From Natronospira bacteriovora (lineage in GTDB: Bacteria; Pseudomonadota; Gammaproteobacteria; Natronospirales; Natronospiraceae), in the NCBI RefSeq assembly GCF_030848495.1, contig NZ_JAVDDT010000002.1, positions 310,001 to 374,000 of the forward strand: 64,000 nucleotides of DNA. Reading direction: 5' to 3'. The notes below the pieces were generated by a model. That model searched no databases. It was not told the origin of the DNA and saw nothing but the letters and a program-made list of their open reading frames with translations. Position 1 is the stretch's first letter; each line of letters opens with the position of its first letter. Below, piece by piece: positions 1 through 64,000 of this stretch. The position numbers and the translations under genes are program-made.

Positions 1-66
1 CGTATAGCTGCTGGCCAGAAGCGTTGAAAGTGCTTCGACAACAGCCTCATTGCCTGGTTTTTTCAT
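1..66 (-). CDS. Dps-like ferritin, N-terminal fragment (runs off left edge)
   Basis: Only the first 22 codons are inside the window. The ATG at 66..64 has a strong GGAGG ribosome site seven bases upstream, and the frame stays open to the window edge. The visible peptide begins MKKPGNEAVVEALSTLL and ends ASSYT. This resembles the first helix of Dps-family DNA-protecting miniferritins, which often continue with LYLKTHNFHWN; that continuation is outside the window. The start lies inside the 3' end of the ArsR-type gene (20-base overlap), so the two are probably co-translated. A Dps in a sulfide operon would fit iron and peroxide protection, but identity rests on a short match. Confidence 0.5.
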   Translation of the reverse strand, partial: MKKPGNEAVVEALSTLLASSYT

Positions 67-472
67 CTTGGCCTCCAGTTGGCAGGGAATTTTCAAGGGA
101 TTCTGCCCGACTCAGGTGCTGAACGGGGCCTTCCGTGTCGGTTGTGCAGTAGATTTCATACAGTCGGCCGATGACCTCCATGGCGCCGGGGTCGGCAATT
201 CGGTAGTGGATGTTCTGTGATGCTCGTCGGGTGGTGACCAGCTTTTCCCGGCGCAGGCGTGCCAGATGCTGGGACAGGGCGGACTGGCCCAGTCTGTGTT
301 CGCCCCGCGTCAGGCTGTCATGCAGTTCAGAGACGGTTTTCTCGCCCTGGATCAGCTGGCACAGGATCATCAGCCGACAGGGGTTGGCCAGCGTTCTCAG
401 CATCCCCGCGGCCTTGTCTGCCTGCGCAGGTTTGATATCAGCCAGTCGGCGCCTGTCCTGTCTTGTGTTCAT
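47..472 (-). CDS. ArsR-family repressor, SqrR/BigR-like persulfide sensor
   Basis: A 141-residue winged-helix regulator of the ArsR family. The recognition-helix region reads QSALSQHLARLRREKLV (about residues 63-79), followed by the wing. Two cysteines stand out: Cys38 in MILCQL and Cys109 in YEIYC. They occupy the places of the dithiol pair that forms a polysulfide bridge in the persulfide sensors SqrR and BigR. The loop before the recognition helix is about five residues longer than usual. The gene starts six bases after the sulfide:quinone oxidoreductase stop and overlaps the following Dps-like gene. It is probably autoregulated, because the operon promoter carries the ATTAG-N6-CTAAT dyad also found at the persulfide dioxygenase gene. 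Family assignment is firm; the ligand is inferred from the cysteines and neighbours. Confidence 0.85.
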   Translation of the reverse strand: MNTRQDRRRLADIKPAQADKAAGMLRTLANPCRLMILCQLIQGEKTVSELHDSLTRGEHRLGQSALSQHLARLRREKLVTTRRASQNIHYRIADPGAMEVIGRLYEIYCTTDTEGPVQHLSRAESLENSLPTGGQDEKTRQ

Positions 473-478
473 GCGCCG

Positions 479-1774
479 TCAGGCCGCCTCTTTCCTTCGT
501 TCCGCCCGCAGCCGGCGAATGCCGAGCATTCGCAGCATGGCCCGTTCGTAGGCCGGTTCGGCAACGCCCTTTCGCATCTTTCGCAGGAAATACCATTCGA
601 AGGCGGATTTGGCCCAGTGCACCCACTTTCCCTTCTTTGTCCAGGTGACATTTCGCGGCGGCATCTGGGGCATGGCCAGAAAGGCTGCGCCGGTGTTGCC
701 CATGTCCGCCAGGCAGAGAGCGTTCCAGGTGGCTCGGGCTTCGGGTTGCTCTCCGGCCAGATCGAGCTTGATGTTCTCGGCGATGGCCGTGTTCATGGAC
801 TCGATCATGTAGCCGGTCTTGGGTGCGCCGGTGGCGACGGGAGTCTGTTCCACTGGCGGAATGGCCACGCAGACGCCGGATGCGTAGATGTTGGGCCATG
901 TTGGATTGCGCTGGAACTCGTCGATCTTCACGAAGCCCCGGGGGTTGCAGAGTTCAGCGATGGCGGCCACCGGATCCACACCCTTGAAGGCGGGCAGGAT
1001 CATGGAGAAGACGGCATCGATCTCATGCTGGCGACGGACTTCACCCTGATCGTCGTGTTCACTGACAAAGACCTTGCCCGATTCGAGCCTGTCTGTCTTG
1101 GCGTTGCAGATCCAGCGAATGTCCCGCTGGCGCAGTTCATGTTCCAGCAGCCCCCTGGAATCGCCCACGCCACCCAGGCCCAGGTGACCAATATAGGGTT
1201 CACTGGTGACGAAGGTGATGGGTACCTGATGGCGCAGACCGCGCTTGCGCAAATCACGGTCAAGGATGAAGGCAAACTCATAGGCGGGGCCGAAGCAGCT
1301 CGCGCCCTGGGCGGCACCGATGACAATGGGACCGGGGGCGGCCAGCAGTTGCTCGTACTTATCCCGGCAGTGCTCGGAATGATCCAGGGTGCAGATGGAC
1401 TGGCTGTGGCCATTTTCCGGACCCAGGCCCGGTATTTCCTCAAACGCCAGCTTCGGACCGGTGGTGATGGCCAGGTAGTCATAATTCAGGGTCTCGCCGC
1501 CTCTCAGGGTGACGGTCTGGGCATCCGGGTCGATTGCGGCGAGCGAATCCACCTTGAGATCAATGCCGCGTTTCTTCAGCGGCGGGGCCAGCGGGGTCGT
1601 GGTTTTCGGCCGCTCCCGCCAGCCCACCGCGATCCAGGGGTTTGACGGCACGAACTGAAAGTGGTCGGCGGGACTGACCACGGTGATCTTTTCCTTGCGG
1701 CCGAGGGTCTTTCTCAGCTCAAGGGCCAAAGGCATGCCGGCCAGGCCGGCGCCGATGATGACGGTATGTGCCAT
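479..1774 (-). CDS. sqr: Sulfide:quinone oxidoreductase (SQR)
   Basis: A flavoprotein of 431 residues that oxidises sulfide to polysulfide or persulfide and passes electrons to the membrane quinone pool. The N terminus carries the FAD-binding GAGLAG motif. The cysteines equivalent to the three redox residues of Acidithiobacillus SQR are present: Cys128 (SICTLDH), Cys160 (QGASCFGPAYE) and Cys354 (NALCLAD). The motif CNPRGFVKID and the C-terminal basic amphipathic stretch (WYFLRKMRKG) also fit a membrane-associated SQR. The start is the ATG at 1774, seven bases after a GGAGGG site; an in-frame TTG five codons upstream lies inside that site. The product should feed the persulfide dioxygenase encoded at 7249-8142, and the persulfide-sensor-like repressor follows immediately. 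Confidence 0.93.
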   Translation of the reverse strand: MAHTVIIGAGLAGMPLALELRKTLGRKEKITVVSPADHFQFVPSNPWIAVGWRERPKTTTPLAPPLKKRGIDLKVDSLAAIDPDAQTVTLRGGETLNYDYLAITTGPKLAFEEIPGLGPENGHSQSICTLDHSEHCRDKYEQLLAAPGPIVIGAAQGASCFGPAYEFAFILDRDLRKRGLRHQVPITFVTSEPYIGHLGLGGVGDSRGLLEHELRQRDIRWICNAKTDRLESGKVFVSEHDDQGEVRRQHEIDAVFSMILPAFKGVDPVAAIAELCNPRGFVKIDEFQRNPTWPNIYASGVCVAIPPVEQTPVATGAPKTGYMIESMNTAIAENIKLDLAGEQPEARATWNALCLADMGNTGAAFLAMPQMPPRNVTWTKKGKWVHWAKSAFEWYFLRKMRKGVAEPAYERAMLRMLGIRRLRAERRKEAA

Positions 1775-1855
1775 GGTGATTCCCTCCAATGGCTGTTCAG
1801 TTGCTGGATGGGGTGGGCTGGTCCATCAGCCTGGCCCCGTTTATGCCTCTCGTTG

Positions 1856-1898
1856 GCTGTGGGGCTTTGTTCGTCGAGGCGAAAGCCTCTCCCACAGC
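1856..1898. repeat. REP-like nested palindrome
   Basis: Arms GCTGTGGG (1856-1863) and CCCACAGC (1891-1898) enclose an inner hairpin GAGGC-GAAA-GCCTC (1876-1889) with a GNRA tetraloop. Read on the minus strand it resembles the gammaproteobacterial REP pattern TGTGGGAG...GGCTTTCGCC. It lies in the 170-base gap between the DUF2892 and SQR genes and may stabilise or punctuate the mRNA. Genome copy number is unknown. Confidence 0.55.
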
Positions 1899-1944
1899 AA
1901 GCCTCAAGTCTCTCTTCCTCAGCGCCTCTGCGCGAGGCATTCCT

Positions 1945-2136
1945 TTACGCGTCCCGCAGACCGGCCTTGCGCAGGATGGTCATCATCGGGCACCAGTTGC
2001 TGAAGGAAGACTGGATCAGGTTCAGGGCCACGAAGCCCGTGAAGAAGAGCCAGTAGTGATGGTGAAAGTGAGCCAGCAGGATGCTTGCAAGGACAAAACT
2101 GCCGGCGATGAGTCGAAGTGCCTGATTAACGGTCAT
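1945..2136 (-). CDS. DUF2892 (YgaP-type) small membrane protein
   Basis: A 63-residue protein with two hydrophobic segments (about residues 8-22 and 27-44) separated by an HFHHHYW turn, and the C-terminal motif SNWCPMMTILRKAGLR typical of the DUF2892 family. This is the membrane hairpin domain found alone or fused to rhodanese in YgaP. Such small proteins recur next to sulfide oxidation and rhodanese genes. It lies between the outer-membrane barrel gene (51-base gap) and sqr (170-base gap, containing a REP-like hairpin) in the same direction. Its biochemical role is not established; Cys49 in the NWCPM motif could be redox or sulfur reactive, which is speculation. Confidence 0.85.
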   Translation of the reverse strand: MTVNQALRLIAGSFVLASILLAHFHHHYWLFFTGFVALNLIQSSFSNWCPMMTILRKAGLRDA

Positions 2137-2187
2137 GATGTTTTCCTCTCTGTTGATGTACTTGGGTTTTCTCGCCGTGAAGGCGGC

Positions 2188-3489
2188 TCAGAAGGTTCGT
2201 TTGAGCCGCACATAGACACTGGAGTCCTTCTCGAACTGGCCATAGAAGGTGTGTTCGTTCTTCCCCCCGAACAGGTTGGCACCGGCATTCAGAAACAGCT
2301 GGTCGCTGAAGCGGTAATCCACTGCCGGGCGAAGGAACCAGTCTTCATCGTCGGGGGAGTAGAAACTCATCAGTCCAATCGTGAGATTGTCACGCATGAG
2401 TCGTTGGGTCAGGCGCAGGGTTATGACCTGACGGTACTCCTCGGGCAGTGTGTCCGGGTCCCCCTGGTAATTGGCTTCGAGGGCGTCATGATCCTGAAGC
2501 CATTCCAGGTAGTACTGGGCGCCCAGCGTGAAGTTGGTAGCCACCTCCTGCTCATAACCGGCCAGGAAGCGGGCTTCGCTGTTGGGCAGCATGGGGTTGT
2601 CGCCATCCCGGTTGTCGGCCGAGTCGTACCAGGAGAATTCCAGGTTATACAGGCCGCTGCCCATTGGGCCGCGCAGACTGCCACCAAGACTGTTGAGCCG
2701 GGCAAACTCCAGCTGCCCGCTATCCGGGTTGAAGGCGGTGGGCTGGCCGAAGAACCCGCGATAGAGATAAACGGCCCACTCCTGTGAACCGCGCATGCCA
2801 TGGATGCGCATGGCCAATTCGCCGTTATCGACTGTTCGTGTCGGGCGATCAACTTGTGGCAAGGGCGGAGCTGAAACACGCTCACCCTGCATGGGGTCGT
2901 AGTAGGAGAGGCGAATACCTTCAATGTAGGTGTCTGGCTCAAAGAAAGGAGTCCAGACGGCATCGATATTGACACGGTCACCGTACCAGCTGAGCCGAAC
3001 GGCATCGCTGGTTCCCTTGAGATACTCATCATCACGGCCGATGAGGAAGGACACCCAGTCCTTGGGGAAGTGATCATTGAGAAAGAGCAGGTCACCGGTA
3101 CCCCAGGTCAGAATCTGGCGGCCAAGCTGCACGTCGCTGCGATCACCAGCCGCAAAAATGACTCGAGCTTCGCGGACATCGCCGGTGATCTTGTCCTCCA
3201 CGCCATCCGCCAGGCCATCGAGCTTGAAACGCCAGTCCGCCCGGCCGCCATCGTATTGGCCCTCGAGCTGGAAGCGAACTTCGCCGAGTGGCATGTCGTC
3301 ATCAATCAGCTCATTGTCGCGGACACGATAGCCACCGGCGGCCTCGATGAAGCCATACCAGGAAACGGGGCTCATGTCGTCGTCACCCCACGGGTCATCG
3401 TCCCAGTCGTCAGCCAGCAGGGCTGGCGAGACGAGGAGGGTGAGGCCGGCCAGAAGGCCGGCTCTGAGGGAAGGTTGATGCCTGTGCAT
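2188..3489 (-). CDS. Outer-membrane beta-barrel protein, DUF1302-like
   Basis: A 433-residue protein with a signal peptide (hydrophobic LLAGLTLLVSPALLA, cleavage near residue 26), a very acidic mature start (DDWDDDPWGDDD) and many alternating aromatic strands ending in a terminal phenylalanine (RLKRTF). These are marks of an outer-membrane barrel. The motif LGRQILTWGTGD and overall length resemble the DUF1302 and alginate-porin-like barrels encoded beside MMPL-type RND transporters. An AGGAG site precedes the ATG by seven bases. It follows the LolA-like gene by 24 bases. It may be the outer-membrane partner or acceptor of the RND/LolA-like pair. The substrate is unknown. Confidence 0.78.
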   Translation of the reverse strand: MHRHQPSLRAGLLAGLTLLVSPALLADDWDDDPWGDDDMSPVSWYGFIEAAGGYRVRDNELIDDDMPLGEVRFQLEGQYDGGRADWRFKLDGLADGVEDKITGDVREARVIFAAGDRSDVQLGRQILTWGTGDLLFLNDHFPKDWVSFLIGRDDEYLKGTSDAVRLSWYGDRVNIDAVWTPFFEPDTYIEGIRLSYYDPMQGERVSAPPLPQVDRPTRTVDNGELAMRIHGMRGSQEWAVYLYRGFFGQPTAFNPDSGQLEFARLNSLGGSLRGPMGSGLYNLEFSWYDSADNRDGDNPMLPNSEARFLAGYEQEVATNFTLGAQYYLEWLQDHDALEANYQGDPDTLPEEYRQVITLRLTQRLMRDNLTIGLMSFYSPDDEDWFLRPAVDYRFSDQLFLNAGANLFGGKNEHTFYGQFEKDSSVYVRLKRTF

Positions 3490-3513
3490 GTCTGGCTCCT
3501 TGAATCACTTGCC

Positions 3514-4329
3514 TTACTGCCGCTGCAGCCATTGGCGCGGCGGGTTGCGCAGAGAGCGCTCGCTGAACACCGATTCCGGGATGCCGATGTCATAGGCGCT
3601 GAAGCGGAACTCCACCAGGGTGTGCCCGCCGCTGGCCAGGTCTTCCATGCGCATGCGGGTGCCGGTGGGGTAGCCGTCGATTTCCTCTACTTCCTCGATG
3701 GTCATGCGGCGATAAACCGTGCCGTTTTCGTCCATGTACTCGCTCTTCATGGGCAGGTAGGTATCGCGATCGATCCAGGTATCAAAATGGGCAAACTCCG
3801 CACTGCCCGGAACCTTCGGAGTGCTGCGTACAACGAAGTACTCATCCGTCGTCTCAATCAGCTCATGCTCATCGTCTTGCAGATGCCGGCCGGAGACATC
3901 CTCGTAGTACACATGGGAGCCCACGAAGCTGGTGCGCTTGTCGCCGGGTGCAATGCGGCGAACTAGGTCCAGGCCGGGCAGATAGAGCCAGCGGTTGTCG
4001 TCGGCACCCGGATTCTTTTCCACGAGAAAGACCGTGCCGCGCACATCCGATGGGCGACTGAATACCACCAGGTAATGTTGGCGGCCTTCCTCGCCATTCT
4101 TGCGGAGCAGGGTGAACTGACGTACTTGCTCGCGGCCACGACTGTCAATGATTCGCATGCGGGCCTCGGCACGCCCGTCAGCACCCGCGTAGAAGGAGGC
4201 CTGGTTTGCTCTTTCCACGATATCCATGGCGGAGGGGGGTTCTGCCATGCCCTTTCCAATGCCACTGATGGCCAGGCCCGCGCTCAGAAAGGCGGCAGTC
4301 CACAGTTTTTTGAGGGGTCTGTTCTTCAT
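3514..4329 (-). CDS. Periplasmic LolA-like outer-membrane lipoprotein-sorting family protein
   Basis: A 271-residue secreted protein. The start at 4329 is preceded by AAGGAGA; an upstream ATG at 4389 would bury the signal peptide. The signal peptide spans residues 1-29 (ISGIGKGMA, then EPPSA). The mature part carries the LolA-like fold signature of proteins paired with MMPL/RND exporters: VERANQASFYAG near the start, then RWLYLPGLDLVRRI, a conserved FVGSHVYYED stretch and a TYLPMKSEYMDENG strand pair. Members of this family are thought to carry hydrophobic cargo across the periplasm. It sits between the RND gene (43-base gap) and the barrel gene (24-base gap), so the three are likely one export system. 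Cargo is unknown. Confidence 0.82.
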   Translation of the reverse strand: MKNRPLKKLWTAAFLSAGLAISGIGKGMAEPPSAMDIVERANQASFYAGADGRAEARMRIIDSRGREQVRQFTLLRKNGEEGRQHYLVVFSRPSDVRGTVFLVEKNPGADDNRWLYLPGLDLVRRIAPGDKRTSFVGSHVYYEDVSGRHLQDDEHELIETTDEYFVVRSTPKVPGSAEFAHFDTWIDRDTYLPMKSEYMDENGTVYRRMTIEEVEEIDGYPTGTRMRMEDLASGGHTLVEFRFSAYDIGIPESVFSERSLRNPPRQWLQRQ

Positions 4330-4372
4330 TTCATCTCTCCTTCGGGCAATACGGCCCGGATTCAATGCAGGT

Positions 4373-6973
4373 TCATTGTTCGCTGGCATTCACTTCCTGC
4401 CTGGCTTGCTGGCCGAAGAACAGGCCCGGTGCCGTTCGCAGGATGGCCGGCAGCATCAGCAGAGTGACAATGGCCGACAGCGCCATGATGCTGGCCAGGA
4501 AGATGCCAACCGTGATGTAGGGCACCAGAGCGGCGGCCAGCAGGGGCAGGAAGCCCAGGGAGATCACCACGGCATTGCGGGTAATGGCCCGGGCAGGTTC
4601 ACCGAAGACATAGTCCATGGCCTGCTGCCAGCTCCCGGTCTCATCAAATGCGCCTCGCATGCGCTGGATGAAGTGGATAGCGAAGTCCACCGACAGGCCG
4701 AGGCTGAGTGAGGACAGTACCGCTACCGGCATGTCGTAGGACTTGCCGATCAGGCCCATGACGCCATAGATCAGGGCAATGGTCAGCGTCAGGGGCAGCA
4801 CGGCGAGGATGCCGAACAGCAGGGAGCGGAACAGGACAATCATCATCAGAAGAACGATGGCGAAGGCTGAGAGCAGGGCCAGCAACATGCCTTCCACCAT
4901 TTCGTTCTGCCAGACCAGATTGACGTAGGTGGAGCCACCCCAGCTGAGTTCGACACCATCGGGCAGCGGATTCTTGCCGGTGTAGCGTTCCACGGCATCC
5001 ACTACCCGCTGCATATCCTGGTTGTCACCACTGGGCAACTGCAGCCAGATATTGGCCGAACGGTAGTCCTGGCTGACGAAGTGCCACAGGTCGTGTGGCC
5101 GGTGGGAGCCCTGGAAGCTCAGGATGGCCTGGGCCACACCCGCCGGGCTATCGGGAATGCGGTAATCCTCATCCTGGCCACTGACCAGTTCACGATTGAT
5201 GGTGCGAACCAGGTCCGCCAGGGAGTTGGATTTGCCCACATGGCCGTTGTCTTCCAGCCAGGCCTGCAGTTCAGCCATGTAATGCAGGCCGTCCGGCGTC
5301 TGGAAGTAGAGGGCTTCGCTGCGTACCGACTCGGCTTCGTCCAGCAGGGCCTCCCAGTAATCGAGCTCCGCCGCCGGGGCATCGAAGAGCAGGTCGTCCA
5401 GGGCAAACATCAGGTTGTCCAGCGTTGCACCGGGGTCGTCCTCGCGGGCGTCTTCCAGCAGCTGTTGCCATTGATCATCGAGTGACAGACCGGCCTCACG
5501 GGCGTCCTCGAGCAGTGGCTGGGCGCGTTCCTGAAGGCTCTGCTCCAGATCCGCGGCCGCGGACTGCTCAAGGACGATGTAGGCCTCGTAGGTGCCGGCG
5601 AAATGATGATTGAGCACGGCATCTGCCACCCGGATGCGGTGATCCTGCTTGAACCAGCGGGTCGGGTTGTCGTTGATCTGAATCTGGGTGATACCGAAGA
5701 CGGCGACAGCCAGCAGGGCCGCGAAACTTACCAGAAGCGGGCGCGCGTGGCGGGTGGCGAAGCGGCCAGTGGCCGACATGAATTCACAGAGCTTGCAGTC
5801 GGCGCCCTTGCCTTCACGCTCATGCTTTTTCACCCGCGCCACCATGCGATCCACCGTGCTCTGGGGCAGGGCAGCGATGAAGGCGGGCAGGAAGGTCAGT
5901 GTCAGCAGCATGGCAAACAGTACGCCGACGGCTACAAAGGCACCGAAGACCTGAACCGGCGGGATCGGCGTCAGCATCAATGACGCGAAGCCCACGGTGG
6001 TGGTCAGGGCCGTAAAGATGACTGGTTTGTAAAGGCTCTGGATGACCTCTTCCATGGTGGCCTGGGTGTCGGCGCCCGCGCTGCAGCGGTCGGTGAAACC
6101 CGAAAGCACATGGATGGACGCCACCACGGCGATGGGCATCAGGAAGATGGGGATCATGGAGCTCATGATGTGAACGGTGTAGCCCAGACCGATGAGCAGG
6201 CCCATGGTGGAGATCACCGTGGCCATGGCCAGCAGCATGGGAGCCACGACCAGCGGAACGCTGCGGAAGAAATACAGCATGATCAGGAAGATCAGGATTC
6301 CCGCCAGGGGCGCGGAAATGGCCATCTGCTGGAACATCTCGACCCCGAAGGTATCCTGCGCCACCGGCTGCCCGGTGATGTGGAATTCGTCACCACTTTC
6401 CAATGTGTCGATAATGGCCTGGATTTCCGTGGCAATTCGGTGGCTTTCGTTCTTGTCCACGATGGGAACATAGACGCCCGCCGCCCGGCCGTCCTCGGAA
6501 ACCAGCGTGCCGTAGAACATGGGCAGGCGCTCGACAGCCTTGCGAATGGCGTCCGCCTCGGCCTGATTGGCCGGCGGCGTGTCCATCATCCAGTCGAAGC
6601 TGAGGGTGCCTGGCGTCACCTGCTCCACATTGTCCACGGTGGCCAGGGAGAGCATGTCTCGGCTGATGACCCCGTCAATGCCTTCGATGCCTGCTGACAG
6701 CCGATGGAGGGCGGTGAGGGAGTCTGGATTGAAGATTCCCTGAGGGTGATCGGTATTGACGATGCCCACCACGATCATGTCGTAGAGATCGAACAGATCC
6801 TTGATGCGATTGTGTTCGACCCGGTCCGGCTGCTCCGCCGAGAGCATGTTTTCGGGGTCCGTATCGATGCTGATACGGGGGATCATCAGCCCCATGACCA
6901 GGGTGATCACGGCGGTCAGTCCGAAGACCCACCACCGGTATTTCATGCTGAATCGGGCAATCAGGCGTCCCAT
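4373..6973 (-). CDS. MMPL/RND-superfamily transporter
   Basis: An 866-residue inner-membrane protein with the two-fold RND layout: TM1 at about 14-32, a periplasmic domain to about 215, a cluster of membrane segments to about 370, a cytoplasmic linker, a second lone segment near 410-430, a second periplasmic domain, and C-terminal segments from about 690. The motif GLSVDFAIHFIQRM is typical of the HpnN/MMPL branch rather than of AcrB-type pumps. The linker between the halves carries a CxxC (Cys393, Cys396). The ATG at 6973 is preceded by GGGAGA. It is the first gene of the sulfide-linked operon and sits directly under the promoter with the candidate repressor site. It probably exports a lipid-like or hydrophobic molecule with the next two gene products. 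Confidence 0.88.
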   Translation of the reverse strand: MGRLIARFSMKYRWWVFGLTAVITLVMGLMIPRISIDTDPENMLSAEQPDRVEHNRIKDLFDLYDMIVVGIVNTDHPQGIFNPDSLTALHRLSAGIEGIDGVISRDMLSLATVDNVEQVTPGTLSFDWMMDTPPANQAEADAIRKAVERLPMFYGTLVSEDGRAAGVYVPIVDKNESHRIATEIQAIIDTLESGDEFHITGQPVAQDTFGVEMFQQMAISAPLAGILIFLIMLYFFRSVPLVVAPMLLAMATVISTMGLLIGLGYTVHIMSSMIPIFLMPIAVVASIHVLSGFTDRCSAGADTQATMEEVIQSLYKPVIFTALTTTVGFASLMLTPIPPVQVFGAFVAVGVLFAMLLTLTFLPAFIAALPQSTVDRMVARVKKHEREGKGADCKLCEFMSATGRFATRHARPLLVSFAALLAVAVFGITQIQINDNPTRWFKQDHRIRVADAVLNHHFAGTYEAYIVLEQSAAADLEQSLQERAQPLLEDAREAGLSLDDQWQQLLEDAREDDPGATLDNLMFALDDLLFDAPAAELDYWEALLDEAESVRSEALYFQTPDGLHYMAELQAWLEDNGHVGKSNSLADLVRTINRELVSGQDEDYRIPDSPAGVAQAILSFQGSHRPHDLWHFVSQDYRSANIWLQLPSGDNQDMQRVVDAVERYTGKNPLPDGVELSWGGSTYVNLVWQNEMVEGMLLALLSAFAIVLLMMIVLFRSLLFGILAVLPLTLTIALIYGVMGLIGKSYDMPVAVLSSLSLGLSVDFAIHFIQRMRGAFDETGSWQQAMDYVFGEPARAITRNAVVISLGFLPLLAAALVPYITVGIFLASIMALSAIVTLLMLPAILRTAPGLFFGQQARQEVNASEQ

Positions 6974-6996
6974 GCTGTTTCTCCCATTAACACTAA

Positions 6997-7012
6997 ATTA
7001 GAATCTGCTAAT
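6997..7012. promoter_or_regulatory. Candidate persulfide-repressor operator (ATTAG-N6-CTAAT)
   Basis: Five-base inverted arms ATTAG (6997-7001) and CTAAT (7008-7012) with a six-base spacer. The site begins two bases downstream of the -10 box of the RND operon promoter, where a bound repressor would block initiation. The same arms and spacer length occur at the persulfide dioxygenase promoter (8161-8180). Confidence 0.65.
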
Positions 7013-7013
7013 A

Positions 7014-7042
7014 AATATAGGGTCAGTTTCAGTTCCCGTCAA
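7014..7042 (-). promoter_or_regulatory. Sigma-70 promoter of the RND-sqr operon
   Basis: On the minus strand, TTGACG (7042..7037) and TATATT (7019..7014) are separated by exactly 17 bases. Initiation would fall close to the dyad at 6997-7012, about 40 bases before the RND start codon. Confidence 0.75.
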
Positions 7043-7181
7043 GGCCCGGGCCGGTCATTCATGGGCAGATCGAGCCCGTGTTTCCGCTGCCACCACATGA
7101 CGCCTCCTGGGCCGATCAGGGATGTGCCGCGTTCTGGCACGATCCGGCTCCGGCTTTCCCCAGCCTGCGCTCAGGTGGCCA

Positions 7182-7211
7182 GGAAGGTAATGACCGTGGT
7201 CATCACCTTCC
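7182..7211. repeat. 14-bp inverted repeat downstream of the persulfide dioxygenase gene
   Basis: Arms 7182-7195 and 7198-7211 pair with one mismatch around a two-base centre (GT). It lies 38 bases beyond the dioxygenase stop and upstream of the RND operon promoter. No T-run follows on either strand, so it may be a weak terminator, an mRNA end stabiliser or a protein-binding dyad. Confidence 0.45.
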
Positions 7212-7248
7212 GGAAACCCGTCGGGTGCTTGCGTGGCTCTGGAGAGGG

Positions 7249-8142
7249 TCAGTCGTGTCCACTGCGTGGCCCGGGCGCCTTGCCCAGCCGGTTCAGCGGT
7301 ACCTTCAGGTAACTGACACCATTGTCCTCGGCCGGTGGCAGCTTGCCGGCACGCATGTTGATCTGTACCGAGGGAATGATCAGTCGGGGCATGGGCAGGG
7401 TGGCATCCCGTTCATTCCTCAGCCGGACATAGTCCTCCCGGCTTCTGTCCTGGCCGACATGAATGTTGCGTGCCCGTTGTTCGGCCACGGTGGTTTCGCA
7501 TTGCACTTCGCGGCCGCCAGGTGCGTAGTCATGACACATGAACAGGCGGGTTTCCGGTGGCAGGGCGAGCAGTTTCTGGATGGAATCGTAGAGCATGCCC
7601 GCATCGCCGCCGGGGAAGTCGGCCCGGGCGCTGCCCCCATCCGGCATGAACAGGGTGTCACCGACGAAAACGGCATCCCCGATTCGGAAACTGTTGCTGT
7701 CCGAGGTGTGGCCGGGGGTATGGATGACCTCGATATCAAGGCCGGCGGTTCTGAACACTTCACCATCTTGGAGCAGGTGATCGAACTCCGCGCCTTGCGG
7801 CTGATAGGGGTTTGGCAGGTTGAACACCTTGGTGAAATGCGATTGCACTTGCTGGATACCATCACCGATGGCAATCCGTGCGTCCAGCTCCCTGGCCAGG
7901 TAGGGGGCGGCGGAGAGGTGATCGGCGTGGGCATGGGTTTCGAGAATCCAGTCCACGGCGAGGTGTTCTTCGCGCAGAAAATCCAGGATTTGATCGGCCG
8001 ATTCCGTCCAGGTTCGCGCCGCTTTGTAGTCGAAATCCAGCACGGGGTCGATCACCACGGCTTCATGGCCTGCGGGTGCACGCACCACGTAGGAGAAGGT
8101 GCCGGTGTCTTCGTGAAAGAAGGGGGTGACTTGCGGGCGCAT
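7249..8142 (-). CDS. Persulfide dioxygenase (ETHE1/Blh-type metallo-beta-lactamase fold)
   Basis: A 297-residue mononuclear-iron enzyme of the ETHE1 group that oxidises glutathione persulfide to sulfite. The metal motif THAHADH is at residues 69-75 (His70, His72, Asp74, His75), with His141 in HTPGHTSDS, Asp162 in VGDTLFMPD and His204 in FMCHDY. The start region (FFHEDTGTFSYVV and VIDPVLDFD) is characteristic of bacterial PDO/Blh proteins. An AGGAG site precedes the ATG. It is transcribed alone from a promoter overlapped by the operator-like dyad at 8161-8180, shared with the sqr operon. It should consume the persulfide made by SQR. Confidence 0.92.
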   Translation of the reverse strand: MRPQVTPFFHEDTGTFSYVVRAPAGHEAVVIDPVLDFDYKAARTWTESADQILDFLREEHLAVDWILETHAHADHLSAAPYLARELDARIAIGDGIQQVQSHFTKVFNLPNPYQPQGAEFDHLLQDGEVFRTAGLDIEVIHTPGHTSDSNSFRIGDAVFVGDTLFMPDGGSARADFPGGDAGMLYDSIQKLLALPPETRLFMCHDYAPGGREVQCETTVAEQRARNIHVGQDRSREDYVRLRNERDATLPMPRLIIPSVQINMRAGKLPPAEDNGVSYLKVPLNRLGKAPGPRSGHD

Positions 8143-8160
8143 GGTTTCGGCTCCTGTTAA

Positions 8161-8180
8161 ATATTAGATAACACTAATAT
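8161..8180. promoter_or_regulatory. Candidate persulfide-repressor operator, perfect dyad
   Basis: Perfect seven-base arms ATATTAG (8161-8167) and CTAATAT (8174-8180) around a six-base spacer. It overlaps the -10 box of the dioxygenase promoter. It shares the core ATTAG-N6-CTAAT with 6997-7012. Confidence 0.75.
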
Positions 8181-8204
8181 GAAGGTTTGCCGACCATCTG
8201 TCAA
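8176..8204 (-). promoter_or_regulatory. Sigma-70 promoter of the persulfide dioxygenase gene
   Basis: On the minus strand a consensus TTGACA (8204..8199) is followed after 17 bases by CATATT (8181..8176). The operator-like dyad covers most of the -10 box, suggesting repression by promoter occlusion. Confidence 0.75.
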
Positions 8205-8315
8205 TGGGTTTTCGCTGGATCAAAGGGCTTTTGCTGCTTTGGCCAGGGCCGAGCGGCCGGGTCGGGGCGGGCCGAGGGCGCCCGCATGCTGGCGGCATGG
8301 GGCGCCCGATCCAGA

Positions 8316-8705
8316 TCATTCGTCGCGGATGGCGTCGGCCTCGGCCCTTCCGGGTTTGGCACCGCGGCCTTTCTTCAAATCTTTCTGCTTGTCCAGATAG
8401 GCGCGCAGGCGCTTCTCGGCCACCTTGAAGGTGCGGGTGAGCGCCTGGTGGGCGTCCTCGACCTTCTTGTCCGCCTCGTTCTGGGTGTGGTGCACGGCCA
8501 GTTCATGGCCGGGTACCCGCATGTCAATGCGGACTTCGTAGAGGTCGCCGGCCCCTTCGGTGCGGTGGGCGGCTTCGATGTAGACCCGGCAGGATTGCAG
8601 GGGCGGGCAGGCCTGTTCCAGCTTCTGGGCAGCTTCGCGGGCCCGTTCTTCCAGGGCATCGGAGTGGTCCATGTTGTGGAAATGAACCTCGAGGGGAAGT
8701 TGCAT
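8316..8705 (-). CDS. HPF/RaiA-family ribosome hibernation factor
   Basis: A 129-residue protein of the ribosome-associated inhibitor family. It opens with MQLPLEVHFHNMDHSDALEE, the beta-alpha start of the fold; HTQNEADKKVEDAHQAL forms the second helix, with a lysine-rich tail (LDKQKDLKKGRG). Such proteins bind the decoding centre of idle ribosomes and promote dimerisation or silencing. The start at 8705 follows a GGAGG site, and upstream in-frame codons lack family similarity. It is longer than E. coli HPF (95 residues) because of the charged tail, but lacks the dimerisation domain of long HPF. It is divergently oriented from gltX. Confidence 0.85.
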   Translation of the reverse strand: MQLPLEVHFHNMDHSDALEERAREAAQKLEQACPPLQSCRVYIEAAHRTEGAGDLYEVRIDMRVPGHELAVHHTQNEADKKVEDAHQALTRTFKVAEKRLRAYLDKQKDLKKGRGAKPGRAEADAIRDE

Positions 8706-8865
8706 GATGCCTCCTTGGTATTGGGGTGGTCGGCCGGGTTGGCGCGGTGCGCCCTTTCGACCCGTCCTGTCTCTTACCATGGGGTGAATGAGGGGCAAGT
8801 TCAAGCTGCCGGAGTGGGGCGCTTGTCTGCTAAAATGCCCCCTTTTTGTCCGCTGGAGGATTGGC

Positions 8866-10278
8866 ATGACCATTCGCACCCGGTTCGCACCCAGCCCGAC
8901 CGGTTTTCTGCATATCGGCGGCGCCCGCACGGCGTTGTTCTGCTGGCTGCATGCCCGCAAGCACCAGGGCAAGTTCGTCCTGCGTATCGAAGATACCGAC
9001 CGGGAGCGATCCACCGAGGAATCGGTGCAGGCCATTCTGGATGGCATGGAATGGATGGGTCTGGATTATGACGAAGGCCCCTTCTACCAGACCCAGCGAT
9101 TTGATCGTTACAAGGAGCTGATCGACAAGCTGCTGGAAGAAGGCAAGGCCTACCGCTGCTATTGCACCCGGGAAGAACTGGACGAGATGCGTGAGGCCCA
9201 GCGTGCGCGCAAGGAAAAGCCCCGTTATGACGGTCGCTGCCGTGAGCGCACCGAGCCCCGCGAGGGGGTCGAGCCGGTGATTCGTTTCCGCAATCCCCAG
9301 GAAGGGGCGGTCATCTTCGACGACCAGGTTCGAGGCACCGTGACCTTCAACAACAGCGAGCTGGATGATCTGATCATTGCCCGCTCCGATGGTACCCCCA
9401 CCTACAACTTCACGGTGGTGGTGGATGACATGGATATGAAGATCACCCATGTCATTCGCGGTGATGATCACCTGAACAACACTCCGCGCCAGATCAACAT
9501 GATCAAGGCCCTGGGTGGTGAGCCGCCGGTTTACGCCCATGTGCCGATGATCCTGGGTGCGGATGGTGCGCGGCTCTCCAAGCGGCACGGTGCGGTCAGT
9601 GTGCTGCAGTATCGGGAACAGGGGTATCTGCCTGAAGCGCTGATCAATTACCTGGTTCGTCTTGGGTGGTCTCATGGGGATCAGGAGATCTTCAGCCGGG
9701 AGGAAATGGTCGAGCACTTCGAGATTGAAGACGTGAATCGCTCGGCATCGACCTTCAACCCGGAGAAGCTGCTGTGGCTGAACCAGCATTACATCAAGTC
9801 CAGCGAACCGGCCCGGGTGGCGGTCGCCCTCAAGCCCCTGCTGCAGGCCCGCGGCTGCGAGGTGGAAGAGGGGCCGATGCTGGAAGCCATCGTGCGTTCC
9901 CAGCAGGAGCGGGCCAAGACGCTGGTGGAAATGGCGGACAACAGCCTGTTCTTCTATCGTGAGTTTGACGAGTTCGACGAGAAGGCGGCGAAGAAGAATC
10001 TTCGTCCTGTGGCTGAAGCACCGCTCAAGGCCGTGCGTGACGAGCTGGCCGCCCTGGATGACTGGCAGCCGGAAAAGATTCATGCGCTTGTGAATGCGGT
10101 TGCCGAAGCCCAGGAGCTCAAGCTTGGCAAGGTTGCCCAGCCCATTCGTGTCGCGGTGTCCGGTGGGCCGGTATCACCGCCCATTGATGAAACCCTGTCC
10201 CTGCTTGGCAAGGAAACCACACTGGCGCGTATTGATCGTGCACTGGCCTTCATTGCCGAACGCGTGGCGTCCGAGTAA
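8866..10278 (+). CDS. gltX: Glutamyl-tRNA synthetase
   Basis: A 470-residue class I aminoacyl-tRNA synthetase that charges tRNA-Glu. The HIGH-type motif is [16 protein letters not shown] near the N terminus and the KMSKS-type motif is RLSKRHGA at about residues 237-244. Length matches bacterial GltX. The ATG at 8866 has GGAGGA seven bases upstream; the frame is open further upstream but without similarity. A TAAAAT -10-like box lies at 8831. Downstream are genes for tRNA-Ala and for tRNA-Glu, the substrate of this enzyme, an arrangement also seen in pseudomonads. Confidence 0.97.
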
Positions 10279-10307
10279 AAAAATCGGGGTGGCCGGGTGA
10301 CAGGCGC

Positions 10308-10336
10308 TTGACAGCCCCGCCCGGCTACTGCAAAAT
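10308..10336 (+). promoter_or_regulatory. Promoter of the tRNA-Ala/tRNA-Glu unit
   Basis: TTGACA (10308-10313) and CAAAAT (10331-10336) are separated by 17 bases. The start would lie about 45 bases before tRNA-Ala. Confidence 0.7.
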
Positions 10337-10389
10337 GCGCGCCTCGTTGAGAGCGGTTGTTCGCAACGGCTGGCAACGCAAGAATTTTC

Positions 10390-10465
10390 GGGGCCATAGC
10401 TCAGCTGGGAGAGCGCCTGCATGGCATGCAGGAGGTCGGCGGTTCGATCCCGCCTGGCTCCACCA
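10390..10465 (+). tRNA. tRNA-Ala (GGC)
   Basis: A 76-base cloverleaf with encoded CCA. The acceptor GGGGCCA pairs with TGGCTCC, the anticodon stem is CCTGC/GCAGG, and the loop ATGGCAT gives anticodon GGC. The T arm contains GGTTCGATCC. Confidence 0.97.
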
Positions 10466-10505
10466 AACAAAAGCTAGGCCTGCAGAAGTTATTGAAGGTT
10501 TCTGC

Positions 10506-10581
10506 GTCCCCATCGTCTAGAGGCCTAGGACACCGCCCTTTCACGGCGGCGACCGGGGTTCGAATCCCCGTGGGGACGCCA
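10506..10581 (+). tRNA. tRNA-Glu (TTC)
   Basis: A 76-base cloverleaf with encoded CCA. The acceptor GTCCCCA pairs with TGGGGAC, the anticodon stem is CCGCC/GGCGG, and the loop CTTTCAC gives anticodon TTC. It is co-transcribed with tRNA-Ala 40 bases upstream. Confidence 0.97.
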
Positions 10582-10585
10582 CTCT

Positions 10586-10620
10586 AAAAACACCGGCCAT
10601 CTGGCCGGTGTTTTTTTTTT
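10586..10620 (+). terminator. Rho-independent terminator after tRNA-Glu
   Basis: CACCGGCC (10591-10598) and GGCCGGTG (10603-10610) form an eight-base stem with a four-base loop, followed by ten T residues. Confidence 0.95.
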
Positions 10621-10693
10621 GCCGGGAATTGGCAAATCGCTGGGATGAGGGCACTTGGGTCAGTCGCCGAGGCTCTTTCGGGCGCAGGCTGGA

Positions 10694-11332
10694 TCAGCGG
10701 CAAGCGGGGAGACGGTTTGCCAGCGATGTGGTCATGATTCTCCCCGCGCCCATGTAATACAGGTACTCGGTCCAGAGCGTGACTGCATGCGGATTGCTGC
10801 TTTCCGGTACCAGCAGGAAGGCCGTCCAGCGGCTGCCAGCCAGCCGATCCTCCGGGAGGTCGCCCAGAGCAGGCAGGCCGGCTGCCTCCGGATTCAGTGC
10901 CAGGTAGAGGCAGCGGGTGCCGCTACTGCGGCGGAAACGATCGGCGACCAGCGGCAGGGCAAGCTCCAGGTTCACCCACTGATCCTCCCCGGATACCGCC
11001 AGGTGGTGGCGTAGCTGGCGCAACTGCCGGGTGGCGGCGAGAGGGCGGTCGGGAAGATCCAGATGGGCCAGTACCTCGTCGTTCCCGTCACCGGGGCGCG
11101 TTCCGAGCAGCAGGCGGTCACCCGGCTGGCGTGCCTGCAGATAGTGCCGCTCAAGTTGTTCCAGTTGATCCGCATGTCGGTGGCCAGGCAGGCTGGCGTG
11201 GTCGATGACCAGGGCAGTCAGTGGGGCCGCGTCGTGTCGGGGTGTCTCCGGGCTGCCTTCGCAAGCCGCAAGCTGTGCGGCAACCACGACCAGGACCGTA
11301 ATCATGACGTGACGCGCGTGGCGGTGATTCAT
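10694..11332 (-). CDS. Putative lipoprotein of unknown function
   Basis: A 212-residue protein with a lipoprotein signal: a basic start (MNHRHARH), a hydrophobic core and the lipobox LAAC with Cys24. The mature part is rich in leucine, histidine and arginine. Visible stretches include QLEQLERHYLQARQPGDRLLLG, WTAFLLVPES and WTEYLYYMGAGR. No known domain was recognised. Its start overlaps the stop of the upstream membrane-protein gene by four bases (ATGA), so the two are translationally coupled and probably act together at the cell envelope. Confidence 0.72.
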   Translation of the reverse strand: MNHRHARHVMITVLVVVAAQLAACEGSPETPRHDAAPLTALVIDHASLPGHRHADQLEQLERHYLQARQPGDRLLLGTRPGDGNDEVLAHLDLPDRPLAATRQLRQLRHHLAVSGEDQWVNLELALPLVADRFRRSSGTRCLYLALNPEAAGLPALGDLPEDRLAGSRWTAFLLVPESSNPHAVTLWTEYLYYMGAGRIMTTSLANRLPACR

Positions 11333-12741
11333 TCCTCGCCTCCACCCAGCGATGGCTCGCGCCGACGGAATCGGCGCTCCAGGCTCAGGGGAATGACAAT
11401 CAGAAGGTCGTAGACATAGGCCAGCAGGTGTCCGGTGCTGGAGACCAGGCGGGCCAACAGCCGGAACACGATGGTGAGCATGCCGGCCAGCCAGCTCCCA
11501 GACAGCAGCAGCACAATGCGTGCGGTCTGGAAGAAGGACTCCACCGCCGGTATGAGTACCACGAAAGTCAGCGGCAGCACGAAGCCCATGATCATTTGCG
11601 CCAGCGACGGTACCCAGCGCAATTCCGGGCTGCCCCGGGAAATGCCGTCTTCCAGTTCACGGGCCAGCCATTCGGCTTCCAGATGAATGCTGTCCCGGAG
11701 CAGGGCGAGGCTGGCTTCGCTGGCCGCCAGCATTACCAGCAGCAGGCTGGATACCAGCAGCAGACCCTGGCGCGCCCGGCTGCCCAGGCGGCTTATGCTC
11801 GCGATCATTCGAGTCAGTCCGGCACTGTCGGCGACCAGGGTGGCCATGGCCAGTTGGGCCAGGACCAGCACCACGGCAATCAGGGCGGCTGCGGCGAAGG
11901 GGCCGATGGTGGCTGTGGAGCCGACCACTTCCTGCAGGGGGCTGGCCGCTAGGTGGTAGTTCACCAGCGCAACCAGCACCGTGATGCCGGCCAGGGTGGC
12001 GCCCACGAACAAGTGCAGCGCCAGCCAGCTGCGCAGGCGAGCAGTCAGCGAGCGGCGCTGGTTCTGGACGGTTTCGAATCGACGAATGCTGCGGTCGCTG
12101 CGATTCAGGCGGCCTGACAGGCGCTCCAGGCCGTCACCCAGGGTTTCCAGATGACGTTCGATGCGAGACCAGCGAGGCCGCAGGCGGGTCAGGGTCTGGT
12201 TGGCCTCCTGGGCCTGGCGCCCGTGTTCGTGGGCCAGCTCCTTGCCAACCCGTTCGATGCTGGTGCGAATTGAAGCCAGGGTTTCCTTCAATGCCGGGTC
12301 GGCACCCTGCTCGATGCTGGAAACCCGCTCCACCAGTTCTCCCCAGGTGGATGGCGGTGGCGGCATTTCGGGGGCTTCCTGGTAGTCCCGTTCAATCTGG
12401 CGGATGTCCTCACTCAGGGCATCACTGATGTCCGGAAAGTGTTTCAGCAGACGGTCGACCTCGGCCCGGAGTGCGGTGATCTCCCGGCTGGCCAGGCGAG
12501 CCTGATGATCGGCAACCAGGATCAGCGTGGCGCGGCGGGCACCCCGATCCAGCTGACGTGACCACAGCTGAAGGGCACGTGTGGCGACGCGCAGCCAGGC
12601 CGCGATGGCGCGGCTGGCCCCGATCAGGATCTCGTGGGCGGTGTTTCGTGCCAGGAACAGCAGCAGCATGGCGACCACGATGAGGACGGCGATGTCGATC
12701 CACCAGGCGCCGCTCACGGGGAACTGCTCGGAGATGGGCAT
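11329..12741 (-). CDS. Multi-pass membrane protein with cytoplasmic or periplasmic coiled coil, unknown
   Basis: A 470-residue protein. A membrane segment at about residues 15-31 is followed by a long charged helical stretch (about 65-240) with heptad-like patterns, such as SREITALRAEVDRLLKHF and RIERHLETLGDGLERLSGRL, suggesting a coiled coil. Several further membrane segments follow between about 244 and 440, and the tail is basic (LERRFRRRE). No family was recognised. It may be a stress- or force-responsive envelope protein by its layout, but that is a guess. The lipoprotein gene overlaps its 3' end. An FNR-like box sits about 130 bases upstream. Confidence 0.7.
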   Translation of the reverse strand: MPISEQFPVSGAWWIDIAVLIVVAMLLLFLARNTAHEILIGASRAIAAWLRVATRALQLWSRQLDRGARRATLILVADHQARLASREITALRAEVDRLLKHFPDISDALSEDIRQIERDYQEAPEMPPPPSTWGELVERVSSIEQGADPALKETLASIRTSIERVGKELAHEHGRQAQEANQTLTRLRPRWSRIERHLETLGDGLERLSGRLNRSDRSIRRFETVQNQRRSLTARLRSWLALHLFVGATLAGITVLVALVNYHLAASPLQEVVGSTATIGPFAAAALIAVVLVLAQLAMATLVADSAGLTRMIASISRLGSRARQGLLLVSSLLLVMLAASEASLALLRDSIHLEAEWLARELEDGISRGSPELRWVPSLAQMIMGFVLPLTFVVLIPAVESFFQTARIVLLLSGSWLAGMLTIVFRLLARLVSSTGHLLAYVYDLLIVIPLSLERRFRRREPSLGGGEE

Positions 12742-12872
12742 TGTGCTTCCCTTTGTTGCCTTCTTGTGTCGCGGGACGGAGTTGGCTTTCCATCTGGCGT
12801 TCGCATCCCAGTTTAGCAGCCCGGCAGGATGTGACGACCCTCCCGGCGTCGGCCATGGCCCGGGTGATGGAT

Positions 12873-12886
12873 TTGATTAATATCAA
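12873..12886. promoter_or_regulatory. FNR/ANR-type binding site
   Basis: TTGAT-TAAT-ATCAA is a perfect match to the FNR-family consensus TTGAT-N4-ATCAA. It lies in the 389-base gap between the divergent membrane-protein gene (minus) and the HD-GYP gene (plus). The -10 candidates (12815..12810 minus, 13002-13007 plus) are not at classic class II spacing, so the regulated gene is uncertain. Confidence 0.6.
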
Positions 12887-13001
12887 GCCAAGGTGGTCGG
12901 TTGCCAGGCGGGTTGATCCCGCTGGTCGGCAAAACTGCACCGGTGGGGATGAACACGGGGTAGCGGTATCAAGGCGAGGCAGTGGCGGCCGATACCCATG
13001 C

Positions 13002-13007
13002 TATACT
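13002..13007 (+). promoter_or_regulatory. Extended -10 promoter element for the HD-GYP gene
   Basis: TATACT preceded by TGC forms an extended -10 (TGN-TATACT). No good -35 is visible. The rest of the 12742-13130 gap shows only this element and the FNR-like box. Confidence 0.5.
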
Positions 13008-13130
13008 CCTTGCGAACTTCCGCCTGACCGATTCCCAGGCCAGGTTTGCAGGATTCCCGGGGGGGGTGCGTCCGACAGGTTTCGCGAGCCGATCGCGGAT
13101 TGACGCGCTTTGCGTCTGGAGAAAACTGGT

Positions 13131-14366
13131 ATGAAATGCAAACTTCGGGTAACGGACGTCTCAACCGGCATGTATGTGGCCGAGCTGGATCGCCCCTGGC
13201 TGGAATCCCCCTTCCTGTTCCAGGGGTTCGTGGTCGAGTCCCGTCGCGAACTTGCCCAGCTGCGGGAAACCTGTCAGTACGTCTATGTGAATCCGGAGCG
13301 TTCCCGCTCCGACCTCCAGTCGAAGATTCGCCGCCTTGCCGTTCTTGATCGGGGCGAGGGCGCCGCCGCCCATGCTGCGGAACCCCCGGCCGAGCACCGT
13401 TTTCGTGCCTTCAAGCGTGAGCTGGCCCGGGCGCTGGATATCCGTGAAAAGACCCGGCAGTACCTGGACGTGCTGATGGACGATGCCCGCCTGGGCAAGC
13501 ATGTGAGCATTCAGGGCGTGCACACCGTGGTCACCGAAATGCTCGACACCATCCTCATCAATCCGGCAGCCACCCTGTGGCTGATTCAGTTGCGGGACAA
13601 GGACGAGCACACGGCCCTGCACAGCATCAATACTTCGGTGCTGAGCATGATTTTCGCCCGCCACGAGGGCATGAATCGTGAAGACATCGAGACCATCGGC
13701 ATGGGGGCGCTATTGCATGATATCGGCAAGGTGCGCATGCCCAAGTCGGTGCTCATGAAGGATGGCCCTCTGGATCGGGAAGAATGGGACATGATGCGCT
13801 CTCACGCCGAGCAGGGCCATCGCATGCTCAATCAGTCCGGCGGCGTGTCCGAGCAGGTCAAGACCATCGTGCTCCAGCACCACGAGCGTCTGGATGGCAG
13901 TGGTTATCCCCAGCATCTGCACGACAATCAGATCGATCGCATGGCCCTGATGGTGGGGCTGGTGGATGCCTATGACGCCATGACCGGTGACTGGCCCAAT
14001 TCGCCGCCCATTTCCCCCCACAAGGCCCTTGCCAGCCTGCGCAAGACCGCCGGGGCCCAGTTCGGCGTGGAGCTGATCGAGCGCTTCATTCGCTGCATGG
14101 GTGTTTACCCCATCGGCACCGTCGTTCGTCTGACCACCGGTGCCAAGGGCATCGTGGTGTCCCACAACCGCGCCAGTCGCCTCAAGCCGGTCCTGATGAT
14201 GGTGGAAGACCCGCGCGGGGAACCCTATCGCAAGCGCCCGCTGGTGGATCTGGCTTCGCAGAAGGGTGAGTCCGCGGGCAACTGGCAGATTCAGCAGGCT
14301 CTGGATCCGCATGATTTCGGTGATGAACGTCTGCGCTCGATCACGGCAGCGGAATCACTGATCTGA
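13131..14366 (+). CDS. HD-GYP domain c-di-GMP phosphodiesterase with DUF3391 N-terminal domain
   Basis: A 411-residue protein. The N-terminal ~110 residues (KCKLRVTDVSTGMYVAELDRPWLESPF) match the DUF3391 domain that commonly precedes HD-GYP. The catalytic domain keeps an intact set of motifs: LLHDIGKVRMP (His-Asp at 196-197) and HHERLDGSGYP (250-260), so it should hydrolyse cyclic di-GMP. A C-terminal region follows (GTVVRLTTGAKGIVVSHN). The start at 13131 has GGAGA upstream; a TTG seven codons earlier is less likely. It contributes, with the GGDEF protein at 25038-26192, to c-di-GMP turnover. A stem-loop at 14414-14446 likely ends its transcript. Confidence 0.92.
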   Translation: MKCKLRVTDVSTGMYVAELDRPWLESPFLFQGFVVESRRELAQLRETCQYVYVNPERSRSDLQSKIRRLAVLDRGEGAAAHAAEPPAEHRFRAFKRELARALDIREKTRQYLDVLMDDARLGKHVSIQGVHTVVTEMLDTILINPAATLWLIQLRDKDEHTALHSINTSVLSMIFARHEGMNREDIETIGMGALLHDIGKVRMPKSVLMKDGPLDREEWDMMRSHAEQGHRMLNQSGGVSEQVKTIVLQHHERLDGSGYPQHLHDNQIDRMALMVGLVDAYDAMTGDWPNSPPISPHKALASLRKTAGAQFGVELIERFIRCMGVYPIGTVVRLTTGAKGIVVSHNRASRLKPVLMMVEDPRGEPYRKRPLVDLASQKGESAGNWQIQQALDPHDFGDERLRSITAAESLI

Positions 14367-14413
14367 TACAGAGCCTTCCTGGAACCGGGTGGATACCTTT
14401 CGCCCGTCCGTAC

Positions 14414-14446
14414 AGCCCGCAACCCGGGTTGAACGGGCGGGCTTTC
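14414..14446 (+). terminator. Probable terminator after the HD-GYP gene
   Basis: AGCCCGC (14414-14420) pairs with GCGGGCT (14437-14443) around an inner palindrome AACCCGGGTT, followed by TTTCT. The T-tract is short. Confidence 0.6.
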
Positions 14447-14542
14447 TCCATTTTCAGGGCGCTCGCCATGGAGGCGACAGACCGGGAGCGGGGGCAATGA
14501 AAGGGATTCGGCATTCAATGTCACTCGTTTCCGGCCAATCCA

Positions 14543-14571
14543 TTGATCAGGGCTTCCCAAACTGCTAAAAC
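14543..14571 (+). promoter_or_regulatory. Promoter of the ParM-like gene
   Basis: TTGATC (14543-14548) and TAAAAC (14566-14571) with a 17-base spacer and a TGC extension before the -10. A GC-rich hairpin (14587-14611) lies in the predicted 5' leader. Confidence 0.55.
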
Positions 14572-14645
14572 TACAGAGGTAATGTGTCGGGGCCCCGGAC
14601 AAGGCCCCCGAGTCACCCAAACTAGCGAGCCAAGGGGGTTACGCA

Positions 14646-15710
14646 GTGGAACGATGCATCGGTCTCGACCTTGGTTACGGTTTCGTCAAAGTCTTTGATG
14701 GCCGTGACAGCCATTCCTTCCCCTCGGTGGTGGGCGAAGGCGGATCTGGTACACCCATGTCCCTCGGCTTTCGCAAGCCGCGCGTGACAGAGGATCTGCG
14801 TGTCACCGTCGGCGGGAAGTCCTATTTCCTCGGGGATCTGGCCATTCGCCATTCCCGCATTGCCCATCGCGGTCTGTCCGCCACCCGCACCGAGGGCAAT
14901 GACATCAAGATCCTGTTCCTCGGTGCACTGAGCCTCTATTGCACCGATCCCATGAACAGTTTCTACGTGGTCACTGGCCTGCCACCGGGGCGCATGCACA
15001 TGGCGCATGAACTGGTAAACCTGATGCGTGGCGATCACCAGATCGTGCGTGAAATCGGCGGCAACCGCTTTGACTGCAACGTTCGTCTGGACAACATCGA
15101 AGTGGTGCCTCAGCCGGTGGGTACTTTCTGGTCCGAAGTGCTGGACCAGCAGGCCCGAATCCAGACGGACTCCCCGCTCATGAAAGGCCGTGTCGGCATC
15201 ATCGACATCGGCTTCCGTACCAGCGACCTGTCCACCATCATTGATGGTGACTACGCCCCGGCCTTTACCCGCACCGTGCCGATCGGCATTTCCGTGGGTT
15301 ACGACGGCATTTCTTCCGCCTTGGCCACCCAATATGGCCTGGAATGTGAAACCCACACGCTGGATGAGGCGGTGATCAACGGCAGCATCAACGTTTCAGG
15401 GCGGGAAGTGGACATTACCGGCCTGCGTGACCAGGTCTTTGGTGAAGTGGCCACCAAGCTGCTGGTGGAAATCCGCTCCCTGTGGCAGGTTGCCGGCTAT
15501 GACCACGTCCTGCTCACCGGTGGTGGCGGTCAGGTGCTCGAGAAGTACCTGAAAGAGCATATCCCGCAGCTGCGCCTGGTGGACGAGCCGGTTACGGCCA
15601 ATGCCCGTGGCTACTATCGTTGGGCCTACCACAATCTGCAGGGCAATCAGACGGCGGGTGAGGCCGAGCCCGCGGCCCGTGAACGAACCGCCGACGCGGA
15701 AAACTGGTAA
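14646..15710 (+). CDS. ParM/StbA-like bacterial actin homologue
   Basis: A 354-residue actin-fold ATPase. Phosphate-1 motif IGLDLGYGFVKV is at residues 5-16, phosphate-2 IIDIGFRTSDLS at 185-196 and the adenosine motif LLTGGGGQVLE at 289-299. These match ParM/Alp-type filament proteins that segregate plasmids, rather than MreB or FtsA. The GTG start has AAGGGGG eight bases upstream. No ParR-like gene or centromere-like repeat array is adjacent, and the gene is monocistronic, with its own promoter and a perfect terminator. It is therefore an orphan chromosomal actin; plasmid origin, integration or a new cellular role are all possible. The last 30 residues are charged and probably disordered. 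Confidence 0.85.
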   Translation: MERCIGLDLGYGFVKVFDGRDSHSFPSVVGEGGSGTPMSLGFRKPRVTEDLRVTVGGKSYFLGDLAIRHSRIAHRGLSATRTEGNDIKILFLGALSLYCTDPMNSFYVVTGLPPGRMHMAHELVNLMRGDHQIVREIGGNRFDCNVRLDNIEVVPQPVGTFWSEVLDQQARIQTDSPLMKGRVGIIDIGFRTSDLSTIIDGDYAPAFTRTVPIGISVGYDGISSALATQYGLECETHTLDEAVINGSINVSGREVDITGLRDQVFGEVATKLLVEIRSLWQVAGYDHVLLTGGGGQVLEKYLKEHIPQLRLVDEPVTANARGYYRWAYHNLQGNQTAGEAEPAARERTADAENW

Positions 15711-15750
15711 GGCCTGGGGCGGTTTCGCCCGACCAGGCAAGCAAGTAGCG

Positions 15751-15782
15751 CCGGCCCTGATCTGATCAGGGCCGGTTTTTTT
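15751..15782 (+). terminator. Terminator after the ParM-like gene
   Basis: CCGGCCCTGATC and GATCAGGGCCGG form a perfect 12-base stem around one base, followed by seven T residues (15776-15782). Confidence 0.93.
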
Positions 15783-15878
15783 GTGCCTCACCAAATGGCA
15801 CCGAAAAACGGGATTTCCATCCCGAAACTGTGACGACGTTCACGGCAATGACCCCTGTCTGGCAGTGAGACTGAAAGT

Positions 15879-15898
15879 GCCTTGCCCGTGGGCAAGGC
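15879..15898. repeat. Perfect 9-bp hairpin in the leader of the PGRP gene
   Basis: GCCTTGCCC (15879-15887) and GGGCAAGGC (15890-15898) flank a GT centre. It sits 30 bases before the chosen start codon, in the 5' leader, and abuts an upstream in-frame ATG at 15899. Function unknown. Confidence 0.5.
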
Positions 15899-15928
15899 AT
15901 GAAGTCTCGACAAGCTGAGGGGGAAATC

Positions 15929-18280
15929 ATGCAAGAACGTAAATATTGGCAAGGGGCGAGAACGCTCGCCGCCACCCTGGCGCTGGCTGCCTTGCTGCCA
16001 GCAACCCAGGCGGCAGCTCAATCCACTGCTGAATTTCCAGGTGAGGCCGCGGCCTCGGAGATCATGGACTTTCGCAGCATGCACGGCCTGGCTTTTGAAG
16101 ATCGGGCCGCCTTGCTGTCTCTGAGCTGGGACGAGCGGGGTATTCAGCCTGGTGGCCGTGAACCGGTTTCCAGAGTCATCTCGCAGGCCATTGCCGTGCC
16201 ACTCGAGGAGGCCCGGCCTTTTCTGGCCGTCGCGCCGGTTCTTGCGGGGCGTTTCCCGGCCCACAGCCTGGTCGAAGTGGAGATTCGCGGCTCCAGTGAT
16301 GGTGTCGCCTGGGGTGAATGGTTTGACGCCAGCCATCATGGCCACGGGGATGATGATCCGGGTCATGAGTTGATGCGGGCCATGCCGGGTCTGCCCGGAG
16401 TGGGCGATGAGTCCCTGCCCGGCGAGCTGGTGTTCTTCGATGCTGATACGCGCTTCGTCCAGTATCGACTGAGTCTGATTCGGGATTTTCACGGCACGGC
16501 CCCCATCGTTGGCGAGCTGGCGCTGCATTTCATCAGCCCTGGTGAAACCCGCGGCGAGCTGGAGACGCAAAGCCTGCCGGATCAGCGCCCGGCGACGGCG
16601 GCTCCCCAGGCGGCCATGCCGAACTATGTTCCGCGCAGCAGCTGGGGCAACCTGTCCAACACGGGGTGGCTGTCGCTGGCCAGTGTCAGTCAGCTGGTGG
16701 TACACCACACGGTGTCGCCCAACAGTTCCAACGATTGGGCAGCCACAGTGCGCAGTTTCTACAACTACCATGTGCATACCCTGGGCTGGGCCGACATCGG
16801 CTATAACTGGCTGGTCGCGCCCAATGGCGCGATCTTCCAGGGCCGTGCCCACCGTCCGGATGGTAATACCAATGTCAGGGGTGCTCATGCGGCCGGTCAT
16901 AACAGCTACACCATGGGGCTGGCCTATATCGGGACCTACACCAGCGTGAACCCAACTTCAGCGGCGGTGGAGAGCGGTGCCCGGGTGCTGGCCTGGAAGG
17001 CGGCCGAGCGTGGCATCAGCACGTCGCTGATTCGTGGTCACCGGGATTACGGTTCCACGGCCTGCCCCGGAAACATGTTGTACAACCGCCTGTTCGATAC
17101 CCTGCGGCCCCGAGTGCAGCAGATTCTGGATGGCGACAGTGCGCCCGAGCCGGAGCCACCCTTCGACACCCTCTGGCACCGGGCCGATGCCGTCAACGCC
17201 AACCCCTGGTACTTCGGCAATAACGCCCAGCGTGGCCTTGCCTTCGGTGGCGACCGGATTTATGTGGTCAGCCGTCATTCGGAGCAGTGGGGGCCCCACG
17301 TGATGGTGCATTCCGCGGCGGATGGCAGTGGTCTGGGGAATGGGGGCGCCAGCCTGGATACCAGTGGCATCGCTGGCGGTACCCTGGTGCTGAATGCCAT
17401 TGACAGCGACGCTTCGGGCCGGCCGCTGGCTGCCAACCTGGTGACCGATCTGAGCCAGCAGCGTTTCCGCGCCTATTACTGGCCGGATGATGCCAGCGAG
17501 CCGCTGCGTGTGGTGGATTTCAGTGGCCAGTCGGCCCATCGTCTCGGAGATCACATTGCCGTGCGGGGTTCCGTGGTGGATGGCACGGCAGAGATCTGGG
17601 CACCGGCCAGCGGTGTGCCGGTCATCTATCGCTGGACCATGAATGGTGATGGTTTCAATCATTGGCCGCAGGCCATCCATCTTTCCGATGGCGTGGTTGG
17701 CACCTCGGCCGCTGTGGCACCGCTCGAAAATGGTCGCTTCCTGTGGAACGCCACGGGCCAGCATCTGCGCCTGTATGAAGGCAATGGCGCGCTGTTGGGC
17801 ACCGTGCCGGGTGGCATCGTGGCTCGTGATAGCAATGCCGTGCGCCTGCTTGGCCGTGACGGTGATGATCTCTGGGCCGCGGTCTATCAATTCGGCAGCA
17901 GCAACGAGAACGCCCGCATCGTTCGCATTCCCGAGAGCAATCCAGCCGGGGCCGGTTCCCTGGGCGTGACCACATCGCTGGCGGCCAATAGCAACCCCAA
18001 TGCCAGTGGTGACATCGCCGTGCGTCGCAATCAGGGCAGCGTGGATGTTTTCGTCCTGGCAAGTAATAACGGTCTGGGCGCCTATCGCTTTGCTCAGCTG
18101 GATCTCAGCTCAGCCCAGGATGACGCGCCAAGGCATGAGGAGGTCGATGCCGTTGAGCCGGCTGGACACGCGCCGCGTGAGCCGATCTCGGTAGCGCCAC
18201 CCATTGCCACACCGGTGGATGCCGCTTCAGGCGGCGTTGAGCATTCCCCGGCGCTGATGGATCTGGAGTTGAATCAGTAA
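15929..18280 (+). CDS. Secreted PGRP/N-acetylmuramoyl-L-alanine amidase-domain protein
   Basis: A 783-residue exported protein. The start at 15929 follows GAGGGGG; the ATG ten codons earlier overlaps a hairpin. A signal peptide ends near ATQAAA. Residues ~45-215 form an N-terminal domain of strands. The PGRP/amidase_2 domain begins at RSSWG (~236) and carries the zinc-site pattern: His259-His260 (VVHHT), His371 (GHRDYG) and Cys379 (TACPG). A C-terminal half (~415-720) of repeated strand-rich segments looks like a beta-propeller. The tail is acidic and proline-rich. It may cleave peptidoglycan of its own wall or of competitors or prey. A strong terminator follows. Confidence 0.85.
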   Translation: MQERKYWQGARTLAATLALAALLPATQAAAQSTAEFPGEAAASEIMDFRSMHGLAFEDRAALLSLSWDERGIQPGGREPVSRVISQAIAVPLEEARPFLAVAPVLAGRFPAHSLVEVEIRGSSDGVAWGEWFDASHHGHGDDDPGHELMRAMPGLPGVGDESLPGELVFFDADTRFVQYRLSLIRDFHGTAPIVGELALHFISPGETRGELETQSLPDQRPATAAPQAAMPNYVPRSSWGNLSNTGWLSLASVSQLVVHHTVSPNSSNDWAATVRSFYNYHVHTLGWADIGYNWLVAPNGAIFQGRAHRPDGNTNVRGAHAAGHNSYTMGLAYIGTYTSVNPTSAAVESGARVLAWKAAERGISTSLIRGHRDYGSTACPGNMLYNRLFDTLRPRVQQILDGDSAPEPEPPFDTLWHRADAVNANPWYFGNNAQRGLAFGGDRIYVVSRHSEQWGPHVMVHSAADGSGLGNGGASLDTSGIAGGTLVLNAIDSDASGRPLAANLVTDLSQQRFRAYYWPDDASEPLRVVDFSGQSAHRLGDHIAVRGSVVDGTAEIWAPASGVPVIYRWTMNGDGFNHWPQAIHLSDGVVGTSAAVAPLENGRFLWNATGQHLRLYEGNGALLGTVPGGIVARDSNAVRLLGRDGDDLWAAVYQFGSSNENARIVRIPESNPAGAGSLGVTTSLAANSNPNASGDIAVRRNQGSVDVFVLASNNGLGAYRFAQLDLSSAQDDAPRHEEVDAVEPAGHAPREPISVAPPIATPVDAASGGVEHSPALMDLELNQ

Positions 18281-18301
18281 GGGAACGCTGACGCCGAAAG
18301 G

Positions 18302-18334
18302 AAAAAGCCCGGACCAATGGTCCGGGCTTTTTTT
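18302..18334. terminator. Bidirectional terminator
   Basis: GCCCGGACC and GGTCCGGGC form a nine-base stem with loop AAT, an A-run on the left and seven T residues on the right. It serves both the PGRP gene and the convergent methyltransferase gene. Confidence 0.93.
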
Positions 18335-18356
18335 ATTAGGTTCCTTAGTAGGGCGG

Positions 18357-19058
18357 CTAGCTGGTGGTGAGCTGCTCTGCTTGCCGATCGGCCTGTGGTG
18401 AACGGCTGGTTTCGCTGTTCGCGGTATCGGGTGCATTGTGTCCGGCGGCGCGAAAATGCACCAGCTTCCAGTAGCCGAAAAGGTTGGCGCGCTGAATGCC
18501 AATGCGCTCGAAGCCCTCGGGCTCGGGCAGCTCGGAAAGGTCCATGCTGGGGCGGAAGCCTACGAAGCGGGAGAGTGGGCTGAGCAGCCATTCGATGCCT
18601 CGGAGGATCGGATTTTCGGAGGCGAAGTGATTGATCACCAGCAGGTCGCCACCCGGCTTGCACACCCGGGCCATCTCCGCCATCAGGCGGCCGGGGTTGG
18701 GCACCACCGAGGCGACATACATGGCAATGACGGCGTCGAAACTGTTGTCATCGAAGCTGAGATTTTCCGCGTCCATCTCCAGCAGCGCTTCCACATGCTC
18801 AAGCTGCCCGGAACGGGCCCGCTCCTGGGCGATGGCCAGCATATCGCTGCTGATGTCGATGCCGACCACCTTCACATCCGGCTGATAATCCGGCAGTGAC
18901 AGGCCGGTGCCCACACCGACTTCAAGAATCCGCTTTCCGCTCTGTTCCCCCAGGCTATTGATGGCCAGCTGCCGTCCTTGAGCAAAGACTCGTCCGAACA
19001 GCCGGTCGTAGTAGCGGGCGTATCGACGATAGGCGGACTTGATTGACGCGGTATCCAT
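18357..19058 (-). CDS. Class I SAM methyltransferase, PmtA-like (phospholipid N-methyltransferase?)
   Basis: A 233-residue methyltransferase. SAM motif I is ILEVGVGTGLSLPDY, motif II region VVGIDISSDMLAIAQER, and AVIAMYVASVVPNPGRLMAEMARVCKPGG covers motifs post-I to III. The N terminus (SAYRRYARYYDRLFGRVFAQGR) closely resembles Rhodobacter-type PmtA, which methylates phosphatidylethanolamine towards phosphatidylcholine. UbiE-type quinone methyltransferases are the alternative. The start is the ATG at 19058; the longer frame upstream is arginine- and proline-rich without similarity. It shares a bidirectional terminator with the PGRP gene. Confidence 0.75.
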   Translation of the reverse strand: MDTASIKSAYRRYARYYDRLFGRVFAQGRQLAINSLGEQSGKRILEVGVGTGLSLPDYQPDVKVVGIDISSDMLAIAQERARSGQLEHVEALLEMDAENLSFDDNSFDAVIAMYVASVVPNPGRLMAEMARVCKPGGDLLVINHFASENPILRGIEWLLSPLSRFVGFRPSMDLSELPEPEGFERIGIQRANLFGYWKLVHFRAAGHNAPDTANSETSRSPQADRQAEQLTTS

Positions 19059-19198
19059 GCAGAGCAGATCCCCTGGCAGCCTGAAGTTCCGTCTCGCCCG
19101 ACCATTCCTGGCGGGAAAGCGGCCTGCGGGCCCCCGGCGGGCCGGGGGCGGCTTCAAGCCTAGACGAAAGCCCTTGTCTCCCGCAAGCGCGCTGTCAC

Positions 19199-20176
19199 TC
19201 AGAAGCGGTCGCGGTCGTGGGGTGCTTCCAGATCCAGTTCCGGGCCACGGGGGACGATGCGCGTGGGATTGATGTTGCCGTGGCTGTAATAGTAGTGGCG
19301 CTTGATATGGCGCATGTTCACGGTTTCCGCTACCCCAGGCACCTGGTACAGCTCCCGGGTGTAGTTAAGCAGGTTGGGGTAGTCGGCGATTCGCCGCAGA
19401 TTGGTCTTGAAATGCCCCACGTAGACTGGATCGAAGCGCATCAGGGTGGTGAACAGGCGCCAATCGGCCTCGGTGATCTGCTCGCCCACCAGGTAACGCT
19501 GCCGGGACAGGCGCTGTTCCAGCTCATCCAGGGCCCGGAAGAGGGCGTCGAAGGCCTCATCATAGGCGTCCTGGGCGGTGGCAAATCCGCAGCGGTACAC
19601 GCCGTTGTTGACCTGGTGATAGACCACCTCATTGATGGCATCGATATCCTTGCGCAGGGCTTGCGGATAAAAGTCGGTCTTCACGTCGGTGAAGGCATCG
19701 AATTCGCTGTTCAGCATGCGGATGATTTCCGCCGACTCATTGCTCACGATGGTTTCGCGTTGCTTGTCCCACACGACCGGCACGGTGACCCGGCCGGTGT
19801 AGTCGGCGGCCGCGCGTGTATAGACCTGGTGCAGGCAGTCGTAGCCGAACAGGGGGTCATGTGTCCCGTCGTTGCGGTCGCCGAACTCCCATCCGTTCTC
19901 CAGCATGTCCGGGTCCACCGGTGAGACGGAAATCACGTCTTCCAGCTTCTTCAGTTTGCGGAAGATCAGGGTGCGGTGAGCCCAGGGGCAGGCGTAGGAG
20001 ACGTAGAGGTGATAGCGATTCGCTTCTGCCTTGAAACCACCCTCGCCATCCGGGCCGGCACGGCCATCCGCGGTGATCCAGTTGCGGAACTGGGCGGATT
20101 CGCGCACGAAGCGTCCGCCGTGCTTTTCCGTGTCATACCACTGATCAACCCATTTTCCGTCTACCAGAAGTCCCAT
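19199..20176 (-). CDS. yqjG: Glutathionyl-hydroquinone reductase (Xi-class GST)
   Basis: A 325-residue glutathione transferase of the Xi class. The catalytic cysteine lies in YVSYACPWAHRTLI, and the Xi-class marks SPVDPDMLENGWEF, VPVVWDKQ and the C-terminal MRHIKRHYYYSHGNINPTRIVP are present. These enzymes reduce glutathionyl-hydroquinones. Length matches YqjG. The ATG at 20176 is preceded by GGGA. It stands alone between the methyltransferase and doxX genes on the same strand. Glutathione use is consistent with the persulfide dioxygenase elsewhere in the window. Confidence 0.92.
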   Translation of the reverse strand: MGLLVDGKWVDQWYDTEKHGGRFVRESAQFRNWITADGRAGPDGEGGFKAEANRYHLYVSYACPWAHRTLIFRKLKKLEDVISVSPVDPDMLENGWEFGDRNDGTHDPLFGYDCLHQVYTRAAADYTGRVTVPVVWDKQRETIVSNESAEIIRMLNSEFDAFTDVKTDFYPQALRKDIDAINEVVYHQVNNGVYRCGFATAQDAYDEAFDALFRALDELEQRLSRQRYLVGEQITEADWRLFTTLMRFDPVYVGHFKTNLRRIADYPNLLNYTRELYQVPGVAETVNMRHIKRHYYYSHGNINPTRIVPRGPELDLEAPHDRDRF

Positions 20177-20250
20177 GTGAAATTCCCGTGATTGATGGTG
20201 AATGTCAGGCGAAGGCCTGCCGTGGCCGGAATCCGGGCCGGCCGTGACTG

Positions 20251-20287
20251 AAAAGTGCGGGAGGGGCGTGATTGTACGCCCCTCCCG
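20251..20287 (-). terminator. Terminator downstream of doxX
   Basis: On the minus strand a perfect 12-base stem (20276-20287 with 20258-20269, six-base loop) is followed by CACTTTTC. It lies 20 bases after the doxX stop. Confidence 0.7.
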
Positions 20288-20306
20288 GCCAAGAAGGGGG
20301 CAGGTT

Positions 20307-20711
20307 TCAGCTCAGATTGAAACGATGGCCCAGTGCGAAGTCCTTGACCCCATGCACGAAGACCAGCAGCAGGCCCCCGCTGATGGCCAGATTCTTCAGC
20401 AGGTGGTTGGTTTCATTGGCATCACCCAGATCGAAATGGAAAAGGAAGCCGGCCAGCAACGTAAAGGCGGCGAGGGCGGCGGCTGCCCAGCGGGCCTTGA
20501 TGCCGAGGATCAGTGCCAGTCCACCGAGAACCTCAAGCAGGATCGTCGGCAGCAGCAGGATGCCCGGCACGCCCATGGCTTCCATGTAGCCCTGAGTGGC
20601 TTCGTAGCCAAAACCCAGGCCGAAACCCGAGCCGATCTTGCCGATGCCGGCAATCAGAAAAATCAGGCCAAGCAACACGCGCCCGGCCAGGTCGATGACA
20701 TTGTCTTTCAT
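20307..20711 (-). CDS. DoxX-family membrane protein
   Basis: A 134-residue protein with four hydrophobic segments. It starts DNVIDLAGRVLLGLIFLIAGIGKI, the typical first helix of the DoxX family, and contains MGVPGILLLPTILLEVLGGLALILG in the middle. DoxX relatives are linked to quinone-dependent redox or thiosulfate oxidation, but most family members are uncharacterised. The ATG at 20711 lies eight bases after AAGGAG; a GTG three codons earlier overlaps that site. The gene is divergent from a LysR-type regulator, its likely activator or repressor. Confidence 0.88.
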   Translation of the reverse strand: MKDNVIDLAGRVLLGLIFLIAGIGKIGSGFGLGFGYEATQGYMEAMGVPGILLLPTILLEVLGGLALILGIKARWAAAALAAFTLLAGFLFHFDLGDANETNHLLKNLAISGGLLLVFVHGVKDFALGHRFNLS

Positions 20712-20751
20712 GTTCGTCACTCCTTGGGTTGCAACGGAATTATCCCGTACA

Positions 20752-20782
20752 TGATCTATTATGAATTGACTAATTAGATAAA
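20752..20782. promoter_or_regulatory. AT-rich divergent control region with LysR-type dyad
   Basis: Between doxX and the lysR-type gene, ATTA-N9-TAAT and the palindrome CTAATTAG lie in an AT-rich stretch. ATTA-N9-TAAT fits the interrupted T-N11-A box of LysR regulators. The exact -10/-35 elements are ambiguous. Confidence 0.45.
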
Positions 20783-20832
20783 AAAGCGGAAATTATGGAT
20801 GCTTATGTTCGAAAAAATAGAAAGGTAGGAGC

Positions 20833-21723
20833 GTGAAAACGACCCTCGCGCAATGGCGTGCCCTGCAGGCCGTGGTGGATCACGGCGGATTTGCTCAAGC
20901 CGCAGCGGTACTCAATCGCAGCCAATCCTCGGTCAGCTACGCCGTCGGTCGCCTGGAGGAAAGCCTGGGTGTTCGGCTGCTGAAGCTCTCCGGCCGGCGA
21001 GCGAGACTGACGGATGCCGGCTCCGCACTGCTGCGGGGCGCTCGTAATCTGCTTTCGGAAGCCCGGGAGCTGGAATCACTGGCTGCGACACTGGCTGAAG
21101 GCTGGGAGGCAGAGTTGAGTCTGGCGGTGGATGGCCTGTGCCCGGAACCGCTGCTTTCCAGTGCACTGGAGGATTTCGCCTCCCAGGCGTCGGCGACACG
21201 TGTCGAGATTTCCGAAGAAGTATTGTCCGGGGCGTCCGAGGCCATCAGTGAGGGTCGGGTGGATCTGGCCCTGAGCCCGGAGGTCCCCGGTGGCTTTCTG
21301 GGAGAACCGATACTGGAGGTGGCCTTTTTGCCGGTCGCTCACCCTGACCATGCCCTGAACGGCCTGAATCGGTCATTGACCAATGATGACCTGCGGCGTG
21401 AGCGGCAGATCGTGATTCGGGATTCGGCAAGACAGGGCCGGAGGGATCACGGTTGGCTGGGGGCGCCCCGTCGCTGGACGGTGACCTCGCTGGAGTCGGC
21501 TCGGCGGTTGGTGACGCAGGGGCTCGGTTTTGCCTGGCTACCGGCCCCCGTGGTGGCAGCGGATATTGATTCGGGGCGGCTTAGACAGCTGCAGCTGCAG
21601 GCGGGTGGCGGCCGTCGCAGCCACCTCTATCTGGTGGTGGCGCGGCCCAATAGCCTGGGGCCGGCCGCGCGGTTGCTGGTGGATTGTCTGCGCACAGCCG
21701 CCGCTGACTACGCCGCTCCCTGA
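20833..21723 (+). CDS. LysR-family transcriptional regulator
   Basis: A 296-residue LysR protein. The N-terminal helix-turn-helix reads LQAVVDHGGFAQAAAVLNRSQSSVSYAVGRLEESLGVRLL, an archetypal LysR DNA-binding domain, followed by the linker helix and a substrate-binding domain from about residue 90. The GTG start is preceded by AGGTAGGAG. It is divergent from doxX with a dyad between them, so doxX is its likely target. The inducer is unknown. A GC-rich stem-loop after the stop separates it from the convergent gene. Confidence 0.92.
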   Translation: MKTTLAQWRALQAVVDHGGFAQAAAVLNRSQSSVSYAVGRLEESLGVRLLKLSGRRARLTDAGSALLRGARNLLSEARELESLAATLAEGWEAELSLAVDGLCPEPLLSSALEDFASQASATRVEISEEVLSGASEAISEGRVDLALSPEVPGGFLGEPILEVAFLPVAHPDHALNGLNRSLTNDDLRRERQIVIRDSARQGRRDHGWLGAPRRWTVTSLESARRLVTQGLGFAWLPAPVVAADIDSGRLRQLQLQAGGGRRSHLYLVVARPNSLGPAARLLVDCLRTAAADYAAP

Positions 21724-21750
21724 AGCAGCGGTTTCCTCATTGTACTGGGT

Positions 21751-21773
21751 GGCCGGGGCGTATGGCCCCGGCC
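21751..21773. terminator. Stem-loop between convergent genes
   Basis: GGCCGGGGC (21751-21759) and GCCCCGGCC (21765-21773) form a perfect nine-base stem with a five-base loop between the lysR-type and host-attachment genes. Only a weak pyrimidine tract follows. Confidence 0.6.
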
Positions 21774-21780
21774 CTCCCTT

Positions 21781-22230
21781 TCAGGCCACCCGATCCAGGT
21801 GTGCCTTGATTTCGTCGGGGCTCAGCGTGGAAATATCCTTGTTCAGCTCCTGTTTCACCAGTGCGCTGGTCTTCTTGTCCAGGCGCTGGCGAAGTTCGCC
21901 GAGGAAGCGGGGAGGGGCCACCAGAATCAGGGACTGCACAGCGTTTTCGCTTGCCATTTTCCCCAGCGTTCGCGCCACTTCCGTGGCAAATGCCCGTTCG
22001 ACCTGGTGGGCGGCTTCGGCATTGTCACCCATCTGGGGCGAGGCGAAGCCTTTTCTGTCGTTGGTGGTGCCGTGCTTGTCGGTAACCAGATCCTGGTTCC
22101 TCATTCGTCCTTCGGGATTGACCATGTCGTGGATTTCTTCCAGGCCGGAAACATGACCACGGAAATCAAGGAAACGGGCCCGGCTGGCATCGGCAACGAT
22201 GACCCAGGTCTTTGGCATCTCTACCTTCAT
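21781..22230 (-). CDS. Host attachment protein family (PF10116-like)
   Basis: A 149-residue protein matching the family annotated as required for attachment to host cells: KTWVIVADASRARFLDF at the start, then a middle QVERAFATEVARTLGKMASENAVQSLILVAPPRFLGELR and the C-terminal KDISTLSPDEIKAHL. The fold resembles the eRF1 central domain; the true biochemical role in free-living bacteria is unknown. The ATG at 22230 follows GGGAG by seven bases. It has its own transcription unit, convergent with the lysR-type gene. Confidence 0.85.
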   Translation of the reverse strand: MKVEMPKTWVIVADASRARFLDFRGHVSGLEEIHDMVNPEGRMRNQDLVTDKHGTTNDRKGFASPQMGDNAEAAHQVERAFATEVARTLGKMASENAVQSLILVAPPRFLGELRQRLDKKTSALVKQELNKDISTLSPDEIKAHLDRVA

Positions 22231-22406
22231 GTGTTGGCTCCCGTTCTTCTGGGCCCCGGTTCGGGGCGAGTGGCAGTCCATTGGGGTGGGGCGCGCCTTC
22301 GCTTCCACGAGCGGCTCCACCCACTTTCAGCTTGGTGTCTGCCGGGGGGCTTTTCAAGTACGGGTGACGAGCGGGCCAGGAAGTGGACAAGGGCCGGCCA
22401 GGTATT

Positions 22407-23414
22407 TCAGTAGCCGGGCTGCCAGTCCAGTGGTGGCTCGTCCAGGGCGGCGAGCTGTTCGCGCAGATCCAGGATCTGTGATTCCCAGAATTTGCCCTCG
22501 GTGATGTCAGGAAAGGCGCGGGGAAAGGCCGGGTCTTCCCAGCGCTCGGCGATCCAGCCCAGGTAGTGGAGTATGCGCAGGCCGCGCAGGGCTTCCACCA
22601 GATGCAGCTCCCGAACGTCAAAAGAGCGAAAGACGCTGTAGCCTTCCAGCAGCTCACTCAGGCGGGCCATCTGGTACTCCCGGTCACCGGAGAGGTACAT
22701 CCAGAGATCCTGAATGGCCGGGCCGGTGCAGCAGTCATCCAGGTCGAGCAACCAGGGTCCGTCGTCCCGCCACAGCACATTGCCCGGATGGCAGTCCCCG
22801 TGAATGCGCAGGGTCTGAATGTCGCCGGCTTCGGCAAAGCGTTGTACCACACGGCCCAGTACCTGCTCGGAGATTGCCGCCCAGGCGGGTTCCAGGTGGG
22901 CGGGCACCATGCGAACCTGGTTCACCTGCTCAATGGCATGTTGCCCGACGGCCTCCGGGTTCAGCTGGGCCCGATGCCAGAAGCGGCCGCTCTCGCCGAT
23001 GTTGTGCAGTCGCGCAATCAGGCGGCCCATCTGGCGCAGGTCGTCGCCCTGATCCAGGGCCGGGGGCCGGCCGCCGATGCTGGGAAACACCGCCAGGCGG
23101 TGCTGGCCGTGGTGAAAGAGCGTGCTGTCATTGGCCAGACGCCAGGGCGCCACCACCGGCAATTCGCTGCCGAGCAGATCCAGGGCAAAGGCGTGTTCCT
23201 CGAGAATGGTGTCGTCGCTCCAGCGCCCCGGGCGATAGAACTTGGCCACCATCAGCCCGGATTCGCCGGCCGGGGCGTCTTCCCGCCCCAGCTGATAGAC
23301 CCGGTTCTCATAGCTGTTGAGCGCGGTGATGCGCCCGTCCGGCCGAAAACCCGCGGCCTCCACCGCATCCAGGATGGTGGCGGGGGAGAGGTCGGCAAAG
23401 GCCTGCACGCTCAC
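22407..23414 (-). CDS. srkA: Stress response kinase A (YihE/RdoA)
   Basis: A 335-residue protein kinase of the SrkA/YihE family that counteracts stress-induced death in E. coli. The catalytic loop is LRIHGDCHPGNVLW (about residues 202-215) and the metal-binding motif is LLDLDDCC, both characteristic. The N terminus (ALNSYENRVYQLG) matches the family nucleotide loop. The GTG start lies five bases after GGAGG and overlaps the upstream thrE-like stop by four bases, so it is translationally coupled. It is the last gene of a four-gene operon beginning with a diguanylate cyclase. Confidence 0.93.
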   Translation of the reverse strand: MSVQAFADLSPATILDAVEAAGFRPDGRITALNSYENRVYQLGREDAPAGESGLMVAKFYRPGRWSDDTILEEHAFALDLLGSELPVVAPWRLANDSTLFHHGQHRLAVFPSIGGRPPALDQGDDLRQMGRLIARLHNIGESGRFWHRAQLNPEAVGQHAIEQVNQVRMVPAHLEPAWAAISEQVLGRVVQRFAEAGDIQTLRIHGDCHPGNVLWRDDGPWLLDLDDCCTGPAIQDLWMYLSGDREYQMARLSELLEGYSVFRSFDVRELHLVEALRGLRILHYLGWIAERWEDPAFPRAFPDITEGKFWESQILDLREQLAALDEPPLDWQPGY

Positions 23415-24655
23415 AGCGACCTCCGGGGCGGCACCAGGGCACTGGCCAGGATCAGGCCGGTGGCAATGCCGGCCGCCACCAGGGCGACGGTAAAGCCGAT
23501 CTGCACCCCACCCAGGGCGTCCTGGTCCATCATTGAGGCCAGGCTGCGAAAGCCGAGGCTGCCGGGCACGATGAGCATGATGCCGGGGACTTGAATGACC
23601 ACTGCCGGGCGATTGCGGATGCGGGCATACAGATTGCCCAGCACCCCGACGAGGAGTGCCGCGATCAGGGCGCCCAGGCCGGGGTTGAGCCAGTCCGAGA
23701 CCCGGCCCCCGACTTCCACGGCGAGCACACCGGTCAGAACGATCCAGCCCAGCTTGTTGGGCGAGGCATTGAACAGCACGGTAAAGCCGATGCCGGCGGC
23801 CAGAATGGCCAGCCAGTGGGTCCAGGCGGGCAGGGTGGTGCTGATCTCCTGCGGCCAGGGGCCGCTGAACATCTGTGCCAGCTGGCTGCCCAGGGCCACC
23901 CCGAAGGCGATGATCACCAGGCTCACCATGGCGCCAGCCATGCGGGCACTGCCGGCGGTCAGATGGCCCGTGGCCAGTTCGCGCGTGGCCAGGGTCAGGC
24001 TGAGGCCGGGCATGAGTATGATCAGGCCGGCCACCAGGGCCAGATAGGCGGAGAAGGGCGGCAGCCAGAGCAGACCGACACCCACGACCAGGGCGCCGAT
24101 CGTGCCGGCCAGTGCGGGATACAGGCGGGACAGGTTGGGTCTCGGCCCCATCAGCATGCCCAGGCCGCCAGTGAGAAAGCCCAGCAGCAGGGCCACGCCC
24201 AGCTCGATGACCCCGCCACCGAACAGGATGGCGATGGCGGCCGAGAACAGGGCCGGCGCCAGCAGGCGAACGCCGATGGAGTACTGGGGCGGGGCGTCCA
24301 TGATTTCGCGAACCTGACGGATGGCGGCCACCGGGCTGAGGGTGTGGCGGGCCATGGCCTCGATCACATCATGAATGCGGGATAGCTTGCCGAGATGGAT
24401 TTCCGCCTCGTCCACCCGCGCCATGAAGCTGCGCTGGCGGCTGCCACGCCCGAGGGCCGCCATGAAGAAGGTTGGCGTGCAATAGAACTGGCCTTCCAGC
24501 CCCAGGCGCTGGGCCAGCAGTTTCATGGTGTCTTCCAGGCGATAGGCCGGCGCCCCCAGTCGCAGCAGGGCACGCCCGATCTCCAGCACCAGTTCGGCCC
24601 GTCCGCGGCCCTCGTTGGTGCTGGCAACATCCCGTTTGCCGTTGGCTTCGGTCAT
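23411..24655 (-). CDS. ThrE-family threonine/serine exporter
   Basis: A 414-residue membrane protein. The soluble N-terminal ~120 residues (LVLEIGRALLRLGAPAYRLEDTMKLLA) are the ThrE domain, followed by about ten hydrophobic segments in two halves (five, then the ThrE_2-like half beginning near residue 280). The combined form matches Corynebacterium ThrE, which exports threonine and serine. It overlaps the DUF3301 gene upstream (ATGA) and srkA downstream (GTGA), indicating tight coupling. Substrate is inferred from family only. Confidence 0.9.
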   Translation of the reverse strand: MTEANGKRDVASTNEGRGRAELVLEIGRALLRLGAPAYRLEDTMKLLAQRLGLEGQFYCTPTFFMAALGRGSRQRSFMARVDEAEIHLGKLSRIHDVIEAMARHTLSPVAAIRQVREIMDAPPQYSIGVRLLAPALFSAAIAILFGGGVIELGVALLLGFLTGGLGMLMGPRPNLSRLYPALAGTIGALVVGVGLLWLPPFSAYLALVAGLIILMPGLSLTLATRELATGHLTAGSARMAGAMVSLVIIAFGVALGSQLAQMFSGPWPQEISTTLPAWTHWLAILAAGIGFTVLFNASPNKLGWIVLTGVLAVEVGGRVSDWLNPGLGALIAALLVGVLGNLYARIRNRPAVVIQVPGIMLIVPGSLGFRSLASMMDQDALGGVQIGFTVALVAAGIATGLILASALVPPRRSL

Positions 24656-25020
24656 TGTCCGGTGTGCTCCTGATCGTCGGCGGAGGACTCCCGGCTTGGC
24701 GAGACCACCAGGCCCTCGGGCGGGTCCAGCTGCACCGACCGTACCAGCAGGCCGATCAGCTCGATACGCCCGGGGAAGCGGGCGCTGCCATCGGTGGTGA
24801 ATTCGAAGCGGTAGCGCCGGCGCAGACGAATACCGCGAGGGCCTTGGCCGAGACCAAGGCCGGCGATGGCCACGGTCTGATCCAGCAGCTGCACCCCCAT
24901 CTGCCGGCAGGTGCGCTTGGCGACATCAATCGCCCGTTCCCGCGCCGCCAGATTGCTGCGCCAGATCCAGGCGATCAGGCCGAAGAGCATCAGAACCAGC
25001 AGGTATTTGGCTTCCAGCAT
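24652..25020 (-). CDS. DUF3301 small membrane-anchored protein
   Basis: A 122-residue protein with one N-terminal membrane segment (YLLVLMLFGLIAWIW) and a cytoplasmic part with ARERAIDVAKRTCRQMGVQLLDQTV and RRRYRFEFTTDGSARFPGRIEL. These are the marks of DUF3301, a gammaproteobacterial family without known function. It follows the diguanylate cyclase by 17 bases and overlaps the exporter gene by four bases. Confidence 0.85.
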   Translation of the reverse strand: MLEAKYLLVLMLFGLIAWIWRSNLAARERAIDVAKRTCRQMGVQLLDQTVAIAGLGLGQGPRGIRLRRRYRFEFTTDGSARFPGRIELIGLLVRSVQLDPPEGLVVSPSRESSADDQEHTGQ

Positions 25021-25037
25021 GGCGCGCGTGTTTCCCC

Positions 25038-26192
25038 TCAGTGGTCGATTTCGACCCGATTACGGCCTTTCTTCTTGGCCCGGTACAGGGCCTGGTCGGC
25101 CCGTTTCATTGCATCCTGCACGGTCTCGCCCGGGCGCGGCAGGGCCAGACCGAAACTGGCTGTGATTTTGATGCCCCGGCCACCGCCCTGTCCACGCTGG
25201 CGTTTATCCCGCGACTGGCCACGCAGATGAAAAGGGTGCTCGGCAATGGATTTCCGCAGCGAGTCCAGTCGTGCCTGCAGGCGTTTGATGTCGCGTCTTG
25301 GAAGCAGCAGGGTGAACTCCTCGCCGCCATAACGATAGGCCCGAAACCCACCGCCGGCCGCCGCCAGTCGATCCGCCACCCGGCGCAGGACCTGATCGCC
25401 TGCGTCGTGGCCGTAGCGGTCGTTGAAGCGCTTGAAATGATCCACATCCACCATGACCAGGGGGCTGTGCCGTTGGCGCAGGCGCAGCTCCAGGGCCCGG
25501 CGGTTGGGCAGGCCGGTCAACTCGTCGATGAAGGCCAGGCGCCAGGCATGGGCCAGCAGGCCCACCCAGATCAGCAGAATGGCGGCCCCGCCCAGGGTGA
25601 GCGCCTGTGCCCTGTCCGGTGTTCCCTGGCTGAGGGGCAACAGGATCAGCAGGCCCGCCAGAAAGACCGCCCGCATGGGTGTCGGCCGCCACAGCTGGAA
25701 GGCGGTAACGACCACCGCCATGACCAGTGACAACAGCAGAACCGGGTTCCAGACTAGGGTACCGCCGGTGTTGAACAGAGCCTGATCAAGCAGGGCCGGG
25801 GCGGGCAGGTCGCGCAGCCACATGGCCAGCAGGATGATCAGGAGACCGGCCACCGTGGCTGGCCCCGGGCCCAGCGGGCCACGCTCGGGCAGCAGGGCCA
25901 GGACCCCGAAGCCCGCGGTTGTCATCAATGCAGCCAGTGGCAGCAGGGCCTCCGCCCTGGCATCAAGATGGAAGGCGGCCAGGTAGTAGCTCAGCAGCAG
26001 GAGACAGACGGCGCCCACCCGCCATTGGCTGAACAGCAGGCCCAGCAGTACGGCGGCCACGGCAAGGCAGGCCAGCAGGGCTTCCCAGAAGCCCGGGCCG
26101 ATGCCCAGGCTATCGGCAATGACGGCCTGCCACAGCAGCAGCGGGGCGGGAATGAGCAGGGCAGGCAGCAGCGGGAAGAACAGACGGCGCAT
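25038..26192 (-). CDS. Membrane diguanylate cyclase (GGDEF domain)
   Basis: A 384-residue protein. Several hydrophobic segments fill about residues 5-215, followed by the GGDEF domain starting at DELTGLPNRRALE. The signature is intact as GGEEF in YRYGGEEFTLLLP, with VDVDHFKRFNDRYGHDAGDQ, so it should make cyclic di-GMP. The RxxD inhibitory site normally five residues before the signature is absent (GFRAYRYGGEEF), suggesting no product inhibition. A basic insert (GQSRDKRQRGQGGGR) interrupts the late part of the domain. It is the first gene of the operon with DUF3301, thrE-like and srkA. Confidence 0.92.
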   Translation of the reverse strand: MRRLFFPLLPALLIPAPLLLWQAVIADSLGIGPGFWEALLACLAVAAVLLGLLFSQWRVGAVCLLLLSYYLAAFHLDARAEALLPLAALMTTAGFGVLALLPERGPLGPGPATVAGLLIILLAMWLRDLPAPALLDQALFNTGGTLVWNPVLLLSLVMAVVVTAFQLWRPTPMRAVFLAGLLILLPLSQGTPDRAQALTLGGAAILLIWVGLLAHAWRLAFIDELTGLPNRRALELRLRQRHSPLVMVDVDHFKRFNDRYGHDAGDQVLRRVADRLAAAGGGFRAYRYGGEEFTLLLPRRDIKRLQARLDSLRKSIAEHPFHLRGQSRDKRQRGQGGGRGIKITASFGLALPRPGETVQDAMKRADQALYRAKKKGRNRVEIDH

Positions 26193-26342
26193 CAGGGATG
26201 GCTTGGTGACAAGATCATGAAGGCCCGTCTCTCCAGCCGGCTTCGGGGTGGGTTAGAGCCTTATGCTACCGGCCATGGGCCTGATCCGGCAACGACAGCG
26301 GAATTTTATGGGCGAATGGCAGTCACAGAAGGGCGGAAATGC

Positions 26343-26348
26343 TATACT
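26343..26348 (+). promoter_or_regulatory. Extended -10 promoter of typA
   Basis: TATACT preceded by TGC, about 44 bases before the typA start codon; the -35 region is weak. It is the same ten-base context (ATGCTATACT) as the HD-GYP promoter. Confidence 0.55.
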
Positions 26349-26391
26349 CCCGCGTCTTTTTTCCTTAGATCCCACCGCCGGTGAATTTCCT

Positions 26392-28206
26392 GTGATTGAT
26401 AAGCTTAGAAACGTGGCCATCGTCGCGCATGTCGACCATGGCAAGACCACGCTCGTGGATCGCCTCCTGCAACAGTCCGGAACCCTGGAAAGGGCCGAGA
26501 CCCTGCCGGACCGTGCCATGGACTCCAATGACCTGGAGCGCGAGCGCGGGATTACCATCCTGTCCAAGAACACCGCCATCGAGTGGCGGGATTACCGCAT
26601 CAACATCGTGGATACCCCTGGCCACGCCGACTTCGGCGGTGAGGTGGAGCGTGTGCTTTCCATGGTGGATGCCTTCGTGCTGCTGGTGGACGCCGTGGAC
26701 GGTCCCATGCCCCAGACCCGTTTCGTCTGCCAGAAGGCCTTCGAGCACGGTCTCAAGCCCATTGTGGTGATCAACAAGATCGACCGCCCCGGGGCGCGGC
26801 CCGACTGGGTGCTGGATCAGACCTTCGATCTGCTCGACCACCTGGGCGCCAACGAAGACCAGCTGGACTTCCCGGTGGTGTACGCCTCGGCCCTGAATGG
26901 CTGGGCCGCCATGGAGCCGACCGAAAGCGAGAACATGGACGCCCTGTTCCAGACTATTGTCGATGCCTGTCCGCCCCCGGCGGTGAACCCGGACGCCCCG
27001 CTGCAGTTGCAGGTCACTTCCCTGGATTACTCCAGCTATCTCGGCGCCATTGCCATTGGCCGTATTCGCCAGGGCACCCTGCGCAAGAACGCCCAGGTGG
27101 TGGTGATTGACCGCGATGGCAAGCAGCGTCGTGAAAAGGTGACGAACGTCTTTGGTTTCCTGGGTCTTGAGCGCGTGGAAGTGGATGCCGCCTCGGCCGG
27201 GGATATCGTGGCCTTTGCCGGCATCGAGTTTCCGCGGGTCTCCGACACCGTCTGTGATCCCGAGAAGCCGGAAGCCATGCCGGCCCTGACCGTGGATGAG
27301 CCCACGATCTCCATGACCTTCGAGATCAACACCTCACCGTTTGCCGGCAAGGAAGGCAAGTACGTGACCAGCCGCCAGGTTCGTGAGCGGCTGAGCCGGG
27401 AAACCATCCACAACGTGGCCCTGCGGGTGGAAGACACCGATGACGCTGACCGCTTCAAGGTCTCCGGCCGCGGTGAGCTGCATCTCTCCATCCTGCTGGA
27501 GAACATGCGCCGTGAAGGTTATGAACTGGCGGTCTCGCGCCCGGAAGTGATCGTGCGCGAAATTGATGGCCAGCGCATGGAGCCGTGGGAACTGCTCACG
27601 GTGGACCTGGATGAAGCCTCCCAGGGTGCCGTGATGGAAGCCCTCGGTGAGCGCGGCGGCCAGCTGGAAAACATGAGCCCCGACGGCAAGGGCCGTGTGC
27701 GTCTGGATTACCGCATCCCGGCTCGTGGCCTGATCGGCTTCCAGACCGATTTCCGGACCCTGACGTCGGGCACCGGCATCATGCACCATGTCTTCGACAA
27801 GTACGGCCCGCTGAGCAGCGCCAGCCTGGGTGCCCGTCGCAACGGTGCCATCATCTCCAACAGCCAGGGCAAGGCCGTGGGTTTCGCCCTGTTCAATCTG
27901 CAGGAGCGCGGCAAGCTGTTCGTGTCACCGGGTGACCCGGTGTATGAAGGGCAGGTGATTGGCATTCACAGCCGTGACAATGACCTCACGGTGAATCCCC
28001 AGAAGGCCAAGCAGCTGACCAACGTGCGTGCGTCCGGCAAGGACGACGCCATCCAGCTGACCCCGCCCATCAAGCTCACGCTGGAACAGGCGCTGGAATT
28101 CATCAACGACGATGAGCTGATCGAGGTGACCCCGGAAAGCCTGCGCGTGCGCAAGCGGCATCTGACGGAGTCCGACCGCAAGCGCGTGTCCCGCCAGTCT
28201 GCCTGA
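26392..28206 (+). CDS. typA: Ribosome-associated GTPase TypA/BipA
   Basis: A 604-residue translational GTPase. G1 is AHVDHGKTT, the effector region RERGIT, G3 [12 protein letters not shown] and G4 NKIDR, followed by EF-G-like domains III and V and the BipA-specific C-terminal domain ([27 protein letters not shown]). BipA binds the ribosome and aids 50S assembly and growth under cold or stress. A GTG start at 26392 ([13 protein letters not shown]) fits the family; the open frame upstream runs over the promoter. A 13-base stem-loop follows the stop. Confidence 0.96.
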
Positions 28207-28216
28207 ATCCCTGTTT

Positions 28217-28250
28217 CCGCGGGTGTGAGCGACTTGCCTCACACCCGCGG
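28217..28250. terminator. Strong stem-loop between typA and dusA
   Basis: A perfect 13-base stem (28217-28229 with 28238-28250) around an eight-base loop. No T-run follows, so termination may be partial or the element may protect mRNA ends. Confidence 0.55.
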
Positions 28251-28290
28251 GGCCGCTAGCCTGAGTTCAATTCCCTGCCGGTTCCGTCTC

Positions 28291-29283
28291 ATGAGCCATT
28301 CGATTCCGCTCAATCGCCGACTCTCCGTTGCGCCGATGATGGATTGGACGGATCGGCATTTCCGCTATTTTCTGCGGCTCATCTCCAGCCAGACCCTGCT
28401 GTATACCGAAATGGTCCACGCCCGAGCCATCGTGCACGGTGAGCGTGAGCGCCTGATCGGTTTTTCCCCTGAAGAACACCCCGTCGCCCTGCAGCTGGGC
28501 GGCTCCGATCCGGCCGTGCTGGCCGAGGCGGCCGCCATTGGGGAGCAGTGGGGCTATGACGAGATCAACCTCAACGTGGGCTGCCCCAGTGACCGGGTAC
28601 AGGCCGGCCGTTTCGGCGCCTGCCTGATGCTGGAGCCACAGACTGTGGCTGACTGCGTCTCCGCCATGCAGAGCGCGGTGTCCATTCCGGTCACGGTCAA
28701 ATGTCGCATCGGCGTGGACGATCAAGACAGCGAGGCAGAGCTGCACGCGTTTCTCGCCACCGTCATCGAGGCGGGTTGTCAAAGCTTTGCCCTGCATGCT
28801 CGCAAGGCCTGGCTGAATGGTCTGAGCCCGAAGCAGAATCGCGAGATCCCGCCGCTGGATTACGCCATGGCCGGGCGCATGGTCGAGGCCTTCCCGGGGG
28901 TGGAGTTCATCGTGAATGGTGGGATACGCACGCTGGAAGAGAGCGAGCGTTTTCTGGACACCTTCCACGGGGTGATGATCGGGCGTGAGGCCTGTTCCAA
29001 TCCCTGGCTGCTGGCGGCGGTGGATCAACGCATCTTCGGCCAGCATACGGCGCCGGAAAGTCGCCATGCAGTCGCGGAGGCCTATGCGGCCTATTGTGAA
29101 CGCATGGGGGCGCAGGGGGTGCCGAAGAGTGTTCTGCTGCGCAACATCCACGGCCTGTTTCAGGGCATCCCCGGTGCCCGCCAGTGGCGCCGCAGTCTGT
29201 CCGAGCCCATGGCCACGGACCTCGCCCCGGAGACCATCATCCGACGTGCTCTGGAAGCGGTGCCCTTAGTCGACGCGGCTTGA
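28291..29283 (+). CDS. dusA: tRNA-dihydrouridine(20/20a) synthase DusA
   Basis: A 330-residue FMN enzyme that reduces uridines 20/20a in the tRNA D-loop. Family marks include VAPMMDWTDRHFRYFLR at the start, EHPVALQLGGSDP, YDEINLNVGCPSDRVQ with the catalytic cysteine, and VTVKCRIGVDDQDS. The pattern matches DusA rather than DusB or DusC. The ATG at 28291 gives the usual start; upstream in-frame codons overlap the stem-loop. It is followed by 572 bases of noncoding repeat DNA. Confidence 0.95.
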   Translation: MSHSIPLNRRLSVAPMMDWTDRHFRYFLRLISSQTLLYTEMVHARAIVHGERERLIGFSPEEHPVALQLGGSDPAVLAEAAAIGEQWGYDEINLNVGCPSDRVQAGRFGACLMLEPQTVADCVSAMQSAVSIPVTVKCRIGVDDQDSEAELHAFLATVIEAGCQSFALHARKAWLNGLSPKQNREIPPLDYAMAGRMVEAFPGVEFIVNGGIRTLEESERFLDTFHGVMIGREACSNPWLLAAVDQRIFGQHTAPESRHAVAEAYAAYCERMGAQGVPKSVLLRNIHGLFQGIPGARQWRRSLSEPMATDLAPETIIRRALEAVPLVDAA

Positions 29284-29359
29284 GGCTCGGCGGAGCTTTT
29301 CTCAATTCGGCTTCGTTGAGGCTTGGCCCCTTCGAAGTCGGTGACGGGGGGCGCGTTCC

Positions 29360-29471
29360 GGTCCTGTATCGGGTGGGCTTGCTCAGGGACGCCGTGAATC
29401 CATCCCTGGAGGCTCTGGTCGCGACATCCATGTCGCTCACAGCCCTGAGCAAGCCCACCCGATACAGGACC
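29360..29471. repeat. Large hairpin element A (29-bp perfect stem, 54-nt loop)
   Basis: Arms 29360-29388 and 29443-29471 are perfectly complementary over 29 bases. The loop carries a small internal hairpin GCGACA-TCCA-TGTCGC. The loop is nearly identical to that of element B in inverted orientation, but the arm sequences differ. Confidence 0.92.
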
Positions 29472-29478
29472 TCCTCTA

Positions 29479-29595
29479 GGGGGTGTCACCTCGCCTGTGC
29501 CAACTGAGCGTTGTGTTCAGGCGGCTATGCAAGCGGTTTTTTCAAGTTGAAGCCTGAACTTTCCTTTCTGCAGGCACTGCGAAGGTGACACCCCC
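29479..29595. repeat. MITE-like 117-bp core with terminal inverted repeats
   Basis: Ends GGGGGTGTCACCT and AGGTGACACCCCC are perfect 13-base inverted repeats, extended imperfectly to GTGCC/GGCAC. The interior holds another inverted pair and no ORF. No clear target duplication is seen, so the mobile-element reading is tentative. Confidence 0.45.
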
Positions 29596-29603
29596 CAACA
29601 TTA

Positions 29604-29716
29604 GGCCTGGGGTCAGTCGGGGGCTTTGCAGGGCTGTGAGCGACAGGACGTCGCGACCAGAGCCTCCATGGACGGATTTACGGCGTCCCTGCAAAGCCCC
29701 CGACTGACCCCAGGCC
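29604..29716. repeat. Large hairpin element B (30-bp perfect stem, 53-nt loop)
   Basis: Arms 29604-29633 and 29687-29716 are perfectly complementary over 30 bases. The reverse complement of the loop matches loop A with about five differences in 54, while the stems differ at many positions yet each remains fully paired. Confidence 0.92.
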
Positions 29717-29797
29717 GGGACACCCCGTCACCGACTTCGAAGGGTCCAGTGCCAATTCGAAGCCATAAACCGCCACCGACTTCGAAGCCCCAAAACC

Positions 29798-29832
29798 AAA
29801 AAAGCACCGAATGGAGACCATCCGGTGCTTTC
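29798..29832 (-). terminator. Terminator of the M28 peptidase gene
   Basis: On the minus strand AAAGCACCGGATGG pairs imperfectly with CCATTCGGTGCTTT around a short loop, followed by a run of T residues. It lies about 25 bases past the peptidase stop. Confidence 0.75.
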
Positions 29833-29855
29833 ACGTTATCTGACTGGCAAAAGGG

Positions 29856-31286
29856 TCAGTCGTCTTCAGGCGTAGGCCGCAGCGCCACATCCATGTTGGC
29901 CGCCATCCAGGTCAGCGCCGCATACACCGCCACATTCTGTCGCAGCTGCTCCGGATCCACCTTGGCCAACGTGTCATTGATCGTGTGATGGATATCGAAG
30001 TAGGGGGCCGCATCCTGCAACGGATCCAGCACCGGCATGCCGGCCTCACGCAGGGGAATGAAATCGGGAATGCCGTAACCCTCGTTCGTGCCCATCTCCA
30101 CGCCCAGCGGCTCGATCAGCTGGTGCAGGGCTCGGGCCACCGGCATGGCGTCCTCGTTGATGACGGTGTCGAAACGCCACACGGCGAAGGCACCCAGGTC
30201 GGCGCCGATGCCCACGTAATGCTCATCCAGGCGGTTGCGACGATTCTCCGCGTAGGTGCGGGCACCCGAGAGGCCGAACTCCTCGTTGGCGAACAGCACC
30301 ACCCGGAGAGTGCGTTTCGGCTGTTCGTCCATCTGGCTGATCATGTGTGCCACGGACGTGACGATGCCCACGCAGGCAGCGGCGTCGTGAGCCCCGGGGG
30401 TGATGTCCCAGGAATCCAGGTGGGCGCCGAGCAGCACCACGCCGGCGTCCGGGTCACTGCCGGGGATTTCACCGATGACATTGGCGGACTTGGTGGGCTC
30501 CAGCATGCGCGAGGTGAGGCGCAGCTTCATGGTCACCGGGCGGCCGGTGGCGACCTGGCGTTCCAGCAGGTCGGCGTCCGGATTGGACAGGGCGGCGGCC
30601 GGGATGCGCTTGACGTCATCCGGGAAGCGGGTGCCGCCGGTGTGGGCCACACGTTCGTCGGAGCTGCCGATGGAGCGGATCACTGCGGCCACGGCACCCA
30701 TTTCGGAAGCCACCGCGGGGCCGGTGGTACGGTTGCCCACGGCACCCACATAGCCGCTGGCGTCACGGGTGCGTTCCATCCGCTGGCTGAAGAAGACGAT
30801 ATGCCCTTCCACTTGTGAACGGCTCAGGGAACGCAGTTCCTCTACGTCGTAGACCTGGCGCACCGGCGCTTCGATGCCTTCATCAGGCGTGCCGATGCTG
30901 CCACCCAGGGCCACGGCCACCAGATCCTGGGGGTAGGGAGCGGTGATTTCCACATTGATGTCACCGCGCACCCAGCGGGGCACTTCCACTTCTTCGGCCT
31001 GGATATTCTGAAAGCCCAGTTCACGCATGCGAGTCAGCGCCCAGCTGACCGCGGCCCGGTCGCCATCGGTACCGGCAAAGCGAGGCCCCACTTCCGTTAG
31101 CAGACCTTCGGTGAGATCCCAGGCCAGGTCGCTCTCCAGGGCGGTCTGCTTGAGCTGGCGGGCGGTTTCCAGCATGTCTTCCGGCAGTTGAGCCACCTCG
31201 TCTTCGGCGTGCAGAAGCGGGGCGCTCAACAGGAGGGGCGAGGCGAGGAGACTAAGAAGGGCAGTTCGAAATGGCGCGGGCGTCAT
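29856..31286 (-). CDS. Secreted M28-family metallopeptidase
   Basis: A 476-residue exported aminopeptidase-like protein. The signal peptide ends near LLHA at residue 27. The M28 metal ligands are visible: His289 (GAHLDSW), Asp301 (GAHDAAA, usually GAxDDGAG), Glu335/Glu336 (FANEEFGLSG), Asp363 (GADLGAF) and His433/434 (FDIHHTINDT). A PA-like insert lies between about residues 110 and 265. The second metal-bridging motif has Ala-Ala-Ala in place of the usual Asp-Gly-Ala, but the metal aspartate is kept. It likely digests extracellular peptides. It is monocistronic with its own terminator. Confidence 0.9.
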   Translation of the reverse strand: MTPAPFRTALLSLLASPLLLSAPLLHAEDEVAQLPEDMLETARQLKQTALESDLAWDLTEGLLTEVGPRFAGTDGDRAAVSWALTRMRELGFQNIQAEEVEVPRWVRGDINVEITAPYPQDLVAVALGGSIGTPDEGIEAPVRQVYDVEELRSLSRSQVEGHIVFFSQRMERTRDASGYVGAVGNRTTGPAVASEMGAVAAVIRSIGSSDERVAHTGGTRFPDDVKRIPAAALSNPDADLLERQVATGRPVTMKLRLTSRMLEPTKSANVIGEIPGSDPDAGVVLLGAHLDSWDITPGAHDAAACVGIVTSVAHMISQMDEQPKRTLRVVLFANEEFGLSGARTYAENRRNRLDEHYVGIGADLGAFAVWRFDTVINEDAMPVARALHQLIEPLGVEMGTNEGYGIPDFIPLREAGMPVLDPLQDAAPYFDIHHTINDTLAKVDPEQLRQNVAVYAALTWMAANMDVALRPTPEDD

Positions 31287-31447
31287 GGCTCGGCTCCGTC
31301 AGGGTGAATCCATGCAAAGACCCGCAATCTTACCGGATGCGCCGCCGGATTGCCGAGGGGCGGGGGATCGCGGCCTGATGGATGGGGTACAATGCGCCGG
31401 CCCCGTCGGGTACAGGGGTATCCATTAGTCAGTGTGAAAAGGGAATC

Positions 31448-32275
31448 ATGATGGCCAAGCCGAAGAAGCGCCAGAAATCGCCGACCGAAGCCAGCCGGGC
31501 CGATCGCCATGTGCTGTATGAGCAATCGGTGCAGGAGCCGGAAGCGGAGATGGACTTTGTGGAAAGCGTGTTCACGGACATGCGCGGTCGGGCGCCGATC
31601 ACCATCCGCGAGGATTTCTGCGGAACGGCCTATTCTTCGTCCCACTGGGTGCAGCGTAAACCGGAACACCGGGCCTTTGCCGTGGATATCGATGCGGACG
31701 TGCTGGCCTGGGGGCGGGATAACCATGTCGCCTCATTGACGGCCGATCAGCAGGCGCGCATCACCCTGATCGAAGGGGATGTGAAGACCGTGAAGACCGA
31801 GAAGGTCGATGCCCTGCTGGCCATGAATTTCAGCTACTACCTGTTCAAGACCCGCGAAGGCCTGCGCGATTATTTCCGCCGCGCCCGCGAGAACCTGGTG
31901 GACGATGGGGTGCTGTTCCTGGATGCCTTCGGCGGTTATGACGCCTTCCGCGAGCTGGAGGAAGAGCGGGAATGCGACGGTTTCGACTACATCTGGGATC
32001 AGGCCACCTACGACCCCATCACGGGTGACATGACCTGCCATATCCATTTTGCCTTTGAGGATGGCTCGGAGCTGCGCGAGGCCTTTACTTACCATTGGCG
32101 TCTTTGGACGCTCCCCGAGATCCAGGAAATCCTCAAGGAAGCCGGCTTCCGTGATGTGACCGTCTATTGGGAAGGCACTGACGAGGAAACCGGCGAGGGT
32201 GACGGTGAATTCACTGCGGCCGAGCAGGGTGAGGCCGATGCGGGCTGGATCTGCTACGTGGTGGCCGAACGCTGA
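31448..32275 (+). CDS. Class I SAM-dependent methyltransferase, unknown substrate
   Basis: A 275-residue protein. It has a lysine-rich start (MMAKPKKRQKS) and a methyltransferase core: REDFCGTAYSS near motif I, AFAVDIDADVLAWG (acidic loop), VDALLAMNFSYYLFKTREGLRDYF (post-I/II) and DGVLFLDAFGGYD (III). The C-terminal half is very acidic. The pattern DFCGTA resembles a conserved group of uncharacterised bacterial methyltransferases. The ATG at 31448 is preceded by AAGGGA, and a TACAAT -10-like box lies at 31388. It is convergent with the kinase-like gene. Confidence 0.8.
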   Translation: MMAKPKKRQKSPTEASRADRHVLYEQSVQEPEAEMDFVESVFTDMRGRAPITIREDFCGTAYSSSHWVQRKPEHRAFAVDIDADVLAWGRDNHVASLTADQQARITLIEGDVKTVKTEKVDALLAMNFSYYLFKTREGLRDYFRRARENLVDDGVLFLDAFGGYDAFRELEEERECDGFDYIWDQATYDPITGDMTCHIHFAFEDGSELREAFTYHWRLWTLPEIQEILKEAGFRDVTVYWEGTDEETGEGDGEFTAAEQGEADAGWICYVVAER

Positions 32276-32328
32276 ATACGTCCTGTCAGGTAAGCGCCCA
32301 CCGACTGGCGTTTCCCGGAAGACAGCCT

Positions 32329-32354
32329 GCGGCCGGGGATCATTCCCCGGCCGC
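32329..32354. terminator. GC-rich hairpin spanning the kinase-like stop codon
   Basis: GCGGCCGGGG and CCCCGGCCGC form a perfect ten-base stem with loop ATCATT; the kinase-gene stop codon lies in the loop. No T-run follows on either strand. Confidence 0.5.
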
Positions 32355-35153
32355 TTGTGCCTGCAGCCGTCGTGATTCGGGCAGAATCGCCCGGCCCTGC
32401 CGGGTCAGTCGCAGGGCAGCCGCTTCATCGCCTTCGTCGAGTTTTTCGTTGATGGCATTCAGATAGAGTTCCTCGATTTGCTCGCGCAGGCCGGGCAGCC
32501 AGTTCCTGCCAGGGCGCATCCATCCCATCATGTCTCGCCAGGCAATGATCAGTTCGCCGCCCCAGACCGGCGTCATCCGCGGATGCTCGATCAGGTATTC
32601 AACCCGTCCTCGACGTTCGTCGAGCCCCTGTCGTTCCGTCCTGAGGGATTCCGGCCGGTAGTCGTCGGCCAGCTGGGCGCGAGTCAGTTGCAGTCTCAGC
32701 GCTTCCAGCTGCCGGGTGGGCAGCAGCGGCGCCATTTCACGCAGCAGCTCATTGGCAGCCGCCCAGCGCCCATCGTCCGCGCGGCGATTGACGCCATCGA
32801 CGATGATTTCGGCCACCGAAGCCTGGTGCTCGTCCAGCAGTTCATGGCCGCCGGTCATGCGGAGCAGGGCGCGCCAGTCTTCTTCAATGAGGCGAACATC
32901 CGCCAGGGAGTTCACGGGCAAGCGTTCCGCCAGTGGCGGTGCCAGGCGTTCGGCGGCCAGAGACGCCGCCTGATTCTCTGCCCTTGTCAGGGCATCATTG
33001 ATGAGTCCGTGGATGGGGTCATCGTCCGGGAACAGTTCATCAGCCGCCGCCTGCAAGCCATCGGCGCGGTCGGGATCAGCCTCGGCGGCGGCCTGTTCCA
33101 CGGCATTCCGGTAGTAGGGTCGCAGAGATTCGAGGTTGGCCAGCTCATGGCGGGGTTCGATTCGTTCCAGATCCCTGAACAGGGCGATGACGTCTGGAAT
33201 GGCCTGTCCGCGTTCGAGTTCACCGGCCTCGAGCCGCCCGCGCAATTGCCCGGACAGATCCGCCACCATGCGTTCACGCGCCTGTTCAACCCGAGCGTCC
33301 AGTTCCCGTAGCCGCGGATGGGCGGGGTACCATCGAAGGGCTTCCATCAACAGGCTTTCCGCTTCCAGGGGGTCGCCATCCTCAAGGGCGTATTCCACAT
33401 GCCGTGCGTACTGGGCCGGCAGTTCTCCGCTAAGCGATTCCAGCACCCACTCGCGCTCATCCGGGGCCAGATTGCGGATACTGCCCCGGATGCCGGGCCA
33501 GCCGGCATCCCGCAGTTCCGTCAGTGTTAGCTGTCGCTCGCGATTCTCAAGGAAGGTCTGGGTGGGAATCCAGGCGGCGGCAATGATGGCCAGCACAGCC
33601 CCTGCCACGGCATAGGGCATCTTTGATGTCTTGCCCCGCCGGGTTTCCAATGCGGTCAGAAATGCTTCCACGGCATCCGGGCGGTCACCCCTGTGGACTT
33701 CCAGGGCCTGGCGAAGAATCTGGTTCTGATGCCGGGTCAGTGAGCGAACGCGTGGTACGGCGAGATCATTCTCCATCCGCCGAAGGCCCGATTTGCCATT
33801 GAATGGGTGGCCGCCGGTCAGGAGAGCGGCGGCGATGCAGCCCAGAGCATAGATGTCGTCGGCCGGTTCAGGGGGTGAGCCTTCCATGATCTCCAGGCTG
33901 AGGTAGGCCTCGATCGGATCCATTTGTTCCAGTTCGGTGGAGCCGGCCTGACTGGCCGTGATCTTGTTGCCGTACAAGGCCGTGCGCAGGCCGAAATCGG
34001 CAATCCGAACATTGTCCTTGTCGTCGATGAAGATGCTGGAGGGCTTGAGATCGCCATGAGGGATGCGGCGTTCATGGGCTACAGCCAGCGCCTCGCCGAT
34101 CCGGCGGACGATCTTCAGCGCACGGTCGGCCGGCAGCCCCTTGACGCATTCCCGGCGAATGAAGCGTGCCAGTGTGCTGCCCACGGGCAATTTGGTGACG
34201 ATCCAGGCCTGGTCGATATCCCGGTGAAGGGCAACGGGTGTGAGAATGCCGGGATGCCTGAGGCGCGCGACGCGCTTGACCACGGCTTCAACCCGCTTGG
34301 TAATGGCTTCCTGGCGGGCGAGGGCCGATGGGAGCACGCGGACGCCACAGAGCTGTGCCTCCGGGTTGGCTTCATCCTGTTCGTGATCCCGGGCCCGGTA
34401 AACCGTGCCGTAGGGGTCCTGGCTGATTCGGGTAAGGAGTTCAAAACGACCACCCAGCAAGGCGCCGATGATGGTCGTGGTGGTTACGGCCCGTTCGCTG
34501 AGGGTCTCGCCATAGTTCTCGCTGCTGCTGGGAATGGAGCCTCGAGTCTCCATGACCACTTCATGGTCGTCCGGCGCGTCATCGGCATCGGCCGTGGGTA
34601 CACGATCATCGGCTTCCGGCGGGTTGTCGTCACGATCCTGTCCCGCCGGTGTCAGATGTTCCTGGATGGCTTTTTCGCCGGCCGAGGTCGGGCGAATCGG
34701 GGGGAGGGTATCGTCGTCGGTGCTGGGTTCATCGATTTCGGTGGCCTGTTCCGCCGCGTGTTCGAGCGTCTCGTGGCCGGTCTCATCGTCCTCGCCCTCG
34801 CCCGTGTCGTCCGCCTCCAGTGGAGGGCCGTCCGTGATGTCAGTGCCGGTTTCCGGTTTCTCGGGCTCGTCCACCGGCTCCAGGCTGAGTTCAAACATGT
34901 CATCGCCGCTGGATTCACCGGCGGGCTCATCCACGCTGGCCTGGCTGGTCTGTTCATCCAGCAGCTTGCGAATGGCACGTGCCTGAGGAGAGGGCAGGCC
35001 GGCTTGCTGGGACTGGTCAACCCGGTCATAGAGCCGAGCGACATCACCATCTCCGCCATCCTCGGCCAGACGCTGGCGTATGGCCGTCAGCGCATCATCA
35101 AGACCGAGTGTTTCCTTGCGCAGGTCTTCCAGGATGTCATCAATTACGATCAC
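32340..35153 (-). CDS. Membrane-anchored Ser/Thr kinase-like protein with degenerate ATP site
   Basis: A protein of about 937 residues. Numbering below counts from a GTG at 35171; the start chosen here is the GTG at 35153 (GGGGA upstream). Residues ~85-230 are acidic and low-complexity. The kinase-like domain spans ~240-510: the glycine loop is degenerate (ISQDPYGTV), the VAIK lysine is arginine (GVRVLP, Arg278), the catalytic loop is HGDLKPSS (Asp374) and DFG is intact (392-394). A membrane segment at ~519-540 is followed by a ~400-residue helical, presumably periplasmic region. Loss of the lysine suggests a pseudokinase or atypical kinase. A promoter-like TTGGGT-N16-TAATAT lies upstream. 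Confidence 0.85.
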   Translation of the reverse strand: MIVIDDILEDLRKETLGLDDALTAIRQRLAEDGGDGDVARLYDRVDQSQQAGLPSPQARAIRKLLDEQTSQASVDEPAGESSGDDMFELSLEPVDEPEKPETGTDITDGPPLEADDTGEGEDDETGHETLEHAAEQATEIDEPSTDDDTLPPIRPTSAGEKAIQEHLTPAGQDRDDNPPEADDRVPTADADDAPDDHEVVMETRGSIPSSSENYGETLSERAVTTTTIIGALLGGRFELLTRISQDPYGTVYRARDHEQDEANPEAQLCGVRVLPSALARQEAITKRVEAVVKRVARLRHPGILTPVALHRDIDQAWIVTKLPVGSTLARFIRRECVKGLPADRALKIVRRIGEALAVAHERRIPHGDLKPSSIFIDDKDNVRIADFGLRTALYGNKITASQAGSTELEQMDPIEAYLSLEIMEGSPPEPADDIYALGCIAAALLTGGHPFNGKSGLRRMENDLAVPRVRSLTRHQNQILRQALEVHRGDRPDAVEAFLTALETRRGKTSKMPYAVAGAVLAIIAAAWIPTQTFLENRERQLTLTELRDAGWPGIRGSIRNLAPDEREWVLESLSGELPAQYARHVEYALEDGDPLEAESLLMEALRWYPAHPRLRELDARVEQARERMVADLSGQLRGRLEAGELERGQAIPDVIALFRDLERIEPRHELANLESLRPYYRNAVEQAAAEADPDRADGLQAAADELFPDDDPIHGLINDALTRAENQAASLAAERLAPPLAERLPVNSLADVRLIEEDWRALLRMTGGHELLDEHQASVAEIIVDGVNRRADDGRWAAANELLREMAPLLPTRQLEALRLQLTRAQLADDYRPESLRTERQGLDERRGRVEYLIEHPRMTPVWGGELIIAWRDMMGWMRPGRNWLPGLREQIEELYLNAINEKLDEGDEAAALRLTRQGRAILPESRRLQAQAAGE

Positions 35154-35192
35154 GGCGTTCCCCGTCAGCACGATGGATGTGGCTTTTCTGTC

Positions 35193-35220
35193 ATATTACA
35201 CCGTTGCGTACAAGACCCAA
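35193..35220 (-). promoter_or_regulatory. Candidate promoter of the kinase-like gene
   Basis: On the minus strand TTGGGT (35220..35215) and TAATAT (35198..35193) with a 16-base spacer, about 40 bases before the start codon, in the gap to the divergent SLC13 gene. Confidence 0.4.
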
Positions 35221-35287
35221 CGTCCTGATCATGCTTCAGAGGTTCCTCAAGCGTGATCCGCTGAGCGGAAAGTGAGGCCCCGGTGTC

Positions 35288-36712
35288 ATGAGCCAACACG
35301 GCGTGTACTACCTCAGCTTGCTACTGGGACCCCTGCTGTTCCTGTCCACGGTGGTATTGCCTGCCCCGGCGGGCATTGCGGGCGAGGCCTGGCTGGTCTG
35401 CGGACTGGCCGCCTGGATGATGGCCTGGTGGATTACCGAGGTGGTGCCCCTGGCGGTCACGGCCCTGTTGCCGGTCATTGTGTTGCCACTGGCCGGCATT
35501 GTCGGCCTGGCGGAGGCCACCGCCCCCTATGCCAATCCGGTCATCTTTCTCTTCCTTGGCGGCTTTCTGCTGGCATTGGGGATTCAGTCCAGCGGTCTGC
35601 ACCGACGCCTTGCCTTTCTCATTGTCGGCCTGGGGGGCGATCGTCTGGATCACCTCGTTGCCATGATCATGCTGGCCACCGCCGTGCTCAGCATGTGGAT
35701 CAGCAACACGGCCGCCGCCGCCATTTTGCTGCCGGTCGCGCTCTCCGTACTGGCGCTGGCGGGGCAGCACGGCACGGTTCGCCAGGATGTGCTGGCGCCG
35801 GCACTGCTGATCGGCGTGGCCTTCGCCGCCAATATCGGGGGCATGGCCACACTGATCGGCACACCCCCCAATGCCATCATGGTCGCCTGGCTGGCGGAAC
35901 AGCATGACATCCGTCTCAGTTTTGTCGGCTGGATGGTGTTTGCCCTGCCACTCAGCCTGAGCCTGCTGCTCATTGCCTGGTATCTGCTGGTGCGGTGGAG
36001 TTACCCCCTCGGGCGGGGCACGGTGCCGGGCCTGGCGGACGGTTTTCGTCAGCACCGGGCCGAGCTGGGTGACTGGACACCCTGTGAACGGCGTGTCGCC
36101 GTGGTCTTCCTGCTGGCCGTGCTGGCCTGGGTGCTGCGGCCCCTGTCCGAAGACTGGCTGCCGGCCCTGGATGACCCGATGATTGCCCTGATTGCCGGTG
36201 GCCTGCTGTTCCTGGTGCGCGGCAGCCAGCCCGGTCAGGCCGTGCTGGACTGGGAGGCTACGCGGCAATTGCCCTGGGGTGTTCTGATCCTGATCGGCGG
36301 TGGCTTGAGTCTGGGTGCGGCGGTGCAGGGCAGTGGTCTTGCCGAGTTCATTGCCGAGCTCCTGCGAGCCACCACCGATTACCCGCTGGCACTGCTGGTC
36401 CTGGTGGTGGCTACCGTGACCATGCTCATCAGCCATGTCACCTCCAACACCGCAGCGGCGGCCACACTCATCCCCGTGGCCACTGCCATTGCCCTGAACG
36501 CCGGCATTGATCCCCTGTATCTCGCCATGCCCGTGGCCCTGGCCGCCTCCTGCGCCTTCATGCTGCCCACGGCCACGCCCCCCAATGCCATCGTCTTCGC
36601 CAGCAACCGCCTCCGGGTGACCCAGCTCATCCGCGCCGGCAGCCTGCTCAGCATCGCCGCCATCGGCGTGCTCGCCCTGTTCGCCACCTTGCTCGCACTC
36701 TGGATTCAATGA
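35288..36712 (+). CDS. SLC13/DASS-family sodium-coupled anion (dicarboxylate/sulfate) symporter
   Basis: A 474-residue inner-membrane transporter with about 11 to 12 hydrophobic segments. The two Ser-Asn-Thr motifs that form the cation and carboxylate site of DASS transporters are both present: WISNTAAAAILLP (near residue 139) and VTSNTAAAATLIP (near residue 386). Each is in a repeat half, also marked by IGTPPNAI and ATPPNAIVF. Related proteins import succinate, malate, citrate or sulfate with sodium; the substrate cannot be told from sequence. The ATG at 35288 is supported by the N-terminal helix. A palindromic terminator for the convergent ssrA follows. Confidence 0.9.
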   Translation: MSQHGVYYLSLLLGPLLFLSTVVLPAPAGIAGEAWLVCGLAAWMMAWWITEVVPLAVTALLPVIVLPLAGIVGLAEATAPYANPVIFLFLGGFLLALGIQSSGLHRRLAFLIVGLGGDRLDHLVAMIMLATAVLSMWISNTAAAAILLPVALSVLALAGQHGTVRQDVLAPALLIGVAFAANIGGMATLIGTPPNAIMVAWLAEQHDIRLSFVGWMVFALPLSLSLLLIAWYLLVRWSYPLGRGTVPGLADGFRQHRAELGDWTPCERRVAVVFLLAVLAWVLRPLSEDWLPALDDPMIALIAGGLLFLVRGSQPGQAVLDWEATRQLPWGVLILIGGGLSLGAAVQGSGLAEFIAELLRATTDYPLALLVLVVATVTMLISHVTSNTAAAATLIPVATAIALNAGIDPLYLAMPVALAASCAFMLPTATPPNAIVFASNRLRVTQLIRAGSLLSIAAIGVLALFATLLALWIQ

Positions 36713-36735
36713 AGGAAGGTCGTGGAGGGGCTGAA

Positions 36736-36775
36736 AACAAAAAAGCCCGCTTCTGATCAGAAGCGGGCTTTTCGG
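36736..36775. terminator. Bidirectional terminator of ssrA and the SLC13 gene
   Basis: A fully palindromic stretch (36741-36772) forms a 13-base GC-rich stem with flanking A/T-runs. On the minus strand it is followed by six T residues for ssrA. Confidence 0.92.
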
Positions 36776-36781
36776 GGAAGC

Positions 36782-37154
36782 TGGTGGAGGCGGGGGGAAT
36801 CGAACCCCCGTCCGCAGGCACTCCGCCCTTGGCTCTACATGCTTATCCTGACTTTGAGTTTCACCGTCTGCTTCCCGTCAGGCAGGGAACACATCCGGCT
36901 AGTCCGGTAAGGTTTTAACGGATCAGGGCCGAACGCCCATCACCGCGAGCCCATGTAGGGTGACTCCTCAAGCCCGAAGGCTTTTCCGGGACCCATGGGC
37001 GAGTCCCGGTGAGAAGCTGGTAGCCGTTTTAGGCCGCCAGAGCGTAGTTGTCGTCGTTGGCAACTATCTTTAGGTCAGTCTGTTTTACGAGGTTGGACTG
37101 AACCTCGGCATGCACCTCAGGTTTTGCCACCTGCGTCGAAGCCAGGTCGCCCCC
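36782..37154 (-). ncRNA. ssrA: tmRNA
   Basis: A 373-base transfer-messenger RNA that rescues stalled ribosomes. The 5' end (GGGGGCGACCTGGCTTCGAC) and the 3' end (GGTTCGATTCC...CGCCTCCACCA) form the tRNA-like acceptor and T arms with encoded CCA. The tag reading frame on the minus strand at 37061..37029 encodes ANDDNYALAA followed by TAA. It lies 72 bases downstream of smpB on the same strand, and the two products act together. Confidence 0.96.
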
Positions 37155-37226
37155 TTAAGTTATTCCATCCTATCACTGAAATGAGACAGTCAGCCAGAGG
37201 GAAGGTTCACGCGAGCGGCGAGGCGC

Positions 37227-37715
37227 TCACATGTTCTGGCTTTTCAGGATCCGGGCCTTTTGGCGCTGCCAGTCCTTTTTCTTCTCGTCGGCCCGTTTGT
37301 CCTGCTTTTTCTTGCCCTTGGCAACACCGATTTCCAGCTTGGCCCGGCCCCGTTTCCAGTACATGGCCAGGGGAATGAGGGTGTAACCACGCTGTTCGGT
37401 GAGACCGATCAGCTTGCTCAGCTCATGCTGATGCAGCAGGAGCTTGCGGGTTCGGCGGGGGTCGGGATTGACATGGGTGGAGGTACCGGGTGCCGGCGTG
37501 AAATTGGCACCGAGCAGCCAGGCTTCCCCATTGCGAAGGACGCAATAGGCTTCCTGCAGACTGGCTCGCCCCGCCCGCATGCTCTTGACCTCCCAGCCTT
37601 CCAGCACCATGCCCGCTTCCAGCCGGTCTTCGATGGTGTACTCGTGCCGGGCCTTGCGGTTGAGTGCGATTGTGCTGCTGGGCGTCTTGTCCTTGTTCTT
37701 CTTTTTTGCCGCCAT
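37227..37715 (-). CDS. smpB: SsrA-binding protein SmpB
   Basis: A 162-residue tmRNA-binding protein required for trans-translation. Marks include [51 protein letters not shown] and the basic tail with [20 protein letters not shown], which inserts in the mRNA path of the ribosome. The ATG at 37715 is the natural start. It lies directly upstream of ssrA on the same strand. The 255-base gap to the divergent NSS transporter gene presumably holds both promoters; no strong box was picked out. Confidence 0.97.
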
Positions 37716-37970
37716 TGCTGTCAGTTCGCATGCCTGAGTGGGGAGTGTCAGCCATCGCGCCCGGTCGATCGGGGGCGCCGATGCATTGCTTTCTTGGGGG
37801 CATTATACGGGTCAAGCAAGGCGCCTCCCAGCCGGGTGCTTGTGCCGAGAGCGATTTTGCACCAGAATTCCGGGCTTTGACTGTCGCGCCGAAGGCATGG
37901 AATTCGGCAGATTTTTGCGACATTTCTCCCTCGTCTTTAACATCGGCTCAGCACACTCAGGGAGTGCCTG

Positions 37971-39404
37971 ATGCAAAAACGCACGTCGCTTCATGGCTTC
38001 TGGTCCACCCGCCTGGCCTTCATCCTCGCTGCCGCCGGCTCCGCTGTGGGCCTGGGCAATATCTGGCGCTTTCCCTACATTGTCGGCGAGAACGGTGGTG
38101 GTGCTTTCGTGCTCGTCTATCTTATCTGTGTGCTGGCCATTGGTCTTCCCATCATGATGTCGGAAATCATGCTGGGGCGTCGTGGCCGGCGCAGCCCCAT
38201 CAACACCATGCGTCTTCTGTCCGAGGAAGAATCGGGCAGTCGCTACTGGCAGCTCGTGGGCTGGATGGGCGTTCTGGCCGGTTTTCTCATTCTTTCCTTC
38301 TATAGTGTGATCGCCGGGGCCTCGCTGCACTACACCAGTCTCTCGATCCAGGCCACCTTCAGCGGCATTGATGCGGGTGGCACGGGTGCGCTGTGGGATC
38401 GTTTCACGGGAAGCTGGCAGTGGATGCTTTTCTGGCACACCGTCTTCCTGGGGCTGACGGTCTTCGTGGTGGCTCGCGGTGTGCAGCGAGGGCTGGAGCA
38501 GCTGGTACGCTTCCTGATGCCCCTGCTGTTCGTGCTGCTGCTGGCCATGGTGGGTTATGGCATCTTCCAGGCGGATTTTGCCCAGGGCTTCAGTTATCTG
38601 TTCAAGCCTGATTTCAGTGAACTTTCGGCCAATGCCATTCTCATTGCCATTGGTCAGGCCTTCTTTACCCTCAGTCTCGGCATGGGTGCCATCATGGCCT
38701 ATGGGGCCTATCTGCCAGAGGATGTCTCGGTGGGTCGCACCGCCTTCAGCGTGGTTGCTGCGGATACCGTCGTGGCACTGCTGGCTGGTCTCGCCATTTT
38801 CCCGATTGTCTTCGCGTTCGGTGTGGGCGTGGACAGCGGGCCGGGGCTGGTTTTCCATTCCCTGCCGATCGCCTTTGGCCAGATGCCGGGCGGTATTTTC
38901 TTCGGCACGCTGTTCTTCGTGCTGCTGGTCTTTGCGGCATGGACGTCGTCCATCAGCCTCATGGAGCCGGCCGTCGCCTGGGTGGTGGAAAGCAAGGGTA
39001 TTTCCCGTAGCACGGCCACCATGGCCGTGGGCGGCATCATCTGGTTCATGGGGATTGGCACCGTACTGAGTTTCAACCTGTGGTCCGAAATCACCTTCCT
39101 GGCCGGAACGGTCTTCGACAACGTGGAGATGCTGGCTGACAACATCCTGTTGCCACTGGGAGGTTTCCTGATCGCGGTGTTCGCGGGCTGGGTGATGTCC
39201 CGGGCCTCGACTTCGGAAGAGCTGGGCATGGGTGCCGGCGTACGGTACAAGCTCTGGTTGTTCTTCATCCGTTTCGTGGCCCCGCTGGCCGTGGTGCTGG
39301 CTTTCCTGCACGCCCTGGGTGTTTTTGATCGCTCGGTGGAGGATCCGGAAGCCGTATCAGGGATGCCGGCTGAGACGCTGGTGGTGGCCGGGCTGAGAGG
39401 CTGA
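37971..39404 (+). CDS. Neurotransmitter:sodium symporter (NSS/SNF) family transporter
   Basis: A 477-residue protein with about 12 membrane segments, related to LeuT and MhsT. TM1 carries the sodium/substrate-site motif AAAGSAVGLGNIWRFPYIVGENGGGAF, the strongest signature of the family. Such transporters import amino acids using the sodium gradient, consistent with life in a salty or alkaline setting; the substrate is unknown. It is followed after seven bases by ratA, and the short gap suggests co-transcription. Confidence 0.92.
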   Translation: MQKRTSLHGFWSTRLAFILAAAGSAVGLGNIWRFPYIVGENGGGAFVLVYLICVLAIGLPIMMSEIMLGRRGRRSPINTMRLLSEEESGSRYWQLVGWMGVLAGFLILSFYSVIAGASLHYTSLSIQATFSGIDAGGTGALWDRFTGSWQWMLFWHTVFLGLTVFVVARGVQRGLEQLVRFLMPLLFVLLLAMVGYGIFQADFAQGFSYLFKPDFSELSANAILIAIGQAFFTLSLGMGAIMAYGAYLPEDVSVGRTAFSVVAADTVVALLAGLAIFPIVFAFGVGVDSGPGLVFHSLPIAFGQMPGGIFFGTLFFVLLVFAAWTSSISLMEPAVAWVVESKGISRSTATMAVGGIIWFMGIGTVLSFNLWSEITFLAGTVFDNVEMLADNILLPLGGFLIAVFAGWVMSRASTSEELGMGAGVRYKLWLFFIRFVAPLAVVLAFLHALGVFDRSVEDPEAVSGMPAETLVVAGLRG

Positions 39405-39411
39405 GTACGGC

Positions 39412-39849
39412 GTGCGTACCGTCAAGCGTGAGGCGCTGGTGCCGTTCTCTGCCCAGGCCATGTATGACCTGGTGAATGACATCGAATCCTATCCGCGCTT
39501 CCTGCCCTGGTGTCGGGAAGCGCGGGTACTGTCACGTGAGGAAACGGAGGTGACGGCCAGCCTGACCCTGGCCAAGGGGGGGCTGCGCAAATCGTTCACC
39601 ACGCGTAACACAATGGAGCCGGGGCGCCTGATTGACATCCAACTCGTGGATGGCCCTTTCCGGCACCTGGAAGGGGAGTGGCGTTTCGAGCCCCTGCGAG
39701 AGGATGCCAGCAAGGTCAAGCTGGACATGCGTTTCGACATCTCCCACAGCGTACTGGACGCCGTCCTCGGCCCCATCTTCTACCAGATCAGTAATTCCCT
39801 CGTGGATGCCTTCGTCCGGCGAGCCAATGATGTCCATGGCTCGGGCTGA
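39412..39849 (+). CDS. ratA: RatA-family START-domain protein (ubiquinone-binding/ribosome-associated)
   Basis: A 145-residue polyketide-cyclase/START-fold protein. The sequence RTVKREALVPFSAQAMYDLVNDIESYPRFLPWC is the signature of RatA/YfjG, homologous to mitochondrial Coq10. In E. coli RatA is reported to inhibit 70S assembly; the Coq10-like role is ubiquinone binding. Start is GTG at 39412. It is followed by rnfH (ratB), as is common in gammaproteobacteria near smpB. Confidence 0.92.
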   Translation: MRTVKREALVPFSAQAMYDLVNDIESYPRFLPWCREARVLSREETEVTASLTLAKGGLRKSFTTRNTMEPGRLIDIQLVDGPFRHLEGEWRFEPLREDASKVKLDMRFDISHSVLDAVLGPIFYQISNSLVDAFVRRANDVHGSG

Positions 39850-39868
39850 CGGCCAGGGGGGAGGCTCC

Positions 39869-40159
39869 ATGACCGTCGAGGTCGCCTTTGCCCGTCCGGA
39901 CCGTCAGGAAATACTCACCGTGGACGTTCCCTTCGAATCCACCATCGAGGCCGCCATCCATGCCTCGGGCATCCTGGAGCGGTTTCCCGAGATTGACCTG
40001 AAGGAGAATCGGGTGGGGGTGTTCGGCAAGCTGGCCAGGCTCGACACGTGCCTTTCACCCGGGGACCGAGTGGAAATCTATCGCCCGCTCAAAGCGGATC
40101 CCAGGGAAGCGCGCCGTCGCAAGGCCCGTCAGGGGCGAACCATGAGGAAGGGCGACTAG
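39869..40159 (+). CDS. rnfH: RnfH/RatB family protein
   Basis: A 96-residue beta-grasp protein of the RnfH family (TVEVAFARPDRQEILTVDVP at the start and RVEIYRPLKADPREARRRKA at the end). The function is unknown. The ATG at 39869 has a GGGGAGG site; an upstream ATG lies inside the ratA 3' end. It follows ratA by 19 bases in the typical ratA-ratB pair. Confidence 0.92.
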   Translation: MTVEVAFARPDRQEILTVDVPFESTIEAAIHASGILERFPEIDLKENRVGVFGKLARLDTCLSPGDRVEIYRPLKADPREARRRKARQGRTMRKGD

Positions 40160-40210
40160 CCGCGGCCGGAGACCCGTGTGCGCGGCTGTTGGCCCGGTAA
40201 GCTGCCGCGA

Positions 40211-40567
40211 TCAGCCGTCGCTGTTGCGACGCCCGCTGTCACCATTGCGACGCCCGTTGGGGTCGAAATCAATATGGCTGACCCGGCCCTGTTCGTCGAA
40301 CTGGATACTGAGGAAGCGATTCCGGTTGCGGTGTTCCCGCTGGCTGTCGAGGTAGTAGTGGTACAGCCAGCGATCGGCGTGAAAGGGTGCGTCCATCATC
40401 GGTGAGCCCAGCAGGAAGCGGACCTGCGATTGGGTCATGCCGACTTCTACCTGTTCGATGTCTTCGTCGTCCAGCAGATTGCCCTGGGGAATGTCCTGCC
40501 GATAGACGCAGGCGGACATCAGGGCGAACAGGGCGATGGTCAGTAGCTTGAGGGCTGTTTTGCGCAT
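40211..40567 (-). CDS. bamE: Outer-membrane assembly lipoprotein BamE
   Basis: A 118-residue lipoprotein of the BAM complex, which inserts barrels in the outer membrane. The lipobox is LMSAC with Cys20. The core QVEVGMTQSQVRFLLGSPMMDAPFHADRWLYHYY is typical of BamE/SmpA. The C-terminal tail is asparagine- and arginine-rich. The ATG at 40567 was preferred to a GTG four codons upstream. It is divergent from fur, an arrangement common in gammaproteobacteria. Confidence 0.95.
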   Translation of the reverse strand: MRKTALKLLTIALFALMSACVYRQDIPQGNLLDDEDIEQVEVGMTQSQVRFLLGSPMMDAPFHADRWLYHYYLDSQREHRNRNRFLSIQFDEQGRVSHIDFDPNGRRNGDSGRRNSDG

Positions 40568-40648
40568 AGCTTGCTTCACGACTTTCTAAAGCGGTGGAGG
40601 ATGCGTGATAATACGGTAATCCGACCCTTTGTGACTAGTGGAGGTTCA

Positions 40649-41077
40649 ATGGAAACTCAGGATCTGCGCAAGGCCGGTCTCAAGGTCACCGTTCCCCGGA
40701 TGAAGATCCTGGAAACGCTGGCCACCACCGAGAACCGCCATCTCAGCGCCGAGGACCTCTACAAGGTGCTGATCGAGGCGGGTGAGGATATTGGTCTGGC
40801 GACCGTCTATCGGGTGCTGACCCAGTTCGAGGAGGCCGGTCTGGTTACCCGCCACCATTTCGAGGGAGGCCAGTCCGTTTTCGAGCTGGACGAGGGGGAG
40901 CACCACGATCACCTGCTGTGTGCCAAGTGCGGCCGGGTGGAAGAGTTCGTGGACGAGGTCATCGAGGAGCGGCAGATCCATATTGCCGAGAGCCGCGGTT
41001 TTCGCATGACCGATCACTCGCTCTACATCTACGGTATCTGCCCGGATTGTCAGGGAAAGGCCGACGAGGAAAGCTGA
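40649..41077 (+). CDS. fur: Ferric uptake regulator Fur
   Basis: A 142-residue Fur repressor. The N-terminal winged helix (LKVTVPRMKILETLA and ATVYRVLTQFEEAGLV) is followed by the metal sites: EGGQSVFELDEGEHHDHLLCAKCG and the second CxxC in ICPDCQ. This set matches Fur rather than Zur or PerR. A GGAGG site five bases before the ATG at 40649 fixes the start. A GATAAT box (40607-40612) upstream may be the -10, inside an imperfect Fur-box-like stretch, so autoregulation is plausible. recN lies convergent downstream. Confidence 0.95.
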   Translation: METQDLRKAGLKVTVPRMKILETLATTENRHLSAEDLYKVLIEAGEDIGLATVYRVLTQFEEAGLVTRHHFEGGQSVFELDEGEHHDHLLCAKCGRVEEFVDEVIEERQIHIAESRGFRMTDHSLYIYGICPDCQGKADEES

Positions 41078-41095
41078 CGTCCGTCCGCTTTCGCT

Positions 41096-42763
41096 TCAAC
41101 CGGCCTTTTCCATCATTTCCCGGGCGTGATCGCGGCTGGTTTCGGTGATCTCGGTGCCGCCCAGCATGCGCGCCAGCTCCTCCACGCGTTCGGTGTCCTT
41201 CAGCGGCGTCACCCGGGTGAAGGTTTCTCCCTGCCGGGTGTTCTTGGCAATGCGGAAGTGATGGTGGCCCTGTGAGGCCACCTGGGCGAGGTGAGTCACG
41301 CAAAGCACCTGACAGCGCTCCCCCAGTCGGCGCAGTTCTCGGCCGACAATTTCCGCTACACCCCCGCCGATGCCGGCATCCACTTCATCGAAGATCATGG
41401 CCGGAATACTTGCCCGGCGGGCGGCCACCACCTGAATGGCCAGTCCGATGCGTGACAGCTCACCGCCCGAGGCGACCCGTGCCAGGCTTCTCAGGGGCTG
41501 GCCGGCATTCATGGACACTTCGAATACGACCGCATCCGCTCCATTGGCGCGAGGCGCCTCGGCGTCCTGTGTGACCTGAATGGCCAGTTGGCCGCCGGAC
41601 AGGCCCAGCCCCTGCATGACCTCGGTCACCTTCTCTGACAGGGTATTTGCCGTCGCCTTGCGTTTGGCATGCAGGGCATCGGCTGCCGTTTGCCAGCGGG
41701 AACGGCAGTCCTCGACGGTCTGGCGCGCTTCGGCCAGGCGCTCGCCGGCATGCTCGATGGCGTCGAGGCGTTCCCGCATGGACTCCAGTGTGTCCACCAG
41801 GGCCTGCGGTTCCACCCGATGTTTGCGAGCGAGTTCATGTGCCGTGCCGATGCGGTCGGCCACCCAGTTGAGTCGGGCCGGATCCAGATCCAGGTCACTC
41901 AGGTACCGCCGCAGATCTTCCCCGGCTTCTTCCAGATTGATGCCGGCCTGCTCCAGGGTGCTGCGAATGGGTTCCAGCCTGGCGTCGAGTGCCACCAGGG
42001 ACTCTACGCGATGCAGGGCCTGGCTGAGCAGATCCGAGGCCGAACCTTCCTCACCGTCATAGGCCAGGGACAGAGCCTGCTGGCCTTCTTCCAGCAGACG
42101 CCCGCCATGGCGCAGGCGGTCGTGCTCGGATTCCAGCGCCTCGATTTCACCCGGTGCCAGCTCCAGGGCTTCCAGTTCCCGCACCTGGTGACGCAGGAAT
42201 TCGGCGCCTTCGGCGCCGCCCCCGGCGGCTTCTTCCAGCTCGGCCAGTCTTTCGCCCGCGTCTTTCCAGGCGCGCCAGCTTTCACGCACGGCCGCCAGCT
42301 CCTGCGCATGGTCCCCGTATTGGTCGATCAGGGAGAGCTGGGTTCTGGGCTTGAGCAGTGACTGGTGTTCGTGCTGGCCATGGATGTCCATGAGGCGCTC
42401 GCCCAGTCGCCGAAGCTGCTGGACGGGTACCTTGTGGCCATTCACGTAGGCGCGGGAGCGTCCCTGGCTGTTGATGGTGCGGCGCAGCAGGCAGTGCGCT
42501 TCGTCATCCAGTTCCTGTTCTTCGAGCCAGGCCAGGGTGTCCGGGTCATGGCCCAGGTCGAACTCCACGCTGATCTCGGCGCGCTGGTGGCCGTGGCGCA
42601 CCACGGCTGCATCGGCCCGGTCACCCAGTACCAGGCCGATGGCGTCCACCAGAATGGATTTGCCGGCCCCGGTTTCACCAGTGAGGACGTTCAGGCCACC
42701 GGTCAGCTCCAGATCCAGTTCGTCGATCAGGGCAAAGTCCTTGATGCGCAGATGCGTCAGCAT
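41096..42763 (-). CDS. recN: DNA repair protein RecN
   Basis: A 555-residue SMC-like ATPase for double-strand break repair. Walker A is GETGAGKSILVDA near residue 31, the signature motif is VASGGELSRIGLA and Walker B is MIFDEVDAGIGG. A long coiled-coil region lies between about 150 and 370. The start LTHLRIKDFALIDELDLEL is conserved. It is convergent with fur and followed upstream by nadK on the same strand. Confidence 0.96.
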   Translation of the reverse strand: MLTHLRIKDFALIDELDLELTGGLNVLTGETGAGKSILVDAIGLVLGDRADAAVVRHGHQRAEISVEFDLGHDPDTLAWLEEQELDDEAHCLLRRTINSQGRSRAYVNGHKVPVQQLRRLGERLMDIHGQHEHQSLLKPRTQLSLIDQYGDHAQELAAVRESWRAWKDAGERLAELEEAAGGGAEGAEFLRHQVRELEALELAPGEIEALESEHDRLRHGGRLLEEGQQALSLAYDGEEGSASDLLSQALHRVESLVALDARLEPIRSTLEQAGINLEEAGEDLRRYLSDLDLDPARLNWVADRIGTAHELARKHRVEPQALVDTLESMRERLDAIEHAGERLAEARQTVEDCRSRWQTAADALHAKRKATANTLSEKVTEVMQGLGLSGGQLAIQVTQDAEAPRANGADAVVFEVSMNAGQPLRSLARVASGGELSRIGLAIQVVAARRASIPAMIFDEVDAGIGGGVAEIVGRELRRLGERCQVLCVTHLAQVASQGHHHFRIAKNTRQGETFTRVTPLKDTERVEELARMLGGTEITETSRDHAREMMEKAG

Positions 42764-42856
42764 GGCGAGGGGTGCGCTCCCTGTTGTTTTATACAGTATT
42801 CCACTCTGCCTGAGAGAATAGCAGATCAGGCATCAAATACCATGATGTGGCGGCGG

Positions 42857-43753
42857 TCAACGCGGCACCTGTTCTTCCTGGGCGCGGCCCCAGTGGAGTT
42901 TGGAACGAAGCAGGGCAAAGTAGTCGTATCCGGGGGGGTGGAGCAGGGTGGTTTTCTCTTTCGAGCGTTGCAGCTCCACCCGGTCTCCCGCGATCAGTTC
43001 ATGGGTTTTCTGCCCGTCCCAGTTGAGCTGGGCCCGGGTGCGTTCGTCACCTCGGAGGACGAACCTCAGGCGGCTGTTGCCCGGGACGACCAGCGGCCGG
43101 TCACTGAGGGTGTGGGGGCAAATGGGCACGAGGGCGAGGGCATCCACGTCCGGGTGCAGGATGGGGCCACCGCCCGAGAGGGCATAGGCGGTGGAGCCGG
43201 TGGCCGTGGCCGCGATCATGCCATCGGCGCGGTGCAGGGAGACGAAGGTGTCATCCACCCAGGTCTCGAACTCGATCATGCGCCCGCCATCCGCCTTCTG
43301 GATAACCACATCGTTCAGGGCCAGATCCGCCTCGGCTTCTCTGCCCTCGCGCTCGATGCGGGCGGACAGCATGTGGCGCATGTCGCGGGTAAAGCGGCCG
43401 TCGAGAATGGCGGCCACATCATCCGCGGCACGACTGGCCACGATGTCGGTCAGAAAACCCAGGCGCCCCAGGTTGATGCCCACCAGCGGCACAGGGCGAG
43501 CGGCCAGGACGCGCGCGGTGTTGAGCAGGGTGCCGTCACCGCCAACGGCGATGATGAGATCCACGTCCCCGGCTAGGGTTTCGGCGTCCTCGGCCTTGTG
43601 GGGCCAGTCCGGGAGCGCGGCGGCGGTGCGCTGATCCAGCACATGATTCAGGCCGCGACGGTCCAGCAGGGCCACCAGGGCGTGCAGGACGGTGGCCACC
43701 CGTTCGTCGCCGTCCTTTGCGATCAGGCCGATACGTTGGAATGCTTTGCTCAT
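42857..43753 (-). CDS. nadK: NAD kinase
   Basis: A 298-residue enzyme that phosphorylates NAD to NADP. Family motifs are IIAVGGDGTLLNTAR (GGDG), PLVGINLGRLGFLTDI, ALNDVVIQK and IAATATGSTAYALSGGGPILHP. The start ATG at 43753 gives the common N terminus (FQRIGLIAKDGDERV). It is divergent from hrcA, as in many gammaproteobacteria where nadK and recN lie beside the heat-shock cluster. Confidence 0.96.
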   Translation of the reverse strand: MSKAFQRIGLIAKDGDERVATVLHALVALLDRRGLNHVLDQRTAAALPDWPHKAEDAETLAGDVDLIIAVGGDGTLLNTARVLAARPVPLVGINLGRLGFLTDIVASRAADDVAAILDGRFTRDMRHMLSARIEREGREAEADLALNDVVIQKADGGRMIEFETWVDDTFVSLHRADGMIAATATGSTAYALSGGGPILHPDVDALALVPICPHTLSDRPLVVPGNSRLRFVLRGDERTRAQLNWDGQKTHELIAGDRVELQRSKEKTTLLHPPGYDYFALLRSKLHWGRAQEEQVPR

Positions 43754-43803
43754 TCTGCTTGTCCAAGTTCCTGTCTGAAGGATGGTTTTCAGAGCTTCAT
43801 TGC

Positions 43804-43833
43804 TTGACAGTATTGTGACGGCGCTGCTAGTTT
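43804..43833 (+). promoter_or_regulatory. Candidate promoter of hrcA
   Basis: A consensus TTGACA (43804-43809) with a weak TAGTTT (43828-43833) 18 bases on. The CIRCE element starts ten bases downstream, so HrcA binding would block transcription. Confidence 0.5.
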
Positions 43834-43842
43834 TCCGCCAGT

Positions 43843-43869
43843 CTGGCACTCTGATGGATCGAGTGCCAG
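43843..43869. promoter_or_regulatory. CIRCE element (HrcA operator)
   Basis: CTGGCACTC (43843-43851), a nine-base spacer and GAGTGCCAG (43861-43869). This is the 9-9-9 layout of CIRCE, with perfect arms differing from consensus TTAGCACTC at only the outer positions. It lies 32 bases before the hrcA start and implies heat-controlled autorepression of hrcA and perhaps grpE-dnaK. Confidence 0.93.
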
Positions 43870-43900
43870 GTTCCCGGATTCCATCTCGCTCCAGAGAGCC

Positions 43901-44962
43901 ATGATCACCGTGAATCGCAGCGATAATCCACTCAATGACCGGGCCCAGTATCTGCTGAAGACCCTGGTGGAACGCTATATTCGCGAGGGCCATCCGGTGG
44001 GTTCCAGGGCACTGTCCCGCCAGTCCGGCCTGGAACTGAGTCCGGCAAGTATCCGCAATGTGATGGCGGACCTGGAAGAGCTGGGGTTCGTCCAGTCTCC
44101 ACATACCTCAGCCGGCCGGGTGCCCACCGTCAAGGGCTATCGTTTCTTCGTTGATACCCTGCTGACGGTGAAGAAGCTCAATCGGCGCGAGGTGAGCCGC
44201 CTGGAGCTGGGGCTGCGCAATGATGAGGGTGACTTCCAGGCCCTGCTGGGATCGGCCAGCACCCTGCTGTCAGGGGTGACGCGCCTGGCCGGCGTGGTGA
44301 CACTGCCGCGCCGTGAGCGGGCCACCTGGAAGCAGATCGAGTTCCTGCCCCTGTCCGACCGGCGTGTACTGGCCGTGGTGGTTTTCAGTGACCAGGATGT
44401 GCAGAACCGGGTGCTGCGCCTGGAGCGTGGCTATGACCGGGAGCAGCTGCACAAGGCGGCCAATTATCTCAACGCCCATTTTGCCGGCAAGGACCTGACC
44501 CAGGTGCGGGAGGCCTTGCTGGCCGAGATGCGCGAGGCGCGCCAGAGCATGAATGAGCTCATGCTCACCGCCATCCAGATGGCCGACCAGGTCTTTGACA
44601 GCGACCGCAATGTGGAAAGCGGCTATGTCATTGCCGGCGAGACCAATCTGATGGAGTTCGATGAATTGTCGGATGTGGAGAAGCTGCGCCGCCTGTTCGA
44701 GGCCTTCAATCAGAAGCGCGACATTCTGCATCTGCTGGACAAGGCCGTGGCCGCGGAAGGCGTGCAGATCTTCATCGGAGAGGAATCCGGCTACAAGGTG
44801 CTGGATGAGTGCAGTGTGGTGACGGCACCGTATTCCGCCGACGACGAGGTGGTGGGGGTCCTCGGTGTGATCGGTCCCACCCGCATGGCCTACGAGCGGG
44901 TCATTCCCATTGTGGACATGACCGCCCGATTGCTGGGCCATGCCTTGAATTCCCGCCAGTAG
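43901..44962 (+). CDS. hrcA: Heat-inducible transcription repressor HrcA
   Basis: A 353-residue repressor that binds CIRCE and is activated by GroEL. The N-terminal winged helix (YLLKTLVERYIREGHPVGSRALSRQSGLELSPASIRNVMADLEELG) and the SPHTSAGRVPTVKGYRFFVD motif are diagnostic. The start lies just after the CIRCE element. It heads the order hrcA-grpE-dnaK-dnaJ. The presence of HrcA in a gammaproteobacterium lacking it in enterics is lineage-informative. Confidence 0.97.
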   Translation: MITVNRSDNPLNDRAQYLLKTLVERYIREGHPVGSRALSRQSGLELSPASIRNVMADLEELGFVQSPHTSAGRVPTVKGYRFFVDTLLTVKKLNRREVSRLELGLRNDEGDFQALLGSASTLLSGVTRLAGVVTLPRRERATWKQIEFLPLSDRRVLAVVVFSDQDVQNRVLRLERGYDREQLHKAANYLNAHFAGKDLTQVREALLAEMREARQSMNELMLTAIQMADQVFDSDRNVESGYVIAGETNLMEFDELSDVEKLRRLFEAFNQKRDILHLLDKAVAAEGVQIFIGEESGYKVLDECSVVTAPYSADDEVVGVLGVIGPTRMAYERVIPIVDMTARLLGHALNSRQ

Positions 44963-45041
44963 GTCCCAGATTTCAGTCAGCGTATCAGTGGCCCGAGCAA
45001 AACCCGGGCCGTTATCCTTTTTTGATCAAGGGGTTAGCAGA

Positions 45042-45644
45042 ATGTCACAGGAACAGCCCAAGGCACCGGAAGAGCTGGAGGGCGCCGAGCAGGCCGAAGC
45101 GGAGCAGAATCCCGAATCCGATGCCGAGGCGGTTGCCGAAAGCCCGGAAGCCCGTATCGAGCAACTTCAGGCCGAGCTTGAGGAGGCCCGGAGTGAGCGC
45201 CTGCGGGCCATGGCCGAACTGGAGAACGTACGCAAGCGGGCCCGCCGTGACGTGGAGAACGCCCAGAAGTTTTCCGTCGAAAAGCTGGCCGGCGAGTTGC
45301 TGGAGGTCAAGGACAGCCTGGAGATGGGCCTGCAGGCGGTGGGTGGCGAGAACCCCAGTCTGGATCAGCTCAGGGAGGGCAAGGAAATGACCCTTCGCCA
45401 GCTGGCCGGTGTCATGGAGCGGGCGGGCATTGCCGAAATCAACCCGGAAGGCGAGCGCTTCAACCCCGAATTCCATGAAGCCATGACCCTTCAGGAGAGC
45501 AGCGATCACGATCCGGACACGGTGATGTTCGTGATCCAGAAGGGCTATCTGCTCAAGGGGCGCCTGCTGCGTCCGGCGCGAGTGGTCGTGGCCCGGGCCC
45601 CTGACGGCGGCGCGGATGATGCCGACAGCGGTGACGATGCTTGA
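45042..45644 (+). CDS. grpE: Nucleotide exchange factor GrpE
   Basis: A 200-residue co-chaperone that releases ADP from DnaK. The N-terminal ~35 residues are acidic and disordered, followed by a long coiled coil (ARIEQLQAELEEARSERLRAMAELENVRKRARRD) and the C-terminal beta domain with INPEGERFNPEFHEAMT and VIQKGYLLKGRLLRPARVVV. The ATG at 45042 follows AAGGGG. It lies between hrcA and dnaK. Confidence 0.96.
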   Translation: MSQEQPKAPEELEGAEQAEAEQNPESDAEAVAESPEARIEQLQAELEEARSERLRAMAELENVRKRARRDVENAQKFSVEKLAGELLEVKDSLEMGLQAVGGENPSLDQLREGKEMTLRQLAGVMERAGIAEINPEGERFNPEFHEAMTLQESSDHDPDTVMFVIQKGYLLKGRLLRPARVVVARAPDGGADDADSGDDA

Positions 45645-45731
45645 ATAACGCCGCCGCGTCCCCATCTAGGCAATCAGAGAATTCCGGTTTATCCGATTTT
45701 TTGAAATAACGCACTATCTGGAGCAACAATC

Positions 45732-47663
45732 ATGTCCAAGATCATCGGTATTGACCTGGGTACCACGAACTCCTGCGTGGCCATCATGGAGGGGGGTGAG
45801 ACCAAGGTCATCGAAAACAGCGAGGGTGATCGCACCACGCCGTCCATCGTTGCCTTCACCAAGGAAGGCGAAGAGTTGGTGGGGCAATCCGCCAAGCGTC
45901 AGGCGGTCACCAACCCCCAGAACACCCTGTTCGCGGTCAAGCGCCTGATCGGCCGTCGTTTCGATGATGCCGTGGTGCAGAAGGACATCGACATGGTGCC
46001 CTACAGCATCGTCAAGGCCGACAACGGTGATGCCTGGGTCGAGGCCCAGGGCAAGAAGATGGCGCCGCCGGAGGTTTCCGCCCGCGTGCTGAAGAAGATG
46101 AAGCAGACGGCGGAAGATTACCTGGGTGAGAAGGTCACCGAAGCGGTGATCACCGTGCCGGCCTATTTCAACGACTCCCAGCGTCAGGCCACCAAGGATG
46201 CCGGCCGCATTGCCGGCCTTGAGGTCAAGCGCATCATCAACGAGCCCACCGCGGCGGCGCTGGCCTATGGCCTGGACAAGAAGCGCGGCGACCGCAAGGT
46301 GGCCGTGTACGACCTGGGTGGCGGTACCTTCGATATTTCCATCATCGAGATCGCCGAGGTGGACGGTGAGCACCAGTTCGAGGTGCTGTCCACCAACGGT
46401 GATACCTTCCTCGGTGGTGAAGACTTCGACAAGGCTGTCATCGATTACCTGGCCGCTGAATTCAAGAAAGAGCAGGGTGTGGATATCCGCAAGGATCCGC
46501 TGGCCATGCAACGCCTGAAGGAAGCCGCCGAGAAGGCCAAGATCGAGCTTTCCTCCAGCCAGCAGACCGAGGTGAACCTGCCCTACATTACCGCCGATGC
46601 CAGCGGCCCGAAGCACCTGAGCATCAAGATCACCCGGGCCAAGCTGGAATCGCTGGTGGAAGATCTGGTCAAGCGCACAATCGAGCCCTGCAAGACCGCC
46701 ATCAAGGACGCCGGCCTGTCCGTGGGTGACGTGGACGACGTGATCCTGGTGGGTGGTCAGACCCGCATGCCCAAGGTCCAGGAGGCGGTGAAGACCTTCT
46801 TCGGCAAGGATCCGCGCAAGGATGTGAATCCCGATGAGGCGGTTGCCGTGGGTGCGGCCATTCAGGGTGGTGTGCTGGGCGGTGACGTCAAGGACGTGCT
46901 GTTGCTGGACGTTACCCCGCTGTCCCTGGGGATCGAGACCCTGGGCGGTGTGATGACCAAGCTGATCGAGAAGAACACCACGATTCCGACCAAGGCCAAT
47001 CAGACCTTCTCGACGGCCGAGGACAACCAGGGCGCGGTCACCGTGCACGTCTTGCAGGGTGAGCGCGAGCAGGCGGCCCAGAACAAGTCCCTGGGTCGTT
47101 TCGACCTGACCGATATCCCGCCGGCCCCGCGTGGTGTGCCGCAGATCGAGGTGACTTTCGACATCGATGCCAACGGTATCCTGCACGTGTCCGCCAAGGA
47201 CAAGGCCACCGGCAAGGAGCAGGGTATCGAGATCAAGTCCTCCGGCGGTCTGTCCGAGGATGAGATCGAAGAACGCATTCGTGATGCCGAGGCCCATGCC
47301 GAGGAAGACAAGCGCTTCAAGGAACTGGTGGACGTGCGTAACCAGGCCGACGGCCTGATCCATGCCAGCCGCAAGTCTCTGGAAGAGCATGGTGACAAGG
47401 CCGAGGACGGCGAGAAGGAAGCCATCGAGTCCGCCATCAGCGAGCTTGAGGAAGCCATGAAGGGCGACGACGCGGAAGCCATCAAGAGCAAGACCGAGGC
47501 ACTGACCGAAGCCGCTGGCAAGCTGGCCCAGAAGGCCTACGCCGAGCAGGCGGAAGCCGGTGAAGCGGCTGCAGAGGCCGAGGGTGGCGAGTCGACCTCC
47601 GATGACGGCAAGGACGATGTGGTGGATGCGGAATTCGAGGAAGTGAAGGAAAACCGCAAGTAA
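45732..47663 (+). CDS. dnaK: Molecular chaperone DnaK (Hsp70)
   Basis: A 643-residue Hsp70. The ATPase domain begins [15 protein letters not shown] and contains [14 protein letters not shown] and [16 protein letters not shown]. The substrate domain follows from about residue 390 ([17 protein letters not shown]), and the C-terminal tail is acidic ([15 protein letters not shown]), ending in the usual EEV-like motif. The start codon has TGGAG upstream. The 87-base gap to grpE and 125-base gap to dnaJ suggest some internal control. Confidence 0.98.
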
Positions 47664-47788
47664 GGCGCATCCTGTCAGGTCGGCGGGGGCGTCACGGGCC
47701 GATGGCCATCGTGATGCCCCCGCCGTTGCGTCCGGATTGCTGATTGCAGCAGGTCGGGCGCATGAATGAACAGATAACGGGGAAGAGC

Positions 47789-48931
47789 ATGTCGAAGCGG
47801 GATTACTACGAAGTACTGGGTGTGGAAAAAGGCGCCTCGGAGGCCGATATCAAGAAGGCCTACCGGCGGCTTGCCATGAAATATCACCCGGACCGCAATC
47901 CCGATGATGCCGAGGCCGAGGCTCGCTTCAAGGAAGTCAAGGAGGCCTACGAGGCGCTTTCAGACCCCCAGAAACGGGCAGCCTACGATCAGTTCGGCCA
48001 CGCTGGTACCGAGGCCGGTTTTGGTGGCGGTGGCCCGCGAGGCGGTTTCGGGGGTGCCGAGGCCTTTTCCGATATCTTCGGTGACGTATTCGGCGATATT
48101 TTCGGGGGAGGAGGTGGCCGCCGCGGTGGCCGTCGCGTCTTCCGGGGTGCCGACCTGCGTTATCGTCTGAAGATCGATCTGGAACAGGCCGTGCAGGGCG
48201 ACACGGTGCAGATCAAGGTGCCATCCAGCCGCGAATGCGGTGAGTGTGATGGCAGTGGTGCGGCCCGGGGCAGCCAGCCTGAGGGCTGTGACACCTGCGG
48301 TGGGGTCGGCCAGGTGCGAATGCAGCAGGGTTTTTTCTCCGTGCAGCAGACCTGCCCGGCCTGTGGCGGCAGCGGGCAGGTGATCAAGGATCCCTGCCGG
48401 GCCTGTGGTGGCCGCGGCCGCGTGCGGGAAGAGAAAACACTCTCCGTTCGTATCCCGGAAGGAGTGGATGACGGTGACCGCATTCGCCTTAGCGGCGAGG
48501 GCGAGCCCGGCGAAAATGGTGGGCCTCCGGGTGATCTCTACGTGGAGGTGGAAGTCCGTCCCCATCCCATCTTCACTCGTGACGCCAATGACCTGATCTG
48601 CGAGGTGCCCATCAACTTCGCCGCTGCCGTCCTTGGGGGGCAGGTGGAGGTGCCTACCCTGGATGGCCGTGTGGCGTTGAAAATTCCGCCCGAAACCCAG
48701 AGCGGAAAGCTGTTCCGTCTGCGTGGCAAGGGTGTCAAACCGGTGCGTGGTGGTTCTCGTGGTGACCTGCTTTGCCGGGTTACCGTGGAAACACCGGTCA
48801 ACCTCACCAGGGAACAAAAAGAAATCCTCGAGCAGTTTGAGGCCAGCCTGAACAAGGGGGGCAAGCGCCACAGCCCGCGCTCGTCTTCCTGGCTGGATGG
48901 TGTCAAGCGCTTTTTCGAGAATCTGGGCTGA
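47789..48931 (+). CDS. dnaJ: Co-chaperone DnaJ (Hsp40)
   Basis: A 380-residue type I Hsp40. The J domain carries HPD in [10 protein letters not shown], followed by a Gly/Phe region and four zinc-finger repeats ([32 protein letters not shown]). The C-terminal substrate domain ends in a basic tail. The start ATG at 47789 follows GGGGAA. An upstream in-frame ATG is outside the family consensus. It stimulates DnaK ATP hydrolysis and delivers clients. Confidence 0.97.
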
Positions 48932-48975
48932 TTGCAGCCTGGCCGGAAGCCGTCCAATCTTTACAGGAGCCATTC

Positions 48976-49761
48976 ATGCTCAAGCTGGCACTGGTAGGCG
49001 CGGCCGGGCGCATGGGGCGTGCCATCGCCCGCCTTGCGGCCGACGCCGATGATCTGGAGGTGATCGGGGCCCTGGTTCGCAAGGGCAGCGCGGCGGAGGG
49101 GGAGGCGGTTCCCGGTTTTCCGGATCGCTTGTTCTCCAGTGACATCAACGAGGCCCTGTCCGAGGCCGATGTGGTGCTGGATTTCTCCACACCCGCCAGT
49201 ACGGCCGATGTGGCCGCCTACTGTGCGGAACGCCGTATTGCCCTTCTGGTCGGCACTACCGGCCTGGGGCAGGACGGGATTGATGCCCTGCGTGCCAGGG
49301 CGGCCGATATTCCGCTGCTGCTGGCGCCCAACACCAGTTTCGGTGTCAATCTGCTCCTCGATCTGGTTCGCCGTGCGGCGGGATCCCTGGGAGACGACTA
49401 CGACATCGAGATCATCGAGGCCCATCACGGGCAAAAGGTGGATGCCCCCTCCGGTACGGCACTTCGTCTGGGGGAAGTGGCGGCAGCGGCACGCGGGGTC
49501 AGCCTGCCCGAGGACGGCGTGTTCGGCCGTGAGGGACAGACCGGTGCGAGAGAGCGGGGCAGCATCGGTTTTTCCGTCATTCGCGGTGGGGATATTGCCG
49601 GCGAACATACGGTTTTGCTGGCCGGTCAGGGTGAACGCATCGAATTGACCCATCGTGCCTCCAGTCGCGACACCTTCGCCCGAGGCGCACTCAACGCGGC
49701 CCGCTGGCTCAGGGGACGGCCGGCGGGATTTTACGATATGCGTGACGTACTCGGCGGCTGA
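48976..49761 (+). CDS. dapB: 4-hydroxy-tetrahydrodipicolinate reductase
   Basis: A 261-residue NAD(P)H-dependent enzyme of lysine/diaminopimelate synthesis. The nucleotide-binding start is LVGAAGRMGRAIA; the catalytic EAHHGQKVDAPSGTAL motif holds the active-site histidine and lysine. GDIAGEHTVLLAGQGERIELTHRASSRDTFARGAL completes the C-terminal domain. An AGGAG site precedes the ATG. It follows dnaJ by 44 bases, the usual order dnaJ-dapB-carA. Confidence 0.97.
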   Translation: MLKLALVGAAGRMGRAIARLAADADDLEVIGALVRKGSAAEGEAVPGFPDRLFSSDINEALSEADVVLDFSTPASTADVAAYCAERRIALLVGTTGLGQDGIDALRARAADIPLLLAPNTSFGVNLLLDLVRRAAGSLGDDYDIEIIEAHHGQKVDAPSGTALRLGEVAAAARGVSLPEDGVFGREGQTGARERGSIGFSVIRGGDIAGEHTVLLAGQGERIELTHRASSRDTFARGALNAARWLRGRPAGFYDMRDVLGG

Positions 49762-49794
49762 GGCGGCTTTCGCCCCTGTCCGGGGCGCTGCGCG

Positions 49795-49824
49795 TGGACA
49801 GCTGTGGGTGCTCTGAAGTAGAAT
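49795..49824 (+). promoter_or_regulatory. Promoter of carAB
   Basis: TGGACA (49795-49800) and TAGAAT (49819-49824) with an 18-base spacer, giving an mRNA leader of about 165 bases before carA. Confidence 0.65.
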
Positions 49825-49910
49825 TGGCGCGGTTTCGGGGGCGTGTCACCTTGCTCCGTAGCCAGGGTCCGGGCCACGGCTTCGAGGACATCCAGACGAA
49901 TTCAGAACAG

Positions 49911-49977
49911 GCGGGAAGGGTTCCAGGCGAATCTTTCCCGCTTTGTGTATGCGGAATCCGCTCCCCGCCGGGAGCGG
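49911..49977 (+). promoter_or_regulatory. Two hairpins in the carA leader
   Basis: The first pairs GCGGGAA (49911-49917) with TTCCCGC (49935-49941) and is followed by TTTGTGT, an attenuator-like layout. The second is a perfect eight-base stem CCGCTCCC/GGGAGCGG (49958-49977) with a four-base loop just before the carA ribosome site. They may control expression by attenuation or occlusion. Confidence 0.45.
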
Positions 49978-49995
49978 CCGTTGCGGGAGGCGCGT

Positions 49996-51138
49996 GTGAG
50001 AAAGCAGGCATTGCTGGCATTGGCGGATGGTACGGTGTTTCACGGTGAAACCGTGGGAGCCGGAGGCACCACGGTGGGGGAAGTGGTCTTCAACACCGCC
50101 ATGACCGGCTACCAGGAGATTCTGACGGATCCCTCCTATGCCCGCCAGCTGGTGACGCTGACCTATCCGCATATTGGCAATGTGGGTGCCAATGACCAGG
50201 ATCAGGAGTCTGATCGCGTCCAGGCGGCTGGTCTCATCATTCGCGATCTTCCACTGCGGGCAAGCAGCTGGCGTTCCAGCCAGTCTCTGGGTGACTACCT
50301 GGCCAGCGAGGGGACCGTGGCCATTGCCGGTATCGATACCCGCAAGCTGACCCGCCTCATTCGTGACCAGGGCGCCCAGGCGGGTTGTATCAGCACCGAG
50401 ATGGATGCGGAAGCGGCCGTCGCCGAGGCCCGGAAATTCCCGGGCCTGAAGGGTATGGATCTGGCTCGGGAAGTGACCGCCCGGCAGGCCTATGAATGGA
50501 CGGAAGGCAGCTGGCAGCTGGAGGGCAATCAGTTTCGGGAGGCGCCCGAGGCACGCTTTCATGTGGTGGCCTACGATTTCGGCGTCAAGCGCAACATCCT
50601 GCGCCTGCTGGTGGATGCCGGCTGCCGCGTCACGGTGGTGCCGGCGCAGACTCCGGTCGACGAGGTTCTGGCCATGGCGCCGGACGGTGTTTTCCTCTCC
50701 AACGGCCCGGGCGATCCCGAGCCCTGCGACTATGCCATCAATGCCACGCGCCGCCTGCTGGAAGAACGACTGCCCCTGTTCGGCATCTGCCTGGGGCATC
50801 AGCTCCTGGGTCTGGCCGGCGGGGCTCGCTCCGTGAAGATGAAGTTTGGCCACCACGGGGCCAACCATCCGGTCATTGATCTGGATTCGGGGCAGGTGCT
50901 GATCACCAGTCAGAACCATGGCTTCGCCATTGATGAAGACAGTCTGCCGGAGACTCTGCGAGCCACCCACCGTTCCCTGTTCGACAAGACCCTGCAGGGG
51001 ATTGAACATCGCGAGGCGCCGGCCTTCAGCTTCCAGGGTCATCCGGAGGCCAGCCCGGGGCCGCATGACGCCAAACCCCTGTTCGAACGCTTCACGGCCT
51101 TGATGGCCGAACGCCAGCGTGACCGGGCCAGTGCCTGA
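49996..51138 (+). CDS. carA: Carbamoyl phosphate synthase small subunit
   Basis: A 380-residue glutaminase subunit that supplies ammonia to CarB for pyrimidine and arginine synthesis. The N-terminal CarA domain begins [21 protein letters not shown]. The class I amidotransferase triad lies in [16 protein letters not shown] (Cys) and [13 protein letters not shown] (His, Glu). The GTG start at 49996 has GGAGG five bases upstream. An arginine-rich frame stays open in phase for 51 codons before it and may be leader sequence. carB follows after 71 bases. Confidence 0.96.
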
Positions 51139-51209
51139 GCCCGGCAAGCCGATTCAGCCAATGACCGATTCCTGCTACGGCGGCCAGCCGCAGACAGCGC
51201 GAGTGCGAG

Positions 51210-54200
51210 ATGCCTAAAAGAACCGACATAAACTCCATTCTCATCATCGGGGCCGGCCCCATCGTCATCGGTCAGGCCTGTGAATTTGACTATTCCGGGG
51301 CCCAGGCCTGCAAGGCCCTTCGGGAGGAAGGCTTCCGCGTCATCCTGGTGAATTCCAATCCGGCCACCATCATGACCGACCCGGAGATGGCCGATTCCAT
51401 CTACATCGAGCCCATCCAGTGGCAGACGGTGGCCGGCATCATCGAGAAGGAACGGCCGGACGCCATTCTGCCCACCATGGGCGGGCAGACAGCGCTCAAC
51501 TGTGCCCTGGATCTTTACCGGGAAGGCATTCTGGAGCGTTTCGGCGTGGAGATGATCGGCGCCAGTCGGGATGCCATCGACATGGCCGAGGATCGGGATC
51601 GTTTTCGCAAGGCCATGGACGAAATCGGTCTGGAATCGCCACGCGCCATGCTGGCCCACAACATGGACGAAGCGCGCACGGCCCAGGAAGCCATCGGCTT
51701 TCCGGCCATCATCCGGCCATCCTTCACCATGGGCGGCAGTGGCGGGGGTATCGCCTACAACCGGGAAGAATTCGAGGAGATCTGCGAGCGGGGTCTGGAT
51801 CTTTCGCCCACCAATGAAGTGCAGATCGAGGAGTCGGTCCTGGGGTGGAAGGAATTCGAGATGGAAGTGGTCCGGGACAAGGCGGACAACTGCATCATTG
51901 TCTGTTCCATCGAGAACATCGATGCCATGGGGGTTCACACGGGCGATTCCGCCACCGTGGCGCCGGCCCAGACGCTGACGGACAAGGAATATCAGATCAT
52001 GCGTGACGCTTCGATCCGCGTCCTGCGCAAGATCGGCGTGGAGACCGGTGGCTCCAATGTCCAGTTTGCGGTCAACCCGGATGACGGGCGTCTTGTCATC
52101 ATCGAGATGAACCCGCGAGTCTCCCGTTCATCGGCTCTGGCATCCAAGGCCACTGGTTTCCCGATCGCCAAGGTGGCTGCCAAGCTGGCGGTGGGCTACA
52201 CGCTGGATGAATTGCAGAATGAGATCACCGGTGGCGTGACCCCGGCTTCCTTCGAGCCCAGCATCGATTATGTGGTCACCAAGCTGCCCCGGTTCACCTT
52301 CGAGAAGTTCCCCCAGACCAAGCCGAGGCTGACCACCCAGATGAAATCGGTGGGCGAAGCCATGGCCGTGGGCCGCAATTTTCAGGAATCCTTCCAGAAA
52401 GCCCTGCGCAGTCTGGAGATCGACAGCGATGGCCTGAACGAGAAACTCAACGGTGACGGTGAAGAGGCGCTGGATCATCTGCGCCAGGAACTTCGAAACC
52501 CCGGGCCGGACCGCCTCTGGTACCTGGGTGATGCCTTTCGCGTGGGCCTGGGCGTTGATGAGATCTACCAGCTCACCGGTATCGACCCCTGGTTCCTTGT
52601 GCAGATCGAGGATCTGGTGCGTGACGAGGCCGATCTGAAAGGGCATGCCCTGGCCTCCCTGGACGCTGGTCATCTGCGCCGCCTCAAGCGCAAGGGCTTC
52701 TCGGACAGCCGCATGGCCCAATTGCTCGGTTGCGAGGAGGGTGCGGTACGTGCGCGACGGCGGGAGCTGGGGGTCCGGCCCGTCTACAAGCGGGTGGATT
52801 CCTGTGCCGCGGAGTTCGAAGCCACCACGGCCTACATGTATTCCAGCTATGACGAAGAATGCGAATCCCGGCCCAGTGAGCGTCGCAAGATCATGATTCT
52901 GGGCGGTGGCCCCAATCGCATCGGCCAGGGCATCGAGTTCGATTACTGCTGTGTGCATGCGGCCCTGTCCCTGCGCGAGGACGGGTTCGAGACCATCATG
53001 GTCAACTGCAACCCCGAGACGGTTTCCACCGACTACGACACCTCCGACCGGCTCTATTTCGAACCGTTGACTCTGGAAGACGTGCTCGAGATCGTTGAAA
53101 CCGAAAAACCGGAAGGGGTGATCGTCCAGTTCGGCGGGCAGACACCGCTGAAGCTGGCCCGTGACCTGGAGGCGGCCGGCGTGCCCATCATCGGTACCAC
53201 GCCTGATTCCATTGACCTGGCTGAAGACCGCGAGCGCTTCCAGCAGCTGATCAACCGTCTGGGGCTCAAGCAGCCGCCCAATCGCACCGCGAGGACGGCG
53301 GGCGACGCCATTCGCCTGGCCAACGAGATCGGTTATCCCCTGGTGGTTCGCCCCTCCTATGTGCTGGGCGGCCGGGCCATGGAAGTGGTCTTCAACGAGG
53401 ATGACCTGGTGGAGTACATGGAAAACGCCGTGCGTGTCTCCAATGACTCACCGGTTCTGCTGGACCGCTTCCTGGAAGAGGCCGTGGAAGTGGACGTGGA
53501 CGCCGTGTCAGATGGCGAGACGGTGGTTATTGGCGGGGTGATGGAGCATGTGGAGCAGGCTGGTGTGCATTCCGGTGACTCCGGTTGCTCGCTGCCCCCC
53601 AATAGCCTGCCGGAAGGCGTACAGCAGGAAATTCGCCAGCAGATGGCGCAACTGGCTCGCGAGCTGCATGTGGTGGGCCTGATGAACGCCCAGTTTGCCG
53701 TCCGGGGCGAGGAAATCTTCCTGCTGGAAGTCAATCCGCGTGCGTCGCGCACCGTGCCCTTTGTGTCCAAGGCCACCGGGCTGCCGTTGGCCAAGATTGC
53801 GGCCCTGGCCATGGCCGGCAAGAGCCTGGCCAGCCAGGGGGTGACGGAAGAGCGTCTGCCGAAATACTATGCTGTGAAGGAGTCGGTCTTTCCCTTCGCC
53901 AAGTTCCCGGGCGCGGATCCCATCCTGGGGCCCGAGATGAAATCCACCGGTGAGGTGATGGGCGTTGGCCGCACCTTCGGGGAGGCCTACGCCAAGGCAC
54001 AGCTGGGCTCCGGCATGGCACTGCCCTGTGGTGGCCAGGCCTTCATCAGCGTGCGGGACCAGGACAAACCCGCGGCCATCGAGCTTGGAAGGCTGCTGCT
54101 TGAGCGCGGCTTCGAGCTGATTGCCACCCATGGCACCGCCAGGGCTCTGGCCGAGGCCGGTCTGGCCGTGAAGCCGGTCAACAAGGTGCGGGAAGGCCGC

Positions 54201-54431
54201 CCGCATATCGTGGACATGATCAAGAACGATGAGGTAACGCTCATCGTGAATACCACCGAAGGCAAGAAGGCCATTCGGGAATCCCATTCCATCCGCAGTG
54301 AGGCCGTGCATCACAAGGTGGCGTACTACACCACCATTGCCGCCGGCCGGGCGACGTGTCTGGCCATGGACCACATCGATGTCGCGGCCGTGAATCGCCT
54401 GCAGGATCTGCATCAGGAGTACGAGACATGA
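51210..54431 (+). CDS. carB: Carbamoyl phosphate synthase large subunit
   Basis: A 1073-residue enzyme with two homologous ATP-grasp halves. The start [36 protein letters not shown] is characteristic, and the second half opens [25 protein letters not shown] near residue 559. An MGS-like allosteric domain lies at the C terminus ([16 protein letters not shown] and [12 protein letters not shown]). Its stop overlaps the greA start by four bases, so greA is coupled. Confidence 0.98.
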
Positions 54432-54904
54432 AAAGAACGCCGTTGACGGCCAGAGGCGCTGACAGCCTCAAGGCGGAGCTGAAAAAACTCAAGACCGAGG
54501 ATCGCCCGCGTGTGGTTCAGGCCATCGCCGACGCCCGTGAACATGGTGATCTGAAAGAAAATGCGGAATATCATGCTGCCCGTGAAGAGCAGGGCCTGAT
54601 CGAAGCCCGCATCAAGGATATCGAATCCAAGCTGTCCACCGCCGAGATCATCGATGTGACCAAGGTGGACGCCGGTGGCAAGGTCATTTTCGGCGCCACC
54701 GTTGATGTCTATGATGAAGTCTCGGACAGTGAGGCGACCTACCAGATCGTTGGCGAGGATGAGGCGGACATCAAGCAGGGTCGGCTATCCGTGAATTCAC
54801 CCATCGCCCGCGCCCTGATCGGAAAGGAAGAGGGCGATGAGTGCGAAGTTCAGACGCCGGGCGGTGTGCGCCGCTACGAAATCGTCGAGGTGCGTTACGA
54901 GTGA
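54428..54904 (+). CDS. greA: Transcription elongation factor GreA
   Basis: A 158-residue factor that rescues backtracked RNA polymerase. The N-terminal coiled coil carries the catalytic acidic tip ([26 protein letters not shown]), followed by the FKBP-like domain. The ATG overlaps the carB stop (ATGA), the usual carAB-greA order. Its 3' end overlaps the convergent yhbY by ten bases. Confidence 0.97.
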
Positions 54905-55236
54905 GCGGTCTTGCGGGCTGCCGGCGCGCCTGGCAGCTCAATCACCGGCTTTTTCGGGTGGGGCAGGTAGAGCACGGCCACATGGCCAATTCGCTGAACC
55001 AGAGTGGCGCTCGTGCGCTCGCAGATCTCGGCGATCATGGCACCGCGCTCTTCCCGGTCATTGGCGACCAGCCGAACCTTGATCAGTTCGTGGTCATTGA
55101 GACCCCGCTCGATTTCCACCATGACCGCGTCGGTCAGGCCATTGGCACCCGTCTGAACGATGGGGCGGCGGTGGTGGGCGAGACGCTTGAGGTGCTTCCG
55201 CTGCGCTTCATTGAGGGCTTTCGGGGGCTTGCTCAC
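54895..55236 (-). CDS. yhbY: YhbY-family CRM-domain RNA-binding protein
   Basis: A 113-residue KH-like CRM-domain protein that binds pre-50S ribosomal particles. Family marks are [32 protein letters not shown] with the GxxG-like loop, HELIKVRL and [13 protein letters not shown]. The GTG start at 55236 is preferred; the upstream AGGAG is 13 bases away, so an alternative start is possible. It is divergent from rlmE (101-base gap), as in E. coli yhbY-rlmE. Confidence 0.92.
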
Positions 55237-55336
55237 GGTATTCAGATCACTCCTGTTGCCGATATGAAACGCTATTCTGAGGCCGGAGACCGGCTTTGGC
55301 AAACCCACCGGGATCAGCGGAGCCGGGGAGGCCTGC

Positions 55337-55960
55337 ATGGGGCGTAAGGGCAGCAGCCACCGCTGGCTGCGTGAACATCACTCCGATCAGCACGTGCAGC
55401 GTGCCCGCAGTGAGGGGTGGCGTTCACGGGCGGTGTTCAAGCTGGAGGAAATTGACCGCAAGGATCGGCTTCTTCGGCCGGGCATGACCATCGTGGATCT
55501 CGGTGCGGCACCCGGTGGCTGGAGTCAGTATGCAGCCGACCGCTTGCGGGGCAAGGCCAGGATCATTGCCCTGGATCGCCTGGAAATGGCCGGTATTCCC
55601 GGTGTGGATTTCATCCAGGGGGATTTTACCGAGCAGTCGGTCCTGGACGAATTGCTGGCCCTCATCGGGGATCAGCGGGTGGACCTTGTGTTATCGGATA
55701 TGGCCCCCAACATGAGTGGTATGAAGGCCGTGGATCAGCCGGCCGCCATGTACCTGGTGGAGCTGGCTCTGGATCTTTGCCGACAGGTGCTGTCGCCAGG
55801 TGGGGATTTACTGGTCAAGGCCTTTCATGGCGAGGGTTTCGACGCCTATCTGGCTGATCTGCGAAAGCATTTCGCCAAGGTTCAGGTGCGCAAGCCCAGG
55901 GCCTCCCGGGGCCGGTCCTCCGAGGTCTATCTGTTGGCCCGGAACTACCGGGTGGTGTAG
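55337..55960 (+). CDS. rlmE: 23S rRNA 2'-O-ribose methyltransferase (U2552) RlmE
   Basis: A 207-residue methyltransferase also known as FtsJ/RrmJ. Family marks are [41 protein letters not shown] (SAM motif I), [12 protein letters not shown] and [14 protein letters not shown] with the catalytic K-D-K-E set. It modifies U2552 in the A loop of 23S rRNA. It precedes ftsH, the common rlmE-ftsH arrangement. Confidence 0.97.
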
Positions 55961-56052
55961 TGTCTAATGTTGTGGCTTTCCATGGTCGGGAAAATCGGGA
56001 AAGTCGATACGAATCAAATAGCTGAATGCGCCACCGGCGCGTGGAGTCAATC

Positions 56053-57984
56053 TTGAGCGAACTGGCCAAGAACCTGATCATCTGGATCATCATCGCCTTC
56101 GTCCTGCTGACGGTGTTCAACACCATGGGGCCGGGTGAGCAGCCGCGTGAGGAACTCACCTATTCGGAGTTCCTGCGGGAAGTCCGGGGCGGCAGCGTGG
56201 ATGAAGTCGTGCTGCAGGGACGCAAGATCCATGGCACCCGCCGTGGCGGTGAGCGATTCGAGGTCGTCAACCCCGAGACCGACAACACCGCCCTTATCGG
56301 TGAGCTGGAAGACAATCGGGTGGAAATTGTCGCCAAGGAAGAAGATCGCGGCTCCATGCTGGGGCAGATCTTCATCTCCTGGACCCCTCTGTTGCTGCTG
56401 ATCGCGGTCTGGATTTACTTCATGCGGCAGATGCAGGGGGGTGGTGCCGGTGGCAAGGGCGCCATGTCCTTCGGCAAGAGCAAGGCACGCATGCTCAGTG
56501 ATGAGCAGGTGAATGTGCGCTTCACGGATGTGGCCGGCTGCGACGAAGCCAAGGAAGAAGTCACCGAGCTGGTGGACTTTCTCAAGGATCCGTCCAGGTT
56601 CCAGCGTCTGGGCGGCAAGATTCCCAAGGGTGTGCTCATGGTGGGACCGCCGGGGACGGGCAAGACCCTGCTGGCGCGCGCTATTGCCGGTGAAGCAGGG
56701 GTGCCGTTCTTCACCATTTCCGGTTCCGATTTCGTGGAGATGTTCGTGGGCGTGGGCGCCTCACGCGTACGTGACATGTTCGAGCAGGCGAAGAAGCACG
56801 CACCCTGCATCATCTTCATTGACGAGCTGGATGCCGTGGGTCGTCACCGGGGCGCCGGGCTTGGCGGTGGTCATGACGAGCGCGAGCAGACCCTGAACCA
56901 GATGCTGGTGGAGATGGATGGTTTCGAAGGCCATGAGGGCGTCATCGTCATTGCCGCCACCAACCGCCCGGATGTTCTGGATCCGGCGCTGTTGCGGCCC
57001 GGTCGTTTCGACCGCCAGGTGGTGGTGGGGCTGCCCGACGTGCGTGGCCGGGAACAGATTCTCAAGGTTCATCTGCGCAAGGTGCCGGTGGATGACAGCA
57101 TTCGTCCGGATCTGATTGCCCGCGGTACGCCCGGCTTTTCCGGTGCCGATCTGGCCAACCTGGTGAACGAGGCGGCCCTGTTTGCGGCCCGTGCCAATGA
57201 CAAGTACGTCAGCATGGAGCACTTGGAGAAGGCCAAGGACAAGATCATGATGGGTGCGGAGCGCCGCTCCATGGTCATGAGCGAGGACGACAAGCGCATG
57301 ACGGCCTATCACGAGGCCGGGCATGCCATCGTGGGTCGTCTGGTGCCGGATCATGACCCGGTTTACAAGGTTTCCATCATTCCGCGAGGTCGCGCCCTGG
57401 GTGTCACCATGTTCCTCCCGGAAGAGGATCAGTACAGCCAGAGCAAGCAGCAGCTGGAAAGCCGGATTTCCAGTCTGTTCGGTGGCCGGATTGCCGAGGA
57501 GCAGATCTACGGGGCCGAGAAGGTCACCACGGGCGCTTCCAATGATATTGAAGTGGCCACGGGCATTGCCCGAAAGATGGTGACCAAATGGGGTCTGTCT
57601 GAGAAGCTCGGGCCGCTGTCCTATGAAGAGGACGATGGTGAGGTGTTCCTGGGTCGCGAAATGCAGCAGCGCCACAGCAACATGTCGGACGAGACGGCGC
57701 GGGCCATTGATGCCGAGATCAGGGCCATCATTGATCGCAATTATGATCGGGCCGAGTCGCTCCTCAGGGAGCATGAAGACAAGCTTCACATGATGGCGGA
57801 AGCCCTGATGCAGTACGAGACCATCGATTCGGATCAGATCGACGCCATCATGGACGGTCGCAAGCCCGGGCCGCCCAAGGGCTGGGGTGACCCCGGTCAG
57901 GGAACCGCGTCCTCCGGCGAGGTGGGTGATGACCGTGGCCGGGAAGGTGATGACCCGGTGGGCGATCCCGCCCGTCAGCACTGA
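56053..57984 (+). CDS. ftsH: ATP-dependent zinc metalloprotease FtsH
   Basis: A membrane AAA+ protease of 643 residues that degrades membrane and regulatory proteins. TM1 is [15 protein letters not shown], a periplasmic domain follows, then TM2 ([15 protein letters not shown]). Walker A is GPPGTGKT, Walker [10 protein letters not shown], and the zinc motif HEAGH with a downstream aspartate is present. A TTG at 56053 lies six bases after GGAG and gives an N terminus like E. coli ([10 protein letters not shown]); an ATG nine codons upstream at 56026 is the alternative. A terminator follows. Confidence 0.97.
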
Positions 57985-58006
57985 TCTTCCGACCCTGAAG
58001 TATCCA

Positions 58007-58040
58007 GGGGCCGGCAGCCTGTCTGCCGGCCCTTTTTTTT
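58007..58040 (+). terminator. Terminator between ftsH and folP
   Basis: GGGCCGGCAG and CTGCCGGCCC form a ten-base stem with loop CCTGT, followed by eight T residues. Confidence 0.95.
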
Positions 58041-58132
58041 GGTCGTCCGCGGAGAGACGGGGAGCGGATTCGGTTTGGCTTGCCGGGGCGGGTCTTGGTG
58101 GCCCTGCCCGGATGTGGCGGATTTCTTGCCGG

Positions 58133-58153
58133 GTGCATGCTGGTATCATGCAC
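58133..58153. promoter_or_regulatory. Dyad overlapping the folP -10 region
   Basis: GTGCATG and CATGCAC are perfect seven-base arms around a seven-base spacer. An extended -10 (TGG-TATCAT, 58144-58149) lies within it, so a bound protein would affect folP-glmM initiation. Confidence 0.45.
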
Positions 58154-58181
58154 GCCATTCCGGACACTGAAGGAGCGGTGG

Positions 58182-59033
58182 ATGAAGCTGCAGTGCGGGC
58201 GGCGGGAACTGGATCTGTCCCGTCCCAGAGTCATGGGTGTGTTGAACCTGACCCCGGATTCCTTTTCCGACGGCGGCCGGTTCCAGAATCCCCGGGTGGC
58301 GATTGATCATGCCCGGCACATGCTGGAGGCCGGGGCGGCGATCATCGACATTGGTGGTGAATCCACCCGGCCGGGCTCTCGGGCCGTGAACGAGAGCGAA
58401 GAACTGGAACGGATCATTCCGATCCTCGAGGCCTTGCGTGCCGATACCGACGCCATTCTGTCGGTGGATACCTGCAAACCGGCCGTAATGCAGGCGGCCA
58501 TTGAGGCCGGTGCCGATATCATCAACGATGTGCGGGGTTTCCGTGATCCCGAGACCGTGGATGTGGTGGCCGGAGCCGATGTGGGTATTTGCATCATGCA
58601 CATGCAGGGCGAACCCCGGAACATGCAGGCCGACCCGCGATATCGGGAAGTGGTTCGAGAGATACGTGGCTTTCTGCGTGACCGGGCGGAGACCGTCGAA
58701 GCGGCCGGTGTTGCGCGTGAACGGATTCTGATTGATCCGGGGTTTGGTTTCGGCAAGACCCTGGAGCACAATCTCACCATGCTGCGTGAGTTGGGCGCTT
58801 TCTGTGCCAGTGATTATCCGGTTCTGGTCGGGATGTCGCGTAAATCCATGATCGGCCAGGTGCTCGATCGCCCAGTGGAGCAGCGACTGGCCGGCAGTCT
58901 CGCCGTGGCGACGCTGGCTGCATGGCTTGGCGCCGCCGTGGTGCGGGCGCACGATGTGGCTGAAACCCGGGACGTGCTGAAGATGGTGGAAGCCGTCCGC
59001 GCCACGGGCACCTACAACGCGGGAGCAGTCTGA
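58182..59033 (+). CDS. folP: Dihydropteroate synthase
   Basis: A 283-residue TIM-barrel enzyme of folate synthesis, the sulfonamide target. Motifs are VMGVLNLTPDSFSDGG, IIDIGGESTRPGS, INDVRGFRD and PGFGFGKTLEHN, ending in RAHDVAETRDVLKM. An AGGAG site lies seven bases before the ATG at 58182. The stop overlaps the glmM start by one base (TGATG), so the two are coupled. Confidence 0.97.
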   Translation: MKLQCGRRELDLSRPRVMGVLNLTPDSFSDGGRFQNPRVAIDHARHMLEAGAAIIDIGGESTRPGSRAVNESEELERIIPILEALRADTDAILSVDTCKPAVMQAAIEAGADIINDVRGFRDPETVDVVAGADVGICIMHMQGEPRNMQADPRYREVVREIRGFLRDRAETVEAAGVARERILIDPGFGFGKTLEHNLTMLRELGAFCASDYPVLVGMSRKSMIGQVLDRPVEQRLAGSLAVATLAAWLGAAVVRAHDVAETRDVLKMVEAVRATGTYNAGAV

Positions 59034-60388
59034 TGGAAAAGCGTTATTTTGGTACGGATGGCATTCGCGGCCCGGTGGGGCCGGCGCCCATGTCAGCGGA
59101 TGTGATCGTTCGTCTGGGCTGGGCTGCTGGCCGCGTCCTGTGTGGTGGTCAGCGGGGGCGTGTGGTCATTGGCCGCGATACCCGCGTCTCCGGTGACATG
59201 CTGGAATCGGCACTGGAGGCCGGCCTGGTGAGTGCCGGCGCCGAAGTCGACCTGCTGGGTGTTCTTCCAACCCCGGGCATCGCCTACCTGACGAGGGCCC
59301 TGGGGGCCCGGGCCGGGATTGTCATCAGTGCCTCCCACAATCCATTCCAGGACAATGGCATCAAGTTCTTTGGTCCCGACGGGCGCAAGCTGGATGATGA
59401 AACCGAGCTGGCCATCGAGCAAGCACTGGACGAGGTCTTTGAAAGCGTTCCCGCTGCCCGGCTGGGCATGGCCCGACGGGTGGAGGATGCCCCTGGGCGC
59501 TATATTGAATTCTGCAAGAACGCGGCACCGGCCGGGGTACGCCTGGACGGTCTCCGCATCGTGGTGGACAGCGCCAACGGCGCCGCCCATCGGGTTGCAC
59601 CCGCAGTGTTTCGGGAGCTGGGAGCGGATGTCATCAGCATCGGTGCCGATCCGGATGGCTACAACATCAATGAAGGGGTGGGTTCCACCTCGCCCGAGGC
59701 CATGCAGGCCGCTGTGCGTGAGCACGGTGCGCACCTCGGGATCGCCCTCGACGGCGATGCGGACCGGGTGATCATGGCGGACGAGCAGGGCAAGCTGCGT
59801 GATGGGGACGAACTGCTTTACGTCATTGCCCAGGGCCGCAAGCAGGCCGGAAAGCTGCGTGGCCCCGTGGTCGGTACTGTCATGACCAACCTGGGCATTG
59901 AGCAGGCCATCCAGTCCGCGGGCATGCAATTCGAACGAGCCAGCGTCGGTGACCGCTACGTCCTGGAGTTGCTGGACAGGAGCGGCGGCCTGATTGGCGG
60001 GGAATCCTCGGGCCACATTATCTGCCTGGATCGCAGCACCACGGGTGACGGCATCGTGGCCGCGTTACAGGTCTTGACCGAGATGGTCTTGTCGGAAACC
60101 TCCCTGGCCGGGCTGTGTCGTTCGCTCAGCAAGTTTCCCCAGCGTCTGGTCAATGTCCGGGTGCAGGAGAAGAAGACGGCGCTGGAGAGTGCCGTACTCA
60201 GGAAAGCCATCAAGGCAGCCGAGGCCGAGCTGGGTGCCGACGGCCGGGTGCTGATTCGTGCTTCGGGGACTGAATCCCTGATTCGCGTGATGGTGGAGGG
60301 GCGTGATGAAAGTCTGGTCCGGCGGACGGTCCAGGCCCTGGCCCAGGCTGTGGAAGAGGGGGCTGGTGAGCGCTCCGAGTCTGCCTGA
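59033..60388 (+). CDS. glmM: Phosphoglucosamine mutase
   Basis: A 451-residue enzyme that converts glucosamine-6-phosphate to glucosamine-1-phosphate for peptidoglycan and LPS. The active serine is Ser101 in VISASHNPFQDNG. The metal loop is ALDGDADRVIMAD, and the phosphate-binding loop is IRASGTESLIRVMVEG. The ftsH-folP-glmM order is conserved in gammaproteobacteria. Confidence 0.97.
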   Translation: MEKRYFGTDGIRGPVGPAPMSADVIVRLGWAAGRVLCGGQRGRVVIGRDTRVSGDMLESALEAGLVSAGAEVDLLGVLPTPGIAYLTRALGARAGIVISASHNPFQDNGIKFFGPDGRKLDDETELAIEQALDEVFESVPAARLGMARRVEDAPGRYIEFCKNAAPAGVRLDGLRIVVDSANGAAHRVAPAVFRELGADVISIGADPDGYNINEGVGSTSPEAMQAAVREHGAHLGIALDGDADRVIMADEQGKLRDGDELLYVIAQGRKQAGKLRGPVVGTVMTNLGIEQAIQSAGMQFERASVGDRYVLELLDRSGGLIGGESSGHIICLDRSTTGDGIVAALQVLTEMVLSETSLAGLCRSLSKFPQRLVNVRVQEKKTALESAVLRKAIKAAEAELGADGRVLIRASGTESLIRVMVEGRDESLVRRTVQALAQAVEEGAGERSESA

Positions 60389-60444
60389 GGTCTGCTTTCG
60401 TGCTGGTGGCCGCCGGAAATTGGCCGTGAATTCAGGCCGGCAAA

Positions 60445-60473
60445 TTGATTTGTTGGCCCACACCGGGTAAAGT
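60445..60473 (+). promoter_or_regulatory. Promoter of tpiA-secG
   Basis: TTGATT (60445-60450) and TAAAGT (60468-60473) with a 17-base spacer, about 100 bases before the tpiA start. Confidence 0.6.
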
Positions 60474-60577
60474 CTCGCGCCGTCAGCAGCGGCCTGTGCA
60501 CATCTCTTGGCCGCTTTTCTGTTTCACCTGTTCATGCAGCGTGACGGCCCCGCCGGCCGTCGCCCAGCGGAGGCACC

Positions 60578-61342
60578 ATGCGTCAGCCTTTTGTTGCCGG
60601 CAACTGGAAGATGAACGGCAGTCGTGAGTCGGCCGGCCGTTTGCTGGAAGACCTGGTTCGCAACCTCAGTCCGGGTAACCGGGAGGTGGCCGTCTGCCCG
60701 CCGTTCGTCTACCTCGCCGATGCCATGCGCGTGCTCAAGGGGTCGGAAATCGCCCTGGGCGCCCAGAACGTTTCCGAGGAAGAATCCGGTGCTTTTACCG
60801 GCGAAGTGTCTGCCACCATGCTGCAGGATTTCGACTGCGCTTACGTCATCGTCGGGCATTCGGAGCGTCGCGCCCTTTACGGCGAAACGGACGAAGTGGT
60901 GGCGCGCAAGTTCATGGCCGCCGTCCGCACCGGTCTGCGGCCCATTCTGTGTGTGGGCGAGACCCTGGAGCAGCGGGAAGAGGGTATCACCGACAAGATC
61001 ATCGGTGAGCAGCTCGACGCCATTCTGGGTGTGGCTGGCGTGCATGCCTTCAAGGAAGCCGTGGTTGCCTATGAGCCGGTCTGGGCCATTGGTACGGGCC
61101 AGACGGCTTCCCCGGATCAGGCCCAGGCTGTCCACGCCATGATTCGCAGTCGTGTGGCGGCCGCGGATGATACAATTGCGGCGGGTCTGCGCATCGTCTA
61201 TGGCGGCAGTGTCAAGGCCACCAATGCCAGTGAACTGTTCGCCATGGAAGATATTGATGGCGGTCTCATTGGCGGGGCGTCGCTGGACGCCGAAAGTTTT
61301 CTAAGTATCTGTCAGTCGGCCGAATCGGCCGGTCACCAATAA
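60578..61342 (+). CDS. tpiA: Triosephosphate isomerase
   Basis: A 254-residue glycolytic TIM barrel. Catalytic residues are all present: Lys11 (GNWKMNG), His94 (VIVGHSERR) and Glu166 (AYEPVWAIGTGQ), with YGGSVKATNA near the end for phosphate binding. A GGAGG site precedes the ATG. secG follows after 14 bases, as in many proteobacteria. Confidence 0.98.
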   Translation: MRQPFVAGNWKMNGSRESAGRLLEDLVRNLSPGNREVAVCPPFVYLADAMRVLKGSEIALGAQNVSEEESGAFTGEVSATMLQDFDCAYVIVGHSERRALYGETDEVVARKFMAAVRTGLRPILCVGETLEQREEGITDKIIGEQLDAILGVAGVHAFKEAVVAYEPVWAIGTGQTASPDQAQAVHAMIRSRVAAADDTIAAGLRIVYGGSVKATNASELFAMEDIDGGLIGGASLDAESFLSICQSAESAGHQ

Positions 61343-61356
61343 GCTGGAATCCGAAC

Positions 61357-61728
61357 ATGCTTATCAGCATCTTGCTAGTGCTTCACGTTATCGTCGCGGT
61401 GGTCATCATCGTCTCCGTTCTGCTTCAGCAGGGGCAGGGCGCCAATGCCGGTGCCGCCTTCGGCAGTGGTTCCGCCGGTACCGTCTTCGGTGCCCGGGGG
61501 GCAGCCAGTTTCCTCAGTCGTCTGACCGCGGTTCTGGCGACGGTCTTCATGCTCAACAGTGCCGCCCTGGCCTGGATCGCAGCACGGGATATTGCTGAAC
61601 CCGGTTCCCTGCTGGAGCGTGTCCAGACCACGCCGACCATGGAAGAAACCCTCATCCCGGAAGAGGACGAGGACCAGGACGAGCGGGACGAGGATGAACT
61701 CGACCTTCCGCCGCCGGATACCCACTGA
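61357..61728 (+). CDS. secG: Preprotein translocase subunit SecG
   Basis: A 123-residue membrane protein of the SecYEG channel. Two membrane segments (ISILLVLHVIVAVVIIVSVLLQQG and FLSRLTAVLATVFMLNSAALAWI) flank the conserved QQGQGANAGAAFGSGSAGTVFGARG loop. The C-terminal tail is very acidic. The tpiA-secG-tRNA-Leu-nuo order is typical. Confidence 0.95.
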   Translation: MLISILLVLHVIVAVVIIVSVLLQQGQGANAGAAFGSGSAGTVFGARGAASFLSRLTAVLATVFMLNSAALAWIAARDIAEPGSLLERVQTTPTMEETLIPEEDEDQDERDEDELDLPPPDTH

Positions 61729-61830
61729 ATAAGCGTTCCTGTGGCGTCTTTCGGGGTGCCGTTAGGGGCTCAGTCGTGGTAATATGCCGGCCTCCGTTGG
61801 GCAGCCAGCGGAACCAGCAGTAACAGCTTT

Positions 61831-61917
61831 GCCGAAGTGGTGGAATTGGTAGACACGCTGTCTTGAGGGGGCAGTGGCCTTACGGCCGTGCCGGTTCGAG
61901 TCCGGCCTTCGGCACCA
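61831..61917 (+). tRNA. tRNA-Leu (GAG)
   Basis: An 87-base class II tRNA with encoded CCA. The acceptor GCCGAAG pairs with CTTCGGC, the anticodon stem is CTGTC/GGCAG with loop TTGAGGG (anticodon GAG), and a long variable arm (TGGCCTTACGGCCG) is present. An extended -10-like TAATAT lies at 61780. Confidence 0.97.
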
Positions 61918-61929
61918 TACTCCAGGAAG

Positions 61930-61953
61930 CCGCCCGATCTTCGGGCGGTTTCT
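61930..61953 (+). terminator. Terminator after tRNA-Leu
   Basis: CCGCCCGA (61930-61937) and TCGGGCGG (61941-61948) pair around TCT, followed by TTTCT. Confidence 0.7.
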
Positions 61954-62052
61954 GCAAGGGCCAAGGGAAGATTGCTTCGGGCATGCCCGGGAATCGACTC
62001 GCGGCGCCAGTCAGGGCCATCAGTCGGGTCATCTTCGGGTGGGCCCGGGGCC

Positions 62053-62105
62053 GGTTGACCTGTGTCAAGGTCAGCCGGGCCCGAAACGGATAGAGTTCCG
62101 TTTTT
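62053..62105. promoter_or_regulatory. nuo upstream region: TTGAC-N4-GTCAA dyad and a small stem-loop
   Basis: TTGAC-CTGT-GTCAA (62055-62068) resembles a CRP/FNR-family half-site pair and lies inside a longer inverted repeat CCGGTTGACC/GGTCAGCCGG. A stem AACGGA/TCCGTT with a T-run follows at 62085-62105. The nuoA promoter was not clearly identified. Confidence 0.4.
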
Positions 62106-62148
62106 CGGGTTGAGTGTGCCTCCAACGTGACTCTGGGACGCGGGAAAT

Positions 62149-62505
62149 ATGCTGGAAAATTACATCCCCATCCTTATCTTTCTCGGTATCTCGACCGGGC
62201 TGGGCGTGGTACTCCTCCTGGTGGGGCTGATCCTTGGTCCCCAGAATCCGGACTCCGAGAAGAACTCGCCTTACGAGTGCGGCTTCGAGGCCTTTGAAGA
62301 TACGCGGATGAAGTTCGACGTCCGCTATTATCTCGTCGCCATTCTCTTCATCATCTTCGATCTCGAGATTGCCTTCCTCTTCCCCTGGGCGGTTGCCCTG
62401 GGTGATATCGGGGTGTTTGGTTTCACGGCCATGATGATCTTCCTCGCCGTGCTCGTGGTCGGTTTCATCTATGAGTGGAAGAAGGGTGCTCTGGAATGGG
62501 AGTAG
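62149..62505 (+). CDS. nuoA: NADH-quinone oxidoreductase subunit A
   Basis: A 118-residue membrane subunit of complex I with three hydrophobic segments. Marks include [43 protein letters not shown], the signature of NuoA. It starts the nuo operon and its 3' end overlaps nuoB by ten bases. Confidence 0.97.
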
Positions 62506-62975
62506 AAAACGGTGTCGTAAAACGCGGCTTCGTCACCACTTCCGTGGACAAGCTTTACAATTGGGCCCGTACCGGTTCCATGTGGCCGATGACCTTTGGC
62601 CTTGCTTGCTGCGCTGTGGAGATGATGCATGCTGGCGCAGCGCGCTATGACATGGACCGATTCGGTGTCCTGTTCCGTCCCAGTCCGCGCCAGTCAGACG
62701 TGATGATTGTTGCGGGTACGCTCTGCAACAAGATGGCCCCCGCCCTGAGAAAGGTTTACGACCAGATGGCCGAGCCCCGCTGGGTGATCTCCATGGGGTC
62801 CTGCGCCAACGGTGGCGGCTACTACCACTATTCCTATTCGGTAACCCGGGGTTGTGATCGCGTCGTCCCCGTGGATATTTATGTGCCTGGTTGTCCGCCG
62901 TCCGCCGAGCAGTTGCTCTACGGCATCATCCAGCTGCAGAACAAGATTCGCCGAACCAATACCATTGCCCGCTGA
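62496..62975 (+). CDS. nuoB: NADH-quinone oxidoreductase subunit B
   Basis: A 159-residue subunit that holds the terminal iron-sulfur cluster N2. Cluster cysteines are in [26 protein letters not shown] and [14 protein letters not shown]. The ATG at 62496 lies inside nuoA; an ATG seven codons upstream is less likely. Confidence 0.97.
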
Positions 62976-62988
62976 TCAGGTCGCTGTC

Positions 62989-63702
62989 ATGAGTAAGTGG
63001 ATCGAATCCCTGCATGAAGCGATTGTTGATCGTTTTGGCGATAAGCTGAAGCGATTTGACAGTCGTGTGGATGAGCTCAGCTATGAGGTGGCACCCGAGG
63101 ATCTGCTCGAGGTCTGTCAGGCCCTTCGGGATGAGTCACCGTTCAATTTCGAGCAGCTCATGGATGTCTGCGGTGTGGACTACCTTGCCTATGGCAAGAG
63201 CCAGTGGGCCACGGACAAGAGTACCTCCATCGGTTTCAGTCGTGGTGTCGAGCGTACGCAAAGTCACGCCTTCGCCAGCAGTGACGAGGTGGAAGAGGGC
63301 AGGAATCGCTTTGCGGTCGTCTACCATCTGTTGTCGATCTCCCGGAACCAGCGTCTTCGTCTTCGCTGCTGGTGCCCCCAGGAAGATCCTCCGGTTGTGG
63401 ATTCCGTGACTCCGGTCTGGAATGGCGCCAACTGGTTTGAGCGAGAAGCCTTTGATCTTTACGGCATCCTTTTCAATGGTCACCCGGATCTGCGTCGTAT
63501 TCTTACCGACTACGGGTTCGTCGGACATCCGTTCCGCAAGGACTTCCCCCTGATCGGGAATGTGGAAGTCCGCTATGACCCGGAGAAACGCCGCGTGGTT
63601 TACCAGCCCGTCAGCATCGAGCCTCGCACAACGGTACCGAAGGTGATTCGCGAAGATCACCAGTATGTGGAAGGCTTCAAGGAGTCGTCCGGCAATGCCT
63701 GA
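62989..63702 (+). CDS. nuoC: NADH-quinone oxidoreductase subunit C
   Basis: A 237-residue peripheral-arm subunit. Marks are [16 protein letters not shown], the [41 protein letters not shown] signature, and [17 protein letters not shown]. The ATG at 62989 was preferred to upstream in-frame codons inside nuoB. It is separate from nuoD rather than fused as in E. coli NuoCD. Confidence 0.96.
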
Positions 63703-64000
63703 GATTCAGAGCTATACAATGAACTTCGGGCCGCAGCATCCGGCGGCCCACGGCGTGCTCCGTCTCATCCTGGAGATGGAAGGCGAGGTTATTCGTCGGG
63801 TGGATCCGCATATCGGTCTGCTTCACCGCGCCACGGAAAAGCTTGCGGAGAATAAGCCTTATAACCACAGCATCGGCTACATGGATCGTCTCGACTATGT
63901 GTCCATGATGTGTAATGAGCATGCCTATGTGATGGCCATTGAAAAGCTCATGGGCATTGAGCCGCCGATTCGGGCTCAGTACATTCGTACGCTTTATGAT
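63695..64000 (+). CDS. nuoD: NADH-quinone oxidoreductase subunit D, N-terminal part (runs off right edge)
   Basis: The first 102 codons are visible, starting [20 protein letters not shown], followed by [29 protein letters not shown] and [17 protein letters not shown]. This is the quinone-site 49-kDa subunit. The start overlaps nuoC by eight bases. The rest lies outside the window. Confidence 0.96.

Follow-up and report, generated by a model that had tools for sequence, protein, structure and literature searches.

What kind of DNA fills the 572-base gap between the convergent genes of a Dus family protein (plus strand) and an M28 peptidase (minus strand) in Natronospira bacteriovora, and how did it get there? 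An earlier note on the window, as we call the whole 64,000-nucleotide stretch that was analysed, had described in this gap a palindrome of four nested layers, which was read as an inverted duplication around a short unique core or as the insertion of one element into another. Here we report an analysis of this locus, of its copies in the same and related genomes, and of its kinship with the YPAL repeats of Yersinia, described by De Gregorio in 2006 and reviewed in PMC2229807. With a probability of about 0.7, we interpret the structure as a non-autonomous, hairpin-targeting mobile DNA doublet, which is made of two inverted YPAL-type half-units and moved in trans. The broader statement that it is a YPAL-type mobile doublet is held with high confidence; the YPAL-type repeat itself is already known, and the doublet with unlike ends is a variant form.

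Geometry and genomic setting of the palindrome

The extent of the palindrome, the shared centre and the gap length given in the earlier note were recovered; the coordinates of the layers are listed in Table 1. The outer 22-bp pair is centred at 29536, the two T-hairpins jointly at 29537.75, and the 13-bp and 8-bp pairs both at 29537, the four layers being concentric within 29536-29538. Inverted repeats in the gap reach 30 bp, far above the 14 bp or less obtained in 40 dinucleotide shuffles, and the left half aligns locally with the reverse complement of the right half with a score of 181 (shuffle maximum 43), or 78 versus 33 in shuffles after removal of both hairpins. The arms match continuously from GGCTTCG at 29309 through GTTCAGGC at 29522 against 29764-29552. 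Because a single continuous alignment joins the two halves, the four layers are the best-conserved patches of one diverged terminal inverted repeat of about 214 bp; thus, the pairs noticed earlier are real, but they are not separate elements, and the repeat reaches outwards to 29309 and 29764. The apt description is therefore an inverted duplication, with 214-bp arms on either side of a unique 29-bp core. The whole element (29309-29764) comprises 456 bases, contains no genes, and is bounded by GGCTTCG...CGAAGCC, its end sequence being GGCTTCG..TTGGACCCTTCG.

Table 1. Features of the element and its right flank, in window coordinates (R1, covariance model built from seven arms)
Feature	Positions	Strand	Support
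Left arm, half-unit, arm type A	29309..29522	+	alignment with right arm 181 vs shuffle maximum 43; clade membership
Right arm, half-unit, arm type B	29552..29764	-	arm alignment; clade membership
Unique centre, 29 bp	29523..29551	.	arm alignment
Outer 22-bp perfect pair, left copy	29328..29349	+	
Outer 22-bp perfect pair, right copy	29723..29744	-	
Left T-hairpin, 29-bp perfect stem topped by two mini-hairpins	29360..29471	+	fold z -12.3; R1 177 bits (high by construction)
Right T-hairpin, 30-bp perfect stem topped by two mini-hairpins	29604..29716	-	fold z -11.0; R1 163.6 bits (high by construction)
YPAL/RU-2-type core, left arm, GACGCCGTGAATCCATCCCTGGAGGCTC	29388..29415	+	24/28 identical to RU-2
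YPAL/RU-2-type core, right arm, GACGCCGTAAATCCGTCCATGGAGGCTC	29660..29687	-	25/28 identical to RU-2
13-bp pair, left copy	29479..29491	+	
13-bp pair, right copy	29583..29595	-	
Inner 8-bp pair GTTCAGGC, left copy	29515..29522	+	
Inner 8-bp pair, right copy	29552..29559	-	
Extra end-motif copy past right end	29770..29787	-	17/18 identical to 29725-29742
Terminator-like hairpin of M28 gene, adjoining the element; probable target neighbourhood	29800..29832	-	0.7 expected in shuffles, weak alone

The earlier note had also pointed to the dus-to-M28 gap of relatives as informative. Two relatives, G001 and G002, lack the element at this locus, and the stop codons of their two flanking genes are 13 and 25 bp apart. 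The gap in the window was either filled after divergence or emptied twice; given these short orthologous gaps, the window copy looks like an insertion. Past its right end, the extra end motif is followed by the terminator-like hairpin of the M28 gene. A duplicated target was not recognised here.

Copies of the doublet and the spread of YPAL-type units

A genome search, likewise envisaged in the earlier note, located one more intact pair in the window genome (G000), at C3:93172-93614. Other copies lie at C2:103.0-103.7 kb and at C3:89.5-90.2 kb, and the one at C8:37.7 kb is degenerate, having seemingly lost its second hairpin. The R1 model gave 31, 48, 26, 29 and 3 matches in G000, G001, G002, G003 and G004, respectively (G001-G003 are close relatives), some of which represent one hairpin counted again on the opposite strand. 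When 18 arms of three genomes were placed in a tree, many inner branches of which lack resolution, one arm type split off with 98/98 support, and all four intact pairs of G000 and G001 have one arm inside that clade and one outside. Since every one of these pairs combines both arm types, the doublet, with its two unlike ends, is passed on as a single unit, which is probably older than the split between the two species. Given this repeated pairing of the two arm types, the parts did not arise independently at unrelated sites. That the element has been mobile in the lineage of the window itself is inferred from the short orthologous gaps and the repeated copies.

One mini-hairpin of the C2 copy and one of the C3a copy each enclose a hairpin repeat of 269 bp, in opposite orientations (L215:2557-2825 and L214:2582-2852). 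This repeat consists of two hairpins between 31-bp arms, and the genome holds about seven other, weaker matches to it; either the composite spread while carrying this passenger, or the same spot was hit twice. The insertion of one element into another was not the origin of the window copy, although these two sister copies do have a further repeat nested in one hairpin. Another YPAL-type family of the window genome, numbering about a dozen units, has a different, nearly constant stem (L004, L008, L009, L011 and L014-L021); its units adjoin A/T tracts, several of which, as judged by eye, are those of terminator-like hairpins. G002 has at least seven dispersed copies of a different near-palindromic composite of roughly 530-680 bp, and identity along their alignments is mostly 71-84%. 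The second hairpin of one composite there (L073:1769-1882) is topped by TAAAAATCGTCCAAGATTTTTA and not by the usual mini-hairpin.

The 28-nt core shared by both window arms is also present in the published RU-2/YPAL sequence (PMC2759123), which agrees with the left arm at 24 and with the right arm at 25 positions. The exact core pattern was found in at least 117 stretches, and the genera among the matches listed include Yersinia, Stenotrophomonas, Lysobacter, Arenimonas, Methylotuvimicrobium, Alishewanella, Pantoea, Sedimenticola and others; a looser pattern added two matches in viral contigs. Matches to R1 occur in 39 of the 274 sampled genomes of the class Gammaproteobacteria. Among neighbouring units at most 400 bp apart, 16 of 22 face each other, a count based on match positions transcribed by hand and including several pairs from one alternating array. 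The widely spaced facing pair L163 was set aside, the genes between its units being ordinary host genes. No match to the window element was detected in plasmid and phage records; with YPAL as query, 17 enterobacterial plasmid records were matched, 15 of them over most of the YPAL length. In plasmids of E. coli, Citrobacter and Klebsiella (L257-L259), a YPAL-like copy lies 3' of an iron-containing alcohol dehydrogenase gene; these three inspected records represent the same locus and are therefore uninformative on movement. A search of E. coli genomes with an Enterobacter copy as query found none.

In Rfam, both arms gave matches over the core to the family Ysr224 (RF02770), with 25.4 and 21.3 bits, which is below its gathering cut-off of 70 bits. 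Ysr224 is filed as a small RNA and sits within YPAL; the wide occurrence and the features of YPAL-type units suggest that it is part of a mobile repeat, so that its classification as a regulatory RNA may need another look. Matches to microRNA families were discarded as generic perfect hairpins.

Target sites were analysed in 20 Yersinia copies with defined ends. Direct duplications of at least 5 bp flank 15 of them, compared with 1.2% expected from swapped flanks, and in eight copies (L121, L135, L138, L141, L175, L177, L207 and L211) the duplication, 16-30 bp long, holds a whole terminator-like hairpin. These measurements agree with the 3-26 bp given for YPAL, at or near sites of dyad symmetry, in PMC2229807.

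Stem evolution, strand asymmetry and rival explanations

The stems change in sequence while their pairing is kept. In seven arms of the window genome, 99.4% of cells pair; of the 30 outer pairs, 20 have both partners changed, and one-sided changes are absent. Across 114 diverse units, in an alignment fitted to the model, 91.1% of cells pair, with a covariation score of 0.636 versus 0.145 when shuffled. Within the genus, mispaired intermediates in the stems are almost absent. The mispairs recorded on the core strand of 158 units are unequal, with 159 A.C versus 33 G.T and 139 pyrimidine-pyrimidine versus 31 purine-purine (29 versus 5 by stem family). Decay without selection should yield equal numbers, and the excess hints at selection on one strand. 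It suggests that the fold was maintained on the strand opposite the core strand, where the mispairs are G.T and purine mismatches. The asymmetry points to selection on one single strand, and RNA and single-stranded DNA fit it equally well. A lagging-strand transposition model would favour a replication-strand bias, and the lack of such bias in G265 (60:56) counts against the explanation by single-strand mobile DNA.

Taken together, the recurrence of the composite, the empty orthologous gap, the covarying stems, the mispair asymmetry and the Yersinia duplications make a mobile doublet the best explanation. According to the proposed scenario, a putative enzyme supplied in trans would read the conserved T-shaped tip, with its CATCC-type loops, on one single strand, excise or copy the doublet, and insert it at hairpin feet, for example those of intrinsic terminators; the window copy would have entered in this way close to the terminator of the M28 gene, in the gap that this gene and the convergent dus gene enclose. 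The stems may drift while pairing is kept, perhaps by recopying one arm from the other during mobilisation. We give this single-strand hairpin mechanism of movement even odds. It is a tentative and rather doubtful extension that one superfamily of YPAL type spans the class, in which a putative enzyme with an undescribed transposition chemistry would read single-strand T-hairpins, insert at hairpin feet and duplicate whole terminators, while recopying from arm to arm would allow the stems to change together.

The unit might instead be kept mainly as a structured RNA, acting as a 3' end stabiliser, attenuator or small RNA, with its spread secondary. Besides the mispair asymmetry, the listing of Ysr224 as a small RNA and the cotranscription of YPAL with upstream genes, reported in PMC2229807, fit this alternative. 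However, no preference was found for the transcription orientation of co-directional genes (17:17), with genes called by a simple ORF rule; by the same rule, 33 of the 79 units that stand alone are located between convergent genes. Wobble pairs and one-sided stem changes are almost absent within the genus, no promoter-like site was found in the region, and a symmetric doublet gives each strand one unit. We regard maintenance chiefly as RNA as unlikely.

Somewhat less probable still is a REPIN- or BIME-like doublet moved by a resident Y1 (RAYT-type) transposase. Inverted doublets do resemble REPINs, and Y1 genes are commoner in the genomes with the element (34 of 39 versus 152 of 235 others, p 0.005), an association uncorrected for relatedness and confounded with genome size and kinship. 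The unit sequences, however, lack the short GTAG-tagged hairpin of REP structures, which occurs beside Y1 genes. The sole Y1 transposase gene of the window genome (L062:1319-2023 on contig C5) is flanked by different hairpins of the TGTGGGAG... type, and the corresponding gene in G001 and G002 by classical GTAGGAGCGGAT REPs. Ownership by this transposase was rejected, as the adjacent hairpins belong to different repeats and the core is missing from the weak matches that the model gives there. Nor was any clear copy of the element found at the Y1 loci of 12 named or complete genomes, and G003, G096 and G255, which are rich in copies, gave no Y1 match, so Y1 is not required. A reverse transcriptase as the mover was dismissed, RVT_1 matches being absent from 9 of 14 element-bearing genomes. 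Overall, the Y1 and RVT_1 searches and the reading of loci revealed no mobilising enzyme, and none of the loci read has a transposase between element-type ends.

Finally, long palindromes are generally prone to error through assembly or through inverted duplication by template switching, but such an artefact at this single site, a concern of the earlier note, is very unlikely here, because the two arm stems differ while each is perfect internally, and further doublets of this kind are present elsewhere in the genome and in another species.

Comparison with known repeat systems

The doublet, which we favour as mobile DNA, shares with classical MITEs (ERIC, Correia/NEMIS and RUP) a small foldable sequence without genes; it differs in that no parent IS with matching ends was met among the loci read, and its Yersinia kin duplicate 4-30 bp and not one fixed short length. 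Some TIR families of TIRYT genes (PMC3733652), compared by description only, are likewise long, self-complementary and dimeric, but no Y1 gene with the element's ends was met here. In REPINs and BIMEs, moved by RAYT (Y1) transposases (PMC3116915, PMC3733652), two inverted palindromic units also form the dispersed unit, whereas the window units lack the GTAG tag, are much larger and have no Y1 gene between them.

YPAL/RU-2 differs from the window element in being a single unit of about 168 bp, as opposed to two half-units of about 214 bp with unlike ends in a 456-bp doublet; stem and flanks are unrelated in sequence, and the target duplications reported for YPAL in PMC2229807 have no recognised counterpart at the window copy. 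The likeness lies in the 28-nt core of both arms, in a long stem topped by two mini-hairpins, as indicated by folds and covariation, and in dispersed occurrence without genes, apparently adjoining dyad-symmetric sites. YPAL was originally described from Yersinia and a small number of related bacteria, and units with the same core are now found in 35 of the 222 sampled genera of the class, where they combine a constant tip with freely varying paired stems and a strand asymmetry pointing to a single-stranded molecule. The old question of what moves YPAL repeats thereby becomes testable across many genomes.
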